Shown in pieces: positions 1 to 64,000 of a DNA stretch of 64,000 bases. Source of the DNA: Thalassotalea sp. PP2-459 (GTDB lineage: Bacteria > Pseudomonadota > Gammaproteobacteria > Enterobacterales > Alteromonadaceae). Both the position numbers and the translations under genes were made by a program. Numbering within the stretch: the first letter of the stretch is position 1; every line of letters begins with the position of its first letter. The notes below the pieces were generated by a model. The model was not told the origin of the DNA and made no database searches. It was given only the letters and a program-made list of their open reading frames with translations. Location of the stretch: assembly GCF_001913705.1 (NCBI RefSeq), contig NZ_MKQD01000044.1:1-64000 (forward strand), given 5' to 3'.

Positions 1-169
1 CTCTAATAAGCTACATCCTTGTAGCGTCCTTGTTAAAATCAACAACACAGGCTATGAAGCGTTTAAACTCGCCCTTTGGGAGCGTGTTAGAGGCACGATA
101 ATTGCGCAAAACCTGTTTGATGTAGAACAACTATACCTGCACACGTTTCGCTTATTCTCCCACCTCTGA
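1..169 (+). CDS. C-terminal end of an unidentified protein (5' end outside window)
   Basis: An open frame enters the window on the plus strand and runs to a TGA at 167-169, giving about 55 residues. The end reads like a folded protein tail, with aromatic and leucine-rich helical segments such as ALWERVRGTIIAQNLFDVEQ. I do not recognise the family. There is no start codon because the gene begins before base 1. It converges on the M28 peptidase gene on the other strand, with a hairpin between them. Codon use looks like that of the flanking chromosome. Confidence 0.5.
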   Translation, partial: SNKLHPCSVLVKINNTGYEAFKLALWERVRGTIIAQNLFDVEQLYLHTFRLFSHL

Positions 170-251
170 CATCGCTCTGAACTGAATTAATCTTTATGCG
201 AATTGGTATTAAATATCCCCTTCTCTGTTCAGAACAACTTAACTTGGATAA

Positions 252-288
252 ACAGCACCTAAAACGGAGTTACCATCTTAGGTGCTGT
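252..288 (-). terminator. hairpin after the M28 peptidase gene
   Basis: The 11-bp arms ACAGCACCTAA (252-262) and TTAGGTGCTGT (278-288) pair perfectly around a 15-nt loop. The hairpin sits between two convergent genes, about 15 bp past the stop of the minus-strand peptidase gene. The T-run is weak in either direction, so termination is plausible rather than certain. Confidence 0.5.
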
Positions 289-303
289 ATCATTCGACGA
301 TAT

Positions 304-2001
304 CTATTTTTCAATCAATTTATGTGTCTCTATATCCCTTAATGCGTTTCGTTCTCTTTTTCTACGCTCTTTTTCGCTTTTCTGTTTCATTTTTTGCAAC
401 TTAAGCATAGATGGTTTAACAGGTATTGGTTTACGTGGTAGTACTTCATCACGCATTGCAGCCTTATAAATAAATGCTGCCATTATCACCGATGCTTGTT
501 TCATATCATCTTCAATTACATGATCAAAAGAATCAATATGAGTATGATGTAGTCGCGATGAATAATCTAACGGATCTTGAATAAATTGAAAACCTGGCAA
601 CCCAACATCATCAAAAGATTCGTGATCTGTGCCACCAGTGGAGCGATTTGTTATGGTTCCTGTACTTAAATCAGAATACGGCGAAAACCAACGACTAAAA
701 ATTGGTTTTACAGCAACATTACCCTCAGTATAAATACCACGAAACCTACCACTGCCGTTATCCATGTTAAAATACACGGAAAAGTCATCATAGGCTTCTT
801 TAGGTTGAATAGGCCAGCCTGGAGTTTTCCACAAATATGGCGGTAACTCAGCTTCAACTTTATCTTTCGGCTTAGGACGTGTTGCAAAATGTTCTTGAAC
901 ATAAGCTCTTGAGCCATACAATCCTTGCTCTTCACCTGACCATAAAGCTATTCTAATCGTATGCTTTGGTTTAATATCAAGCGCTTTTAATATACGAACA
1001 GCTTCCATTGCTACAGCAACACCAGCACCATTATCAACAGCGCCATCGCTTGCATGCCATGAATCTAAATGACCACCTAACATGATAATTTTTGGATCAT
1101 CAGAAGTGCCCGGAATTTCAGCAATAGTATTGTAGGCATTCGTATCATTATCATAGAATTTAGCATCTACATTTAGTGTAATTTTAGGGGTATCACCGTC
1201 ATCCATTAAGCGAGTAATCAAATTATATTGCTCTGCTTCGATAACCATCGCAGGAATAGGAAACGTATTGCCAACTTTATGAGATTTCCCCCAAATACCA
1301 ACTAATCCACCTTGTCGCCAGCTTCGATAAACTGCACCTACGGCACCTTCTTCTTTTAGAAAGGTATTCAACTCCTTATTGAATAAATAACGCTGTTTAT
1401 AACGCTCTTGATTATGTGGTGCTCGATCAGAACGATGACTTGCAGGCCGATCTACAGGAAAGTCTTTTAGTTTACCTAAATCTGAAGACTTATGTCGCTT
1501 GAAAACCGTGTTTTTAGGTTCACCTATAGTACGACCTTCTCCCATCATCAGTATTTTACCGCGAAGTTTACCTTTAAACTTTTTAAGATCAGCAATCGAA
1601 GTGGCGTCAAACATGATAACTTCTGCGATAACTTCACCTTTTGTTCCCGGCGTCCACGCTACCGGAATACCATGAAATGAAACTTTCCGTGGAGATACTA
1701 AATCTATTGAAGCTGATGTATGCGTCCAACCTCTTCCAAATTCAAACGGGTCAAGATAAGCATTTTTTAATCCCCAACGCTCTAGCTGTTCTAACGTCCA
1801 ATCGTTAGCAGCTTTCATCTGAGGAGAGCCCGACAAACGAGGGCCTATATTATCGGTCAAATACTGTAATGTATGCATTACTTCTGAGTTATAAAAACCT
1901 TCTGCACGAATTTGGTTCGCAATATCTAAGTCATCATTAGCAACAGTAGACAAGCTAAACATATTAACAGCACAAAAAGCTGACAACGCTATTTTCTTCA
2001 T
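304..2001 (-). CDS. Exported M28-family zinc metallopeptidase
   Basis: This 565-aa protein starts with a typical signal peptide (MKKIALSAFCAVNMF, processed near TVAN), so it should act outside the cytoplasm. The M28 co-catalytic zinc site is readable in order: GGHLDSW (His/Asp ligand), DGAVDNGAG (bridging Asp), SGEEQGLYG (catalytic and ligand Glu), NMDNGSG, and HHTHIDSFD near the C-terminus (His ligand). Between residues about 115 and 260 lies a PA-type insert. The last 40 residues are very basic (KMKQKSEKERRKRERN), which is unusual for an exported peptidase. It is probably an aminopeptidase or carboxypeptidase that recovers peptides; substrate cannot be read. It lies outside the island and is unrelated to the second M28 gene at 50981. 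Confidence 0.88.
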   Translation of the reverse strand: MKKIALSAFCAVNMFSLSTVANDDLDIANQIRAEGFYNSEVMHTLQYLTDNIGPRLSGSPQMKAANDWTLEQLERWGLKNAYLDPFEFGRGWTHTSASIDLVSPRKVSFHGIPVAWTPGTKGEVIAEVIMFDATSIADLKKFKGKLRGKILMMGEGRTIGEPKNTVFKRHKSSDLGKLKDFPVDRPASHRSDRAPHNQERYKQRYLFNKELNTFLKEEGAVGAVYRSWRQGGLVGIWGKSHKVGNTFPIPAMVIEAEQYNLITRLMDDGDTPKITLNVDAKFYDNDTNAYNTIAEIPGTSDDPKIIMLGGHLDSWHASDGAVDNGAGVAVAMEAVRILKALDIKPKHTIRIALWSGEEQGLYGSRAYVQEHFATRPKPKDKVEAELPPYLWKTPGWPIQPKEAYDDFSVYFNMDNGSGRFRGIYTEGNVAVKPIFSRWFSPYSDLSTGTITNRSTGGTDHESFDDVGLPGFQFIQDPLDYSSRLHHTHIDSFDHVIEDDMKQASVIMAAFIYKAAMRDEVLPRKPIPVKPSMLKLQKMKQKSEKERRKRERNALRDIETHKLIEK

Positions 2002-2206
2002 GTTAATCCTTTGATTATTTAATTTTTATTATCAAAGATCACATTACTCTGAATCCCTAGGTGATACAGCAGATATGCGTTTAGTTAACAATTATCTGAG
2101 ATGTTCAACGTTTTCCTTTATTTTGAATACAAGGTAAACCTATCAAAAAAGTAAATAACCCGAGCTCAGGTTAGATAGGTATGCAGTGCTTGTTCAATGT
2201 CCACAA

Positions 2207-2240
2207 AAAATCCGTAATCAGTTACCTGATTACGGATTTT
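2207..2240. terminator. strong bidirectional hairpin upstream of the island
   Basis: AATCCGTAATCAG (2209-2221) and CTGATTACGGATT (2226-2238) form a 13-bp perfect stem with a 4-nt loop, flanked by A-run and T-run. It would terminate in either direction. If the island is removed in silico, this is the first terminator downstream of obgE, so it may be the original obgE operon terminator, now displaced about 30 kb. The rest of 2002-2490 holds no convincing gene. Confidence 0.7.
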
Positions 2241-2439
2241 GCATGTTCGATCGATCAAGCAAACATATGTTTAACTGATCGGCATTAAGCATAAGTCCGC
2301 TTTATATTAACGCCAATAGATATATCTAACGTCGATATTCTACTTCTACATCGTAATCGTCATATAACACCGTTACACTTCCTGAACTGTGAAAATTGTG
2401 AATAACCATAAATAACGGTACATGTAGCTAATCTATCAT

Positions 2440-2545
2440 ATTCTCATTATTTTTAATTAAAAACATGAGAATTTTGAGAGGTTAGGCATGATTATTCTCA
2501 CATTTAGCAAAAATACCTATCTAGATGTTCTACTAAAGTTGATAA
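2440..2545. repeat. candidate left attachment end of the island
   Basis: Three ATTCTCA-type motifs cluster here: 2440-2447, the inverted copy ATGAGAAT at 2465-2472, and TATTCTCACAT at 2493-2503. The last is repeated exactly and in the same orientation at the right end (32263-32273). Further in, TCTACTAAAGTTGATAA (2529-2545) matches, in inverse orientation, TTATCAACATAGTAGA at 32247-32262. A core direct repeat with recombinase-like inverted arms fits a tyrosine-recombinase attachment site. The exact crossover point cannot be read. Confidence 0.55.
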
Positions 2546-2571
2546 AGAACGCTAGTTACTAATTTTAATAA

Positions 2572-3225
2572 TTATACTCTACTTATTATTTCAGGTAACG
2601 TTAAAATTTTAGGGCGTGTGTTCTGCCCTTTTGTCCACTGAAGATAAGGTTGAACATAATTTCGTTCTAGGTGATCCGTTGCATATTCACTAAAGCCCAA
2701 CATTCTCTCCTTATATAGAACGAATTTAATTCCAGATGGGGCAACCCATTCAAACTTATCTTGGCTTTGAGCAATATGATGCAAACTCATTATTGTTTCA
2801 GATAATTTGACTGAATCTACGTCCTTATGTGTGCAATTCATAAATATTCTATATCTAATGATTCTTTGATCTTCTGTATTAGGCAAACGTAATATTGCCC
2901 ATGCTTCAGGGATTAAAAAATTTACTTCACTGTCCTCAACTTTAAAGTCAAATTTAAACCTGAAAAGGCGTGTTAAGTCTATTTCATCTTTATCTATTTG
3001 TTGAATGCCTGCTAAGCCAAATTTATTTAATTGATACTTTAAAAATTTATAGCACTTAGCAATATTAATATCGTTGTTATGAAACCGCGCATTATCACGG
3101 TGAAGTTGCTCTGCTAAGCCGTTCAAGGCCGGTTCTCCAATTTTAATATTAAGTAAAATACGAAGAGCCCCTGAACCTAGCATATGCTTGAACTCTTTGA
3201 ACATCTCTTTTTTTTCTTGATTCAT
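2572..3225 (-). CDS. Unknown 217-aa protein at the left island end
   Basis: I do not recognise this family. The protein is soluble, with no signal peptide or membrane segment. The first 90 residues are helical and basic (MLGSGALRILLNI, AKCYKFLKYQLNKFGLAGIQ) and could form a winged-helix or DNA-binding part. The middle holds a beta-rich stretch (LFRFKFDFKVEDSEVNFLIP). It diverges from the XRE regulator gene at 3363 across a 19-bp inverted repeat. It lies about 70 bp from the candidate left attachment site, at the opposite end from the recombinase operon. That position suggests a role in island maintenance or control rather than cargo, but this is inference only. Confidence 0.6.
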   Translation of the reverse strand: MNQEKKEMFKEFKHMLGSGALRILLNIKIGEPALNGLAEQLHRDNARFHNNDINIAKCYKFLKYQLNKFGLAGIQQIDKDEIDLTRLFRFKFDFKVEDSEVNFLIPEAWAILRLPNTEDQRIIRYRIFMNCTHKDVDSVKLSETIMSLHHIAQSQDKFEWVAPSGIKFVLYKERMLGFSEYATDHLERNYVQPYLQWTKGQNTRPKILTLPEIISRV

Positions 3226-3282
3226 GTATACCTCAGCCGTCTGATACCTAATGACATTAGCTATTAATTTTTAATATAGTAT

Positions 3283-3334
3283 GGCAACAAAATAGCACCA
3301 AAGTGTCATCATACCTTGGTGCTATTTTGTTGCC
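3283..3334. promoter_or_regulatory. 19-bp perfect inverted repeat, likely operator of the divergent pair
   Basis: GGCAACAAAATAGCACCAA (3283-3301) and its exact complement TTGGTGCTATTTTGTTGCC (3316-3334) flank a 14-nt centre. The repeat lies between the divergent 217-aa gene and the XRE gene and overlaps the likely promoters of both. A -10-like TACAAT is at 3345-3350. A long dyad beside an XRE-family gene is a typical autoregulatory operator, although a transcript hairpin is also possible. Confidence 0.6.
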
Positions 3335-3362
3335 AAGAGGGTTCTACAATAGAGTTGATGCC

Positions 3363-3617
3363 ATGATTAAGCATATAAACGATTCTCGTTATAAAGCCTT
3401 GATAGATTGGCTAAAAGCTGCTCGTAAAGAGCAGGGATTAACTGTACGTGATCTTGGTGAATTATTAGGTGAGCCTCACCAGTTTGTGGTAAGAATAGAA
3501 ACCTGTGAAAGAAAACTAAATGTATTTGAGTACGTACAATATTGCGAAGCTCTAAAACTTGATACTTCTGTTGGGCTAAGCAAATTAAAAGAATTAAGTT
3601 TTATTTCTAGAGCTTAA
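3363..3617 (+). CDS. Small XRE-family helix-turn-helix regulator
   Basis: An 84-aa protein with a complete XRE/Cro-type HTH: ARKEQGLTVRDLGELLGE then PHQFVVRIETCERKLNVFEY, followed by a short C-terminal helix. An open frame continues upstream to a GTG at 3303, but that segment overlaps the 19-bp inverted repeat, so I chose the ATG at 3363. The protein most likely binds that repeat and represses itself and the divergent 217-aa gene. Its position near the left island end suggests it controls an island function. No toxin gene is evident beside it. Confidence 0.8.
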   Translation: MIKHINDSRYKALIDWLKAARKEQGLTVRDLGELLGEPHQFVVRIETCERKLNVFEYVQYCEALKLDTSVGLSKLKELSFISRA

Positions 3618-3832
3618 TCAAAACCTTAAAGTTACTCCTATTGCCAACTACGAGCATTGACACTATTCTATAAAATTGTTCGAATTAGTCAGCTAGCAAC
3701 TCTTAGGGCATAGAAAAACAATATGTAAATGTCATTTCTTAGCCAATAGCAGACATTAGCTTTTGAGTTATAAACAATCACTCATAGCCAATTTATGAGA
3801 TTAACATTATTCAACGAAAAGTTTATTCTAAT

Positions 3833-3869
3833 GTACCTAAACAATTCTCAATGAAAATTGTTTAGGTAC
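3833..3869. promoter_or_regulatory. 14-bp palindrome upstream of mntP
   Basis: GTACCTAAACAATT (3833-3846) and AATTGTTTAGGTAC (3856-3869) form a perfect inverted repeat around 9 nt. It overlaps a possible -10 (TACAAT, 3867-3872), about 105 bp before the mntP start. It may be an operator for a metal-responsive repressor. I see no yybP-ykoY manganese riboswitch in the leader. The remainder of 3618-3976 has no supported gene. Confidence 0.4.
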
Positions 3870-3976
3870 AATACTAGACAAAGAGTAACCAGAGCATTTC
3901 ATTATTGGTTTGATATCGTTGTATTTAGTGGGTTAGACTTTCTGAATTTTTTTGATAAAACCTTGAGGAAAGTTGA

Positions 3977-4513
3977 TTGTTTGAAGTGTTAATTCTTGCT
4001 ATTGCCTTAAGTATGGATGCCTTTGCTGTGTCGATCGGCTTAGGCTCTAAACAGGCAACTAGTTTAAATAAACTAGCTTTTAAGGCTGCTTTCTACTTTG
4101 GCTTTTTTCAAGGAGTAATGCCGCTATTCGGTTATTTTAGTGGCAAAGGGATATCATCATGGGTAAACGATTATGCGCCTTGGATAGCATTTGCTTTGTT
4201 GATCTTCATCGGGGGAAAAATGATTTATGAATCATTTGCTGAAGGTATTGAAGAAGACATATCTCAAGTCACTCACCGCGTTTTACTGACTTTAGCTATT
4301 GCAACGAGCATTGATGCTATGGCCGCAGGTTATGCAATCACTTTAATGGACGTAAATGTACTAATAGCTTGTTTGACTATCGGTGTGACCACAGCTGCTT
4401 TTAGTTGGCTGGGTGTGAAAATAGGTGCTAAAAGCGGAACTTTACTTGAAAGTAAGGCTGAGCTATTAGGTGGCATTGTGCTAATTCTTATTGGTTTTAA
4501 AGTGTTGCTGTAA
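3977..4513 (+). CDS. mntP: MntP-type manganese efflux pump
   Basis: A 178-aa inner-membrane protein with six hydrophobic segments. The two internal repeats carry the signature [12 protein letters not shown] near the N-terminus and [10 protein letters not shown] near residue 110, the conserved Asp-bearing helices of MntP (formerly YebN). Length is normal for the family. The start is TTG at 3977, preceded by TTGAGGAAAG at 7-nt spacing; there is no ATG that would keep the first helix. MntP exports Mn(II). It is carried by the island rather than by the core chromosome, in keeping with the surrounding metal genes. Confidence 0.92.
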
Positions 4514-4561
4514 TCTTAACGGTTGTAATTTAGCACTAAACATTAAGATTTTAATGATTTA

Positions 4562-4777
4562 TTAGCCAGAGCAGCAATTTTGCCCTTCCTGAATAGGAGG
4601 ACACTTAACTGTTCCGAACGAACAATAAACACAGCAGTCACCCTTTAAAGGCTTTAACAAAACTTTGCACGATTCACATTCATAATACCACTGACAAGCG
4701 TTTGTCGGCATTTCTTCTATTTTACTATGCCCACATTCAGGACATGTAATAGTCGATTTAAGCTCTATATTTTGCAT
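4562..4777 (-). CDS. GDCCVxC-domain cysteine-rich protein
   Basis: A 71-aa protein rich in cysteine: TCPEC, ECESC, GDCCVYC, KCPP and a terminal NCCSG. The GDCCVYCSFGTVKCPPIQ block defines the GDCCVxC family, some members of which are selenoproteins. The biochemical role is not established; metal or Hg(II) binding by the cysteines is an inference. The start is the ATG at 4777 with AAGGGAAC before it; a longer frame to 4864 runs inside merC and is rejected. It overlaps the end of merC by 13 bp, so the two are translationally coupled under the MerR-type promoter at 5185. Confidence 0.85.
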   Translation of the reverse strand: MQNIELKSTITCPECGHSKIEEMPTNACQWYYECESCKVLLKPLKGDCCVYCSFGTVKCPPIQEGQNCCSG

Positions 4778-5154
4778 GTTTGTTCCCTTACAGGTTTGAC
4801 GATATCTAACACAGACATAACGACCATTAAACAAATACCAAAGTAAAAGAGGTATGTGCTCCAATCATATTGCCAAAGAGGATAAAGCGTTAATAGCACT
4901 ACTACAGACCCTAAAATGCTGAAGACAGCTCTAGTATGGCTTTTATTTTTGTGCCAGTTGTATAAGTTTACCAATAGTGCCAACGATGCAAAAATAGGTA
5001 AAAGCGTATTTACAGCTAATCCCTCAAAGTGAGAAAGAAAACCTAACCCCAACGCTGATGCTAATGAACCGAGTGCAGGGAAACACCCTGTACAACTAAG
5101 TGCTGCAAGCCAAACCCCGCCTGAGCCAACTTTATCTAAAATTTTATTTATCAT
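4765..5154 (-). CDS. merC: MerC-type mercury transporter
   Basis: A 129-aa inner-membrane protein with four hydrophobic segments. The first helix carries LSCTGCFPALGSLASALGLG, the paired cysteines that in MerC proteins take up Hg(II); SHFEG follows as in the family. The normal role is import of Hg(II) for reduction by MerA in the cytoplasm. No merA, merP or merT lies in this window, so detoxification by reduction cannot be inferred. It is the first gene of a two-gene unit with the GDCCVxC protein, directly downstream of a MerR-type promoter and the merR gene. Confidence 0.88.
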   Translation of the reverse strand: MINKILDKVGSGGVWLAALSCTGCFPALGSLASALGLGFLSHFEGLAVNTLLPIFASLALLVNLYNWHKNKSHTRAVFSILGSVVVLLTLYPLWQYDWSTYLFYFGICLMVVMSVLDIVKPVREQTCKI

Positions 5155-5184
5155 TTGAAAGTCTATTGGTTGATATTACCAGCA

Positions 5185-5215
5185 CTTTAAACTCCGTATA
5201 TAAGTACGGAGTCAA
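5185..5215 (-). promoter_or_regulatory. MerR-type promoter of merC with 19-bp spacer
   Basis: On the minus strand, the -35 TTGACT (5210-5215) and a weak -10 TTAAAG (5185-5190) are separated by exactly 19 bp. The spacer region holds the dyad ACTCCGTA-N6-TACGGAGT (5191-5212), which closely matches the classical mer operator. Overlong spacers of this kind are untwisted by MerR when metal binds. It drives merC and the GDCCVxC gene. Confidence 0.85.
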
Positions 5216-5593
5216 TCATTTTAATGAATCAATTATGGGGCAATGTGTTGGATCTTCGTTTTGCATACAGGTATTTGTCATATCCACAATTACTTTCTCT
5301 AAACGTTGAAGGTCATTAATTTTGTCTCGAATGATTGCTAACTTTTGTCGGCTTAATAGCTCAACTTGAGCGCAGTTGCTGTCCATAGACATTAGCGATT
5401 TTATTTCTCTTAACGTAAAGCCGAGCGCTTTGGCTTTTGTGATAAACCTAAGTTGTCCTGCTATTGTTTCGTCATATTGTCTATAACCAGATATTGGTTT
5501 TTCAGGTTGTGTAATCAGCCCTTCTCGTTCATAAAAACGAATGGTTTCTACATTTAAATTTAATGATTGTGCTAATTTGCCAATGGTTTTCAT
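5216..5593 (-). CDS. merR: MerR, mercury-responsive transcription regulator
   Basis: A 125-aa MerR protein: winged HTH at residues 1-70 (VETIRFYEREGLI, SGYRQY), a dimer helix at 75-105, and a C-terminal metal loop. The three cysteines are C74, C109 and C118, with spacings of 35 and 9 residues, identical to C82/C117/C126 of Tn501 MerR that bind Hg(II) in a trigonal site. This makes mercury, rather than cadmium or lead, the likely inducer. The gene is transcribed in the same direction as merC, and the mer operator lies between them. It may be co-transcribed with the CadR/PbrR-type gene 42 bp upstream. Confidence 0.9.
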   Translation of the reverse strand: MKTIGKLAQSLNLNVETIRFYEREGLITQPEKPISGYRQYDETIAGQLRFITKAKALGFTLREIKSLMSMDSNCAQVELLSRQKLAIIRDKINDLQRLEKVIVDMTNTCMQNEDPTHCPIIDSLK

Positions 5594-5635
5594 TATTGCC
5601 TTTGTGAATACTAATAATCTAAAGTTATATTTAGT

Positions 5636-6025
5636 TTAACTATCCAATGTTTTAATGATCCCGCAGGCTTCAATTGTATTATCTGACCCACAAGCACTTG
5701 CCATCTGTTGTAATTCAGCTTTAAGCGCCCTTAATTCTTTCATGCGTTTATTCACTAGTGCAAGTTGCTGATCAATTAATGCGTTAACGCTAGAGCAGCT
5801 TTCTTCGGGGGTATTTTTTAGTTCGATAAGACGTTTAATATCATTGAGTGATATATCTAGGCTGCGACAATGTTTTACGAATTCCAATTGTTTTAGTGCT
5901 TTACTATCATACAGCCTGAAATTACCTTCTGAACGGTTTGGATTTAATAGCAATCCTTCTCTTTCATAATATCTAATTGTCTGTATTGAACAGCCTGATT
6001 TTTTTGAGAACTCACCTATTTTCAT
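5636..6025 (-). CDS. CadR/PbrR-type MerR-family regulator (Cd/Pb/Zn)
   Basis: A 129-aa MerR-family protein starting at MKIGEFSKKSGC. The N-terminal HTH (SIQTIRYYEREGLL, GNFRLY) is followed by a coiled dimer helix and cysteines C77, C112 and C121 (EESCSS, ASACG, EACGII), the layout of CadR/PbrR proteins that sense divalent soft metals. An upstream extension of the frame runs into the operator region and is rejected. It diverges from the transglutaminase-CDF operon across a CTATAG-N3-CTATAG dyad. An identical arrangement lies upstream of the HMA-CDF gene at 14538, so this single regulator probably controls both metal-export operons. Confidence 0.88.
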   Translation of the reverse strand: MKIGEFSKKSGCSIQTIRYYEREGLLLNPNRSEGNFRLYDSKALKQLEFVKHCRSLDISLNDIKRLIELKNTPEESCSSVNALIDQQLALVNKRMKELRALKAELQQMASACGSDNTIEACGIIKTLDS

Positions 6026-6042
6026 AAAATTCCTTAACGCTA

Positions 6043-6073
6043 TTGACTCTATAGTTACTATAGATTCTATAGT
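6043..6073 (+). promoter_or_regulatory. CadR/PbrR-type promoter, 19-bp spacer
   Basis: The -35 TTGACT (6043-6048) and -10 TATAGT (6068-6073) are 19 bp apart. The spacer contains CTATAGTTACTATAG (6049-6063), a dyad typical for MerR-family metal sensors. It reads into the transglutaminase-like and CDF genes, and lies just upstream of the divergent regulator gene, allowing autoregulation. Confidence 0.85.
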
Positions 6074-6102
6074 GTTAGTATACAAGTTGAATGGAGAATA
6101 AA

Positions 6103-6834
6103 ATGACAAAAAAATATTTAAATAATACGACAATTGTTAATTTTGAACATAAGAATATCCAATCTCTCATTAATCAACGAGGGTGGAAAAACTTGGATAA
6201 CTTCAACAAAATTGGTGCAGCCTACCAATTCGTTAAAGATGAAATATTATTTGGTTACAATGAGAGTGATGATATTTCAGCAAGCAGTGTTTTATCCGAT
6301 GGTTACGGACAATGTAATACCAAAGGCAACTTGCTGATGGCATTGTTGCGAGGGTTAGGCATTCAATGTCGTTTTCACGGTTTTACTATTGATCAGCAAT
6401 TACAAAAAGGTGCTATTCCAACCTATGTGTTTTGGTTAGCGCCTAAATACATCATCCATAGTTGGGTGGAAGTTTATTTCGATGGACGCTGGATAAACTT
6501 AGAGGGCTTTATATTGGATGAGCAATACTTAAGCTCACTACAGCAAAAATTTGACCAAGCAAAAGGTGAGTTTTGTGGTTATGGTGTTGCAACAAAGTGC
6601 TTATCTTCACCCGGTACGGATTGGCGTGGAGAGGATACCTATATTCAAAAAGAAGGTATTCATGACGACTTTGGGCTTTATGATTCCCCTGATGAGTTTT
6701 ATCTTGAAAAGGGTACTAATTTGTCGGGAGTAAAACGTTGGATATATCAACGCGTGATACGTCACTTGATTAATATGAATGTATCAAGACTAAGAAATAA
6801 AAAAGTACTAGAGGTACAAAATGCACAACCATAG
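6103..6834 (+). CDS. Transglutaminase-like cysteine protease-fold protein in the metal operon
   Basis: A 243-aa soluble protein with the transglutaminase-like (papain-fold) signature: DGYGQCNTKGNLLMALLRGLG with candidate nucleophile C71, and HSWVEVYFDGRWINLEG with H119 and an acidic third residue (E134 where Asp is usual). There is no signal peptide, so it acts in the cytoplasm. The ATG at 6103 is preceded by GGAG at 6-nt spacing. The gene is first in a metal-inducible unit and overlaps the CDF gene by 14 bp, implying coupled expression. Its substrate is unknown. Other cysteine-protease-fold activities, such as peptidase, amidase or peptide cyclisation, are equally possible. Confidence 0.75.
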   Translation: MTKKYLNNTTIVNFEHKNIQSLINQRGWKNLDNFNKIGAAYQFVKDEILFGYNESDDISASSVLSDGYGQCNTKGNLLMALLRGLGIQCRFHGFTIDQQLQKGAIPTYVFWLAPKYIIHSWVEVYFDGRWINLEGFILDEQYLSSLQQKFDQAKGEFCGYGVATKCLSSPGTDWRGEDTYIQKEGIHDDFGLYDSPDEFYLEKGTNLSGVKRWIYQRVIRHLINMNVSRLRNKKVLEVQNAQP

Positions 6835-7708
6835 TCACAGTCATCAGCATGGTAAAGGCGATCGTATTGGTTGGGCATTTTTTCTGAATGTGACATTTAC
6901 TATTATCGAGTTTATTGGTGGATGGCTTACCAACAGTACCGCGATAATGGCAGATGCTGTACATGATTTAGGTGATAGCCTGTCTATCGGCTTTGCATGG
7001 ATTTTAAGTCGTTTTTCAGATAAAGAAGCATCAGACAAATTCAGCTATGGTTATCGCCGTCTTACACTTTTTGGTGCATTGGTAAATAGTATTGTTTTGA
7101 TTATTGGTTCTATTTGGGTTTTATTTGAAGCCATTCCAAGGTTGTCCAATCCTGAAATGCCTGTAGTTGAGGGGATGCTGGGACTTGCCATACTCGGTGT
7201 TGCCGTGAATGGATATGCAGTTTTCAAATTAAAAGCGGGTGAAACATTAAATGAAAAAGTACTGACATGGCATCTACTTGAAGATGTACTTGGCTGGGTT
7301 GCTGTTCTTATTGTTTCTGTCGTACTTCTTTTTGTTGAACTGCCAATTTTAGACCCTTTATTATCAATTGGCTTCACGCTATTTATCTTATTTAACGTTT
7401 TTAGAAACTTGAAATCAACGTTGGTGCTTTTTCTTCAAGCGGCACCAGATAGAGAGACCCAAGAACGAATTAAACAATCATTACTGGAATTTCCAGAAGT
7501 TAATGGTATCCACCACATGCACTTTTGGTCACTAGATGGTGAAAGTCACGTTTTAACAGCGCATCTTGAGCTTAGAGACAACTTTGAAGTTGAAGACCTA
7601 ATTAGACTTAAACAAGAAGTTGCAACTAAATTAGCTTCCTATCATTTATCGCATACGACGATAGAGTTTGAGTTTCTAAATGAAAGTTGCCGAGATGATA
7701 CGAATTAA
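6821..7708 (+). CDS. CDF-family divalent metal exporter (CzcD/ZitB type)
   Basis: A 295-aa cation diffusion facilitator with six membrane helices. The N-terminus is His-rich (MHNHSHSHQHGK). The intramembrane metal site is visible as ADAVHDLGDSLS in helix 2 and WHLLEDVLGW in helix 5, the HxxxD pattern of Zn(II)/Cd(II) exporters. The C-terminal cytoplasmic domain (about residues 205-290) is present, with HHMHFWSLDGESHVLTAHLEL. It exports Zn(II), Cd(II) or Co(II) in exchange for protons. The start overlaps the transglutaminase-like gene, with GAGGT before the ATG. Expression should follow the CadR/PbrR-type promoter at 6043. Confidence 0.93.
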   Translation: MHNHSHSHQHGKGDRIGWAFFLNVTFTIIEFIGGWLTNSTAIMADAVHDLGDSLSIGFAWILSRFSDKEASDKFSYGYRRLTLFGALVNSIVLIIGSIWVLFEAIPRLSNPEMPVVEGMLGLAILGVAVNGYAVFKLKAGETLNEKVLTWHLLEDVLGWVAVLIVSVVLLFVELPILDPLLSIGFTLFILFNVFRNLKSTLVLFLQAAPDRETQERIKQSLLEFPEVNGIHHMHFWSLDGESHVLTAHLELRDNFEVEDLIRLKQEVATKLASYHLSHTTIEFEFLNESCRDDTN

Positions 7709-7741
7709 ACTTTAAAAATTAAAATAAAAAGATTAAATATA

Positions 7742-7772
7742 AAAGCAGCTTAAACATAAATTAAGCTGCTTT
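7742..7772. terminator. bidirectional terminator between the CDF and CzcA genes
   Basis: AAAGCAGCTTAA (7742-7753) and TTAAGCTGCTTT (7761-7772) form a 12-bp perfect stem with a 7-nt loop, flanked by A and T tracts. The two flanking operons converge on it. Confidence 0.85.
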
Positions 7773-7779
7773 ATTGTTT

Positions 7780-11815
<4,036 letters not shown>

Positions 11816-11886
11816 TTTGAATTCCTAAACGATTCAGTTAATAACTGAATCAATAAATTGTTATTAAGCTTAAAGTGATGCTTTTT

Positions 11887-13179
11887 TTAGAGTGACAGCG
11901 CTTCGTTTGTTAGTTTTTCTATCTCTGCGCCATAAATTAGGGCAGCAGATGCCGCATCAATGAGGGTTCGCCGAGCATTTAACAGCTCTTGTCTAGCCGA
12001 TACATAATCAAGATATCCATATCGACCTTTTTGATAGGCGTCTTGAGTATCTTCCAGTGCATCTTCAAGCATTGGGATAACCGACTGCTTTAATGAATTA
12101 ACTGTTAATATGGCTTGTTTTCTATTGGAGTATGCTCGTAGTAAGTGATTTCTAAACCTCAACTTAGTCGCCTCTTTCTCTATGGCAACTTGGTCACGCT
12201 CTGCTAGCGCACTAGCGATTGCACCAGAATTTCGCTTTTCAGCAAACAAAGGTAAGCTAAAGCCAGCGACCAGTGCAGTATCATTGGCTTCTTGAGAACG
12301 CCTAACACCAACAGACCATTTTATATTGGCATTGACCTCTGTTTTCGCTAAACGTATTTCAGCCTCTTTTAGTCGCTGTTCGCTTGCATAGATTTGAATT
12401 GCTGGATTTTTTTCTAACTTCGCAAAGAGAGTGTTAAAGTCACTATCATTGCCAAACTGAAAAAGATCACCTTGTACTTCAGAGAAAGTTACAGAGTTTT
12501 CTCCCCAGAAAGCTGCTAAAGAAAGTTTTAAATATTCCAAACGCTTTCGTTCAGATTGAACGGTTAAATTTGCCTGAGCAATAACTGCTTTTGAACGTTT
12601 CACTTCAGCCTCAGGGGTAGCACCTGCGCGGTTACGCTGAGATACAATCTCTAACGTTTCTTGTGCTAACTTCAATGCATTATCTGCCAATATCACTCTT
12701 TGTTGGGCAGCAAGTACTTCTACGTACTTCTCAGTGACTTGAGCCATCAAGTTTAGCGCTATTACCTCTTTTTCAGCAGTGAGTAGTGCTCTTGAATTTG
12801 AAACAAGCCCAATTCGCGCTGAGCGTTTATCCCCCATTTCAATAACCGAAGATAGAGCGATGGTTAATTCTGCGCTGTCGAATGCAGAGAATTCACCTGA
12901 GCCTGCAAAGTTCTCGGCTTCAAGTTCTAGTTCATAAGAGGGATTTAAACTTGCTGTTTGTTCTCGTCCTGTTAATGCGGTTTGTTTGAAATTAAATATT
13001 TTGAGTTCAGGGTTGTGTTTAAGCGTCTGCTGAATTGCCTCTTGAAGATTTAACTGCTTTTCAAAGGCATAAACATTAAATGTAAAAAGTGACAAAGCGA
13101 GAAACGCGATATATTTAAGCCGAGGTGTTACACACCTCAAAATTACTATCTTGCGATGCGCACAGGTATTAAGTGCCAT
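11887..13179 (-). CDS. czcC: CzcC-type outer-membrane channel (TolC family, operon 1)
   Basis: A 430-aa TolC-family outer-membrane factor. After a signal sequence (LKYIAFLALSLFTFNVYA) come two repeats rich in coiled-coil helices, with landmarks LQEAIQQTLKHNPEL, QRNRAGATPEAEVKRSKA and YQKGRYGYLDYVSARQEL, the usual end-of-repeat pattern. It provides the outer-membrane exit duct for the CzcA/CzcB pair downstream. The ATG at 13179 has a good AGGAAAG site. It follows the CzcI-like gene and belongs to the operon starting at the HMA-CDF gene. Confidence 0.9.
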   Translation of the reverse strand: MALNTCAHRKIVILRCVTPRLKYIAFLALSLFTFNVYAFEKQLNLQEAIQQTLKHNPELKIFNFKQTALTGREQTASLNPSYELELEAENFAGSGEFSAFDSAELTIALSSVIEMGDKRSARIGLVSNSRALLTAEKEVIALNLMAQVTEKYVEVLAAQQRVILADNALKLAQETLEIVSQRNRAGATPEAEVKRSKAVIAQANLTVQSERKRLEYLKLSLAAFWGENSVTFSEVQGDLFQFGNDSDFNTLFAKLEKNPAIQIYASEQRLKEAEIRLAKTEVNANIKWSVGVRRSQEANDTALVAGFSLPLFAEKRNSGAIASALAERDQVAIEKEATKLRFRNHLLRAYSNRKQAILTVNSLKQSVIPMLEDALEDTQDAYQKGRYGYLDYVSARQELLNARRTLIDAASAALIYGAEIEKLTNEALSL

Positions 13180-13249
13180 GTATACTTTCCTATAAATTTA
13201 TATTGTTATTTAGGCCAATAATGTTGACCTCTTTAAATTTGATATAAAA

Positions 13250-13621
13250 TTAGGCGTGTTTAGGGGGACGAAATGGCACCGACATATAGCCTTTTAGCTC
13301 AGGAGAAACTAAGGCGTAGGTGGGAAATTGATCTATTGCTTGTAAAACATTACAAGAAGAATCTGCATTTAAAAATAGGTGACAACAGCAACAAAAATTA
13401 CAATCATCAATTGAAGTGTAGCTATTATTTACTTCAAATACATTGGAGGTTTCTGAAGCTTTTAATGGGGTAATTGACTCAGTTAGTGATGTGTTAAAAG
13501 AACTCTCGTTTAAGTTTATTTCAAGTTCTTCTAGCGAAAAAAATACAGACTGCACCGCGATTAAAATCATTATCACGTATGATATATTTGATTTTATATA
13601 CGAGGAGTGCACTATTTTCAT
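13250..13621 (-). CDS. CzcI-like small cysteine/histidine exported protein (operon 1)
   Basis: A 123-aa protein with one N-terminal hydrophobic segment (ISYVIMILIAVQSVFF), a central cluster CNFCCCCHLF and a Pro-rich end (VPFRPPKHA). This is the general design of CzcI proteins, which precede czcC in czc operons and are thought to modulate metal response from the periplasm. Sequence identity to CzcI cannot be judged here. A protein of the same design, with CHHCGHC and a similar ...RPP end, precedes the second czc set (14696). It lies 8 bp after the HMA-CDF stop codon. Confidence 0.7.
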   Translation of the reverse strand: MKIVHSSYIKSNISYVIMILIAVQSVFFSLEELEINLNESSFNTSLTESITPLKASETSNVFEVNNSYTSIDDCNFCCCCHLFLNADSSCNVLQAIDQFPTYALVSPELKGYMSVPFRPPKHA

Positions 13622-13629
13622 TTCTCTGC

Positions 13630-14538
13630 TTAATACTTTAGCTGTAAGATGCGGCGAGCACCGTTTAAAACGACAAGGGCAATTATCAAACCAATCACTA
13701 AATCTGGATAACGGCTGCTTGTTACTGTAACTAATAAACCAGCTAAGATTACGCCAACGTTTGCGATAACGTCATTTGCGGAAAAAATCCAGCTCGCTTT
13801 CATATGAGCGCCGTCTTCTTTGTTGCCAAATATTAAAAACAGACAAGCAATGTTAGCGATTAGTGCTATTCCACCAAATATCATCATTAAAGATGACATA
13901 GGCTCACTACCATAAATAAAGCGTCTTACGACTTCACTCAAAGCACCTAGCGCTAGAATAATTTGAAGTACACCAGATATATGTGCCGCTCTAAGTTTCA
14001 TGCTGATACTTTTACCTACGGCATAAATAGCTAAACCATACACCGCAGCATCAGCAAACATATCTAATGAGTCGGCAATAAGGCCAGCAGACTGCGCAAT
14101 AATCCCGGCAATTATCTCTACAAAAAACATGACTCCGTTAATAGCCAACAACCATTTTAGTGTTGATGCTTCTTTCATCTCATTTTTTTGGGCTAGATCT
14201 TTTGCTTTTGCAGCTTCTGTGCTGCAACTTTCTTTAGTTGATGCTAACTCTGCACCGAGTTTAAGTTGTTGTAACTTTTTTGTTATTTCATCTAAATTTT
14301 CATCATGAAAAACTTTCACTAAGCGATTAGGAATATCAAATTGCAAGCCAACAGAAGGTTCCACACCATCTAGTGCTAACCTGATCAACCTTTCTTCTGA
14401 AGGACAGTCCATTTGAGGCACTTTATATGTACTGACAAACCCGCCACTATAGTTATCTAATTGCGCATCAATTTTTACATCTTCATTGGTAGAAGATGAT
14501 TGACACTGACCACTACATTTTTCTGACATATTTAACAT
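13630..14538 (-). CDS. CDF-type cation transporter with N-terminal HMA-like domain
   Basis: A 302-aa protein. Residues 1-110 form a cytoplasmic part with a Cys-rich tip (EKCSGQCQ) and an HMA/MerP-like ferredoxin fold (STYKVPQMDCPSEERLIRLA), in which one Cys of the usual pair is missing. Residues 125-300 are six helices of the CDF fold with GLIADSLDMFADAAVYG and WIFSANDVIANVG. The usual C-terminal cytoplasmic domain is absent, so metal sensing may have moved to the N-terminus. A second in-frame ATG at 14529 is also a plausible start. It is the first gene of a five-gene operon ending in czcA and has its own CadR/PbrR-type promoter (14559-14589). Confidence 0.88.
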   Translation of the reverse strand: MLNMSEKCSGQCQSSSTNEDVKIDAQLDNYSGGFVSTYKVPQMDCPSEERLIRLALDGVEPSVGLQFDIPNRLVKVFHDENLDEITKKLQQLKLGAELASTKESCSTEAAKAKDLAQKNEMKEASTLKWLLAINGVMFFVEIIAGIIAQSAGLIADSLDMFADAAVYGLAIYAVGKSISMKLRAAHISGVLQIILALGALSEVVRRFIYGSEPMSSLMMIFGGIALIANIACLFLIFGNKEDGAHMKASWIFSANDVIANVGVILAGLLVTVTSSRYPDLVIGLIIALVVLNGARRILQLKY

Positions 14539-14558
14539 TCCGTAATAATATTAAAATA

Positions 14559-14589
14559 AGTATAAAATCTATAGTGGCTATAGAGTCAA
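14559..14589 (-). promoter_or_regulatory. Second CadR/PbrR-type promoter with 19-bp spacer
   Basis: On the minus strand the -35 TTGACT (14584-14589) and -10 TATACT (14559-14564) are 19 bp apart, enclosing CTATAGCCACTATAG. Apart from three central bases and the -10, this is the same element as at 6043-6073. It drives the HMA-CDF, CzcI, CzcC, CzcB and CzcA genes. Confidence 0.85.
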
Positions 14590-14659
14590 ATATAAAAATT
14601 ATTTAATGTAAAAGCGTGGAAACTGAATTGAAAAGCTAGTTTAAGAAAATAGTTTCTGC

Positions 14660-14676
14660 TAGTATTTTAAATACTA
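14660..14676. promoter_or_regulatory. 17-bp palindrome upstream of the second czc set
   Basis: TAGTATTTTAAATACTA is a perfect palindrome (7-bp arms, 3-bp centre) about 20-35 bp before the CzcI-like gene at 14696. It differs from the CTATAG dyad, so the plus-strand czc operon may answer to another regulator. AT-richness makes a chance palindrome possible. Confidence 0.3.
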
Positions 14677-14695
14677 TATTTAACTGGTGATAACT

Positions 14696-15046
14696 TTGAA
14701 CCTTAATGTTGTACTAAAAATGCTCTTAGTCTTTTCGATTGTTTTACAATCGTTAACTGCTGTTGCATCTTCAACATCTGAGAATCACCAAATAGATATA
14801 GAGCACCTTCAAACTCAACATGATCATGCAGATGATCGAAATGCCTTAAATGATAATACAGATGATGAACAGCACGATGTAAAGGATTGTCATCACTGTG
14901 GTCATTGCAGTGGCAGCCACTTATCTTGGATTTTAGTCAGTAATTCCAATGTCGATGGTAAGCTAAATATTATCAATAAAACGCCTTATCAAATTGATCA
15001 AACAAGTACCTTTCTTGAAGCTATACTTCGTCCGCCTATTTCTTAA
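14696..15046 (+). CDS. CzcI-like His/Cys-rich exported protein (operon 2)
   Basis: A 116-aa protein with a signal peptide (LKMLLVFSIVLQSLTAVAS), a His/Asp-rich central part (HLQTQHDHADDRNAL), a metal-ligand cluster DCHHCGHCSGSH and a C-terminus ILRPPIS. This is the CzcI design: an exported small protein with a His/Cys centre and Pro-rich tail, placed before czcC. I chose the TTG at 14696 because GGTGAT lies 5 nt before it; an in-frame GTG at 14687 is an alternative. It probably buffers or senses metal in the periplasm. It is divergent from the HMA-CDF operon. Confidence 0.72.
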   Translation: MNLNVVLKMLLVFSIVLQSLTAVASSTSENHQIDIEHLQTQHDHADDRNALNDNTDDEQHDVKDCHHCGHCSGSHLSWILVSNSNVDGKLNIINKTPYQIDQTSTFLEAILRPPIS

Positions 15047-15129
15047 TTAGATTAATTTTTAATGACCTATTTATCCTTTAATAATGGATAAAGGGTTCGT
15101 GTTTATTAATTTTAAAATTAAGATTTTTT

Positions 15130-16347
15130 ATGTATATATATTTAAAAAATACAGGTTTAGTCCTGTCTTTATGCATGGTTGTGAGTTTTTCAGCTGCCAG
15201 TTATGGCAAAGAGAAAAATATTTCATGGCTTGATAGTCAAATAAATAAAGATCCCGAAGTTATAGCAGCGAAAGAGTTACTCAATGCAAGTAGTCATAGA
15301 GCCAATGGTTTAACTCAAGCCGTTTATAACCCAGAGCTAGAAGCTAGTTATGAAAAAGAAGGTGATTTTGATAATTACTCCATTGGTATCAGCCAAACAA
15401 TTGATTTCTGGGATAAGCAATCAGCAAATAAAAGCATTGGTGAAATTGATGTCTATGTAAACCAGCAACAATTGTTATCTTTACTCGATTCTAAAAAGGC
15501 TAACGCTTTAACTGCATTAGTTAATTGGCAAGCAGCAAAAGAAGCTGCTCAGTTACTTTCAGAAAGAGAAGAGCAATTGCAAACGCTCGTTGGCATTGTT
15601 GAAGATAAGCGAAAAGCCGGACTTTTAGAGCCACTTGACGCTGAATTGGTCTATTTAAACTTGTCCCAAATTTTCAGTGAAATATCTGAGTCGCAAATAG
15701 CATTGAAAAATGCAGAGGTAAAGGTTCAGGAGTTATTGCCTGATTGGACGCCTAATACTACAAATTTGTTTTCATTTACTTTTGGGGCAACAAGCTATTC
15801 ATTTAACTCCCAGTGGGTTGAGGATCATCCAAAAGTTAAACTCGCTAGAGCGCAATGGAAGGGACAACAATCTAAGGCTCAGCTAACCACTATGGAATCT
15901 AAAGCTAATCCAACCATTGGCGTTAGCGCAGGGAAAAGTGGAGATGAAGACTTGGTTGGTGTGACTTTATCAATTCCTTTAAACATCAGAAATAACTATT
16001 CAGATACGGTTAAAGCCGCTTATTCAGAAGCCATTGCAGCAGAAGCTAACTTTCGATCGGTATATCGAAAGCAGTCTTTTGAAGCAAAAGCTAAATATGA
16101 ATCGCTTAATATCAGTAAAAAATACTATGAGCAATGGCGAAAACTCACACAAGGCAGATTAGATAGCAGTGCAAATTTATTAAATAAGCGCTGGGAAGCT
16201 GGTGACATTAATACGTCTGACTACCTACTTGCATTAAATCAACGCGCGGAAGGGCTTCATGCAGGAATACGTTTGGAAAATCAATTCAAGCTTGCAGAAA
16301 TATCCTTCGTTTTAAGTATGGGTCAGTTATCAAAATTTGAGATTTGA
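15130..16347 (+). CDS. czcC: CzcC-type outer-membrane channel (operon 2)
   Basis: A 405-aa TolC-family outer-membrane factor with signal sequence (NTGLVLSLCMVVSFSAASYG). Two coiled-coil repeats are visible, ending in landmarks such as DKRKAGLLEPLDAELVYLNL and LNKRWEAGDINTSDYLLALN. It is only distantly related to the czcC at 11887, which argues that the two operons were acquired separately rather than by recent duplication. It supplies the outer-membrane exit for the pump encoded by the next two genes. The ATG at 15130 lies 83 bp after the CzcI-like gene. Confidence 0.88.
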   Translation: MYIYLKNTGLVLSLCMVVSFSAASYGKEKNISWLDSQINKDPEVIAAKELLNASSHRANGLTQAVYNPELEASYEKEGDFDNYSIGISQTIDFWDKQSANKSIGEIDVYVNQQQLLSLLDSKKANALTALVNWQAAKEAAQLLSEREEQLQTLVGIVEDKRKAGLLEPLDAELVYLNLSQIFSEISESQIALKNAEVKVQELLPDWTPNTTNLFSFTFGATSYSFNSQWVEDHPKVKLARAQWKGQQSKAQLTTMESKANPTIGVSAGKSGDEDLVGVTLSIPLNIRNNYSDTVKAAYSEAIAAEANFRSVYRKQSFEAKAKYESLNISKKYYEQWRKLTQGRLDSSANLLNKRWEAGDINTSDYLLALNQRAEGLHAGIRLENQFKLAEISFVLSMGQLSKFEI

Positions 16348-16410
16348 ACGCTTTATTTTTTCAGTAGCGAAAAACGAAATCTTAAATTTATCAAAATATA
16401 GGTTAAAAAA

Positions 16411-17727
16411 ATGAATACAATATTTAGTAAAAAATTATTAGCCGTAGTAATTAGCAGCCTGTTAGTTGGGTTTACTACAAATCATGACGCTTTTGCACAG
16501 TCGTCAGATGGTACTGGCTCTGTCACAAAAGTTTCGAAGCAAGATGTAAAAGAACATAAAGATGATCATGGCGAACATGGTCACGATAAAGGACATAAAG
16601 AAGAAAAAGATGACCATGACGAGCATGATCACGAAAAGGAAAATAGGGAAGAAAAAGATGACCATGACGAACATGATCACGAAAAAGTAAATAAGGAAGG
16701 AAAAGATGAAGAGCATGAAGAAGGTATCACTATTGATCCAAAGAAGATGTCGCTTGCTAACATTAAAGTGGAAAGTGTTAAGCCTGAATATCAATTTAGC
16801 ACCGTATATGCACCAGGCGAAATAAAAGCTAATGGCTATAAAAGTTATGTGGTATCGCCACGTACAGAGTCAGTCATTATTAGTCGCCATGCAGCGCTTG
16901 GAGAGCATGTAGAAATAGGTCAGAAGTTAGTTACATTATTTAGTGAAGCAATGGCACAAGCACAGGCTGACTATTTAATCGCTTCAACCGAATGGCAACG
17001 TGTGAAAAAGCTGGGTAACAAGACGGTGAGTGAAAGTAGATTATTACAAGCAGAGACTACATACAATGCGAGTTACGGGAAGCTTATTGCTTTAGGGTTA
17101 ACTGAAAAAGCAATAGATGGCATTTCTAACAAAGACATAAAAGCGTTTGGGCAATATACATTAATTGCTCAGCGTGAAGGGGTTGTACTTCAAGACGATT
17201 TTATCCAAGGGCAACGTGTTGATGCTGGTGATTCAGTAATGTTGTTAGCAGATGAAAAACAACTATGGGTTGAAGCAAAAGTTTCTCCAAATAAAAAGCT
17301 GAATTTATCAATTGATTCTCCTGCGGTACTTAAATTAGAAGGCCAGAGTTACAATGCCAAAGTTATCCAAGAAGCCCATACAATTGACCCTATTACTCGT
17401 ACTCGAATTATTAGGTTAGGAGTAGATAATTCGGATGATAATCTTCATTCAGGCATGTTTGTAAAAGTTTACTTTCAGTTTGCCACAAAGCAGAAAGTGA
17501 TGGCTGTGCCAGAAGAAGCATTGATCCGCAGCGCAGATGGTGATTGGACAGTATTTGTCGAAGACCACCCTGGAGAATTTAAAGCTGTAGAAATAGAACT
17601 AGGCCGAGCCTTAGGTGGTTTTAGAGAAATCATTGGCCTTGATAGTGGAACGCGAATTGTAACTAAAGGCGCATTTTTTGTTGCGTCTGAAATCGCTAAA
17701 GGCGGATTTGATCCGCACAACCACTAG
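16411..17727 (+). CDS. czcB: CzcB-type periplasmic adaptor with His-rich repeat region (operon 2)
   Basis: A 438-aa HlyD-family adaptor. After the signal peptide (processed near DAFAQ) residues about 45-110 form a strongly charged stretch of DDHDEHDHEK-type repeats that should bind Zn(II)-like ions in the periplasm. The CzcB core follows: VVSPRTESVIISRHAALGEH, a hairpin with the LLQAETTYNAS helix, LIAQREGVVLQDDFIQGQRV, the beta-barrel, and IIGLDSGTRIVTKGAF at the end. It is 140 aa longer than the adaptor of operon 1, mostly because of the repeat region and a longer hairpin. It ends 11 bp before czcA. Confidence 0.92.
   Translation: MNTIFSKKLLAVVISSLLVGFTTNHDAFAQSSDGTGSVTKVSKQDVKEHKDDHGEHGHDKGHKEEKDDHDEHDHEKENREEKDDHDEHDHEKVNKEGKDEEHEEGITIDPKKMSLANIKVESVKPEYQFSTVYAPGEIKANGYKSYVVSPRTESVIISRHAALGEHVEIGQKLVTLFSEAMAQAQADYLIASTEWQRVKKLGNKTVSESRLLQAETTYNASYGKLIALGLTEKAIDGISNKDIKAFGQYTLIAQREGVVLQDDFIQGQRVDAGDSVMLLADEKQLWVEAKVSPNKKLNLSIDSPAVLKLEGQSYNAKVIQEAHTIDPITRTRIIRLGVDNSDDNLHSGMFVKVYFQFATKQKVMAVPEEALIRSADGDWTVFVEDHPGEFKAVEIELGRALGGFREIIGLDSGTRIVTKGAFFVASEIAKGGFDPHNH
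16600..16695 (+). repeat. two tandem 48-bp units encoding the His/Asp/Glu repeat
   Basis: Units at 16600-16647 and 16648-16695 are near identical at DNA level, each giving a 16-residue segment with DDHDEHDHEK, and a degenerate third copy follows. Such repeats can change copy number by slippage or recombination, altering the metal-binding capacity of the adaptor. Confidence 0.85.
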
Positions 17728-17738
17728 GGAGCAAGACT

Positions 17739-20700
17739 ATGTTTAATAAAATAATAGATTGGTCTGTTAATAATAGACTCCTGATTTTGATTGCGCTGTT
17801 TGCCACTATGGTTGGTGCAGTTATGGTGATTCCAAAATTAAATTTGGATGCCTTTCCTGATGTTACTAATGTTCAAGTTGCTGTAAATACTGAAGCGCCA
17901 GGACTGGCTGCTGAAGAAGTTGAACAACTCATTACGTACCCCATTGAAGCGGTAATGTATGCCCTACCTGATGTAGAACAAGTGCGCTCAATTTCTAAAA
18001 CAGGCTTGTCTGGCGTTACGGTTGTTTTCAAAGAAGGCACCGACATTTACTTTGCAAGACAACTCGTATTTGAGCGTCTTCAAGCCGCAAAAGAACTGAT
18101 ACCAGAAGGTGTTGGGACACCCGAAATGGGACCAAACACCTCTGGGCTGGGCCAAGTATTTCAGTATCTTCTTATTTCAGATAAAGGTGCAGGTTATGAT
18201 GCTATGGCGCTTCGAAGCCTTAACGATTGGATTGTTAAGTTACTCGTTATGCCTGTCGATGGAGTCACTGATGTATTATCTTTTGGTGGTAATGTTAGGC
18301 AATACCAAGTCAATGTCGATCCATCTAAGCTCTTAGCATATGAACTAACGCAAGAAGACGTTGTTGGTGCCCTAGATAACAACAATGCGAATGTTGGCGG
18401 ATGGTACATGAACCGTGGGCAAGAGCAGCTTGTGATTAGAGGCACAGGCTGGTTTGAGAGTGGTGAGGCTGGCATCAGTAATATCAAACAAGTTCCCGTT
18501 AAAACAGTCGATGGTACGGTTGTTACGGTTTCAGATATTGCTAAAGTTGAAATGGGCAGTGAAATTCGTCAAGGTGCTGTCACCATGACGCGCAAAACCG
18601 AAGACGGTAAAGTCGAAAATTTAGGCGAAGTTGTCTCTGGCATTGTCTTAAAACGCATGGGTTCAAATACTAAAGCCACCATTGATGGTATCAATGCAAG
18701 AATTCCATTAATTAGTCAAGCATTGCCAAAAGGTGTTCGCTTTGAGCCTTTTTATGATCAGGCTGATTTGATTGAAAAAGCGGTAAATACAGTGGTTGAT
18801 GCACTATTACTAGCATTTATTTTCATCTGTATTGTATTGGCTCTATTTTTAATGAATTTACGTGCAACCTTCTTGGTATTAATATCTATTCCAATTTCTA
18901 TTGGTATCGCGTTAATGATCATGGCTTGGTGGGGCATTTCTGCAAACCTTATGTCACTGGGTGGCATAGCGGTCGCTATTGGTATGCTTGTAGATGGCTC
19001 AGTGGTTATGGTTGAAAATATGTTTAAACATTTAAATAGACCTGACGCGACACATTCGAAATCGGTAAAGGAACGTGTTCCAACTTCTGACGCAGATCCG
19101 CACGATGTAGAACACGATGAGCACGGCATTAAATTACGTCTGCAAAATGCAGGTAAAGAAGTGGCTCGTCCCGTCTTTTTTGCTGCCTCGATTATTTTAG
19201 TCGTATTTGCGCCATTGTTCAGCTTTGAAGGGGTTGAAGCAAAGTTATTCCAACCTATGGCAATAAGCATCATCTTAGCCGTTGTATCTGCGATTGTGGT
19301 TGCGTTGTTTATCGTACCTGCACTGGCAACTTATTTATTTAAGTCAGGTGTAAAAGAGAGGGAAAGCTTTGTTCTTAGGCCATTAGACAAACTCTACAGA
19401 AAAGGGCTTACATTCGCACTAAAACGCACCAAGTTAGTCATTTCAGCCGCACTTATATTAGTTTTCTCTGCCTTTGCATTAGTTCCATTAATTGGTACTG
19501 AATTTGTACCTGAGTTAGAAGAAGGGACGATAAACTTAAGAGCAACGCTGGCACCTTCTTCCAGTTTAGATACCGCGCTCACTGTGGCACCAATTCTAGA
19601 AGAAAAACTAATGGCTTTTCCTGAAGTAACCTATGCATTAAGCCGAATTGGTCGAGCCGAAATAGGTGGAGATCCAGAGCCTGTGAATAACATAGAAATT
19701 TACATAGGGTTGAAGCCTGTTTCTGAGTGGACCAGTGCATCTAATCGATATGAACTTCAAGGGAAAATGGAGAGATCTTTAGAGGAGTTTCCTGGCTTAC
19801 TACTAAACTTTTCTCAACCTATTGCGACTCGTGTTGATGAGTTACTATCTGGCGTAAAAGCTCAGTTGGCGATAAAGTTATTTGGCCCTGAGTTAGACGT
19901 TTTAGCAGCTAAAGGACAAGAGATCGAAGCGGCTATAAAGAGTGTTGATGGTGCAAGAGATGTTGCTCTTGAGCAAATTGCAGGTGAAGCGCAACTTGTC
20001 GTAAAACCTAATAGGCAAGAGCTATCGCGCTTTGGACTTTCAGTTGTTGATATAATGGAAGTTGTGCGAGATGGTATTGGAGGGGTTGAAGCTGGACAAA
20101 TCATCAAAGGCAATGAACGTTATGATATTTACGTGCGTATTGAAGAAGAGTACCGACAAAATAAGGAAGCTATTTCAGATATTCGAATTCAGTCACCAAC
20201 AGGCGCCTGGGTACGCTTAGGTGATGTTGCAACTGTTTCATTTGAATCAGGTCCTCCTCAAGTAAGGCGCGATGATGTTCAAAGGCGTGTCGTTATTCAA
20301 GCAAACGTTCAGAATAGAGATATGGGTAGTGTAGTAGCCGACATCAGAAAAGTTATTGCTGAGAAAGTTGACCTACCTTCAGGCTACTCGGTAGCAATAG
20401 GTGGACAATTCGAAAGCCAACAGCGTGCTCAAAAAAGACTAGCTATCGTTGTACCTTTATCTTTAGCGCTAATTGCATTGTTACTTTACTTTGCTTTTAG
20501 CTCTGTTGGTCAAGCTATGCTGATTTTAGTTAATGTGCCACTTGCCGTTATTGGTGGCGTATTTTCTTTGTACATATCAGGACAATATCTATCCGTACCA
20601 AGCTCCGTTGGCTTTATTACCTTATTTGGTGTAGCGGTATTGAATGGGGTCGTTATGGTAGAAAGTATCAACCAACGTATTAAAGACGGACTTGACGCAT

Positions 20701-20939
20701 CTAAAGCCGTTTTTGAAGGTGCTACTTCAAGATTAAGACCTGTACTAATGACTGCTATAACATCTGCATTAGGCTTAATCCCAATGCTAATGTCGAATGG
20801 TGTAGGTGCAGAAATACAACGTCCACTTGCCAGTGTTATTGTAGGTGGCTTGGTAACGGCCACGCTGTTAACACTGTTCGTATTACCTGTTTTATATGGC
20901 TGGTTTTCAAGGAAAAAAATAGAAGAGCTATCCAGATAA
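17739..20939 (+). CDS. czcA: CzcA-like heavy-metal RND efflux pump (operon 2)
   Basis: A 1066-aa RND pump with the standard layout and a start preceded by GGGAGCAAG. The fourth-helix motif differs from operon 1: IAVAIGMLVDGSVVMVEN rather than DFGxxVDGAV, so it belongs to another heavy-metal RND subgroup and may have a different metal preference. Between helices 4 and 5 a cytoplasmic loop is extended by a His/Asp-rich insert (DADPHDVEHDEHGIK), which may bind metal. Other landmarks are [33 protein letters not shown] and GVGAEIQRPLASVIVGG. It is the last gene of the plus-strand operon, followed by a hairpin. Confidence 0.92.
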   Translation: MFNKIIDWSVNNRLLILIALFATMVGAVMVIPKLNLDAFPDVTNVQVAVNTEAPGLAAEEVEQLITYPIEAVMYALPDVEQVRSISKTGLSGVTVVFKEGTDIYFARQLVFERLQAAKELIPEGVGTPEMGPNTSGLGQVFQYLLISDKGAGYDAMALRSLNDWIVKLLVMPVDGVTDVLSFGGNVRQYQVNVDPSKLLAYELTQEDVVGALDNNNANVGGWYMNRGQEQLVIRGTGWFESGEAGISNIKQVPVKTVDGTVVTVSDIAKVEMGSEIRQGAVTMTRKTEDGKVENLGEVVSGIVLKRMGSNTKATIDGINARIPLISQALPKGVRFEPFYDQADLIEKAVNTVVDALLLAFIFICIVLALFLMNLRATFLVLISIPISIGIALMIMAWWGISANLMSLGGIAVAIGMLVDGSVVMVENMFKHLNRPDATHSKSVKERVPTSDADPHDVEHDEHGIKLRLQNAGKEVARPVFFAASIILVVFAPLFSFEGVEAKLFQPMAISIILAVVSAIVVALFIVPALATYLFKSGVKERESFVLRPLDKLYRKGLTFALKRTKLVISAALILVFSAFALVPLIGTEFVPELEEGTINLRATLAPSSSLDTALTVAPILEEKLMAFPEVTYALSRIGRAEIGGDPEPVNNIEIYIGLKPVSEWTSASNRYELQGKMERSLEEFPGLLLNFSQPIATRVDELLSGVKAQLAIKLFGPELDVLAAKGQEIEAAIKSVDGARDVALEQIAGEAQLVVKPNRQELSRFGLSVVDIMEVVRDGIGGVEAGQIIKGNERYDIYVRIEEEYRQNKEAISDIRIQSPTGAWVRLGDVATVSFESGPPQVRRDDVQRRVVIQANVQNRDMGSVVADIRKVIAEKVDLPSGYSVAIGGQFESQQRAQKRLAIVVPLSLALIALLLYFAFSSVGQAMLILVNVPLAVIGGVFSLYISGQYLSVPSSVGFITLFGVAVLNGVVMVESINQRIKDGLDASKAVFEGATSRLRPVLMTAITSALGLIPMLMSNGVGAEIQRPLASVIVGGLVTATLLTLFVLPVLYGWFSRKKIEELSR

Positions 20940-20958
20940 AATAACTGAGACCTCTAAC

Positions 20959-20986
20959 CCCACGCTAAAGTCACGTTTAGCGTGGG
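20959..20986 (+). terminator. hairpin after the second czcA
   Basis: CCCACGCTAAA (20959-20969) and TTTAGCGTGGG (20976-20986) form an 11-bp GC-rich stem with a 6-nt loop, 20 bp after the czcA stop codon. There is no clear T-run. Confidence 0.6.
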
Positions 20987-20987
20987 A

Positions 20988-21528
20988 TTAGTCGTGTGCA
21001 TATGCGCTAGAACAAAGATTATATTTAACAATATAACTAATAGTCATGACTGCTTTGTCGCAACATTTGTCCTTAGACAGGCCAAAGCTAACTTCCGCTT
21101 TCGTATCTAAGCAGCCCAATCTGAGGTTTTTTATTTCACTAAAAAATGATTGGTTTGGTGTATAAGTGATCATATGAGGGATTTATTTCAAAGATTAAGG
21201 ACGATCTTAAAACGTAACTAATTAAGATAAATTTTCTTATCTGGTGTCGTATGTATCATTCTTTGTGGCGATCCACATGTTGTAAGCACAATACCTTTGT
21301 TCTGAGCTTGTTTTTTAACAAAATAGAGCCTTTAAGAGCGTCCCCCCATAATTTATCGAAACCCTCCAAAGGGTTATTGCTGTTACTTAAACTTGCTCGT
21401 TTAATCATTTTATATTCACTAATTATGTATGTTACTTAATACCAACATAGTATTAATTTACTGCTTTTGACTATAATAAATACTACAAACAATAAATTTA
21501 TCCATATAAAAAATTTAAAAGAAGAGCC
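20988..21528. other. about 540 bp with no well-supported gene
   Basis: A minus-strand frame at 20988-21173 would give 61 residues containing GLSKDKCCDKAVMTISYIVK. The text looks protein-like but there is no clear ribosome site or known family. A plus-strand frame at 21251-21439 has no support. The stretch separates the metal genes from the unknown small genes and may be remnant DNA from earlier insertions. Confidence 0.35.
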
Positions 21529-21855
21529 ATGATTGATTTAAAGGAAAATGAAATTGAAATAATGATTTGCCCGGCCAATGAATCAAAAACTGGAAGTGCT
21601 GAAGTGGGTTTAAAAATCAAACACATACCAACGAATATCAGAGTCGAGTCATTAACTGAAAAAACACAACATAGAAACAAAATCATTACTATTGATAAAC
21701 TAGAAAGAGAAATATGCAAACAAGTAAATAATACATTAGAAAAAAATCAAAATTTGCATGATGAGCTTCTTAATGTATTTAAAATAGAGGCAAAGGCTAT
21801 CAGCTGGTTAACTAACCCAAAAAACCTTTGGAAAGTTCAACCCCTTTATCTTTAA
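21529..21855 (+). CDS. Release-factor-like small protein lacking GGQ
   Basis: A 108-aa protein. Residues 14-62 align by eye with the segment after the GGQ loop of class-I peptide-chain release factors: SKTGSAEVGLKIKHIPTNI and TEKTQHRNKIITIDKL resemble the NKT.SAVRL.HIPTGI and ERSQH.NK..AL parts. The catalytic GGQ itself is absent; CPANE stands at its place. GAAGAG precedes the ATG. Without GGQ it should not hydrolyse peptidyl-tRNA, but it might still bind the ribosome or have been recruited to another task. The family call rests on motif resemblance only. Confidence 0.5.
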   Translation: MIDLKENEIEIMICPANESKTGSAEVGLKIKHIPTNIRVESLTEKTQHRNKIITIDKLEREICKQVNNTLEKNQNLHDELLNVFKIEAKAISWLTNPKNLWKVQPLYL

Positions 21856-21936
21856 TCGCTAAAGTCGATGGTAAAAAGAAAGTTCTAGATATACTTTATA
21901 TATTTAAAACTGGGGATTTTAATAAGCGGGTTCATA

Positions 21937-22248
21937 ATGATTAAAATTAAAGTAAACACAACAAACACACCTCACTATATTTTAAGCTCAGATATTAAAT
22001 CAGCAATAGATAATGAATTTTCTGCTGAAAATGCAATAAAAATTGGCAAGAAATATTCTAACCTTATTTATGGTTCATCTGCCCATGTGATTAGTCAAAA
22101 TCCAAAGAAAATCGGGCTATATCCACACGACATTGCGGCAATATTTAAAGCCATCAATATAGATGTTGAATTTTCTAATGAAAAGGGTTCAATTTTAAGT
22201 ATCGACCACACCATATCAGGAATTTTTCAAAGAAATATAGGCAATTAA
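21937..22248 (+). CDS. Unknown 103-aa protein
   Basis: A soluble mixed alpha/beta protein with no recognised family, signal peptide or membrane segment. It has a short beta start (MIKIKVNTTNTPHYILSSD), a helix (SAENAIKIGKKYSN) and conserved-looking GLYPHDIAAIFKAINIDVEF. It lies 81 bp after the release-factor-like gene in the same direction, so the two could share a transcript. The Shine-Dalgarno sequence is weak (AAGCGGG, about 10 nt from the ATG). Function cannot be inferred. Confidence 0.5.
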   Translation: MIKIKVNTTNTPHYILSSDIKSAIDNEFSAENAIKIGKKYSNLIYGSSAHVISQNPKKIGLYPHDIAAIFKAINIDVEFSNEKGSILSIDHTISGIFQRNIGN

Positions 22249-22558
22249 ATCGTATTGATATTTAGGTGTGACATGGTCACATCAACAACACACAAAAAGC
22301 TGTATGCCGTTAATATTAACAATCAATCGCTACGAACTATTTAAAGGTGAAATTGTTTAAAATGTGTATTCTTGAGGGGTTAAGCTAATTAGTGAGGTCA
22401 GCTATCATATCAGAGCAGACGTTTTATAAGTTAATTACCAATACTAGGCCGACTATAAACTAAACTGAAAAAATAGTAAGTTCAAGTATGGGTTAGACAG
22501 CAAATAGATTTTATGCTTTAGTGTTGATTAAGGTCATCATTACTTAAATCTCAAATTT
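22249..22558. other. 310 bp without a supported gene
   Basis: No frame of useful length or clear promoter was found. A small palindrome, TGTGACATGGTCACA at 22267-22281, resembles a CRP site but has 5 instead of 6 central bases, so it is not called as one. Confidence 0.4.
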
Positions 22559-22813
22559 ATGCCTAATCAAAACTCCAAATTTTCTGTAGAAAAACTTACT
22601 TATTCACCTGAGCTAGAATTTTTAAAAACTGAGCATTTTGGAATTTATCAGGAATTGATGAAACAATTTAAATTTGATGATCGGATATGCCAGGAATGGC
22701 TGACTAAACCTAAACCTTTTTTACAAGGAAAGTCACCGTTTGAGATGCTAACTATTGATGTTGATGCAGTGAAGGCCATGCTGGTTCGCATGAGGACAGG
22801 GGATTTTTCATAA
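22559..22813 (+). CDS. Orphan MbcA/ParS/Xre antitoxin-like domain protein
   Basis: An 84-aa protein whose second half, ICQEWLTKPKPFLQGKSPFE followed by MLTIDVDAVKAMLVRMRTGDF, matches the C-terminal toxin-binding domain (DUF2384) of Xre/MbcA/ParS antitoxins, which normally covers a RES-type toxin. The N-terminal HTH of such antitoxins is missing. No RES toxin follows; instead a truncated phosphatase-like frame starts 14 bp later. It is therefore either a remnant of a toxin-antitoxin pair or a stand-alone antitoxin that could neutralise a toxin encoded elsewhere. Confidence 0.65.
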   Translation: MPNQNSKFSVEKLTYSPELEFLKTEHFGIYQELMKQFKFDDRICQEWLTKPKPFLQGKSPFEMLTIDVDAVKAMLVRMRTGDFS

Positions 22814-22826
22814 AAGGTAAATGCAA

Positions 22827-22937
22827 ATGAATATCCTCTTTCTATGTACTGCTAATATACAACGCAGCAAAACAGCCGAAGTGTTGTTTCATGCTGCAAA
22901 TAATAACTATCAGTACTTCCAGCGAGAGCTTGCTTAA
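22827..22937 (+). pseudogene. truncated low-molecular-weight protein-tyrosine-phosphatase-like N-terminus
   Basis: The frame starts MNILFLCTANIQRSKTAEVL, containing the CX5R phosphatase loop (CTANIQRS) that opens small tyrosine phosphatases, but stops after 36 residues, where the family needs about 100 or more. No continuation was found in the other frames. It is interpreted as a broken gene or a fusion of debris. Confidence 0.6.
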
Positions 22938-22951
22938 TCATTTGGCTTTAA

Positions 22952-23077
22952 GGCTGTCCAAAAAATAAAGTCTATTTCGAACCGCTGTCGCTCTGCAAAC
23001 ATTGCGGTAAACAAAACTGTTTACTCTATATGAATGGTTTAAAACTCTATATTCGAGGCATACCTGATTACTATTAA
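22952..23077 (+). pseudogene. 3' fragment of a cysteine-containing protein
   Basis: A startless open frame of 41 codons reads KVYFEPLSLCKHCGKQNC then LLYMNGLKLYIRGIPDYY. The CxxC and aromatic content suggest a real protein tail, family unknown. It follows the truncated phosphatase-like frame and adds to the debris before the SIR2-HerA pair. The remaining bases up to 23294 hold no supported gene. Confidence 0.35.
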
Positions 23078-23294
23078 TATTTGACTCTCGAAAAAACCAA
23101 ACAAGATCAAAGTATCACTATTAATTCATTGAATATGTTTTTGTCGGCTGATAACTTACTAAAATAATTAAATAAAGTTAGCGATGAAACCGAAGTTAAT
23201 TATGGGTCATTTGGTTAAGCGTGAACTACCTATAAAAACTATTATTACGCGTTATTTGCCATCTTTCTTACAGCTCTATTAAAGGAAAAAAGAA

Positions 23295-24467
23295 ATGGAT
23301 GATTTGATTGATAATGAGTTGTTCCTGCAAATTGAGGAGCACCTAAAGTGTAGTGAACAAAGCTGGCTTCTAGGTGCAGGGATTAGCTTCGATGCTAAAT
23401 TACCTTTAATGTACCCTTTGACCAATAAGGTTAAAAAAGATGTCGAAAGTAGTCACAAGAAATTATTTGACGAAGTAATCACTCCGCTCTTTCAAGAGTT
23501 GCCTAACAACTGCCATATAGAACACGTCCTTAGCCACCTTGGTGACTATGCTGCACTAGCTGAAAGAAACAAAGATAATAAAACGGTAATTAATGGCAGC
23601 GAAGTTGAGTTATTAACCCTAGAAGAAGCACATAATACAATTCTTGAATCTATCTCAAATGTGATCCGGTGTGGGTATGTTGAGGACAAGGATGGAAATA
23701 CAGTTGAAGAAGGTTCTTTATCTAAGCCAATCGTTGACATCAATGCACATATAGAATTTATTGATACTCTATTTAACCACGCCTCCGCTGGTGTTTTTGA
23801 ACGAAGAAAAGCAGTAAACATATTCACAACTAACTACGACACTCTTTTGGAAGATTCACTAGCACTTAATAGGGTTCCATATTGGGATGGTTTTGCAGGA
23901 GGAGCTGTAGCGCATCGTATACAAAAATATGGAGAACCCACACCAGCAAATGGACAGCGTGCGAACTTAATTAAAATGCATGGTTCGATAGATTGGTTTC
24001 TTTGTGACAAAGGGTATGTATGGCGAGTGAGAGATAACGACCTCTATCCAAAGGCAGAACGGCGAGTTTTAATTTACCCACAAGCTACAAAATATATTGC
24101 GACTCAACAAGATCCCTTTTCTACGCAATTTGATTTATTCAGAAAATCGCTAAATTCCTCCAATAGTAATATTTTAGCTGTGTGCGGCTATAGTTTTGGC
24201 GATGATCACATCAACAACGAAATAGAGTTTGCTTTATCAAAAGAAGAGAATAAAACTGTATTGCTTGCTTTCTTGGAGTGTAAGGATGCAATTCCTCCAT
24301 GTCTAGAAAAGTGGCGTAATGGTAGTTTTGGCTCAAGCGTAATTATTGCCTCCATACATGGCCTGTATATTGGAAAAGAAGGCCCATTTAAAAGGAAAGG
24401 CGAAGATGATTATTGGTGGACATTCAACGGTGTAACATCAGTATTAAAGAATGGATGCGAGGTTTAA
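23295..24467 (+). CDS. SIR2-family effector of a SIR2-HerA antiphage pair
   Basis: A 390-aa SIR2-like protein. NAD-binding and catalytic landmarks are present: LLGAGISFDA (residues 25-34), TTNYDTLLED (from about 178), KMHGSIDW with H229 as the catalytic histidine, and CGYSFGDDHIN (from 297). In SIR2-HerA systems this protein assembles with the HerA ATPase and depletes NAD+ (or cuts nucleic acid) upon phage infection, stopping phage growth. AAAGGA precedes the ATG. The herA gene begins 2 bp after its stop. It is island cargo and the only recognisable defence module in the window. Confidence 0.9.
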   Translation: MDDLIDNELFLQIEEHLKCSEQSWLLGAGISFDAKLPLMYPLTNKVKKDVESSHKKLFDEVITPLFQELPNNCHIEHVLSHLGDYAALAERNKDNKTVINGSEVELLTLEEAHNTILESISNVIRCGYVEDKDGNTVEEGSLSKPIVDINAHIEFIDTLFNHASAGVFERRKAVNIFTTNYDTLLEDSLALNRVPYWDGFAGGAVAHRIQKYGEPTPANGQRANLIKMHGSIDWFLCDKGYVWRVRDNDLYPKAERRVLIYPQATKYIATQQDPFSTQFDLFRKSLNSSNSNILAVCGYSFGDDHINNEIEFALSKEENKTVLLAFLECKDAIPPCLEKWRNGSFGSSVIIASIHGLYIGKEGPFKRKGEDDYWWTFNGVTSVLKNGCEV

Positions 24468-24469
24468 TT

Positions 24470-26308
24470 ATGTTTACACCATCTGAAGAACTAAAAATAG
24501 GTCAAGTTGTCGAGGTATCTGGAACCAACATAAAAGTTGAGATTTCCGATAAAATATCAGAATTAACAAGAACTTTTAATGGCCGTGTTTACCCGATTGG
24601 TCAAATAGGTAGCATGGTTAAAATTCACTATGGTCGTAAAATAATTTTTGGCTTGGTGACAATGCTAAGAATGCGTTCAGAAGAGTTAATTGAAGCTGGA
24701 ATGCCTGTAACTCCTGATTCTGATCAACGTGTAATGGAAGTCCAACTGCTGGCTGAAGGAAGCTGGAATAATACAAAATCAACTTTGGCTTTTAAACGCG
24801 GAATTAAAACTTACCCTTTACCTCAACAAGGCGTATTCCTTCTAACCAACGAAGAAATTTCTTTTGTCTATCGCTCAGCTGAAGGTACAAGAAATGATGA
24901 AGTAGATCCATTAGTTCCTTTTGCTGTTTATAGTGCTTCTGAATCTACAGCCTGTCGAACTAACATTAATAAAATGTTTGGTATGCACTGTGCTGTTCTT
25001 GGTTCAACTGGATCAGGTAAATCTGGTACAGTTGCTGCAATTATTCATAGTGTACTTTCCCATAAAAATAACGATAAAGAGTTGTCACCTCAGATAGTGG
25101 TCATTGATCCTCACGGAGAGTACGGCTCAGCCTTTAAGACTAGAGCGGTCCAATATCGTGCATATGACATAGCAACAGGTGATGATGGACAAGATGAAAT
25201 CAAGCTTCCATATTGGTTAATGTCTAGCGATGAGTTTACTAATCTGATTATCGGTAAGACAGAAAGAAGTGCTACTAGCCAGAATAACGCAGTCCAGAAA
25301 GCACTTGCACATGCAAGAATGGTTGCAGCTAATATTGTAAAGCCTTGTCCAAGAGAGTTTGGGACAAATGAATTAGATCATTTAGAAAGTTTTGATGAAC
25401 CAAACCTTTGTGATGGCAAAGATACGTCAGATATTCTGGAATTCGACCGTGATAAACCTAGACCATTCTGTTTGGAAGAATTTGAAAGTCATATTAAATA
25501 TATACAGGGTGGGAGAAAAACTAATGCTGGTCATGTGAGCTTGTCAAATACTGATCTAGCAAAATCTCCCGTACCATCCATACTCGATAAGCTCAAGGTT
25601 CTTCGAAGAGATACTCGGCTTTCATTTATGATGAAGTGTTGGCTCGATAATGAAGATGAAATCAAGCTACATCAAGTCCTGAATCAATTTATAGGGGCTC
25701 CTAGTCAGGAAGGTAAAGATATCAGAATTATTGATATTTCAGGCCTGCCAAACGAAGTCGCAGGTCCACTGACAGCTCTAATCGCCAGACTGCTCTTTCA
25801 GTATAAAATATTCCAGACTCAAGAAGAAAAAGAAAAAGATCCAATTCTCTTAGTTTGTGAAGAAGCCCATAGATATGTTCCAGATCATGGAGAAGCTCAA
25901 TACGCTGCTGCACAGGGCGCAATTAGACGCATTGCAAGGGAAGGTCGTAAATACGGAATAGGCCTGATGCTTGTTAGTCAACGACCAGCAGATGTAGATA
26001 GTACGGTCATATCTCAATGTGGTACATGGGTTGTATTAAGACTTACAAACTCAGCTGATCAACAACATGTCGCTCGCTTTTTGCCTGATGGTCTATCTGG
26101 CATGGTTGGGGCCTTACCTATTTTATCTCAACAAGAAGCTATTTTTGTCGGTGAAGGAGCTGCATTACCTTCTCGAATTAGAATAAGAGACTTGAAAAGT
26201 GATCAATTGCCTAAATCTAATACAATCCCATTTGCTCAAGGTTGGGCGAGTGAACGTTTAAACTTGGAAAAACTCGAAACTATATCTCAGCGAATGTGTG
26301 TCGACTAA
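24470..26308 (+). CDS. herA: HerA-type ATPase partner of SIR2
   Basis: A 612-aa HerA/FtsK-superfamily ATPase. The N-terminal HAS-barrel (residues 1-75: GQVVEVSGTNIKVEI, GRVYPIGQIGSMVKI) is followed by Walker A GSTGSGKS at 178-185, DPHGEYGSAF at about 213, Walker B LLVCEEAHRY at about 465, and an arginine-containing REGRKYGIGLMLVSQRPADV. HerA rings form hexamers that scaffold SIR2 and use ATP. The ATG at 24470 is preceded by GAGG and lies 2 bp after the SIR2 stop; an upstream extension of the frame overlaps SIR2 and is rejected. Confidence 0.9.
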   Translation: MFTPSEELKIGQVVEVSGTNIKVEISDKISELTRTFNGRVYPIGQIGSMVKIHYGRKIIFGLVTMLRMRSEELIEAGMPVTPDSDQRVMEVQLLAEGSWNNTKSTLAFKRGIKTYPLPQQGVFLLTNEEISFVYRSAEGTRNDEVDPLVPFAVYSASESTACRTNINKMFGMHCAVLGSTGSGKSGTVAAIIHSVLSHKNNDKELSPQIVVIDPHGEYGSAFKTRAVQYRAYDIATGDDGQDEIKLPYWLMSSDEFTNLIIGKTERSATSQNNAVQKALAHARMVAANIVKPCPREFGTNELDHLESFDEPNLCDGKDTSDILEFDRDKPRPFCLEEFESHIKYIQGGRKTNAGHVSLSNTDLAKSPVPSILDKLKVLRRDTRLSFMMKCWLDNEDEIKLHQVLNQFIGAPSQEGKDIRIIDISGLPNEVAGPLTALIARLLFQYKIFQTQEEKEKDPILLVCEEAHRYVPDHGEAQYAAAQGAIRRIAREGRKYGIGLMLVSQRPADVDSTVISQCGTWVVLRLTNSADQQHVARFLPDGLSGMVGALPILSQQEAIFVGEGAALPSRIRIRDLKSDQLPKSNTIPFAQGWASERLNLEKLETISQRMCVD

Positions 26309-26340
26309 CTCTAGCTAATTCACAAGGCTTTAAAAATTGC

Positions 26341-26368
26341 TGACCTAATCAACTGTATGCTTAGGTCA
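26341..26368. terminator. hairpin between herA and ginD
   Basis: TGACCTAA (26341-26348) and TTAGGTCA (26361-26368) pair around 12 nt between the convergent herA and ginD genes. T-run support is poor, so it may be a weak terminator. Confidence 0.4.
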
Positions 26369-26405
26369 CAACCTAGATAAAAGATATGACCTACTAAAAT
26401 TTAAC

Positions 26406-26843
26406 CTATTTATTATGAGATAACTCAATAATGTTATTAGAGCGCAATTTTTCTTGAAGTTCATAAACCCTAAACATTAAAGTACTATTGAGCATTTCCA
26501 ATTCTTTTTGGATCATCACTGCTTCATCTTTTTCCTTTCTATACTTTTTTTTAAGCGCAATTTCTTTCTTTAATTTTTTTTTGAGTTTTTCAACATCATT
26601 TGACGGATCATCATTTTCACTTGTGTTAGGATCATACTCCTTATTGAATTTTTCAATCGCAGGGATCGCTATATCATCCACAAAATCTTTAAATTTATGA
26701 ATATAACTATGTCCTAATCCTGCTTCATTATTAATCCTATTTAATGATAGTTTTCCATGCTTTTTAACACGCTCAGGCTCTCCTTTTAACAATCGAACAA
26801 GCGCATTATTTAACCTAGCTTCAGTTATATCTTTTGTTCCCAC
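26406..26843 (-). CDS. ginD: GinD-like small helical protein of the recombinase operon
   Basis: A 145-aa protein, last of four co-directional genes. The N-terminal half has a helix-turn-helix-like segment (GKLSLNRINNEAGLGHSYIH). The C-terminal half is a charged coiled coil (VEKLKKKLKKEIALKKKYRK). The start is a GTG at 26843 directly after the ginC stop, with GGAGG 5 nt before it. In GInt islands the fourth gene ginD is needed together with the three recombinases. The name is assigned by gene order and design, not by sequence comparison. Confidence 0.7.
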   Translation of the reverse strand: MGTKDITEARLNNALVRLLKGEPERVKKHGKLSLNRINNEAGLGHSYIHKFKDFVDDIAIPAIEKFNKEYDPNTSENDDPSNDVEKLKKKLKKEIALKKKYRKEKDEAVMIQKELEMLNSTLMFRVYELQEKLRSNNIIELSHNK

Positions 26844-28826
26844 TTAAACCTCCGATGTGGCTATGACGCCCTTTATCGCATCATTAAATTCTTCAAAATT
26901 TAAATCATGCTTTTTAATTGTTATTTCATTACGTTTTATCTTATGTTTCATACCAATTAAAATGCTGTTCATCATTGTGTCACCTGTATTAAGTTCTCTA
27001 AAGCTTGATATTAAACGTTTATTCTGACGTAAAACTTTCTTAGCCTCTTTATCTGTAACTAGTTGATGGTCACAAGGCTTTATCTCGCCAGGAAATTCAC
27101 CTATACCGCATACTCTGCTGCAAGATGCATTCAGGCAGTAACCTCCTGTAGGGAGCTTAACAACCGATAGAGTACCATTTCGAACTAAACGTTCTATTTC
27201 ATCTCGATTCATATATACAAGATGACCATTTTCAAGCTTTTCAAATTTATCTTGTGCAATACGCTCACCACCTGCGCCACTTAAATTTTCAGATTCATTA
27301 TAAATTTCATCAAAAATATCCACCCCCATACGGATACCTTCTTCTTCCATCAATTCTAATAACTCGGTATCCATTAAAATGTCTTCCATGGCTTGTAATT
27401 GAGCATTATTGGCGTAGTAGTTAGACATATTTATATTCTGATGCTTATATTGAAACTTAATGGTTGCAGAAGAACCAAAACCATAGCGTTTGAAGAAAAC
27501 AGCAAAAGTACGACGAAGATCATGAGGTGTGAGTTTAGGTAATTTCCCACCAACTTTCAGTTCACCTTCGCGGGTAGGGTTCAATCGATTAAATTCCTCA
27601 ACGTCATTTTGAGAGGCGACAATTCCTGATTCAGCAAACGAGTCGTTAAAACGCCTTTCCATACCAGAGATAATAAAGCGAGTGTCGATCTTATCAGGCA
27701 AAGTACTAATAAATGCGCTATTAATCTCCCTAAGTGCATGTTGATAGTCATCATTCGATAATTCTCCAGCAATCACCATTTGTTCAACTTTACTAACGTA
27801 CTCATTTCTTAAATGCTCAGTTATGCCATAAGCTAACTCTAAAGCGTCTTTTACAACAGGATGAGTTTGCCAAGTAGCAACCCTTGGAACCCCGTCATTC
27901 CCTTTAGAAGTTTCTCCTTTAATAACTGATATATCATTATCTTTACCTGATATTACTGTTTTATAGCTATTAATTGACATGCTCAGCATCTCACCAAGCC
28001 TCATACCAGAGAATGCTATAGCCACAATGCTACAATTGGTCAGTATTCTATTTAATACAGTACCATCCAAGAGGATTTTAAAGTCAGGAATATCATGAAG
28101 AATTTGTTTTGTTTTAATTAATGTTCTTTGTGATATTGAACCAGGTTTTTGACTTAATTCTTTTCTATTTTTTTCACCTTCCCTTATTAATCTAGCTTCC
28201 TTCATAACTCGATCAATTTCATGAATGAAAGGTTGATATAATTCAACAAGTTGAATTGCGCTAGCTAGAATAGGTTGATACATACCTATAGGAATTGCAA
28301 TATGCTGCTTAGTTGGCCTTAACTCAACAAACTTTCTTAGGCTATTTCGATTTATTAATCTCATACATAGCCCGTACTCGTGAAGTTTTTTAATTGCAGT
28401 AACGACTTCATCAATGGTAGTTTCTGACTTTTTATTAAGACCTTTAACCACTTGTTTTGTAAATGAAGAGAATACATTATCATCTGACAAAGATGCCCAA
28501 TTACAGCTATTTAATGCTGTTGCAATTTTAATAAGGCCATTCTTCCAGCGCTGTATTTGACTGCATGTGGTTTTTTGGTGGTGTTTTACTTCATACCTAT
28601 CAGAAATAACCCCTAAAGCTCTTTGTATTCCTTCTCGATATGCTAAATCAATATTTTTAAAAGAAACTTTAAAAGGTTGCCCCACTGCACGTGCTTCTTG
28701 CCCCGAGTAAATCCATGTTTCATCATAAATTCGACTACGAGGCAAACCATCAGAACGAGTTGTTATTATAGTATCTGCACTAAATTCAGGTATATCTCTG
28801 AGTTTAACTTTTGCGTTTATTTTCAT
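26844..28826 (-). CDS. ginC: GinC-like large tyrosine recombinase
   Basis: A 660-aa site-specific recombinase. Catalytic residues are visible: Arg in AFSGMRLGEMLSMS, the HxLR box in LTPHDLRRTFAVFF, a candidate second His in QYKHQNINMS and Tyr in NYYANN. A Cys-rich tail (CLNASCSRVCGIGEF, CDHQLV) may bind zinc. At 660 aa it is about twice the size of XerC-type enzymes, with a long N-terminal core-binding part. It overlaps ginB by 4 bp (ATGA). It should act with GinA and GinB in excision and integration of the island. Confidence 0.85.
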   Translation of the reverse strand: MKINAKVKLRDIPEFSADTIITTRSDGLPRSRIYDETWIYSGQEARAVGQPFKVSFKNIDLAYREGIQRALGVISDRYEVKHHQKTTCSQIQRWKNGLIKIATALNSCNWASLSDDNVFSSFTKQVVKGLNKKSETTIDEVVTAIKKLHEYGLCMRLINRNSLRKFVELRPTKQHIAIPIGMYQPILASAIQLVELYQPFIHEIDRVMKEARLIREGEKNRKELSQKPGSISQRTLIKTKQILHDIPDFKILLDGTVLNRILTNCSIVAIAFSGMRLGEMLSMSINSYKTVISGKDNDISVIKGETSKGNDGVPRVATWQTHPVVKDALELAYGITEHLRNEYVSKVEQMVIAGELSNDDYQHALREINSAFISTLPDKIDTRFIISGMERRFNDSFAESGIVASQNDVEEFNRLNPTREGELKVGGKLPKLTPHDLRRTFAVFFKRYGFGSSATIKFQYKHQNINMSNYYANNAQLQAMEDILMDTELLELMEEEGIRMGVDIFDEIYNESENLSGAGGERIAQDKFEKLENGHLVYMNRDEIERLVRNGTLSVVKLPTGGYCLNASCSRVCGIGEFPGEIKPCDHQLVTDKEAKKVLRQNKRLISSFRELNTGDTMMNSILIGMKHKIKRNEITIKKHDLNFEEFNDAIKGVIATSEV

Positions 28827-30685
28827 GAGAAGACCTCAAATAAGTCATTTAAACTGTAAACATTATTATAAAGCGGGTGTGCAGCTTCTTTTATCTTCTC
28901 TTCTGCTAACAAGAAGTTACTGCTGGATTTTTCCTTAAAGCGCTTGAGAATACTCTCAATAATATTGAAGAGCCATGTATATCGCTTTTCAGGCATAGAG
29001 TTAACAGCTGGTAACTGTTGAAGCTGCTGTAAAGTTTCTTTAAATGAAAGCATTAACCAAATATCCATAACATCAGCAACTAGAGCATGATGTTCACATT
29101 CAAAACATGATAGAAAATCTGTACAGAAACTTTCTTCTACGGTTGTATCAACTCCTTCTTTTTTAAGTAATTTTCTTATTATACTTGCAGAACCTTTTTT
29201 ATTATCGTTACAACGAACACCAAGTGGTGTTCGTGATTCGTTATTTCTATCTTTTCCTGCTCTAAGATGCTCATACTCATAGTTATCAAGGATATCGGCA
29301 AATTTATATTTCGCAGCTTCCGTTGCTGCTTTTATTTCTTTTCCATTAGCGATGGCATATTTAGCATCCATCGCAGCCCCTAGATTATTCTGATGCTCTG
29401 TTTTCGTTCCATGAACATAGTTTCTCGCCACGACATTTATACTGTTATTTCCAGACATTGCGACTAAATAGACACTCTGTGTAACACGAAATAATGTATC
29501 CAACTTGGACTTTCTAAATCGTGACGGATTTATTGTAGGAAGCCCTAGTTTTTCAAGCAATTTGTTGATAGAAGTTTGCGGGGAATTGATCACTGCATCG
29601 TATGTAGTTACGCTTCCGTCTTGTTTGAAGTAGGGAAATACTGGAGCTGAAATGTCTCCTTCTGCCATAGTTTTAGCAACAGAAAGCCAGCTTTCTATAA
29701 ACTCCTTAGCATGTTTATTAAAGCCGAGAGAATTATCTTGCTCTTGATTTCTAGCCCTACCTTTTGATGAATCAAAAATATACTTGCCACCTTGCACCTC
29801 TTTAAAATATATATCAGATATTTTAAGCTTTGCTAATGGATTAGTATTTATTCCTGTAAACATGTAAGTAATCATCATTGCGATTCTTACAATATGATTC
29901 CGTGCATCTGATTTTTGAAGTGCTTTTTTAAACGCTGCTTTTTGTCCTACAAGTTTGTTTCCTTTTAGACCTCTCTCAATGGCAACCTTATTTAATAACT
30001 CTTCATCGTATAAAGGATGTCGCTCCGGTAATGTACTTTCTTTAAAATGCTTTAATAGAGACTTATATGCCTTAAACAACGATTTAGCTAAAGGTTTTAG
30101 CTCAGTTTCAAGATCATGAGCCTGATAAGAATTATTGCCTACTGTAGCGCCTTTAACTGATGGAAGGCTTTTAGCGTCTAAACTTCTATTTAACTGTTTA
30201 AGTACCCACGAGAGTGCTTTTTTATCTGCTGACCAACTAGTTTTTTGTTTCCGATTTAACGCACATTCTTCGCTAAACCATTTCATATATTCATTTATTA
30301 AATCCATATGAAACCAGTCACCTTTGATAGCCTTAAGTCCAAAACCATCTAACCAGCGTATATAATTTATAACACCACAAAAATGAGAGTAAGTTGTTTG
30401 ATTAGTATCTTTACTCATTAATTGATAAAGGTTACGAATTAAATCATTGCGCTTCATATCAACAAGTAAAGCACCTTTTTTAAAGTCAGCAGTTTGATTG
30501 TCTAAAACTGGACAGCCTTTATACTTAAATCGCTTAAAGTACATCTTTCCCCGTCCAGGTACAGCGATATTCATGTCTATTATATGAATTGGGTTAACTG
30601 TAGCTCTTGGTGCAACATTATCACGAATTGGGGCTAATTCTTTGCGTTTACCTTTCAATACTTTAAACCTCACTTGAGATATCAT
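28823..30685 (-). CDS. ginB: GinB-like recombinase-family protein with degenerate active site
   Basis: A 620-aa protein, second in the operon, whose layout resembles the neighbouring recombinases. The first box reads YMFTGINTNPLAKLKISD where an active enzyme has TGLRxxEL, so the first catalytic Arg is replaced by Asn. The second box, NPSRFRKSKLDTLF, keeps an Arg but has Ser for His, and no clear GH...Y end is seen (NYVHG is the closest). A Cys/His cluster follows near the C-terminus (FCTDFLSCFECEHH). It is probably a structural or DNA-binding partner in a three-recombinase complex. It overlaps ginA by 23 bp. Confidence 0.8.
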   Translation of the reverse strand: MISQVRFKVLKGKRKELAPIRDNVAPRATVNPIHIIDMNIAVPGRGKMYFKRFKYKGCPVLDNQTADFKKGALLVDMKRNDLIRNLYQLMSKDTNQTTYSHFCGVINYIRWLDGFGLKAIKGDWFHMDLINEYMKWFSEECALNRKQKTSWSADKKALSWVLKQLNRSLDAKSLPSVKGATVGNNSYQAHDLETELKPLAKSLFKAYKSLLKHFKESTLPERHPLYDEELLNKVAIERGLKGNKLVGQKAAFKKALQKSDARNHIVRIAMMITYMFTGINTNPLAKLKISDIYFKEVQGGKYIFDSSKGRARNQEQDNSLGFNKHAKEFIESWLSVAKTMAEGDISAPVFPYFKQDGSVTTYDAVINSPQTSINKLLEKLGLPTINPSRFRKSKLDTLFRVTQSVYLVAMSGNNSINVVARNYVHGTKTEHQNNLGAAMDAKYAIANGKEIKAATEAAKYKFADILDNYEYEHLRAGKDRNNESRTPLGVRCNDNKKGSASIIRKLLKKEGVDTTVEESFCTDFLSCFECEHHALVADVMDIWLMLSFKETLQQLQQLPAVNSMPEKRYTWLFNIIESILKRFKEKSSSNFLLAEEKIKEAAHPLYNNVYSLNDLFEVFS

Positions 30686-32150
30686 GAGTTAAGGCATCAT
30701 CGATATCGCCTAGACCATCAAATATACCCAGGTAGTCTAAAACATCTTCATAGATCTCATCACCTGCCGGCTCATCTTGTGCAATTTTAAGGTACAATAA
30801 TGTGGTTGCCGCATCTTCATGACCTAGGCATTCAGATACTAGTGCAAGAGCTGTATCAGGATCAGTTTTACGCAATAAAACTCTGAATAATGAGACTGCA
30901 AATGTTGGCCGTAGATTATGTATAACCCCATTTATATTAATGCCATTATCATTTTCAACTGTGGCTCTAATTTCATTCCAACGAGTATTAGCTTCTGTCA
31001 ATTTAGTGAAAAAAGGTATACCTGTTTGACTGATAAAAATGTAGTCTTTTTCTTCATCAATACCGTCTTCAACTTCAAAGAGTGCATTATCACCCAAAGC
31101 TCTTCTTTCTCTACAAAAGGCTTTAAACTTAGCAAGTCTCGCTTGATACCTATCACTACGAGTATACTCATAGAGCATTTGCATCGTACTTGTTGGAATG
31201 ATTGTGCGTCTGGGTTTATTATCATGACCATTTGACTTGGTGAGTGAGCCGTAAGTACTACCGACACCAAAGCGCATCATTTTCTTTTCAAGATTTGGTT
31301 TTACTACTTGCCCTTTATGTAAACTTGCAACTTCTTCTTTTCTTAGCCCTGTGAACCTACCCACAAGGAAAAATAAACAATACTCAATTGGAAATGAAGC
31401 CCTCTTTAGTTCCCCTCCAACATTTTTTATAACCTTTCTTGAGCCTAGTAGTATCTTCTCTACTGATGTCCACTCAACATTTGCTAATGGCTTTAGATCG
31501 CGTCTTGACGAGGGGAGCCCACCTCCTTCGTTTTTCTTCGATTTTCCAAAGTTTAAACGTAAGTCAGTTGTATGAACTTGCTTAGACATATAAGCCTTCA
31601 TGCTAGTACCACTTGCTTGAAAACTTATCGTAACAACTTCATACTTAAAGGGCGGATTATTAAATTGGTAACCATTTCTAAGATAATAGGAGTAAAATTT
31701 AACGACACCATTCATATACGCTGACGCTGTTGTTCTAGCAATTTTCAATTGAGGGTTTTGTTCTTCAAGAACAGCATGCTTTAACGCAGCTCGATATTGA
31801 TAAGTAATTCGTTGATTTTTACGTAAGGGAAAGGTATTCCAGGTAGGTCGAGGTAAATCAATTAATTCATCAAATAAATCTTCATCATACTCTGCATCCC
31901 ATAGGCTTTGTGATTTAAGCAGAAATGAAAAGAAGTGTACTAAAGCTTTGCTATATTGATCAGATTCTTGTTTTGATTCATCGACATGATGAGCTAACAA
32001 GAACCGGTTCACCTGCTCTAATGGTTCATAAGAGACTATAGTTCCAGACTCATCTCTACCTACTAAATTCAATAAAGTAAGCTTTTTAATATGAACAGGA
32101 TCTTGTTTGGAGTATTTAACTGAGAGTTCACCATTGTCATCTACAATCAC
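30663..32150 (-). CDS. ginA: GinA-like tyrosine recombinase at the island end
   Basis: At least 495 aa. The full tyrosine-recombinase set is present: Arg in RFTGLRKEEVASL (about residue 270), HNLRPTFAVSLF (about 411), LGHEDAATTLLYLK with His and the nucleophilic Tyr near the C-terminus. The nearest regular start is GTG at 32150, but it has no Shine-Dalgarno site. The frame stays open upstream with protein-like text (IEIFYEIKTTEIKPYTYRTP) as far as 32213, where AGG stands 7 nt before an ATA; no ATG, GTG or TTG exists there. The true start may be that ATA, inside the terminal inverted repeat. First gene of ginABCD. Confidence 0.85.
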   Translation of the reverse strand: MIVDDNGELSVKYSKQDPVHIKKLTLLNLVGRDESGTIVSYEPLEQVNRFLLAHHVDESKQESDQYSKALVHFFSFLLKSQSLWDAEYDEDLFDELIDLPRPTWNTFPLRKNQRITYQYRAALKHAVLEEQNPQLKIARTTASAYMNGVVKFYSYYLRNGYQFNNPPFKYEVVTISFQASGTSMKAYMSKQVHTTDLRLNFGKSKKNEGGGLPSSRRDLKPLANVEWTSVEKILLGSRKVIKNVGGELKRASFPIEYCLFFLVGRFTGLRKEEVASLHKGQVVKPNLEKKMMRFGVGSTYGSLTKSNGHDNKPRRTIIPTSTMQMLYEYTRSDRYQARLAKFKAFCRERRALGDNALFEVEDGIDEEKDYIFISQTGIPFFTKLTEANTRWNEIRATVENDNGININGVIHNLRPTFAVSLFRVLLRKTDPDTALALVSECLGHEDAATTLLYLKIAQDEPAGDEIYEDVLDYLGIFDGLGDIDDALTHDISSEV

Positions 32151-32212
32151 TAAAGGGGTGCGATATGTATATGGTTTAATTTCAGTTGTTTTTATTTCGT
32201 AAAAGATTTCTA

Positions 32213-32273
32213 TGAGAATACCTACCTTGATAATACTTATTAGCTATTATCAACATAGTAGATATTCTCACAT
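32213..32273. repeat. right attachment end of the island with inverted repeat
   Basis: TGAGAATA (32213-32220) and TATTCTCA (32263-32270) are inverted, as are the inner arms TTGATAATA and TATTATCAA. This gives an imperfect palindrome of 58 bp just upstream of ginA. The outer edge carries TATTCTCACAT (32263-32273), the direct repeat of 2493-2503. The site lies 15 bp from the obgE stop codon. It could be both attachment site and operator for the gin operon. Confidence 0.6.
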
Positions 32274-32288
32274 CGTCAAGGTGTATAG

Positions 32289-33479
<1,191 letters not shown>

Positions 33480-33516
33480 TCAGTATAATACCAAATAATG
33501 ATTTTACTCGTTGCAT

Positions 33517-33549
33517 AAAAAAAGCCCCGCTAATTCAGCAGGGCTTTTT
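33517..33549 (-). terminator. Rho-independent terminator after rpmA
   Basis: On the minus strand AAAAAGCCCTGCT and AGCGGGGCTTTTTTT form a GC-rich stem followed by seven T, 18 bp after the rpmA stop. Part of the transcription probably reads through to obgE, which otherwise needs its own promoter in 33444-33510. Confidence 0.88.
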
Positions 33550-33566
33550 CAAATAAGTAAACCTGA

Positions 33567-33824
33567 TTATTCAGCGATAATGCTTACAAATTTGCGGTTT
33601 TTAGGACCTTTTACTTCAAACTGCACTTTACCGTCTGATAAAGCAAATAAAGTGTGATCTTTACCGATACCCATGTTGTCACCAGCGTGGAATCGAGTAC
33701 CACGTTGACGAACAATAATGTTACCTGCTAAAACAGTTTCGCCACCAAAACGTTTAACACCTAAGCGTTTACTTTCTGAATCGCGACCATTTTTGGTACT
33801 ACCTGCTGCCTTCTTATGTGCCAT
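33567..33824 (-). CDS. rpmA: 50S ribosomal protein L27
   Basis: An 85-aa L27 with the standard start [20 protein letters not shown] and core [40 protein letters not shown]. Its N-terminal tail reaches the peptidyl-transferase centre. It is co-transcribed with rplU, 17 bp upstream. Confidence 0.98.
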
Positions 33825-33841
33825 GTTAGAATGCTCCTAAA

Positions 33842-34153
33842 TTAGCCGTTAATACCAGTAATTTTCACTTCAGTGAACCATTGGCGATGGCCCTGCTGCT
33901 TGCGTGAATGCTTACGACGTTTAAATTTAACAATTTTAACTTTATCACCACGACCTTGCGAAACAACCTCAGCTGTTACCTTGCCGCCTGAAATGTAAGG
34001 TGCACCTACATTAACATTTTCGCCATCAGCGATCATTAAAACGTTATCGAATTCTACTGAAGCACCTACTTCAAGTTCTAGCTTTTCTAAGCGAACTGTT
34101 TGTCCTTCAGAAACACGGTGCTGCTTACCACCGCTTTGGAATACCGCGTACAT
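33842..34153 (-). CDS. rplU: 50S ribosomal protein L21
   Basis: A 103-aa L21, typical start [20 protein letters not shown] and the basic loop [19 protein letters not shown] that contacts 23S rRNA. It is the first gene of the rplU-rpmA operon and is divergent from ispB, the usual arrangement in gammaproteobacteria. Confidence 0.98.
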
Positions 34154-34215
34154 TTGCTACTCCGAACTGCGCCTATCAAGGGTATGACGCATAAATTTAA
34201 AAATATAGGGCGCGA

Positions 34216-34244
34216 ATTCTACGCCAAGACAAAAATTATCGCAA
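34216..34244 (-). promoter_or_regulatory. sigma70 promoter of rplU-rpmA
   Basis: On the minus strand, -35 TTGCGA (34239-34244) and -10 TAGAAT (34216-34221) are separated by 17 bp. A GC-rich discriminator (TCGCGCCC) follows, as in stringently controlled ribosomal promoters. The leader before rplU is about 55 nt. Confidence 0.75.
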
Positions 34245-34386
34245 GTATATTTATACGCTATTTTACACTTTTTTGACTAATTAGTGATGATACTAATATC
34301 CCCCTTCTTTATTGCCTATTTTAGTGTAAACTTGGCGTCATTAAATAACGTAACGCTTTTATAAGACATACCAGTCATTTTTTCTT

Positions 34387-35358
34387 ATGGATCTTCAACA
34401 AATTCAAGCACTCGCACAACAAGACATGGACGCGGTAAATAATTTAATTTATCAGCAACTACAATCAGATGTCGTGTTAATTAATCAACTTGGTGTGTAT
34501 ATCGTTAATGCTGGCGGAAAACGCATGCGCCCAATGTTAACCGTGTTAGCCGCAAGAGCATTAGCTAACCAATCGAGCCAACATATCGATATTGCCGCCA
34601 TTATTGAATTTATCCACACTGCCACATTATTACATGACGATGTAGTAGATGAATCAGCATTACGTCGCGGTAGAGAAACAGCCAATGCCTTGTTTGGTAA
34701 TAGTGCCAGCGTTCTAGTTGGCGACTTTTTATACACCCGCTCTTTTCAAATGATGACCAAACTCAATAATATGCATATTATGGACGTATTGTCAGATGCA
34801 ACGAATATTGTTGCCGAAGGGGAAGTATTACAATTAATGAATTGCAATGACCCTGATACTTCCGAAGAAAGTTATATGCAGGTCATTTATTGTAAAACAG
34901 CAAAACTTTTTGAGGCAGCAACACGTTTAGCTGCGGTTGTTTCTGAGCAACCAAAACATATAGAAAAAGCGATGCAAGAGTACGGTAAATATTTAGGTAC
35001 TGCATTTCAACTCGTGGATGACATTATGGACTACACAGCTGATGCTAAAGAAATGGGTAAAAATGTTGGTGACGATCTCGCCGAAGGAAAGCCCACCTTA
35101 CCCCTTATTTATGCCATGAATAATGGCACAGCAGAACAAAGACAACTCATTAGAGATGCCATTGAACATTGTAACGGAATGGATAACCTTGATGCCATAT
35201 TACAGGCAATGGAAGACACTGGTTCGCTTAGATATACACAGAAAATCGCTGAACTAGAAGCTGATAAAGCCATTAATGCATTATCTGTATTGCCTGAATC
35301 TCAATATAAACAAGCATTAATAGCATTAACACATATTGCAGCCAATAGACGCCACTAA
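34387..35358 (+). CDS. ispB: Octaprenyl diphosphate synthase
   Basis: A 323-aa trans-isoprenyl diphosphate synthase. The two Asp-rich motifs are LLHDDVVDESALRRG (first, with the chain-length region before it) and LVDDIMDYTADAKEMGKN (second), plus GGKRMRPML and GDFLYTRSF. It builds the C40 side chain of ubiquinone and menaquinone. Length matches the E. coli enzyme (323 aa). It is divergent from rplU as in many gammaproteobacteria. The ATG at 34387 has no strong Shine-Dalgarno sequence. Confidence 0.96.
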   Translation: MDLQQIQALAQQDMDAVNNLIYQQLQSDVVLINQLGVYIVNAGGKRMRPMLTVLAARALANQSSQHIDIAAIIEFIHTATLLHDDVVDESALRRGRETANALFGNSASVLVGDFLYTRSFQMMTKLNNMHIMDVLSDATNIVAEGEVLQLMNCNDPDTSEESYMQVIYCKTAKLFEAATRLAAVVSEQPKHIEKAMQEYGKYLGTAFQLVDDIMDYTADAKEMGKNVGDDLAEGKPTLPLIYAMNNGTAEQRQLIRDAIEHCNGMDNLDAILQAMEDTGSLRYTQKIAELEADKAINALSVLPESQYKQALIALTHIAANRRH

Positions 35359-35474
35359 ATTATACCAATCAGTGTGGTGTAATACCCACACTGTAAAATT
35401 TCCTTCATTTTTCTGTCGCTTAACTGAAACCTTCGCTTTTTATGCTGTATTAACACTTATAAAAGGTGATCACT

Positions 35475-36278
35475 ATGACTTCTCAATTGCCAGAAAAAAT
35501 TGTCACTCGTACGGTTTGGATTTCAGACATTCATTTAGGCTACAAAGACTGTAAAGCAGAATATTTATTGCAATTTTTAGATCGACTTGAGTGTGAAACA
35601 CTCTTTTTAGTCGGAGATATCATTGACGTATGGTCACTTTCTCGTCGATTCTATTGGCCAGAACAGCATAATAAGGTCATCAGTAAGCTAATGACGATGG
35701 CAAAGCACCAATGCCGCGTTATTTATGTTCCCGGCAATCATGACATTAACTTTAGAGAATTCTCTGGACATATTTTTGGCAATATAGAAGTTCATCGTTC
35801 GTATATTCATGAAACTGTCGATAAACGAAAATTATTGATCATTCATGGCGATGAGCTCGATAGTGTTGTTCGCTTTAGCCGCATCAATAAATACATTGGT
35901 GATAGTGCTTATGATTTTTTATTGTTTTTAAATCGTTGGACCAACATTATTCGAAAAAAATTCGGTTATGGCTACTGGTCTTTTGCTAAGTATCTAAAAG
36001 TTCGTATTAAAAAAGCTAAAAAGGCGATAGAAACCTTTGAAGATGCCGCCATTGATCTCGCGAAAAAGCAGCAGCTCGATGGGGTAATTTGCGGCCATAT
36101 TCATCATGCCAATATCAAAGAAAAAGACGGAATTTTATATTGCAATGATGGTGACTGGATTGAAAGCTGCACTTTTATTGCCGAGGATTATCATGGTACC
36201 TTAGCCGTCACTCATTGGTCGGAAACAGTACAAACCGCGCAAATGATTGATCTTGCGAAAATAAAACGTGTGGCATAA
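35475..36278 (+). CDS. UDP-2,3-diacylglucosamine diphosphatase-like metallophosphoesterase (LpxH type)
   Basis: A 267-aa calcineurin-like phosphoesterase. The metal-binding motifs are WISDIHLGYKD, VGDIIDVWS, VPGNHDINF, IIHGDELDS and CGHIHHANI, the arrangement of LpxH and its paralogues, which cleave UDP-2,3-diacylglucosamine to lipid X in lipid A synthesis. It is about 25 aa longer than E. coli LpxH and has WTNIIRKKFGYGYWSFAKYL in the cap, so an LpxH2-like paralogue is possible. I chose the ATG at 35475 (AGGTG 6 nt before) over an in-frame GTG at 35466. It ends at a terminator shared with mdh. Confidence 0.82.
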   Translation: MTSQLPEKIVTRTVWISDIHLGYKDCKAEYLLQFLDRLECETLFLVGDIIDVWSLSRRFYWPEQHNKVISKLMTMAKHQCRVIYVPGNHDINFREFSGHIFGNIEVHRSYIHETVDKRKLLIIHGDELDSVVRFSRINKYIGDSAYDFLLFLNRWTNIIRKKFGYGYWSFAKYLKVRIKKAKKAIETFEDAAIDLAKKQQLDGVICGHIHHANIKEKDGILYCNDGDWIESCTFIAEDYHGTLAVTHWSETVQTAQMIDLAKIKRVA

Positions 36279-36305
36279 AAAAGCCTGAGCATTACTCAGG
36301 CTTTT
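36277..36305. terminator. bidirectional terminator between the LpxH-like gene and mdh
   Basis: AAAAAAGCCTGAG and CTCAGGCTTTT form a stem of about 10 bp around a short loop, with A and T tails on both sides, between two convergent genes. Confidence 0.88.
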
Positions 36306-36323
36306 ATGATCAAAAACGCAATA

Positions 36324-37259
36324 TTAGCCGTTGATGAAGTCGATACCTTCTTGAATATCTTTGTTCAATGTTGCTAGCATATCTTCTTTAGCTTGTTGTT
36401 CAAAGGCACTTAGCTCACCGTAAGGTAAAATTTCTTCAACGCCATTTTTACCTAAGCGAACAGGGTGCGCAAAGTAAGCTGCATCACCATTTTCAACAGA
36501 TACATACGCATAATCTACAACACTTTCGCCTTTTAAACCTTTCACAAGCGATAACGTAAAACGTGCAGCTGCTGCGCCCATAGATAACGTTGCAGAGCCA
36601 CCACCCGCTTTAGCATTTACCACTTCTGTACCTGCATTTTGAATGCGAGGTGTTAGTGATGCTACTTCATCATCAGAGAAAGTTACGCCTTCAACTTGCG
36701 AAAGAAGCGGTAAAATTGTCGTACCAGAGTGCCCACCGATAACAGGCACTTTCACATCGCTAACATTTAAGCCTTTTAATTCAGCAATAAAAGCTTCTGA
36801 ACGAATTACATCTAGCGTTGTTACACCAAATACGCGGTTAGCTTCATAAGTACCTGCTTTTTTAAAGACTTCAGCCACAATAGGTACAGTGCCATTAACA
36901 GGGTTAGTAATTACACCTACTAGCGCTTTAGGGCAATTTGCAACAATACCTTCAGCTAATGTTTTAATAATGCCAGCATTTACGTTAAATAAATCAGCGC
37001 GATCCATACCTGGCTTACGAGGCATACCTGCTGGAATAATAACAATATCAGCGCCTGTTAATGCTGCTGATAAATCATCTGCACCATAACCTTTAACCGT
37101 TACAGCTGTTGGGATGTGACTTAAATCAACAGCCACACCAGGAACAACAGGTGCAACATCGTATAATGCTAAGTCAGAGCCGGCTGGTAATTGAGTTTTT
37201 AATAATAAAGATAACGCTTGGCCGATACCGCCAGCTGCGCCTAGAACAGCTACTTTCAT
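36324..37259 (-). CDS. mdh: NAD-dependent malate dehydrogenase
   Basis: A 311-aa enzyme of the E. coli mdh type. The NAD-binding start is [20 protein letters not shown]; substrate arginines are in [28 protein letters not shown] precedes [18 protein letters not shown] with the catalytic His. It oxidises malate to oxaloacetate in the TCA cycle. GGAATTCTCC overlaps the region before the ATG. It is divergent from argR, as in many gammaproteobacteria. Confidence 0.97.
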
Positions 37260-37562
37260 TGGAATTCTCCGAAATTTGAGTATTTACGTAAAATTTGGTT
37301 GCCAAAAGATAAAGCATTAGCTCCCAAAAAACAATGTTTAATAATTAGCCCTGGTGCTATCAGACTGTTTATACTTTATACAAAGTAAATGTCGTCGATA
37401 ATATTCGATAAAACGCCATTAACAATTTGTCAGCCATCAAACACATGTAAACTTACTTGCTCATCTGTAATGACCTACAAGGATAGCGTATAATCCGGAT
37501 AACGGTATAATACGTAAGTATTAACTCAACTTACTTTAGTGGTAATTAAGAAGAATATTTTT
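37260..37562. other. mdh-argR divergent intergenic region
   Basis: About 300 bp that must hold both promoters. TATAAT occurs twice (37489-37494 and 37506-37511), but neither has a good -35 at 16-18 bp. Some AT-rich partial dyads might be ARG boxes, but none is close enough to the 18-bp consensus to call. Confidence 0.4.
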
Positions 37563-38048
37563 ATGACAACGGTACAACAAAAACAAGAAGCCCTGGTTTC
37601 AGCCTTTAAAGATTTACTTAAACAAGAACAATTTGGCTCGCAAAGCGACATTGTTGAAGCTTTAAAAGCACAAGGGTTTGATAATATTAGTCAATCGAAA
37701 GTCTCTAGAATGTTGAGTAAATTTGGTGCTGTTCGCACCCGCAATGCACGTCAAGACATGGTATATTGTTTGCCAGCTGAACTAGGTGTCCCTACTGCAA
37801 AAAGTCCACTTCGTCAGTTAGTTATTGATATTGAACATAATGAAATGATGATCATCATTCGTACTAGCCCCGGTGCTGCACAATTAATCGCGCGTTTATT
37901 AGATAGCTTAAGTAAAGCTGACGGTGTTTTGGGTACTATCGCAGGTGATGATACTATTTTTATTGCCCCAACAAGCGTTAAACAAATTAAACAAACGTTG
38001 GTGCGTTTGGAAGAGTTATTTTCAAAGAGCTCCACATTAGCTAGTTAA
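37563..38048 (+). CDS. argR: Arginine repressor
   Basis: A 161-aa ArgR. The N-terminal winged HTH ([33 protein letters not shown]) is followed by the hexamerisation and arginine-binding domain with [17 protein letters not shown] and [14 protein letters not shown], which holds the arginine-contacting Asp pair. It controls arginine genes and may regulate itself. I chose the ATG at 37563 over an upstream start at 37539, because the extension (MVIKKNIF) is not part of the family. Confidence 0.95.
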
Positions 38049-38052
38049 TCAA

Positions 38053-38080
38053 TAATACTATTAGTATTAGTATTAGTATT
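38053..38080. repeat. short tandem TATTAG repeat after argR
   Basis: Three to four copies of the hexamer TATTAG (AATACTATTAGTATTAGTAT and on) follow directly after the argR stop. This is a simple repeat and may vary in copy number. It does not fold into a clear terminator. Confidence 0.6.
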
Positions 38081-38232
38081 TGTGTTGTGTTTCGTAAAAA
38101 CTGTCAGTTTTTTTTACAACAAACCCAGTTTTTATAATAGTTATTACTATAAACAACTGAAATATAATTATTTTTATATTTTGGACTCATAATTGCTTTG
38201 AAACTGTACTTCCACTAAGAGATATAACTTCC

Positions 38233-38829
38233 GTGATAAAACTAATAAAAGCACTTTCGATTTCAGCATTTCTTTGCACAATGTCAGCTAATGCTACTAT
38301 CATTTACAGTGAAAATAACGATGGTGATTTAGATGCCATTGGTAGTACAAACGTAGCACTTGTTGCAGGTGTAAACACAATTACCGGCTCAATCACTCAA
38401 ACACCCACTGGTGATACAGATCGTGTTAAGTTTACACAGTTAGATGGCATGACCGTTGATAGCATAATTTTATCATTTTCTGGTATCTGGGATGATGCTA
38501 ACATTGGTCAATCAATGAGTGCAGCTCTATTTAATAACGTTGCAAATTTATTTGATGATAATTTCAATCAAATAAATTCTGGTGTAGACATTTCTGCATC
38601 ATTTTTCGATAGCTTCGGACCAGAAACGGGACCAATTAGTCAAACGACGAGTGGTGCTATATGGGATTTCCAATTAAGTTCAGGTATTGTATGGCCTAAT
38701 CAAGCTTGGACTCTAACTATCAACACTAGCATGGATCAAACTCAACCACCTGTTGATATTCCTGAGCCAAGTTCTATAGCAGTATTACTGTTAGCTTTAG
38801 TTGGTTATAGGTTAACTAAACGTAGCTAA
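38233..38829 (+). CDS. PEP-CTERM sorted exported protein
   Basis: A 198-aa protein with a signal peptide (MIKLIKALSISAFLCTMSAN), a beta-rich middle and a C-terminal PEP-CTERM signal: DIPEPSSIAVLLLALVGYR and then basic TKRS. Such tails are recognised by the exosortase EpsH/XrtA, which removes the anchor and releases or attaches the protein in the exopolysaccharide layer. The body has no other recognised domain. The start is GTG at 38233, required to keep the signal peptide. It is a single-gene unit. No exosortase gene is in this window. Confidence 0.85.
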   Translation: MIKLIKALSISAFLCTMSANATIIYSENNDGDLDAIGSTNVALVAGVNTITGSITQTPTGDTDRVKFTQLDGMTVDSIILSFSGIWDDANIGQSMSAALFNNVANLFDDNFNQINSGVDISASFFDSFGPETGPISQTTSGAIWDFQLSSGIVWPNQAWTLTINTSMDQTQPPVDIPEPSSIAVLLLALVGYRLTKRS

Positions 38830-38838
38830 TTTATCATT

Positions 38839-38867
38839 CAATGACAGTCAAACATTGGCTGTCATTG
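38839..38867. terminator. hairpin between the PEP-CTERM and Dyp peroxidase genes
   Basis: CAATGACAG (38839-38847) and CTGTCATTG (38859-38867) form a 9-bp perfect stem with an 11-nt loop between convergent genes. Confidence 0.6.
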
Positions 38868-38880
38868 TGATTTCGTTTAC

Positions 38881-39804
38881 CTATTTAACGAGTCCTGCAA
38901 GAAAGTTTAAACTCGGGGCGAAAAACGAAGCCCCTGTTTCTGCTTGTGTATATTTAAGCATATGGTCAAAGTTTCCTTGCCCATCGCCTTCTATCATGCT
39001 TTTTAGCATTAATTCAAAGTGTACTGGTGTATGACAATAAGATACGAACATTAATCCTTTTAATTTCATATCTCCATAAGGCATGCTTTGTCGTAGTATT
39101 TCTAAGCTTTTACCTTCACTGTCTTTTAAATTAGTGCGCTTTATATGAGAAGTCGGTAGTTTATTTTCAGTAGTGTACTCTTCATTATCAATTTTAGTGC
39201 GGGCAATAACATCTTCTTGTTCTTTCACTTTGAGCGTATTCCATAAATTTAAATTATGGCGATAACGTTGAATATGTAAATAACTACCAGCTGCAAACTC
39301 GCTGTCTTGTTCATTTTTAATCAAAGCAACGTCACGTCTAAACCTTCCTTGGGGATTTTCAGTACCATCAACAAAGCCAGTAAGATCTCGTCCATCCAGA
39401 AAACGAAAACCTCTTACTTGTTCTGCTAATTCAACACCACCAGCAAGTAATGAACATACCTTTTCAGCAACAATATGATTTACATCTGCACGATCACTGC
39501 GTAATTCTACATATAGGTCATAATTTATCGCTGGTGCAATACGGTCATCACACTTCAACTCTTCAAATGAACGTAGCATAGTCGGCCTTGCCTGTGGCCA
39601 TAATTCGTCCCAATAATTCGCACCAATAGCAATAACTCCTGTTAAATTCGCTTCTGAGAATCTATCTGCGTAATTATCAAAGAGTGCCGGTAATCTAGCA
39701 AGCGCTTGCTTAATGTGCTCATTTTTATCATCCAGTACATTAAACAATAAATAATAGCCATGAAGGCTAGGCTCTGCACATATACCGAATTGTTCTCTTG
39801 CCAT
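38881..39804 (-). CDS. Dyp-type heme peroxidase
   Basis: A 307-aa peroxidase of the bacterial Dyp (YfeX-like) group. The signature GRDLTGFVDGTENPQGR contains the catalytic Asp of the GxxDG motif. The proximal heme histidine lies in the C-terminal half (THIKRTNLK or VHFELMLKSM region), and an Arg is present in KSLEILRQSMPYG. There is no Tat or Sec signal, so it is cytoplasmic. It oxidises dyes, porphyrins or similar substrates with peroxide. It is a single-gene unit. Confidence 0.93.
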   Translation of the reverse strand: MAREQFGICAEPSLHGYYLLFNVLDDKNEHIKQALARLPALFDNYADRFSEANLTGVIAIGANYWDELWPQARPTMLRSFEELKCDDRIAPAINYDLYVELRSDRADVNHIVAEKVCSLLAGGVELAEQVRGFRFLDGRDLTGFVDGTENPQGRFRRDVALIKNEQDSEFAAGSYLHIQRYRHNLNLWNTLKVKEQEDVIARTKIDNEEYTTENKLPTSHIKRTNLKDSEGKSLEILRQSMPYGDMKLKGLMFVSYCHTPVHFELMLKSMIEGDGQGNFDHMLKYTQAETGASFFAPSLNFLAGLVK

Positions 39805-39876
39805 TGGTTATTTCTCAAAAAAGCTAATGTCTTAATAGTACACAATTTTAACTACTTTTAAGTAAGAGTTACACAT

Positions 39877-39905
39877 AAAAAAGCCAACGTCGTAACGTTG
39901 GCTTC
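39877..39905 (-). terminator. Rho-independent terminator of glnK-amtB
   Basis: On the minus strand AAGCCAACGT, a 4-nt loop, ACGTTGGCTT and a T-run form a strong terminator, about 20 bp after the amtB stop codon. Confidence 0.88.
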
Positions 39906-39925
39906 TCACTCTTGTAAACAGTCGC

Positions 39926-41194
39926 TTAACCGCGAGTAAATTCAGGGTATGCTTCTAAACCACAATCTGATTTATCAACACCTTCATATTCTTCTTCTTC
40001 AGTGACACGAATACCAATAGTCGCTTTTAATGCAAACCATACGATAAAGCTTGTTGCAAATACCCAAATAAAAATAGTTGCTGCACCTATTAATTGACCA
40101 GAAAAACTTGCGCCATCATTTGTTATCGGTACTAATAATAAACCAAGTAAACCAACAACACCATGTACTGAAATCGCACCCACTGGATCATCTATTTTTA
40201 ACTTATCTAAACTAACAATCGATAATACAACAAGAATACCACCTAATGCGCCAAACAATGTTGCTTGTAGCGCTGTTGGGGTAGAAGGTTCAGCAGTAAT
40301 AGCAACCAAACCAGCTAATGCACCATTTAACGCCATGGTTAAATCAGCTTTCTTAAATAAGATTCTTGCTAACACTAGCGCAGCAATCGCACCACCAGCC
40401 GCTGCCGCATTGGTGTTTAAAAAGACCATCGCCACTGAATGAGAATTACCGATATCACCAAGCTTTAACACCGAACCACCGTTAAAACCAAACCACCCCA
40501 TCCATAAAATAAAGGTACCTAATGTTGCCAATGGTAAGTTAGCGCCTGGTATGGCATTTACACGGCCATTGCTGCCATATTTTCCTTTACGCGCACCAAG
40601 TAATAATACACCTGCTAACGCAGCAGCAGCACCAGCCATATGAACAATGCCAGAACCAGCGAAGTCAGAAAAACCTAAGTCACCCAAGTTATATAAGCCA
40701 AATACAGCGTTTCCGCCCCATGTCCAGCTTCCTTCCATCGGATAAATTATCGCGGTTAACACAACAGTAAACAACAAGAAAGACCATAGTTTCATACGCT
40801 CAGCAACAGCGCCTGATACAATAGACATTGCTGTAGCAACAAACACGACTTGGAAGAAAAAGTCAGACGCAGTAGAGTAAATTGCACCACCAGTAAAACC
40901 ATCTTCTCGGCCTGCAAAGTCTTTTAATACAGCATCAGCATCTACGGTTTCAATACCCGATAATAAAAAGCCACCACCATACATAATTTCATAGCCACAG
41001 ACTAAGTACATAATGCAAGAAATAGAGTACAAAGCGACATTTTTTGTGAGAATTTCAGTCGTATTCTTAGCGCGTACCAGGCCAGCTTCCAGCATAGTAA
41101 AACCAGCAGCCATCCACATAACCAAAGCTCCACAAACGAGAAAATAGAATGTGTCCATGGCATATTGAAGGTGAAAAATATTTTGTTCCATCAT
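39926..41194 (-). CDS. amtB: AmtB ammonium channel
   Basis: A 422-aa Amt/Rh channel with eleven helices. Conserved marks are TMLEAGLVRAKNT, the ammonium-site region SWTWGG, FSDFAGSGIVHMAG with the first pore His, and DPVGAISVHGVVGLLG with the second. No cleavable signal is obvious. It imports ammonium when nitrogen is scarce and is blocked by GlnK, encoded just upstream (6-bp gap). Transcription should depend on the sigma54-type promoter before glnK. Confidence 0.96.
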   Translation of the reverse strand: MMEQNIFHLQYAMDTFYFLVCGALVMWMAAGFTMLEAGLVRAKNTTEILTKNVALYSISCIMYLVCGYEIMYGGGFLLSGIETVDADAVLKDFAGREDGFTGGAIYSTASDFFFQVVFVATAMSIVSGAVAERMKLWSFLLFTVVLTAIIYPMEGSWTWGGNAVFGLYNLGDLGFSDFAGSGIVHMAGAAAALAGVLLLGARKGKYGSNGRVNAIPGANLPLATLGTFILWMGWFGFNGGSVLKLGDIGNSHSVAMVFLNTNAAAAGGAIAALVLARILFKKADLTMALNGALAGLVAITAEPSTPTALQATLFGALGGILVVLSIVSLDKLKIDDPVGAISVHGVVGLLGLLLVPITNDGASFSGQLIGAATIFIWVFATSFIVWFALKATIGIRVTEEEEYEGVDKSDCGLEAYPEFTRG

Positions 41195-41200
41195 TAACCC

Positions 41201-41542
<342 letters not shown>

Positions 41543-41572
41543 CTACCCCTAGTTATTGTTTGTAAGTGAATA

Positions 41573-41588
41573 TTCAATCGTTATGCCA
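41573..41588 (-). promoter_or_regulatory. sigma54-like promoter of glnK-amtB
   Basis: On the minus strand TGGCATAACGATTGAA matches the TGGCAC-N5-TTGCA consensus (-24/-12) with two changes, 34 bp before the glnK ATG. Gene content supports nitrogen control. Confidence 0.6.
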
Positions 41589-41650
41589 ATAAAAATAACA
41601 ACTAAATTACAACAACTTATAATGAAATAAACGGTAGAACCACCATTTGA

Positions 41651-41667
41651 TGCACTACATTAGTGCG
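41651..41667. promoter_or_regulatory. NtrC-like binding site
   Basis: TGCACTACATTAGTGCG keeps the outer half-sites of the 17-bp NtrC consensus (TGCAC-N7-GTGCA) with a single mismatch, about 60 bp upstream of the sigma54-like element. A half-site TTGGTGCA lies at 41691-41698. The rest of 41540-41899 holds no gene. Confidence 0.55.
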
Positions 41668-41899
41668 CTAAACAAAGCGTACGTTTTCTTTTGGTGCATC
41701 AAATAAATGAAAGAAATAACGATAAGTAAAGTGTTTTAAGAATTTAGACTGAATTGAAATAGTTAGGGTTTGGGGTAATTATCGCGTTGTACTTATAATT
41801 AAACGATAACAGTCAACGTACTGATTACCCATCTAAAACCAACCCTATGAAGGCTTTAGAAAGGCATCTTTGAAAGTTGTTCTGTACTCGAAAAATGAT

Positions 41900-42745
41900 T
41901 TAATAAATCATGGCTGCGCTAGGTTTTAAAATAGCGAGAATGGCTAATCTCTCCATATCGCAAAAGTTATTCGCCGCGTTTACGTTATCAACTTTTAACA
42001 TCATCTCTTGCATTTTTTCTTCCGTGAGTATCATGGTTTGTTCATGTTGTTGGCACTGATGGTTCATCAACATGATTCGCTTAGCGATAAATAGCAGTTT
42101 AGTTTCCATGGTACAATGTTCGAAGTTTTCCTCGTCTTGAAAGCGTATTGGCTCAATTAAGCTATACGGAAGCTGCCATAATTTTAATAATTCGCCTGTA
42201 CAGTCTGCAAAGGTAAAACCAAATATATCACGCTGTTTTTGCCACGGTAGTTCATTTGAGGCTACCTGCCTTGCTTTTTTTACCTGTTCGGGTGCAAATT
42301 GCTGCATCACTAATTCACCTAAATTATGCATTAGCCCTAAAATGAATAGCCGCTCAGCATTAGGCACTTTTAATTGGAAGCCTAAGTATTTAATAATTAA
42401 CGCGCAATCAACGCTATTTTCCCAAAACGCCTCTAGAAATTCAGGTTCAGCTTTAACCTCTTTAAATGCCTTAGTGGTAAAATACGCAATGACAAGATTA
42501 TACACTTCGGTAATACCAAGCACTAAAACCGCTTTGGAAATTGTATCAATTTTACCGGGGTAATTAAAAAAAGAACTATTGGCTAACTTTAAAATTGTGC
42601 CTGCTAAAGCAGGATCCAATAAAATGACATCCGCTATATCATCTATAGTAGAGGCTTCATCATCAATAAGTTGTTTTATCCTGATAAATGAATCAGATAA
42701 AACGAATACTTCATTGGCTTTTTCAGCGTAATCTAATGCTTCCAT
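41900..42745 (-). CDS. HDOD-domain signalling protein
   Basis: A 281-aa single-domain HDOD protein. It has the expected start (a first helix with SFIRIKQLIDDEASTIDDIA), VILLDPALAGTILKLANSSF, TISKAVLVLGITEVYNLVIA and FILGLMHNLGELVMQQFAPE. These proteins resemble HD phosphohydrolases but lack the metal ligands, and act as regulatory scaffolds in motility, stress or c-di-GMP circuits. A paralogue of almost equal length lies at 50027. It is a single-gene unit; no effector domain is attached. Confidence 0.88.
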   Translation of the reverse strand: MEALDYAEKANEVFVLSDSFIRIKQLIDDEASTIDDIADVILLDPALAGTILKLANSSFFNYPGKIDTISKAVLVLGITEVYNLVIAYFTTKAFKEVKAEPEFLEAFWENSVDCALIIKYLGFQLKVPNAERLFILGLMHNLGELVMQQFAPEQVKKARQVASNELPWQKQRDIFGFTFADCTGELLKLWQLPYSLIEPIRFQDEENFEHCTMETKLLFIAKRIMLMNHQCQQHEQTMILTEEKMQEMMLKVDNVNAANNFCDMERLAILAILKPSAAMIY

Positions 42746-42871
42746 ATTGCTACCTTACGTGGTTAGACCAAATATACGTTGAACACTTTATACTCACAAC
42801 ACATACTCCAGTTGATGTTATATATGGTTACTTTCTTTGATTATAGACGGATTTTTCGTTACTGCAGATTA

Positions 42872-43702
42872 TTATCCTACTTTAGCTTCAACATGGTACG
42901 AGGTAAATTTACGAATATTAATCACCCCAGCATCAAAGATAAGGTACTGTCCTTTTATCCCTTGTAAAATACCACTAACTTCTTGATGTTTATCAAAATT
43001 GAAAGAAGACACTTTAGTTGGATATTGTGTGACAGGAAATGATAAATCTACCACTGAATGTTCCAACTCTTCAATGGCTTCTTCCCCATAATTCAATTGT
43101 AATTCGGCTAATTTATCCCGAATTAACGGTTTTAGCTCTTGCGCGACCTGTTGTAAATCAACATTCTTTGTTTCGCCCTTGAGCATTGCTCGCCAATTTG
43201 TTTTATCAGCGATATGCTGAGCTAGCGCTATCTCAACTAAACCTGACTGAAGACGAGAACTGACCTTAAAAATAGGCAATGCCTGTGTAGCACCTTGATC
43301 AATCCAACGTGTCGGAATTTGTGTTTCACGGGTAATACCCACCTTAACACCAGAAGTATTTGCTAAGTAAACATAATGAGGCATAAAACAATTTCTTTCT
43401 CCCCATTCAGGCTCTCTGCAAGTACCTAAATGAAAATGACAAGTTTCTGGTTTCATAATACACATATCGCATTGTGCTAATTTCTGCATACAAGGAAAAC
43501 AAAAACCTTGAGAGTAGCTTTTTTTCGTTTTTCGGCCACAGTGTTGGCAACTAATATGCTGCTGAAAAGTAAGAGTAAGATGATGACCAATCACATCATT
43601 TAACGGTAAGGCATTATCACCAATGGGTAACTGATAGTTAACATTGCCTTGTTCAGAGAGCTGTGCCGTCATTTTTTTTAACGGGCCTGCGGGTATTTGC
43701 AT
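42872..43702 (-). CDS. DUF2797 protein with zinc-ribbon and GIY-YIG-like segment
   Basis: A 276-aa protein. The N-terminal third holds cysteine clusters CQHCGRKTKKSYSQGFCFPC and CDMCIMKPETCHFHLGTC, likely zinc sites. Next, HYVYLANTSGVKVGITRE and RWIDQGATQALPIF resemble the GIY-YIG/T5orf172 fold. These are marks of the DUF2797 family, whose function is unknown. I prefer the ATG at 43702 with GAAG before it over the TTG at 43714. It is adjacent to a true GIY-YIG gene on the other strand, which may be chance. Confidence 0.85.
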   Translation of the reverse strand: MQIPAGPLKKMTAQLSEQGNVNYQLPIGDNALPLNDVIGHHLTLTFQQHISCQHCGRKTKKSYSQGFCFPCMQKLAQCDMCIMKPETCHFHLGTCREPEWGERNCFMPHYVYLANTSGVKVGITRETQIPTRWIDQGATQALPIFKVSSRLQSGLVEIALAQHIADKTNWRAMLKGETKNVDLQQVAQELKPLIRDKLAELQLNYGEEAIEELEHSVVDLSFPVTQYPTKVSSFNFDKHQEVSGILQGIKGQYLIFDAGVINIRKFTSYHVEAKVG

Positions 43703-43780
43703 ATCAAACTTCAAAATATGTTATTTTGCAGACATGTTAAGTAAAACAACCACGCAATAGCAAGCGAAGATTCATTGATT

Positions 43781-44062
43781 ATGCCCTCAGCAACATGGTT
43801 CGTTTATTTTTTACGCTGCGCAGATAATAGCTTGTATGCCGGAGTCACAACTGATCTAGCACGGCGAGTACACGAACATAACCAAACAGCGAAAGGCGCA
43901 AAATATACACGTGTACGCCGCCCAGTAAGTTTAGCTTATGCAGAGCCTGCAGCACATCGAAAGGAAGCTTGTCAGCGGGAGTACTACCTTCGTAAACTAT
44001 CAAAAAAACAAAAAGAGCAGTTAGTGGCACAATTTACACTTGAAAAAGAGGTACAAGTGTAA
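43781..44062 (+). CDS. GIY-YIG nuclease-superfamily protein (YhbQ type)
   Basis: A 93-aa single-domain GIY-YIG protein. [20 protein letters not shown] contains the two Tyr-bearing strands (here VYF...LYAGVT), RRVHEHN the catalytic Arg, and [20 protein letters not shown] the Glu helix. Family members such as YhbQ are linked to DNA repair, but the role is not settled. The ATG at 43781 is chosen; a TTG at 43775 is in frame. It is a short single-gene unit. Confidence 0.92.
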
Positions 44063-44181
44063 GCTGAAAGCCTTGTTTTTACTGGTCTGCTTAGTTAGTA
44101 GATGCTATTAATCTTTCGATTTTTTAGCAAACTACTGGTAGAATGCGTCGGTTTTTACTTGAAGTACCAGAAGAATAACTT

Positions 44182-44892
44182 ATGTATTTAGAAAATTATT
44201 GCCATATTGATAACGGCAAAATCAGTTTTAGCCGAGAGCAGGCAAGCAACTTTGCCAAAAATATTGCCGATGATTTTAATCCTTTGCATGACATAGAAGC
44301 CAAAAGATTCTGTGTGCCTGGCGATCTATTATTTGCCTTAAACTTAGAAACTTCAGGTTTATCTCAAGAAATGAAATTTACCTTTTCAGGGATGGTTTCA
44401 GACGGTATATCTCTAACCTTTCCTAGTGACATCAATGAAAAAGCAGCAATCGTTGATGATAATGGCAAAGAGTATTTAACCATTGAAGCCAGCGGTGAAT
44501 GCACTAAAGATGCTAAAACAATTGCAGCGTTAACCTCAGCTTATGTTGAATTTTCAGGGCATACTTTTCCGCACATTCTGGTTGAGTTAATGAAGCAAAA
44601 CCAAGTGATGATCAATCCTACTCGTCCAATGGTTATGTATGAAAGTATGACAATACACCTAAACTCATTGTCGTTTAAAAACGTAAAATTGTCTTTAGCA
44701 GACTCAAAGCTTTCATTAGAAGGTAAGCGTGGTGTTGCTGATTTAATTTTTAATTTATACGATGGCGACACTATTATTGGTCATGGCAAAAAACACATGC
44801 TTCTTAGCGGTTTACGCCCTTATGAACAAGACGTGATTGATAACATTGTGCAGTTATATATTGACAAAAAGCAACAGCATATCAAATCTTAA
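44182..44892 (+). CDS. DUF3581 family protein
   Basis: A 236-aa cytoplasmic protein of the DUF3581 family, common in Alteromonadales and Vibrionales. It has ASNFAKNIADDFNPLHDIEA and RFCVPGDLLFALNL, a hot-dog-like dehydratase pattern (DDFNPLHD resembles MaoC-like domains), though activity is unproven. No signal peptide or membrane helix. GAAGAATAACTT precedes the ATG. It is a single-gene unit. Confidence 0.82.
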   Translation: MYLENYCHIDNGKISFSREQASNFAKNIADDFNPLHDIEAKRFCVPGDLLFALNLETSGLSQEMKFTFSGMVSDGISLTFPSDINEKAAIVDDNGKEYLTIEASGECTKDAKTIAALTSAYVEFSGHTFPHILVELMKQNQVMINPTRPMVMYESMTIHLNSLSFKNVKLSLADSKLSLEGKRGVADLIFNLYDGDTIIGHGKKHMLLSGLRPYEQDVIDNIVQLYIDKKQQHIKS

Positions 44893-44927
44893 CACACCAA
44901 ATTAACGCAGAAAATCGCTGCGTTAAT

Positions 44928-45161
44928 TTAACCGCGATACTTACGTTTTAGTAACCAACGATCTATTTCAACGGCGCGTTTACGAAGCCAACGCTGACTT
45001 CGTTTCAACCATTGCTGTGCCCACACATACTTTGTACTTAACATTGCTAAACCAAGTGGAATAAAAATGACAGCTGGGCCCGGCAATAAAATAAACACAA
45101 GACCAATAAGAAGAAATATAAATCCACCAATGATCATCAAAGATGATTGTAATCTTTTCAC
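44928..45161 (-). CDS. Small PGPGW-type membrane protein
   Basis: A 77-aa protein with two hydrophobic stretches around LLPGPAVIFIPLGLAMLSTK and a basic C-terminal tail (WLKRSQRWLRKRAVEIDRWL). The pattern LPGP..IFIPLGLA..STKY is typical of the PGPGW/TIGR02611-like family of inner-membrane proteins of unknown role. The GTG at 45161, preceded by GAGG at 5 nt, is preferred to the upstream start at 45206, which adds an unlikely hydrophobic leader. Confidence 0.75.
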   Translation of the reverse strand: MKRLQSSLMIIGGFIFLLIGLVFILLPGPAVIFIPLGLAMLSTKYVWAQQWLKRSQRWLRKRAVEIDRWLLKRKYRG

Positions 45162-45320
45162 ACAAACCTCATCGAAAAAAATTATAGAGACCTGTTTTAA
45201 TAGCAAAATTCAAACCAAAACCTAAAACGTTGTATTAAAAGTAAAAAATAGAATAACCTCTGTTTTTTATAGCGAGGTTCACGACTATTGTACTCATTTG
45301 ACCAATCATTAACGATTCAA

Positions 45321-45791
45321 TCATTGCTGCTCAAAAAGCAACTGCTGACGTTGCTCATCCTTTAAACACTTTGCAAAGGTAGACAATTTTTTTGGTGATT
45401 TACATATCGCTAACGGTTGATAAAAGTCAAGCCAGGCTTGTTGTTTAGCTCCTTGATATTTTGCTTTTATTCTAACGTTATTAGTCAGTGGTTTGACGGC
45501 AGTTAACGTGATAGGGCTTTTTTGTTTGAACTGACGTTTCAGCCCTTTGTTATCGCCTTTTGCTTTCTTAGTTGCTTTCTTTAAGTTGCCTCGTTTGCAA
45601 TCCCACCATCTGCTATATGCAGCCCGTTCCTGCTTAGCAAGCTTGACTCCCTGCGAAGCACTGTAACCTTGACGCTGTTTTGACTGAATATTATTTAATT
45701 TAGTTTCATATGAGGAGCAATTTTTCTTCGCCTGTAAACCATAGCTAACCATCAAAAGCGTTAATGCCACCACAATACGTATATTGTTCAT
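45321..45791 (-). CDS. Unknown exported basic protein
   Basis: A 156-aa protein with a signal peptide (MNNIRIVVALTLLMVSYGLQ, cut after QA). The mature part is very basic (AYSRWWDCKRGNLKKATKKA, GDNKGLKRQFKQK), with four cysteines that could form two disulfides. No family is recognised. The ATG at 45791 has AAGGGA 8 nt before it; a TTG at 45797 is in frame. It may bind nucleic acid or cell-wall polymers. It is divergent from the exported DNA ligase gene at 45927. Confidence 0.7.
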   Translation of the reverse strand: MNNIRIVVALTLLMVSYGLQAKKNCSSYETKLNNIQSKQRQGYSASQGVKLAKQERAAYSRWWDCKRGNLKKATKKAKGDNKGLKRQFKQKSPITLTAVKPLTNNVRIKAKYQGAKQQAWLDFYQPLAICKSPKKLSTFAKCLKDEQRQQLLFEQQ

Positions 45792-45926
45792 ATGCAATTC
45801 CCTTTGCGTATTTAATTAGCAACGAGTCTAGTACATAAAAACGGCTTTGCTCGCATTTTTATCGTTAGCTTCTATACTTGCCAACAATTTTATTCATCCT
45901 CCCATTACTGAACAAGGACGTTCCAC

Positions 45927-46775
45927 ATGGCCAATCATCTTATAACTTCCTGCTTAGCATTGTTATTATTGTCAGGATTAATAACATTAAAAGCCGCTGA
46001 AATTGATAAGTTACAACACAGCATTACTTACCAAAAACCAGATGATCTTAGCCAGTATTGGGTCAGTGAAAAACTCGACGGTATTCGCGGTAGATGGACA
46101 GGTAAGTCATTAAAAACACGCAACGGTAACCATATTAATGTGCCTTCATGGTTTGTTAAACAATGGCCAAACACCCCACTAGATGGCGAGATTTGGTTAA
46201 ACCATGGAGAGTTTCAAGCGACAATGTCTTGTATCGCGAAACAAGGTACTCAGCATTATTCGTGTTGGCGTCAATTAACTTTTATGCTCTTCGATTTACC
46301 TGAACACTCAGGCACGTTTACCGCACGAATTTCAGCCTTAAAAGCACTTATTCAAGAGGCTAATTCACCTTACCTTCAAATGATCCCTCAAGTAAAAGTC
46401 GCCACTTTTTCAGCATTAGAAAACAAACTTTCTACTGTGATTAACAACCAAGGTGAAGGATTAATGCTGCATCATAAAGATGCCTATTACCAAGTAGGCA
46501 GAACACAGGCACTGATGAAATTAAAACGAAAGCAGGATGCCGAAGCACAAGTGATCGCGCATATAGCTGGCAAAGGTAAGTATACTGGTAAGCTAGGTTC
46601 ATTACAGGTAAAAATGCCCAACGGCTTAACCTTTCGGATTGGATCTGGTTTTAGTGATAAAGAACGACAACAACCACCAGCAATTGGCAGTACAATAACC
46701 TATCAATATATTGGTAAAACCAAGCGAGGTATGCCAAAATTTGCGAGCTTTTTACGCATTCGCCCAGCAGAGTAG
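45927..46775 (+). CDS. Exported ATP-dependent DNA ligase (Lig E type)
   Basis: A 282-aa small ATP-dependent DNA ligase. Motif I is SEKLDGIRGRW with the adenylated Lys49; LDGEIWL (motif III), FMLFDLP (IIIa), GEGLMLHH (IV) and LMKLKRKQDAEAQVI (V) follow. The OB domain (GSLQVKMPNGLTFRIGSGFS) closes the protein. It starts with a signal peptide (LITSCLALLLLSGLITLKAA), so it acts in the periplasm, where Lig E proteins are proposed to aid DNA uptake or extracellular DNA. ATP supply there is an open question. It is 9 bp before the LysE-family gene and may be co-transcribed with it. Confidence 0.92.
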   Translation: MANHLITSCLALLLLSGLITLKAAEIDKLQHSITYQKPDDLSQYWVSEKLDGIRGRWTGKSLKTRNGNHINVPSWFVKQWPNTPLDGEIWLNHGEFQATMSCIAKQGTQHYSCWRQLTFMLFDLPEHSGTFTARISALKALIQEANSPYLQMIPQVKVATFSALENKLSTVINNQGEGLMLHHKDAYYQVGRTQALMKLKRKQDAEAQVIAHIAGKGKYTGKLGSLQVKMPNGLTFRIGSGFSDKERQQPPAIGSTITYQYIGKTKRGMPKFASFLRIRPAE

Positions 46776-46784
46776 GATTTTTCA

Positions 46785-47402
46785 ATGGAATTACATTTGT
46801 GGCTATCATTAGTTGCTATTTGCATTATGGGGGCATTATCGCCTGGTCCTAGCTTGGCTGTGGTGGTAAAAAACACCTTGCACGGTAATGCAATACAAGG
46901 ATATGCCACCGCAATAAGTCACGGTGTAGGCGTTGCGTTATATGCCGCACTTACCACTTTAGGTATTGCAGTACTTATTGTTCAATCACCCATTCTCTTT
47001 CAGATAATACAGTACGCTGGTGCTGCTTTCTTATGTTACTTAGGAATTAAAGCCTTGATGAGTAAGCCTATAAAAGCCAGCGATAATAACGACACAAGTC
47101 AAAGCGCTGACAAAAAAGTAAATGGTTGGCGAGACGGCTTTTTAATTGCATTTTTAAACCCTAAACTTGCGATCTTTTTTCTCGCATTGTTTAGTCAGTT
47201 TGTAAGCCCAGAGGCAACGTTCAATGAAAAAGCTATCATGGTGGCAACAGTAGGCTGTATCGATGCCCTATGGTATATCCTTGTCGCTTTTTTATTTTCC
47301 AGAGGCCCTGTTATCGAAAAACTTAAAAATAACAGCCATATCATTGATAGGATCACCGGCAGTTTTTTAATTTTACTTGCCGCGCGCGTTGTTATTAATT
47401 AA
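46785..47402 (+). CDS. LysE/RhtB-family amino-acid exporter
   Basis: A 205-aa inner-membrane protein with six helices. The signature is near the N-terminus (MGALSPGPSLAVVVKNTLHG), followed by YAGAAFLCYLGIKALMSKP and GFLIAFLNPKLAIFFLALFS. It exports amino acids or related metabolites; which ones cannot be read. It overlaps the convergent methyltransferase gene by 4 bp at its stop codon. Confidence 0.92.
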   Translation: MELHLWLSLVAICIMGALSPGPSLAVVVKNTLHGNAIQGYATAISHGVGVALYAALTTLGIAVLIVQSPILFQIIQYAGAAFLCYLGIKALMSKPIKASDNNDTSQSADKKVNGWRDGFLIAFLNPKLAIFFLALFSQFVSPEATFNEKAIMVATVGCIDALWYILVAFLFSRGPVIEKLKNNSHIIDRITGSFLILLAARVVIN

Positions 47403-48304
47403 AGCGGTAAATACTTAAACTTGAGTGCTTTTAACCCCTTACCAGCAGTCGCTTCTTTGAACACTGCTGGGTTCAATACTTTTTCGATAAATTGACAATC
47501 AGGGCACTCTCTTTTCATTTCTTCAAGTAAAAACTGCTCATCAAGATCTGGCGAGTTTAAACATAGCAATAATTCTGCTTCAGGGCTGAGTAGCTGCGGA
47601 ATACGTGACAGAATTTTTTTATAATCACGCGCGATATTTACACTGCCTTTTTGAAAGGAGGGTGGATCGCAAATCATGAGCTGATAAGGTCCATATTTTT
47701 TTAATCGATTGTATGATTTAAAAATATCAACACCTTCAAAAATCACCTTTGATAAATCATGCTGATTAAGCCGATGATTATCACGCCCTTTAGCCAATGC
47801 TCCTTTCGCCATATCAATGTTTACTACTTTGCTCGCGCCACCTGCTACTGCTGCAACGGAAAAAGCACAGGTATATGCAAACAAATTAAGTACTTTTTTA
47901 CCCTCAGCGTGAGCTTGTACCCATTGACGACCATTCGCCATATCTAGAAACAAGCCAATATTTTGCGATTTACCTAATTGAATGTGATAGTGCAAATCAT
48001 GTTCGGTAACCTCAGTTTCAGAAATGGTTTCACCTAACAAAACTTCAGTGGGTGCTTTTGCAAGGTAGCGCCTTTGTACTTGCACAGAACGGCATAAAGG
48101 CACACGGTTTAATAACATATCTGCCGTTTCGTGTAACCACACATCATCAACAGTTTGATACAAAGTGATCAACACAACAGGCGCTAACCAATCAACGTTC
48201 ACATGCTCAAAATTTTCAAAAGCATGTCCTCGACCATGAAATAAACGTTGGCACTGGCTAAAATCAGCAGCAGTGATATTTTGCTCAACTTCGGTTAAAA
48301 ACAA
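47399..48304 (-). CDS. RlmI-like class I SAM-dependent methyltransferase
   Basis: A 301-aa methyltransferase of the RlmI/YccW-like group. SAM site: VLNLFAYTCAFSVAAVAGGA (motif I) and VNIDMAKGALAKGRDNHRLN; active site MICDPPSFQKGSVN (motif IV); LLCLNSPDLDEQFLLEEMKR follows. The likely target is a base in rRNA, unproven. An N-terminal PUA domain, found in RlmI, is lacking. The reading frame extends to 48337, but that part lies in the terminator of the upstream transporter gene. I prefer the TTG at 48304, preceded by AAGGAAG at 5 nt. Confidence 0.82.
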   Translation of the reverse strand: MFLTEVEQNITAADFSQCQRLFHGRGHAFENFEHVNVDWLAPVVLITLYQTVDDVWLHETADMLLNRVPLCRSVQVQRRYLAKAPTEVLLGETISETEVTEHDLHYHIQLGKSQNIGLFLDMANGRQWVQAHAEGKKVLNLFAYTCAFSVAAVAGGASKVVNIDMAKGALAKGRDNHRLNQHDLSKVIFEGVDIFKSYNRLKKYGPYQLMICDPPSFQKGSVNIARDYKKILSRIPQLLSPEAELLLCLNSPDLDEQFLLEEMKRECPDCQFIEKVLNPAVFKEATAGKGLKALKFKYLPL

Positions 48305-48319
48305 AGTAACTTCCTTAAA

Positions 48320-48354
48320 AAACAAAGGCCGTATCAAATTGATACAGCCTTTTC
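48320..48354 (-). terminator. terminator of the sodium symporter gene
   Basis: On the minus strand AAAGGCTGTATC, a short loop, GATACGGCCTTTG and then TTTTTT form a terminator about 20 bp after the transporter stop, just before the methyltransferase start. Confidence 0.82.
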
Positions 48355-48374
48355 TATTAGACGTTCAAATACGA

Positions 48375-49799
48375 TCACACACCAAACAGGTTAATTCCCC
48401 AAAACTTTGTGATAACCGTATTGATAAAGATGAAAAACACAATAACTGGCACAAAAGTACCTAGCGAAAAGTTAACGTATTTTTCTACCCACGAGCCTGC
48501 ATAGTTGTCATTACCTACAGATAACTCTTTTGTCAGCTGTTGCTTCTTCCAGCGGTAACTAACAAACACACACAATAAGAAACCATTCAGCGGCAATATC
48601 GTGTCGTAGAAAATGTCGTACACCACATCAAAGAACGATCTGTTACCGCCCGCGTACGAAGTAAATTCAGTGAAGAATGCAACCATACCAAATGATAACG
48701 TAGCAAACACAGCGAGTACGCCAGCAGTCATTAATAAAACGGTTAAGGCTTTTTTACGGCTATGACATTTTTCTGTCACCAAATATGATACAGGTACTTC
48801 TAGTATCGAAACTAAAGAAGTAATCGCGGCAAAAAATACCAGTGTAAAAAAGAACGTAGCAACAACACTCGCACCAAGGTAACCAATAGAGGTTTGTAAC
48901 GCTAAAAATATTTTAGGTAAGAAAGTAAAAATTAGCGATACAGAGCTATCGCTTAACTCTTGAGGGTTAACCTCTGGATTAAATGAAAACACCGCTGGTA
49001 GTATCATTAAGCCAGCCGTAAAGGCTACCCCAGTATCCGTTATCGCCACTAATTTAGCTGAGTTTGTGATATCGGTTTTTCGGTTAATGTATGAACCGTA
49101 GGTAATTAAAATACCCATACCTAACGATAATGAGAAAAACGCTTGCGAAAGCGCGCCGTTAATGACTGAAGGGGTAATTTTTGAAAAGTCAGGAATAATA
49201 AAAAACTTGACCCCTGCAAACGCATTATCTAGTGATAACACAAACACCACCATGATGATTAACATCACAAGTAATGCAGGCATCAGTACTTTTGCAGCTC
49301 GCTCTATACCGTCTTTAACTCCAGCAACCAATATGTAATTAATAATGCCAGCAACAACTGCCATAGCAACAAATAAATAAGGACTATTGATGAACATACC
49401 AAACCCTTCGCTACTGGCTAGAAAATCAAGTTGCCCTGAAACCGTTAACGCAATATAGCCAAATAGCCAAACCGTTAGCACCATATAGAACACGGCTATC
49501 ATAAATGGCGTTAACACGCCTAGAAAGCCGGCAGCTCCCCAAAACTTGCTACCACCGCTTAAGTCTTTATAAGCACCTACCGGTTCTTTTTGCGTTTTTC
49601 TTCCTACCGCCATTTCTGCGATCATCACAGGCAAGCAAATAAAAAAGACGAATAAGGCATACATTAATAAAAAAGCGCCACCACCGTTTTTGGCGGCATT
49701 TACCGGAAAACCAACTAAGTTACCAATACCCACTGCTGAACCAGCAGCGGCTAAGATAAAACCGAGTCGTGAGCTAAAGTGTTCTCTAGATGCGGTCAT
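48375..49799 (-). CDS. Sodium-dependent neurotransmitter-symporter-family transporter (NSS/SNF)
   Basis: A 474-aa LeuT-fold transporter with about eleven helices. The first helix reads RLGFILAAAGSAVGIGNLVG, with the unwound GSAVGIGN sodium/substrate site; helix 6 is ALSQAFFSLSLGMGILITYG. Bacterial members carry amino acids or similar solutes with sodium. Substrate unknown. It is a single-gene unit ending at a terminator. Confidence 0.93.
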   Translation of the reverse strand: MTASREHFSSRLGFILAAAGSAVGIGNLVGFPVNAAKNGGGAFLLMYALFVFFICLPVMIAEMAVGRKTQKEPVGAYKDLSGGSKFWGAAGFLGVLTPFMIAVFYMVLTVWLFGYIALTVSGQLDFLASSEGFGMFINSPYLFVAMAVVAGIINYILVAGVKDGIERAAKVLMPALLVMLIIMVVFVLSLDNAFAGVKFFIIPDFSKITPSVINGALSQAFFSLSLGMGILITYGSYINRKTDITNSAKLVAITDTGVAFTAGLMILPAVFSFNPEVNPQELSDSSVSLIFTFLPKIFLALQTSIGYLGASVVATFFFTLVFFAAITSLVSILEVPVSYLVTEKCHSRKKALTVLLMTAGVLAVFATLSFGMVAFFTEFTSYAGGNRSFFDVVYDIFYDTILPLNGFLLCVFVSYRWKKQQLTKELSVGNDNYAGSWVEKYVNFSLGTFVPVIVFFIFINTVITKFWGINLFGV

Positions 49800-50026
49800 A
49801 AATGTCCTTCATTATAATATTTTTTTAGGCACGTAATCACAGGATTAAAGTTGCTAAATTTGGCTGTAGCGCCGTGCTAGACTCGCGCTGACAAATTTTA
49901 GTTGCCAGATGCTATCAAGCTTTTAAGAGAATGTCTTGTCTTACTCGTCGATCATTTACCTGCAAATGTATAATAAACAGTGCACTTAATCATACCAATT
50001 AAAATAAAACATTACTTAACAATAAG

Positions 50027-50869
50027 TTACCGAGTAAAGTGTTTAGCATCCATAATCGATAATATATGTTCAGCTTCTTGGCTGGCAAAGTCAGCAGCTA
50101 AGTTTAAATCGTCGGTTGAAATGCCCAAGCTTTGGCATAGTGATTCATCAATCGTGTCATCATAACTAAAGCGGTCAGGATGAGCATCAACAAGTGCCAA
50201 GCGTGTTGCTAAATAAAGCACTTTAACATCTTTATTAATTTGAATATCTTGTGCTTCATTGTAGTGTCGAATAGGTAGAATAATCTTTTCCGGTATTTGC
50301 CAAATCTTTAATAACTCTGCAGATATTTCAGTATAGGTAAACCCCAAAGTTTGTTGTTGAACCATCCACGGTAAGTGTTCAGCATCATAATTTTCACACG
50401 TTTTAGCAAGTTCCGGTGATACTTTCGCAACAATTAATTCACCAAAGTTTTGCAATAAGCCTGCGACAAATAAACGTTCTATATCGCGAATTCCCGCTTT
50501 AATCGATAAATTTTTTGTCGCTAATCCACAAAAAACACTCATCCGCCAAAAGCGTTTTAAATCTATCGCTTGGTTTGAAAAGTGCTTAAAGGCAGAGGCG
50601 GCAACATCAACGAGCATCATGTTATAAATAGCTTGTGTGCCTATTATCGTAATAGCTCTTGAAATAGTGCTAACTTCACCTGGAAAGCTGTAAATTGCGC
50701 TGTTCGCTATTTGCAATAACCTTGAAGTCATCGACGGATCAACACTGATCACATTAGCAAAGTCTTCAATACATGAAGATTCATCTTCCATTAATGCTTT
50801 AACCTTGAAACATGCGTCAGGTAAAGCGAACGAACCGTTCGCTTGTATTGCATAATCATGAGCGTTCAT
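50027..50869 (-). CDS. HDOD-domain signalling protein (second copy)
   Basis: A 280-aa HDOD protein with the same layout as the gene at 41900: AHDYAIQANGSFALPDACFK, VISVDPSMTSRLLQIANSAI, TISRAITIIGTQAIYNMMLV and LFVAGLLQNFGELIVAKVSP. The two are clearly paralogues but diverged. In this copy the metal-ligand residues of HD enzymes are missing too. It probably serves as a regulatory platform. It is a single-gene unit. Confidence 0.87.
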   Translation of the reverse strand: MNAHDYAIQANGSFALPDACFKVKALMEDESSCIEDFANVISVDPSMTSRLLQIANSAIYSFPGEVSTISRAITIIGTQAIYNMMLVDVAASAFKHFSNQAIDLKRFWRMSVFCGLATKNLSIKAGIRDIERLFVAGLLQNFGELIVAKVSPELAKTCENYDAEHLPWMVQQQTLGFTYTEISAELLKIWQIPEKIILPIRHYNEAQDIQINKDVKVLYLATRLALVDAHPDRFSYDDTIDESLCQSLGISTDDLNLAADFASQEAEHILSIMDAKHFTR

Positions 50870-50931
50870 ACACAGCCTTTATTTATTATTGTCACATATG
50901 AGTGTAACGCGTTTATTTAAGGGTTGAAAAT

Positions 50932-50958
50932 AAAAAACGTGGCAATAGCCACGTTTTT
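50932..50958. terminator. terminator between the HDOD and M28 peptidase genes
   Basis: AAAAAACGTGGC, AATA, GCCACGTTTTT: a perfect stem of about 10 bp with flanking A and T tracts. It most likely ends the minus-strand M28 gene. Confidence 0.85.
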
Positions 50959-50980
50959 AGCACCTTATAATTTGTACTAA

Positions 50981-52657
50981 TTATTGTGCAAATGTTTTAC
51001 CGAAGAAATCACCTTGGTTCCATGCTGGACGTTTATCACCATTGGCAATTTCTAAACCAATCATCATGTTTACTTCGGCAAAATCAGCCGCAGCATCCCA
51101 ACGAATCGGTAAATCAATTTGATCACTGTGTTGGTGATAATGGTTTTTTAAGAAATCTTTAAACATTTTGCCACCATCAATATTTGGATCTTTTGATTTA
51201 AAGCCTGTCATCAAGAACACCGATGGAATGCCTGCTTTTACAAAACTGTAATGGTCGCTGCGTGTAAATAACGCTTGTTCTGGCATTGGATCCGGGCTTA
51301 AGCTAACATCAACTTTACCAGCCGCTGACTCAACAATTGGCCCTAGACTAGAGTGGGTTGAACCAAAGGCAATCACATCAGCAAAAGGGTATAAAATTAA
51401 TGGCATATCTAAGTTTACATTCGCCACCATTTGCGTACCTGGAACGGTAGGGTTATTGGCAAAATAAGAAGAACCTAATAAGCCTTTTTCTTCACCGGTT
51501 ACTACCACAAACAATACTGAACGTTTAGGCGCTGGTTGTGACGCTAACAAACGCGCCGTTTCTAATAAAATAGAGACACCTGACGCATTATCTAATGCAC
51601 CATTATTGATGCTATCAACCTCTTCGCCTTCTTCATGATCAACATGATGTTTACTCACACCGATATGATCTAAATGCGCAGAAAAAACCACATACTCATT
51701 CTTTAATTTTGGATCGCTACCTTCCAAAGTCGCAACAACATTCGGACTAGTAATTTCTTCATGACGAGATTTTTTCGCCATCGTTACCTTGCTGTTTAAC
51801 GCAAAGCCTTTTACAGCTTCATTATTGGTATCTTTTTCAAACACCGACTCTAGTGATTCTGCAGCACCTTCAAACAATACAGCTGCTGCTTCATGATTAA
51901 TGTAAGCCCCGCCTTTAATCGATTCATATACGCCATTTGGTTTACCATCTTTACCAACCCAGCTTAATCGAGGTGCACTCGCATACTTTGCTGAAACAGA
52001 AAAGTCGCGGACTTTATTACGTTTTGGTGTGTGTACTGTAATAAACCCTACTGCGCCACGTTCAGCTGCGTGACGAATTTTTTCACGTCCTGAACCAATA
52101 TGAGCACCTTCTTCTGACGGTAAGTCATGTGGGCGACCGGTTAAGGCAACAACCACTTTCCCTTCAACATCAATGTTTTCATAATCATTGTAGCCAAAGT
52201 CAGATGCGATAATACCGTAGCCGACAAACACAGTGTCAGCTTGCACAAATGATTCTTTTTCAATTGAAGAACCAGAAGCTAGAAACTCATCCTTAAACAC
52301 TAACTCTTTCGTACCTGATGCAGTTTCAACGGCTAAGGTTGCAGAGCCTTCTTCTAGAAACGTTTTACGAAACGTTACTTGTTGTTCAAACGTATCGTGA
52401 TCACCTTGTGGTTGTAACCCTATTTGCTTGAAATTTGAGATAACGTAATTTGCCGCAATTTGATAACCAGTGCTGCCAGTGTCACGCCCTAACAGCGTAT
52501 CATCAGCTAAAAATTCAACGTGGGCTTTAATACGTTCTGCATCGACTTGTTCAGGTTGTACTGAAACAGTTGTTTCTTGTTTTGCCTCTTGTTGACCGCA
52601 TGCTGACAACATCGCAAGTGATAATAGACTTGCTGAGGTAAGGTGTGTAAGTTTCAT
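50981..52657 (-). CDS. M28-family peptidase lipoprotein
   Basis: A 558-aa zinc peptidase. The lipobox in LLSLAMLSACGQQ makes it a lipoprotein. A PA domain lies between about 130 and 270, in the insert before the catalytic part. Zinc-site motifs are FSAHLDHIGV, NNGALDNASGVSILLE, VTGEEKGLLGSSYF, NLDMPL and HYHQHSDQ. It likely trims peptides in the periplasm or at the outer membrane. It differs in architecture from the M28 enzyme at 304 (lipoprotein, no basic tail). Confidence 0.92.
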   Translation of the reverse strand: MKLTHLTSASLLSLAMLSACGQQEAKQETTVSVQPEQVDAERIKAHVEFLADDTLLGRDTGSTGYQIAANYVISNFKQIGLQPQGDHDTFEQQVTFRKTFLEEGSATLAVETASGTKELVFKDEFLASGSSIEKESFVQADTVFVGYGIIASDFGYNDYENIDVEGKVVVALTGRPHDLPSEEGAHIGSGREKIRHAAERGAVGFITVHTPKRNKVRDFSVSAKYASAPRLSWVGKDGKPNGVYESIKGGAYINHEAAAVLFEGAAESLESVFEKDTNNEAVKGFALNSKVTMAKKSRHEEITSPNVVATLEGSDPKLKNEYVVFSAHLDHIGVSKHHVDHEEGEEVDSINNGALDNASGVSILLETARLLASQPAPKRSVLFVVVTGEEKGLLGSSYFANNPTVPGTQMVANVNLDMPLILYPFADVIAFGSTHSSLGPIVESAAGKVDVSLSPDPMPEQALFTRSDHYSFVKAGIPSVFLMTGFKSKDPNIDGGKMFKDFLKNHYHQHSDQIDLPIRWDAAADFAEVNMMIGLEIANGDKRPAWNQGDFFGKTFAQ

Positions 52658-52901
52658 AAAATACTCTTTGGGCTTTTTAATTATATAATTTATTCACGAC
52701 CGCAGGTTGCGATTAGCTAATCACTATAAAGGGCATTGCAAAAAAAAACCAGACCAAGCCGACGTATGTTTTTGTTGATTGGTCGATTGCTATACAGTCT
52801 TAATACCGATCCAATCAATTAAATGGTCATGATGTAATTACGCTAAATATATTTCATCAAATGATTGTTGGGTCGAGCATCACTATTGATGAAACGGTTA
52901 T

Positions 52902-53996
52902 TTAACGCACAATCGCGGTCGACTTTACTTGTAACCACACATGATTACCCGGAGATAATGCTAAGTTTGCAATGGATTTTCGTGTCAGTTGCGCAATGAA
53001 CATACTATCGCCAACACATAATTGCACTAAGGCCATTGCTTGTTCTGCTTGTTCGTTGATAGCGACAACATTCGCAGCTAAACGATTTAAAACACTCGAG
53101 TCATCAAGACATGTATTAGTAACACTAATATCGGAAGCCTTCACCTGAACACGAACTGTTTGATTAAGGTTAAAATCGTTATCAGGAAGCCATAAATCGC
53201 CACCAGAAAACTCAAACTTTGCCAACCGCCACTGAGGCTCAAACGCAACAATTTTCCCTGATAAAACTACCCCTTTATCTTGCCCTAACGTTACGTCTAA
53301 ACGTGAAAACACTTCAAAAACGCTACCCTGTGCACTAATTTTCCCTGCATCTAATACTAAGACATGGTCAGCAAGACGCATGATTTCATCTACCGAATGG
53401 CTGACATAAATAATGGGAATTTTCACGACTTTCGTTAATGTTTCTAAATAGCTCAGAATTTCTGCTTTTCGTTTTCCATCCAATGAGGCAAGAGGCTCAT
53501 CCATTAATAATACCGTTGGTTGAATAAAAATAGCGCGAGCAATAGCAACACGTTGCTTCTCACCACCTGAAAGCTGCGCTGGGTACCGTGTTAATAAAGG
53601 TTCAAGTGCAAGTAATTGAATCACCTCGTTATAGTGTGTTTTTGAAACGGGTGAGTCAGCACGTTTAAGTGCGTATTGTAAATTCTTGATAATAGTTAAA
53701 TGATCAAACAAGCTCGGTTCTTGAAACACATACCCTATGGTGCGTTGATGGGCAGGCAAAAAAATATCCCCTTGCTGCCAAACATGTTGATCAACCACTA
53801 TCTGTCCTTGTTGGCACTTTTCCAACCCTGCAATTAAACGCAGTAACGTTGTTTTACCGGAGCCTGAATGACCAAATATAGCCGTTACGCCGCGAAAAGG
53901 GATTGAAAAATCAACGTCTAATACAAAGCTGTCATGCTGTGTTTTCTGCGTTCTGAACAATGAAAATTTTGCTGATATCTGTGGACAGTTAGTCAT
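52902..53996 (-). CDS. modC: Molybdate ABC transporter ATPase
   Basis: A 364-aa ABC ATPase: Walker A FGHSGSGKTTLLRL, Q-loop VFQEPSLFDHLT, signature LSGGEKQRVAIARA, Walker B VLLMDEPLASLDG, His in VSHSVDEIMRLAD. The C-terminal 100 residues form the MOP/TOBE domain (VQVKASDISVTNTCLDDSS, MALVQLCVGDSMFIAQLTRK) that binds molybdate. It overlaps modB by 8 bp. It powers molybdate uptake with ModA and ModB. About 240 bp after its stop hold no gene or clear terminator. Confidence 0.95.
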   Translation of the reverse strand: MTNCPQISAKFSLFRTQKTQHDSFVLDVDFSIPFRGVTAIFGHSGSGKTTLLRLIAGLEKCQQGQIVVDQHVWQQGDIFLPAHQRTIGYVFQEPSLFDHLTIIKNLQYALKRADSPVSKTHYNEVIQLLALEPLLTRYPAQLSGGEKQRVAIARAIFIQPTVLLMDEPLASLDGKRKAEILSYLETLTKVVKIPIIYVSHSVDEIMRLADHVLVLDAGKISAQGSVFEVFSRLDVTLGQDKGVVLSGKIVAFEPQWRLAKFEFSGGDLWLPDNDFNLNQTVRVQVKASDISVTNTCLDDSSVLNRLAANVVAINEQAEQAMALVQLCVGDSMFIAQLTRKSIANLALSPGNHVWLQVKSTAIVR

Positions 53997-54714
53997 TAGA
54001 CGATTGTCCTTTCGCTAAAAACACATTCGAGTTCGAACGACGTTGCACTGTATGTAACAGCAACAACACCGCAAAAGAGAAGAGTACCATGGTTAATGAT
54101 AACGTGTGCGCTTGGGTGTATTGCAAAGCTTCAACGTGATCATAAATTTGCACTGAGATCACTTTTGTTTCATCTGGAATGTTACCACCAATCATCAAAA
54201 CAACACCAAATTCACCAACGGTATGTGCAAAACCTAATACTGCAGCACTGATAAAGCCTGGTTTTGCTAAAGGTAAAACGACCGTAAAAAATTGTTCCAT
54301 TGGCCCAGCCCTCAATGTTGCTGCAACCTCTACAGGTCGTTTACCAACCGCCTGCATTGCATTGTGAATTGGCTGCACCACAAATGGTAACGAATACACC
54401 ATAGACGCGATCACCAATCCCCAAAAGGTAAAAGGTAATATACCAAGGCCAAGCATTTGAGTGAATTGGCCAATAACGCCATCAGGCCCCATTGTGATCA
54501 GTAAGTAAAAACCAATAACTGTGGGCGGCAACACTAAGGGCAAGGTAACTAATGCATTTACAACGGCTTTAAGCCGACTGCTTGTATGCGTTAACCACCA
54601 CGCAATAGGAGTGCCGACAAGTAATAATAATACAGTAACTGTAGTTGCCAGTTTTATCGTTAGCCAAATAGCACCAAAATCTTCAGCTGAAAGCATTGTG
54701 TTTGTTAACCTCAA
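53989..54714 (-). CDS. modB: Molybdate ABC transporter permease
   Basis: A 241-aa permease with about five to six helices. The EAA loop, contacting ModC, is VGKRPVEVAATLRAGPMEQF and FTVVLPLAKPG. VTLPLVLPPTVIGFYLL is typical for ModB. It overlaps modA by 4 bp (ATGA) and modC by 8 bp. Confidence 0.95.
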   Translation of the reverse strand: MRLTNTMLSAEDFGAIWLTIKLATTVTVLLLLVGTPIAWWLTHTSSRLKAVVNALVTLPLVLPPTVIGFYLLITMGPDGVIGQFTQMLGLGILPFTFWGLVIASMVYSLPFVVQPIHNAMQAVGKRPVEVAATLRAGPMEQFFTVVLPLAKPGFISAAVLGFAHTVGEFGVVLMIGGNIPDETKVISVQIYDHVEALQYTQAHTLSLTMVLFSFAVLLLLHTVQRRSNSNVFLAKGQSSND

Positions 54715-55451
54715 AAAGTCTCGTAGCCATAAGCCTGAATTATCTTTTTGGCTTCATCTGTGTGCAAAAATGTCCAAAAAGCCATTGCTGCTTTATTCGT
54801 TTTGCGTTTCATTAATAATACTGCATCTTGATTAATAGGTTCGTAAAGCGAAGGAGGAATTTGCCATACTTGTCCACTCACGTTACTCGTTATCAATTGA
54901 GATTGTGCCACAAACCCTATATCAACACTGCCATACGCAACAAAACTATATACTTGACTAATGTTTTCTCCCATCACCCATTTTTTTCTCGTTGCATTTG
55001 CCAATGACAACTCCACTAGCACTGATTTTGCAGCTGCGCCATAAGGGGCCAATTTAGGGTTTGCAAGTGCAATTTTATTATATTGACCACCCATTAATAC
55101 TTCAGATACTGTTTTAACTGAATAACGTTTATTCGACCATAACAGCAACTTACCTTGAGCATAGGTAAAGCGGTGCTCTGCTGTTGCTAATCCTGAAGAA
55201 ATAAGAGCGTCTGGTTTTGCTTGATCAGCAGAAAAAAAGATATCAAAAGGTGCGCCATGAGATATTTGCGCGAAGAGCTTTCCCGAAGAACCATAAGACG
55301 CTTTTATGAAATAAGGAGAGTTAGCTTCAAACGCTTCAATAAGCGACTTCATCGGTAAAATAAAATTAGATGCAACGGCAACTCTTGCTTGTTCAGCCAA
55401 TGCCGAGGCAGTGAAAAACAAGGTAAGGAGTAAGGTAAGAAATAATTTCAT
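54711..55451 (-). CDS. modA: Molybdate-binding periplasmic protein
   Basis: A 246-aa periplasmic binding protein. The signal peptide MKLFLTLLLTLFFTASALAE is followed by VAVASNFILPMKSLIEAF and SYGSSGKLFAQISHGAPFDI FFSADQ, the oxyanion-binding Ser region of ModA. It delivers molybdate to ModBC. It is the first gene of modABC. No convincing ModE site was seen upstream. Confidence 0.94.
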   Translation of the reverse strand: MKLFLTLLLTLFFTASALAEQARVAVASNFILPMKSLIEAFEANSPYFIKASYGSSGKLFAQISHGAPFDIFFSADQAKPDALISSGLATAEHRFTYAQGKLLLWSNKRYSVKTVSEVLMGGQYNKIALANPKLAPYGAAAKSVLVELSLANATRKKWVMGENISQVYSFVAYGSVDIGFVAQSQLITSNVSGQVWQIPPSLYEPINQDAVLLMKRKTNKAAMAFWTFLHTDEAKKIIQAYGYETF

Positions 55452-55665
55452 CAGGGCATTTAACTTGAAAAGAAAGATGGTGGCAGAATATCAACATAAA
55501 TTCAATTGGCATCAGCTTATCAAATTGGTAAAACAATATTGCTAACTCAAGCCGACAATATATACTTGAAGAAGCATGAGTGCGCAATAATGCACGTATG
55601 TTTTACCTATTTATTATTTACAACGTGCAAAGAATTTTCCGTACACACTTAACATTTACCTAAAA

Positions 55666-58350
55666 TTGAAAATATTTGAGGGTTTAATTCTGTCATTATT
55701 TAAATTAAGTTTTACTAAACAGCAATATCTATTTAGTTGTTTTATTATTATTTTTGGACTTGTATTTTCCACTTACCAACAATTTAGTCATGAAGAGAAG
55801 ATTGAAAGCCAAATTCAACAAGCATTAAAAACACGATTAAACTTTATTACTAATGGCATTATAGAAAGGCTCGATCATTATGCCTTAGGTGTAGCTAGTT
55901 TACATTCAACAATTCTTTCGCACGACCCTAGCTACATTACTCATAAAACAATTCATACCTTTAGTAACGCCCAAACCTATCCAGAGAGATATAAAGGTGC
56001 CCGTGGTTTTGGCCTTATCAAACCTGTAACGATACAACAAGAATCACAGTTTACTGAGCAAGCTAACCAAGACAGACCTGATAATAAGTTTTCTATCAAG
56101 TCGTTAACTCCCCATGATAAAACGCGTTATATTATTCAATATATTTTTCCTGAATCTGTTAATAATAAAGCGATTGGATTAGACGTTGGTTCGGAAAAAA
56201 ATCGCAGAGTTACTTTAGAAAATGCAGCGCTAAATAATCAAACGACTTTAACGGCTCCTATCACACTAGTGCAAGCCACTGGAAAAGTAGAACATGGTTT
56301 TTTATTAGTCAAACCAGTGTATCACAACAATAGCATACCCAAGTCAGTCAAGGAAATTGAAGATACGATTTATGGTTGGACCTACGCCCCTCTGCTGATC
56401 GGTGAAATTTTAGCCACAGTGACACAAGTTGGTGATGATCTCCTAGCCATTAGCGACACTACAGATAAAGTGCCTTTTTACCAAGCCCAGGCTGAAAATT
56501 TAACTAGTATGCAATACATGGCTAAAACAGTGCCCATTTATGGTCGCACATGGGAAATTAAGTTATTTTCGACCGAAAAGTTTTTGCAGAACTTAAATTT
56601 ACCCCATCAGTATTTAGGGTTAATGACCGGTACCATATTCACTTTGGTAACACTATTATCGTACTTTTTATTACACTTAGCTTTGCAACGAAAAGCACAA
56701 CTTGCCCAATATCAAATTGATCTTGCCAAAGCAAGAGAAGAAAAATTAACACTGACCAACTCACAATTATCTACAGCTGTAGCAAATAAAACCGATGAAC
56801 TGATACAAGCTAACTTGCTTAACGATAGTATTTTAAAAAATGCAGCGTACGCGGTCATTGCAACGGACAAAACAGGGATAATTCAAGTATTTAATCCTGC
56901 TGCAGAAAAGTTGTTAGGGTACCGTGCTGATGAGCTAATCAATACACATTCACCTGCTATTTTTCACCTTGAACGTGAAGTTATTGCCAAATCTATTGAG
57001 CTCTCAAAAGAACTAAATGAAGATATTACACCAGGGTTCGAAGTATTTGTCGTGAAAACTAAATACGTCGAAATAGATACCAACCAATGGACATATGTCA
57101 GTAAGTCAGGCCAGCATATTCAAGTACGACTCAGTGTAACCTCTTTAGCGAATTCAACCTCAGAATCGTTAGGTTACTTAGGAATAGCGTACGATTTAAC
57201 GGAAACGTTACAACATGAGCACGAGCTAAAAGAAGCAAAAATAAAAGCTGAACAAGCATCCATCGCAAAATCAGAATTTCTTGCTAACATGAGTCATGAA
57301 TTACGCACCCCTTTAAACGGTGTTTACGGTACGATTCAATTATTAAAAGAACAAGACTTTGACGCTAATAATAAAAAGCTCATCTCAACCGCTTATCATT
57401 CAACTAAATCTCTCATTACGATTATCAATGATATTCTCGACTTTTCGAAAATTGAAGCGGGTAAGCTTGAATTAGAAAATGAAGTATTTAAGCTACCTGT
57501 TTTGATGGAACAATTAAATTCTGAATTGTCACTGTTACTTCAAGGTAAAAATATTAACTTAAGCTTTAATAACCAAGTTCAAGACGAATGTTGGTTGGGC
57601 GACATCGTTCGTATTCGGCAAATATTGATTAACCTAATTTCTAATGCGATTAAATTCACCGAGCAAGGTTCAGTAAGCGTTTCTGCACGTGAAGATCATA
57701 CCAAGGGTATTGTATTTACCGTCAAAGATACCGGTATTGGTATTGATCAACAAACGTTAAAGCGTTTATTTAACCGTTTTGAACAAGCAGATAGCTCTAC
57801 AACACGCCGCTTTGGCGGCACAGGTCTTGGTTTACCCATATCAGATAAATTAGTGAAGCTAATGAAAGGCTCTATCGATGTAGAAAGCGAGATCAATAAA
57901 GGTACAACTATCGCTGTAGCCTTGCCTTTAACAGCTGTTACTGGTGACAAATCCACCACAGTGACACTTGATACTCTCTACCCTGATATGCATGATAAAA
58001 CCATACTCATTGCTGAAGATAACAAAATAAATCAATTGGTTATTTCTAAAATGATGAAGCCTACCAATGCTAATATTGTTATGGCAAATGACGGTGTTGA
58101 TGCGATTAATAAATTTCATATTTGCGCCCCAGACTTTATTTTTATGGATATACAAATGCCAGAAATGGACGGCTTAACCGCTTGTAAAAAAATAAAGGCA
58201 GAGGCACCTGAACAACCCATCATTGCTTTAACCGCTAACGCGTTGAAAAATGAACAAGACTTATATCGCCAATATTTTGATGGCTACTTATCAAAACCCT
58301 TAGAAAAAGATAAATTAATAAAAGAACTTAACAGGCTATTGCGTGAATAA
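55666..58350 (+). CDS. CHASE-PAS hybrid sensor histidine kinase
   Basis: An 894-aa hybrid kinase. Order: membrane helix (about 15-35), a periplasmic CHASE domain (about 60-280; PERYKGARGFGLIKPV), second helix (about 310-335), coiled coil, PAS (about 385-510), HisKA with H544 in NMSHELRTPLNG, HATPase with DTGIGID and FGGTGLGLPI, and a receiver domain with Asp828 in FIFMDIQMPEMDG. There is no HPt, so a phosphotransfer partner must lie elsewhere. The start is uncertain: TTG at 55666 keeps the first helix but has a poor ribosome site. The ligand is unknown. Confidence 0.9.
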   Translation: MKIFEGLILSLFKLSFTKQQYLFSCFIIIFGLVFSTYQQFSHEEKIESQIQQALKTRLNFITNGIIERLDHYALGVASLHSTILSHDPSYITHKTIHTFSNAQTYPERYKGARGFGLIKPVTIQQESQFTEQANQDRPDNKFSIKSLTPHDKTRYIIQYIFPESVNNKAIGLDVGSEKNRRVTLENAALNNQTTLTAPITLVQATGKVEHGFLLVKPVYHNNSIPKSVKEIEDTIYGWTYAPLLIGEILATVTQVGDDLLAISDTTDKVPFYQAQAENLTSMQYMAKTVPIYGRTWEIKLFSTEKFLQNLNLPHQYLGLMTGTIFTLVTLLSYFLLHLALQRKAQLAQYQIDLAKAREEKLTLTNSQLSTAVANKTDELIQANLLNDSILKNAAYAVIATDKTGIIQVFNPAAEKLLGYRADELINTHSPAIFHLEREVIAKSIELSKELNEDITPGFEVFVVKTKYVEIDTNQWTYVSKSGQHIQVRLSVTSLANSTSESLGYLGIAYDLTETLQHEHELKEAKIKAEQASIAKSEFLANMSHELRTPLNGVYGTIQLLKEQDFDANNKKLISTAYHSTKSLITIINDILDFSKIEAGKLELENEVFKLPVLMEQLNSELSLLLQGKNINLSFNNQVQDECWLGDIVRIRQILINLISNAIKFTEQGSVSVSAREDHTKGIVFTVKDTGIGIDQQTLKRLFNRFEQADSSTTRRFGGTGLGLPISDKLVKLMKGSIDVESEINKGTTIAVALPLTAVTGDKSTTVTLDTLYPDMHDKTILIAEDNKINQLVISKMMKPTNANIVMANDGVDAINKFHICAPDFIFMDIQMPEMDGLTACKKIKAEAPEQPIIALTANALKNEQDLYRQYFDGYLSKPLEKDKLIKELNRLLRE

Positions 58351-58394
58351 TTATTCTGCGATGAAAAACAGGAATAGCATATACGCCTATGCCA

Positions 58395-59294
58395 CTATTT
58401 ATCAGGTTGAAATAAACGTAGCGAAGATACGGTTAATGCTTGTGTTCTCAACGCTTTTAATTGTGGGGCTTCTGATTGCCAATAATGCCAATATAAGGGT
58501 ACATCAATAGAGTATTCATCTCCGAGGATAATAAGTTTATTTTCGGCAAGTGCATCAACACACTGCAACTCAGGTAACATGCCATAGCCAACCCCTGCGA
58601 TTAACGCTTGTTTAAAACCCTCTGGACATGGCAATAAATGTACAAAATCAGTATCGCTTTTTACAACATCCGCCAAAAATTGATGTTGTAAGTTGTCATT
58701 TTCATCAAAAATAAGACACGGGCATTTGACTAAGTCTTGAGCGACATTCACTTTGTATTTGGATAAAAACGCCGGAGATGCTACGGCTCGATAACGCAAC
58801 ATACCTAAGTAACTCACTTTTCCGCCATTAATCGCGTTAGGCTCTGAAGAAATACATGTCATCACTTCGCCAGACTTCATCTTATTAAGCACAACAGATT
58901 GATCGTCAACCAGTAATTCGAATTTCACCTGTTGTTGATCTAAACCATTTAAAATACTTAACGCTTCTGGCAACCAAGTAGCTAATGAGTCTCGATTGGT
59001 TGCTAGGCGTATAGTGATTGGCATCGCACTAGCTGCAGTATCGGCAAGTGAGTCTATATTTAACTCCATTTCTAATTGTAAAACCTGTTGAAAATGGTTT
59101 AACAAACGTATTCCTTTACCCGTCGGTTTTGGCGGTTTTGATCGTATTAATACTGGCTCACCTAAAAGCAATTCGAGCGACTGTATTCTTCTACTTATCG
59201 CAGATTGGGTAATAAAAAGTTTGTTTGCCGCCCTTTCAAAACCACCTTCATTGACTATCGCGTGAAGTGCTTCTAGCAATTGATAATCCATCAT
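58395..59294 (-). CDS. argP: LysR-family regulator ArgP (IciA)
   Basis: A 299-aa LysR regulator. The N-terminal HTH is YQLLEALHAIVNEGGFERAA and NKLFITQSAISRRIQSLE; the effector domain follows. The divergent gene 110 bp away is an ArgO-type exporter, the classical ArgP target, which supports the name. In E. coli ArgP responds to arginine and lysine to control export. Confidence 0.93.
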   Translation of the reverse strand: MMDYQLLEALHAIVNEGGFERAANKLFITQSAISRRIQSLELLLGEPVLIRSKPPKPTGKGIRLLNHFQQVLQLEMELNIDSLADTAASAMPITIRLATNRDSLATWLPEALSILNGLDQQQVKFELLVDDQSVVLNKMKSGEVMTCISSEPNAINGGKVSYLGMLRYRAVASPAFLSKYKVNVAQDLVKCPCLIFDENDNLQHQFLADVVKSDTDFVHLLPCPEGFKQALIAGVGYGMLPELQCVDALAENKLIILGDEYSIDVPLYWHYWQSEAPQLKALRTQALTVSSLRLFQPDK

Positions 59295-59403
59295 GATTAT
59301 TACTCATGTATCAACAGTATTATTCATTATGATAATAATTAAATTTACGTATGATGCAAATATAAACTTACTAATTGAGTGAATAAAAACTCATGGAATT
59401 AAT

Positions 59404-60006
59404 ATGTTGTCTTTTTTCTCAGGGATAATGCTTGGCTTAAGCCTTATAATAGCCATTGGCGCACAAAATATTTGGGTACTTAGTCAAAGCATGGCGGGTG
59501 CAAATCGTCTAGCATTAGCCGCCGCATGTATTTTTTCCGACGTATTACTCATTATATTAGGGGTATATGCCGCAAATGAAATTAAAGAACTTTTACCCGC
59601 TATAACCCCCTGGCTTACCTATGGCGGTGTACTCATGTTGATCTATCTAGCAGGAGGTGCAGCCTATAGAGCTTATCAAGGAAGTTCAGGGTTAAATGCA
59701 GCAAAAGCGAATGCCCATCACTGGAAAGTTACCGTCACACAAACATTAATGATCAGTTTCTTAAACCCTCATGTATATTTAGATACTGTTGTACTACTTG
59801 GTAGTATCGGCGCATTACAACCTTCACCTCAAATGTTTGCTTTTGGTGCATGTATAGGCTCAATTATTTGGTTTATCACACTGACTGCGTTTTCTCCAAC
59901 ATTAAAACGCTGGCTTAGCTCGACAACCAAGTGGCGAATATTCGATAGTCTCATCGCTATTATCTTATTATTTATGGCGTATCAATTACTTAATTTCATC
60001 CATTAA
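59404..60006 (+). CDS. argO: Arginine exporter ArgO (LysE family)
   Basis: A 200-aa inner-membrane protein with LSLIIAIGAQNIWVLSQSMA near the start, the mark of LysE/ArgO exporters, and FLNPHVYLDTVVLLGSIGAL in the second half. It exports arginine (and possibly lysine). It is divergent from argP, as in E. coli. The ATG at 59404 has only a weak Shine-Dalgarno site. Confidence 0.93.
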   Translation: MLSFFSGIMLGLSLIIAIGAQNIWVLSQSMAGANRLALAAACIFSDVLLIILGVYAANEIKELLPAITPWLTYGGVLMLIYLAGGAAYRAYQGSSGLNAAKANAHHWKVTVTQTLMISFLNPHVYLDTVVLLGSIGALQPSPQMFAFGACIGSIIWFITLTAFSPTLKRWLSSTTKWRIFDSLIAIILLFMAYQLLNFIH

Positions 60007-60052
60007 TTTGCAAAAAACGTGAATGAATCATTAACGTTTATCACTTCATTAT

Positions 60053-60421
60053 TTATCTGTCATTATTATCATGTTTTAGCTCGCGAACAGGCCTTACTTC
60101 AACAGTGCCGTAACGAGCAGGAGGGATTTTTTGTGCCAATCTAAGTGCATCATTCATATCTCTGGCTTCAAGCATATAAAAGCCGGCTAACTGTTCTTTG
60201 GTTTCAGCAAAGGGTCCATCGGTGATCAAAGGCTTTTCATTGCGAATACGCAAACTCAATGCCGTATCCGTTGTCATCAAAGGCGCACCATCAATAAAGT
60301 GACCGCTAGCCGATAAGCCTTCTACGCAAGCGATGCACTCTTGATTTAAATCATCCCACTCTGTCTGTGATAACTTCTCCATCTTAGTTTCATCATAATA
60401 AACTAAACATAAATATTTCAT
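60053..60421 (-). CDS. YCII/DGPF-domain protein
   Basis: A 122-aa protein: MKYLCLVYYDETKM at the start and ITDGPFAETKEQLAGFYMLE, the DGPF motif, in the centre. The family has a ferredoxin-like fold of the YCII type; activity is unknown. The ATG at 60421 has a strong AGGAGG. DGPF genes occur with ECF42 sigma factors, and here one lies upstream at 61454, probably in the same operon. Confidence 0.92.
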   Translation of the reverse strand: MKYLCLVYYDETKMEKLSQTEWDDLNQECIACVEGLSASGHFIDGAPLMTTDTALSLRIRNEKPLITDGPFAETKEQLAGFYMLEARDMNDALRLAQKIPPARYGTVEVRPVRELKHDNNDR

Positions 60422-60526
60422 GAATTGCCTCCTATTGTGTCTCAATAATACTCAAGTAATAACATTTAGGGCTAAGTAACATAGGGAGGAAGCCTATCGA
60501 CTCCCCCTATACAACAACCGTAAATG

Positions 60527-60901
60527 TTAAGATTGATTCATGGTGATCATTGGCACAAATCCACCATAAATAAGCCGCATGCCATCAAAAGGCATAGGGT
60601 TTTCTTCCATGTTCATCTTTGGATCGGATTTCATTGCTGCTTCCATTTTTTCCATGCCAGCATTACGTGTTTCTTTGTCAGGCCACTCAATCCAAGAAAA
60701 CACGATCTGTTCATCAGCTTTAGCTTTAACCGCTTGACGAAAGTCTGTTTGTTTTCCATCAGGGACATCATCTTCCCAACATTCCACAACACGTATCGCT
60801 CCCCACTCAATAAAAGCGGCATCAAATGCTTCAGCGTGTGCTTTAAACTTTTCTTTATTCACTTTAGGTACTGCTGCTACCATGCCATCAATATAGGTCA
60901 T
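60527..60901 (-). CDS. DUF1428 family protein
   Basis: A 124-aa protein of the DUF1428 family, YbaA-like: YIDGMVAAVPKVNKEKFKAH, ECWEDDVPDGKQTDF, SWIEWPDKETRNAGMEKM, PFDGMRLIYGGFVP. These are dimeric alpha/beta-barrel proteins of unknown activity. AAGGAGAAT precedes the ATG. It lies within the ECF42 gene cluster. Confidence 0.92.
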   Translation of the reverse strand: MTYIDGMVAAVPKVNKEKFKAHAEAFDAAFIEWGAIRVVECWEDDVPDGKQTDFRQAVKAKADEQIVFSWIEWPDKETRNAGMEKMEAAMKSDPKMNMEENPMPFDGMRLIYGGFVPMITMNQS

Positions 60902-60962
60902 TCTTATTCTCCTTTTCTTAGGGTTTGTAAATGTTTATAAATCAGCGCTAACGTTTACCTTA

Positions 60963-61367
60963 TTATTCAGCCGCTGCTGCTGGATCCATCCACATAGCTT
61001 CCCAAACATGTCCATCAAGATCGGTAAAAGCACGGCCATACATAAAGCCAAAATCTTGCACTGGATTGACATCTGCGATACCTCCGCATTCATGAGCAGT
61101 TTTAAGCATTACATCAACACGCTTCTTATCAGTTAATGACAAAGCTAGCATCACTTCACTAGAAGAAATTTCTGGGATAGGACGTTGCGTAAAGTGTCGC
61201 CATTTTTCATGCGTCAATAGCATGACATGAATATTTTCACTCCACACCATACATGCTGCAGTGTCGTCGGTAAATTTCGGGTTATTATCAAAGCCAACTG
61301 CTTGATAAAATTTTATCGCTGCTGATAGATTGGCTACAGGTAGATTGACGAAAATCATCGATGTCAT
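60963..61367 (-). CDS. VOC-family (glyoxalase/bleomycin-resistance-fold) protein
   Basis: A 134-aa VOC protein with IFVNLPVANLSAAIKFYQAV at the start and FTDLDGHVWEAMWMDP at the end, the paired beta-alpha-beta-beta-beta units. Likely metal ligands are the Glu of WEAMW and a His or Glu in the first half. Substrate unknown. AAGGAG precedes the ATG. It is the gene directly downstream of the ECF42 sigma factor. Confidence 0.9.
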   Translation of the reverse strand: MTSMIFVNLPVANLSAAIKFYQAVGFDNNPKFTDDTAACMVWSENIHVMLLTHEKWRHFTQRPIPEISSSEVMLALSLTDKKRVDVMLKTAHECGGIADVNPVQDFGFMYGRAFTDLDGHVWEAMWMDPAAAAE

Positions 61368-61453
61368 TTTTTACTCCTTATGTGTTTATTTTAAGTGTTT
61401 TAAAGAGTAGTCGTATAAGGCCTTAAAATTTCGACACACCACATAAAAAATAA

Positions 61454-62704
61454 TTAAAGCGTTGCCATTCTTTTTTCGATAAAGCGTTTTTCGGGGGCTT
61501 GTTGAGTTAAATCTAAAGCGCGTTTATATGCGGACAATGCCGCATCTTTTTGCGCAAGTTGTCGATATAAATCCGCCTTTGCAGCGTAAAGTAAATAATA
61601 ATGTTGTAATGCTTTATGATCTTCTATTGCTTCTATTGCCTTTAAACCGGCAATGGGACCGTCTCGCATCGATAGCGCTACCGCATGATTTAACGCATAA
61701 ACCGGTGAGAAATTTATTGATAAAAGTACTTGGTATAATCCAGTAATTTCAGCCCAATCAGTCTCTTTAAAGCTAGGCGCTTCACAATGTACGGCAGCGA
61801 TAGCTGCTTGCAATGTATAGGGATCAGCTTGCCCCATTGATAATGCTTTTTTTACGAATTGACACCCTTCTGCTATTTGCGGCTGATCCCATAAAGTACG
61901 GTTTTGCTCTTCCAAAGAAACAAGTTCGCCGTGCTCATCCATACGCGCTTTTTTACGGGCATCGTGAAGTAGCATTAATGCTAATAAGCCAATAATTTCT
62001 TTTTGTGGCATTAATGCCGACAGTAGCCTCGTTAACCGAATAGCTTCTAAGGATAGTTCTGTGCATGTAACGTCATGACCAACAGTTGCCGAATAGCCTT
62101 CATTAAATAATAAATACAAAGCAGCTAGCACCGAATGTAATCGTTCTGGCAGCAAATCAGTATCAGGTACTTCATATGGTATCTGCAATTCGCGAATTTT
62201 ATTTTTAGCTCGAACAATACGTTGGGCAAGAGTAGAAACTGGAATTAAAAATGCCGCGGCTATCGCTTCCGTTGTTAAACCACATACTTCTCTGAGTGTT
62301 AGTGCAATTCTGGCCTCTATTGCTAACGCGGGATGGCAGCAAGTAAAAATCAATCGCAGTAAGTCATCTTCAATAACCTCTGGCTCTTCAAAGGGGGCGG
62401 TTTGCACCACGTCATCAGGTATCGTTGAAGTGAGGTATCTAGAGAAACTGTTATTTTTACGAAGCTTATCTATCGCTTTAAATCGCCCTGTTGAAATTAA
62501 CCATGCGCGCGGGTTATTAGGCACACCATCTTTTGGCCATTGCAATAAAGCTGCCGTGAATGCATCTTGTAACGCTTCTTCCGCTAAATCAAAATGACCA
62601 TTCAATAAACGCATAAGCGTTGCCAATACAGCACCTGACTCACGCTGATAACATGAGGTGATTTCTTGCTCAACTGTTAGCCCTGTTTGTTTAACATTGA
62701 TCAT
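61454..62704 (-). CDS. ECF42-type RNA polymerase sigma factor
   Basis: A 416-aa ECF sigma factor. Region 2 (LMRLLNGHFDLAEEALQDAF, WPKDGVPNNPRAWLISTGRF) and region 4 (ALTLREVCGLTTEAIAAAFL, IPVSTLAQRIVRAKNKI) occupy the first 190 residues. A long C-terminal extension with TPR-like helices (YLLFNEGYSATVGHDVTCTE, LYRQLAQKDAALSAYKRALD) marks group ECF42, which has no anti-sigma factor and is linked with DGPF proteins. Here VOC, DUF1428 and DGPF genes follow downstream. The inducing signal is unknown. Confidence 0.92.
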   Translation of the reverse strand: MINVKQTGLTVEQEITSCYQRESGAVLATLMRLLNGHFDLAEEALQDAFTAALLQWPKDGVPNNPRAWLISTGRFKAIDKLRKNNSFSRYLTSTIPDDVVQTAPFEEPEVIEDDLLRLIFTCCHPALAIEARIALTLREVCGLTTEAIAAAFLIPVSTLAQRIVRAKNKIRELQIPYEVPDTDLLPERLHSVLAALYLLFNEGYSATVGHDVTCTELSLEAIRLTRLLSALMPQKEIIGLLALMLLHDARKKARMDEHGELVSLEEQNRTLWDQPQIAEGCQFVKKALSMGQADPYTLQAAIAAVHCEAPSFKETDWAEITGLYQVLLSINFSPVYALNHAVALSMRDGPIAGLKAIEAIEDHKALQHYYLLYAAKADLYRQLAQKDAALSAYKRALDLTQQAPEKRFIEKRMATL

Positions 62705-62935
62705 AATTTAAATACTGTTTTTTGCACTTTAAATAGGCATATGCTCTTTGATGCATGCTTAAATACGAACAAAAACTATACCACAAAGTTCAAGAGGTTC
62801 TCGCGTTTGTAGGCAACAAAGTATTAAAAATCGGCCGCTAATACCCCACGTTCTGGTGTCATTAAGGCCTGATGATAAACACAAAAAACCACCGAACAAT
62901 TAAGTACGATGGTTATTTATTAACGAAATATAAAA

Positions 62936-64000
62936 CTATTGAGCGAGATAGGCTATTTGATAAGGCGCTACCGTAACAGTTGTATGCTGCTCATTCGTTG
63001 AAATATCAGCGGCTAAAAAGCCATGACCTTCCGTTAGGTGACAAGCTGAAGAAGGTAAATCACACGTAATTGTCTTGGCAGAAAAGTTAGCAATAACATG
63101 TATCGTTTTCCCCTCATATCCACGTGTAAACACTAACTTATCGTCACTACTTTCTATAAAGTTGATATCACCATATAGCAGAGGTGATTGACTTTTACGC
63201 CAGCGTAAAAAGGTTTGATAAGCATTCAATACCGACGAGGGTTGGTTTTGCTGCACTGACACAGCATTTTCTTGATGCGCGTCGCTTACCGGTAACCACA
63301 AGTGATCACTTTGTGAAAAGCCCGCATTGGTTGCATCAACTGACCAAGGTATTGGTGTTCGACAACCATCCCTACCTTTAAAGGTAGGCCAAAAAGTAAT
63401 GCCGTAAGGATCTTGTAAATCTTCATAAGCAATGTCGGCTTCCGTTAAACCAAGTTCTTCACCTTGGTAACTACAAACACTGCCTCGTAGCGAAGCAAGT
63501 AACGCATTAAACATTTTACTTTGTGCTTCGCGGTTTTCATCAGTCCCCCATCGGGAAGCAACGCGCATCACATCGTGATTACCAATGGCCCAACAAGGCC
63601 AACCGTCAACTAACTTATCTTCTAGTGCTTCAACGGTTTGTCGAATATAGCGAGGGCTACCATCAGGTGTTAATAATTCAAAACTATACGCCATGTGTAA
63701 TCGTTTATTTCCTTGGGTATAGTCAGCCATAGTTTGCAACGAATCTTCGGAAGATATTTCACCTAACGTCACTACATTTGGGTATTTATCCATTAAGTGA
63801 CGTATATCTTCCATAAACGCAATATTTTCTGGTTGGGTATTATTGTAGTAATGATATTGAAAGGCATACGGATTATCTTCACTAAACCCTCGGCCTTTTC
63901 TATCTTCAGGCGCTTTTGCCGGATTATCACGTAACTGTTTATCATGAAAGCAAAAATTTATCGCATCTAAACGAAAGCCATCTACGCCGCGTTTTAGCCA
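62936..64000 (-). CDS. GH13 alpha-glucosidase-type hydrolase, 5' part outside window
   Basis: The C-terminal 354 codons of a GH13 enzyme; the gene begins beyond base 64000. At the edge LKRGVDGFRLDAINF shows the catalytic Asp strand; GEISSEDSLQTMADY carries the acid/base Glu; AIGNHDVMRVASRWG has the conserved His-Asp. A C-terminal beta domain ends in VTVAPYQIAYLAQ. It fits oligo-1,6-glucosidase or alpha-glucosidase (TreC/MalL-like) and acts in the cytoplasm on maltose-type sugars. No partner gene is in the window. Confidence 0.93.
   Translation of the reverse strand, partial: WLKRGVDGFRLDAINFCFHDKQLRDNPAKAPEDRKGRGFSEDNPYAFQYHYYNNTQPENIAFMEDIRHLMDKYPNVVTLGEISSEDSLQTMADYTQGNKRLHMAYSFELLTPDGSPRYIRQTVEALEDKLVDGWPCWAIGNHDVMRVASRWGTDENREAQSKMFNALLASLRGSVCSYQGEELGLTEADIAYEDLQDPYGITFWPTFKGRDGCRTPIPWSVDATNAGFSQSDHLWLPVSDAHQENAVSVQQNQPSSVLNAYQTFLRWRKSQSPLLYGDINFIESSDDKLVFTRGYEGKTIHVIANFSAKTITCDLPSSACHLTEGHGFLAADISTNEQHTTVTVAPYQIAYLAQ

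Follow-up and report, generated by a model that had tools for sequence, protein, structure and literature searches.

A transglutaminase-like protein encoded with Zn/Cd exporters is probably one of two interchangeable exporter accessories

Introduction

Accounts of Zn and Cd efflux through CDF and P1B pumps usually name a regulator and a pump. A stretch of 64,000 nucleotides from Thalassotalea sp. PP2-459 (contig NZ_MKQD01000044.1 of assembly GCF_001913705.1, positions 1 to 64,000 of the forward strand; here, the window) raises the question of what an enzyme-like protein may be doing in such an operon, as its first gene encodes a transglutaminase-like protein (TG). A preliminary description of this DNA had proposed a role for a cysteine enzyme in metal tolerance. 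Literature searches covering few subscription journals and no preprints found no description of the TG-exporter pair in titles and abstracts and nothing for DUF3703, the family that fills the place of TG in sister operons; PMC4338557 is an unrelated co-mention.

Results

Architecture of the window operon

The features of the operon and of a second CadR-type site are collected in Table 1. The regulator, which is divergent from the TG gene, scores just over the cut-off of the NCBIfam CadR-PbrR equivalog TIGR02047 (154.8 against 151.45 bits), and the spacer of the promoter holds a perfect dyad, CTATAGT-T-ACTATAG. The whole promoter element, with up to three mismatches allowed, did not occur in 100 shuffles, and the dyad alone occurred on average 0.02 times. 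The dyad CTATAGTNACTATAG is found 5' of TG in all 11 upstream regions printed, the window's copy counted, with at most one change per hexamer. We placed the TG start at the ATG that follows GGAG, 12 bp inside the mechanical open reading frame, which begins at 6091. The preliminary description was right that TG lies directly behind a MerR-type promoter and overlaps a CDF exporter gene. The regulator and promoter together suggest that the TG-CDF operon is metal-inducible.

Table 1 Features of the TG-CDF operon and of the second CadR-type site in the window
Feature	Coordinates	Strand	Remarks
cadR-like MerR-family regulator	5636-6025	-	129 aa; Cys12, 53, 77, 112, 121
MerR-type promoter/operator	6043-6073	+	TTGACT, 19-bp spacer, TATAGT
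Ribosome-binding site of TG gene	6093-6096	+	GGAG, read from sequence
TG, transglutaminase-like protein	6103-6834	+	243 aa; Pfam, alignment, model
Codon of Cys71 of TG	6313-6315	+	predicted catalytic residue
Codon of His119 of TG	6457-6459	+	predicted catalytic residue
Codon of Glu134 of TG	6502-6504	+	predicted catalytic residue
CDF exporter	6821-7708	+	295 aa; His-rich N-terminus; 14-bp overlap with TG end
Terminator-like hairpin, operon end	7742-7772	+ (listed on both strands)	consensus match only
Cation transporter	13630-14538	-	302 aa; behind the second operator
CadR-type operator, second copy	14559-14589	-	3 mismatches; element search

The exporter matches Cation_efflux (137.2 bits) and ZT_dimer (38.1 bits) in Pfam and exceeds the cut-off of TIGR01297 (204.4 against 82.35 bits); against the ZitB equivalog PRK03557 it stays below (165 against 408). 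It carries the residue pairs H48-D52 and H151-D155, which we take to be the HD-HD site of a Zn/Cd-type exporter. The hairpin at the operon end is one of 3 terminator-like sites found in the window, where 1.2 are expected. The transporter behind the second operator matches PF01545 with 61.2 bits, scores below the cut-off for the CDF superfamily (67.8 against 82.35 bits) and is 54% identical over its residues 12-190 to the small CDF of locus L038; it is a relative of the small CDF found inside the operon in other genomes. Because the second operator fronts this transporter gene, the island probably contains a two-promoter CadR regulon.

Other features surround the operon. Directly beside cadR, 4562-5593 (-) encodes what is by sequence a small mercury-type operon, made up of MerC (170.8 bits against a cut-off of 140), a GDCCVxC-domain protein and a MerR-like regulator whose 140 bits fall short of the MerR cut-off of 150.85. 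A short protein with a CHHCGHC motif (14687-15046, +) has a counterpart at L038:7667-8026, and its relatives (cluster c5) recur beside TG/CDF operons and RND pumps; it matched no Pfam family, and the L038 copy gave only a sub-threshold CopL-family match. A SIR2-like protein and a HerA ATPase encoded at 23295-26308 (+) score 728 and 502 bits with the PADLOC SIR2 and HerA models and are probably an anti-phage defence pair. Three large adjacent and overlapping reading frames at 26844-32150 (-), two of which have tyrosine-recombinase matches (21.2 and 26.0) below the Pfam cut-off of 27.1, adjoin an obg-like GTPase gene (32289-33443, named by reading of the frame) and are perhaps the integration module of an island. 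Another genome of the same species (L278) shares most of the region, at 84% DNA identity, and has another TG allele, which may reflect exchange of the operon or its independent acquisition.

Active site and fold of TG

TG matches Transglut_core (PF01841) with 54.1 bits against a gathering cut-off of 23. This was its only Pfam match at E values up to 0.001, phytochelatin synthase (PF05023) not being matched; its single NCBIfam match was far below the cut-off (18.9 against 450), it matched no PHROG and no PADLOC family, and a search of the PDB returned no relative by sequence and only 3isr, at E 0.28, by profile. Cys71, His119 and Glu134 are kept in all 76 unbroken rows of the TG family, from which broken and partial copies had been removed beforehand and among which the divergent L138 and L139 are not counted, and the same holds for Gln70, Asn72, Trp121, Trp130 and Asp139. 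Other cysteines vary (C89 in 67, C158 in 68 and C166 in 63 of 76 rows), and His92 is present in 74. Since the whole environment of the triad is invariant, we favour a catalytic role for TG.

In the AlphaFold model (pLDDT 77.4, pTM 0.81, poor at residues 152-180), Cys71 lies where a helix starts and His119 lies on a strand. The best solved match of the model is 3isr, a putative cysteine protease from Cytophaga hutchinsonii (Z 11.8, rmsd 3.5, 150 residues aligned), followed by human transglutaminases and LapG (Z 8.3). TG thus resembles the PF01841 superfamily and 3isr in core fold, in the Cys at the start of a helix, in the His on a later strand and in an acidic residue at the end of the profile, Glu134 aligning with position 107 of 108. 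It differs from the usual transglutaminase-like proteins, in which the third triad residue is Asp, and from its PF01841 relatives in having a C-terminal part of its own, with conserved YIQK-G and PD-FY motifs, and in being linked to metal exporters. LapG/BTLCP proteases have their own Pfam profile, which TG does not match, LapG being a structural neighbour only. The preliminary reading of a transglutaminase/papain-fold protein with intact Cys71 and His119 is borne out by the profile match, the predicted fold and the retention of both residues in every unbroken row.

Selection on TG is purifying, as it is on the CDF exporter. A finite dS was obtained for TG in 8 of 12 comparisons, and in these dN/dS was 0.045-0.158 for TG (0.045-0.075 in six of them) and 0.050-0.072 for CDF; several of the dS values exceed 1 and are rough.

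Linkage to exporters and regulators

Scanning of genomes gave 68 TG loci, and a plasmid search gave 201 records, with marine alphaproteobacteria and Acinetobacter heading the names. We classified neighbours with HMMs built from the loci and placed TG in a quick tree of 97 rows, 76 of which form the family clade. Rows with identical sequences were left out beforehand, together with 26 loci, namely broken or partial ones (L010, L014, L036, L070, L071, L074-L079, L082, L089, L113, L120), duplicates (L002, L015, L125, L127, L128) and weak or multi-domain ones outside the family (L013, L095, L099, L103, L108, L110).

Within 1.3 kb of TG, 60 of the 76 clade members have an exporter gene, namely a CDF in 45 (counting L116, where the CDF is in two pieces), a P1B-ATPase in 10 and a small CDF in 5; the partner is an AraC regulator in 9 of 76 and a MerR-type regulator only in 2, and the last 5 have no such partner, among them L055, where a P1B gene sits further upstream. 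As the TG rows are related, the 60 pairings do not count as 60 separate events. The tree requires 4 changes for pairing with CDF, of which starred branches force 3, and 7 for pairing with P1B (6 forced). By comparison, 54 control transglutaminase loci had no clear CDF, small CDF, MerR or P1B match within about 1.5 kb. These controls comprised 24 distant homologues and the 30 best-scoring loci among the PF01841 matches listed for 40 relatives, which are mostly proteins of 650-750 aa, much longer than TG; two of the 30 had P1B matches of only 15 and 20 bits, and one RND gene was seen. Conserved linkage, on which the preliminary idea depended, is thus observed.

TG is linked to CadR/MerR-type regulators and Zn/Cd-type exporters outside the class as well. 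Annotated plasmids of Acidovorax, Shinella and Diaphorobacter carry CadR, P1B and TG together, marine alphaproteobacterial plasmids carry a MerR-type regulator, TG and CDF, and on a Flavobacterium plasmid TG and P1B accompany a Fur-family regulator (23.6 bits, cut-off 23.1). On a contig from a viral collection, TG comes last in a row of three, after ArsR-like and P1B-like genes (these two named by reading of the frames). In all 21 loci chosen, the window included, TG and CDF overlap by 8-20 bp; we took as CDF start the start codon nearest the expected place, which leans towards overlap, but those deposited annotations examined that have both genes agree. Because of this overlap the two genes are probably translated in coupling.

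The window operon resembles CadR/PbrR-regulated exporter operons in its above-cut-off CadR and divergent MerR-type promoter, and TG operons share with them a CDF or P1B exporter; they differ from the known examples in including a transglutaminase-like protein or, in sister operons, DUF3703. Several loci have an ICMT/PEMT-like gene 3' of TG or of TG-CDF. CzcN-type methyltransferase genes occur in czc clusters, which TG operons resemble in carrying an enzyme of unclear role among metal-resistance genes, though TG and these methyltransferases differ in fold and chemistry.

Exchange of TG with DUF3703

We searched 295 Alteromonadaceae-type genomes (the family of the window) with the small CDF and surveyed 63 of the 64 matches of at least 209 bits, leaving out G967 at a contig start; some genomes contributed two loci. 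In the 56 operons with the order MerR / small CDF - X - CDF, the X position is taken 23 times by TG and 33 times by DUF3703 (PF12487), and no operon has both or neither. Seven further loci, in which no CDF was detected, held TG in one (G009), DUF3703 in one (at a contig end) and neither in five. A quick small-CDF tree of 76 rows that includes other taxa, with long branches at L203 and L200, gives 4 exchanges between TG and DUF3703; L124, where a cytochrome c gene lies between small CDF and TG, was scored as having neither. Within the window's family most of the split goes back to one or two events.

Among 19 close homologues of the CDF exporter in 59 genomes, TG is adjacent in 5, including the interrupted copy of G009. 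The other 14 have no adjacent TG, and three of these (L184, L185 and L188) have MerR, small CDF and CDF with DUF3703 where TG would be (PF12487 at 119.5 bits in L184 and 128 bits in L188; by HMM in L185); the remaining 11 have no TG beside them. Among all loci collected up to that point, L067 is the only TG locus that also holds DUF3703, several kilobases away.

DUF3703 also occurs with metal genes elsewhere. Of 7 plasmid records taken from 25 listed, a metal exporter lies within 2.5 kb in five, a copper chaperone is present in one and neither in one; Rhodococcus has ArsR, DUF3703 and a P-type ATPase in a row, the last two overlapping; and in a class sample MerR or small CDF stands beside DUF3703 in 5 of 8 loci. 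DUF3703 shares with TG the same slot in these operons, but at about 120 aa it is predicted to be helical, with three invariant His and no catalytic Cys, and we found no family or fold common to the two. H38, H48, H52 and E67 are invariant in all 15 aligned sequences; the helical model, built from two sequences only, gave weak TPR-like matches, none significant (best E 0.52).

AraC regulators were considered as a second context common to TG and DUF3703 and were dropped, the scores not being specific. With an HMM built on the AraC proteins linked to TG, those beside DUF3703 at L198 and L209 score 105 and 125 bits. Of 14 AraC relatives found in a search across the class (13 at 78-151 bits, one at 22), one (L284, the same place as L198) has DUF3703 within about 1.5 kb and none has TG.

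Distribution, broken copies and members away from metal genes

TG relatives at least 52% identical occur in 8 other genomes among 58 relatives. An even sample of the class gave no close relative in the other 368 genomes (best other E 8.5e-8), and in a phylum sample 15 of 398 genomes, the window's included, had TG at E 1e-20. Broken copies accompany intact CDF genes: TG is frameshifted in six Pseudoalteromonas/Glaciecola loci (L074-L079), interrupted in one genome (G009, L010/L014) and reduced by a large internal deletion on Acinetobacter plasmids, in each case beside an intact CDF. TG is shortened in Dinoroseobacter L120. Conversely, at L116:3980-5641 on a Pseudosulfitobacter plasmid TG and small CDF are intact and the CDF is in two pieces, with no gene annotated for it. 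A Mycolicibacterium plasmid, a host far from the usual ones, has a TG relative with 51% identity (L113:3726-4743) that is spread over two frames and follows a gene for an AraC-like regulator; this copy is probably broken.

The AraC-paired members, two members beside rluB-like and DUF2569 genes (L007 and L065) and one inside a cytochrome-oxidase-type cluster (L136/L140, names partly by reading) show that TG is not confined to metal operons. Since 9 of 76 members are AraC-paired and 5 of 76 lack a listed partner, its chemistry is probably not tied to one exporter.

Discussion

Several lines of evidence in the sequences bear on TG: the architecture of the operon, the CadR regulator and operator, linkage to three exporter types, the triad, purifying selection and exchange with DUF3703. 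Linkage, intact triad and slot exclusivity indicate that TG is a real part of these resistance operons, in which TG and DUF3703 are probably interchangeable as accessories of Zn/Cd exporters in the cytosol. Our best explanation, held at just short of even confidence, is a cytosolic accessory that most likely works as a Cys71-His119-Glu134 amidase or peptidase and can be exchanged with DUF3703. CadR would co-induce TG and the exporter, and TG, with its transglutaminase-fold triad, would act on cytosolic metal-holding ligands (peptide or thiol complexes) or metal-damaged proteins. As unrelated exporters are paired with TG and an unrelated protein replaces it, TG probably acts on something common to all the systems and does not mature one pump; that it serves different pumps and is exchangeable argues for a role upstream of the pump. 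DUF3703, whose invariant residues are three His and a Glu, would do an equivalent job by other chemistry.

That a cysteine enzyme has a part in metal tolerance, as first proposed, is a sound hypothesis because TG with its triad intact recurs beside CadR/MerR-type regulators and Zn/Cd-type exporters; the proposal must now accommodate a slot that is also filled by DUF3703 and TG genes away from metal genes. Two observations argue against an essential role, the broken TG genes beside intact CDF genes and the 9 of 76 members that are AraC-paired without CDF or P1B. That 14 of the 19 close CDF homologues have no TG beside them also speaks against our explanation. Against catalysis stands the replacement by a protein without the cysteine, so that the common role could be binding.

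The strongest rival is metal binding, since DUF3703, with which TG is exchanged, has conserved His and no Cys. TG would here be a metallochaperone that binds Zn or Cd through Cys71, His119 and Glu134, perhaps with His92, and passes the ion to the exporter, an enzyme fold reused as a metal site, and DUF3703 would do the same with its three His. The canonical site of TG does hold a Cys/His/Glu cluster, and DUF3703, with its invariant residues and helical, TPR-like model, looks more like a binder. We nevertheless consider a metallochaperone somewhat unlikely: TG has no further invariant Cys and His92 is not fully kept, the invariant Gln70, Asn72, Trp121 and Trp130 fit catalysis, and there are members without a CDF or P1B gene.

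We regard a role in thiol-peptide chemistry as a less likely possibility. As an analogue of phytochelatin synthase, TG would transfer or hydrolyse gamma-glutamyl-cysteine units of glutathione, thereby making or recycling metal ligands. The regulator is of the Cd type, and 13 of the 18 TG-bearing genomes, that of the window among them, have glutamate-cysteine ligase (PF04262); the other 5 all belong to one family (f239) whose alphaproteobacterial-type grouping is inferred. Against this, the operons read contain no thiol-synthesis gene, and TG occurs also in Flavobacterium, presumably not a glutathione group. A search with PF05023 matched none of the 18 TG-bearing genomes, but none of the control genomes either, and so weighs neither way. 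Phytochelatin synthase is, according to PMC10318531, a papain-like Cys enzyme tied to metal tolerance, with a fold related to that of TG; TG shares these traits and differs in having no sequence match to the family.

That TG is a protease or deamidase which matures or turns over the exporter or regulator seems quite improbable. The putative cysteine protease 3isr and LapG are among its structural neighbours and its gene overlaps that of CDF, but its partners comprise three exporter types and several regulator types, DUF3703 substitutes for it, and CDF genes stay intact beside broken TG. Least probable is mobile cargo caught in metal operons with no part in tolerance, which the patchy distribution (8 among 58 relatives, 15 of 398 in the phylum) and persisting broken copies would fit, and against which stand the repeated linkage to exporters, the filling of the slot by TG or DUF3703 in 56 of 56 operons and the low dN/dS in six of eight comparisons.

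Returning to the exchangeable accessory, we put forward more tentatively that TG and DUF3703 are non-homologous proteins for the same unrecognised cytosolic step of Zn/Cd export, swapped between operons. The step may be the release of metal from a cellular ligand or a matching hydrolytic reaction, for which one protein would use a catalytic Cys and the other a three-His metal site.

A conserved enzyme-like gene that shares its regulator with the pump, occurs on plasmids from marine alphaproteobacteria and Acinetobacter and can be exchanged for DUF3703 suggests that the textbook pathway is missing a part. The exchange offers a functional lead for DUF3703, and a TG with an intact active site, encoded with Zn/Cd pumps in many bacteria, would indicate an unrecognised step in metal resistance.
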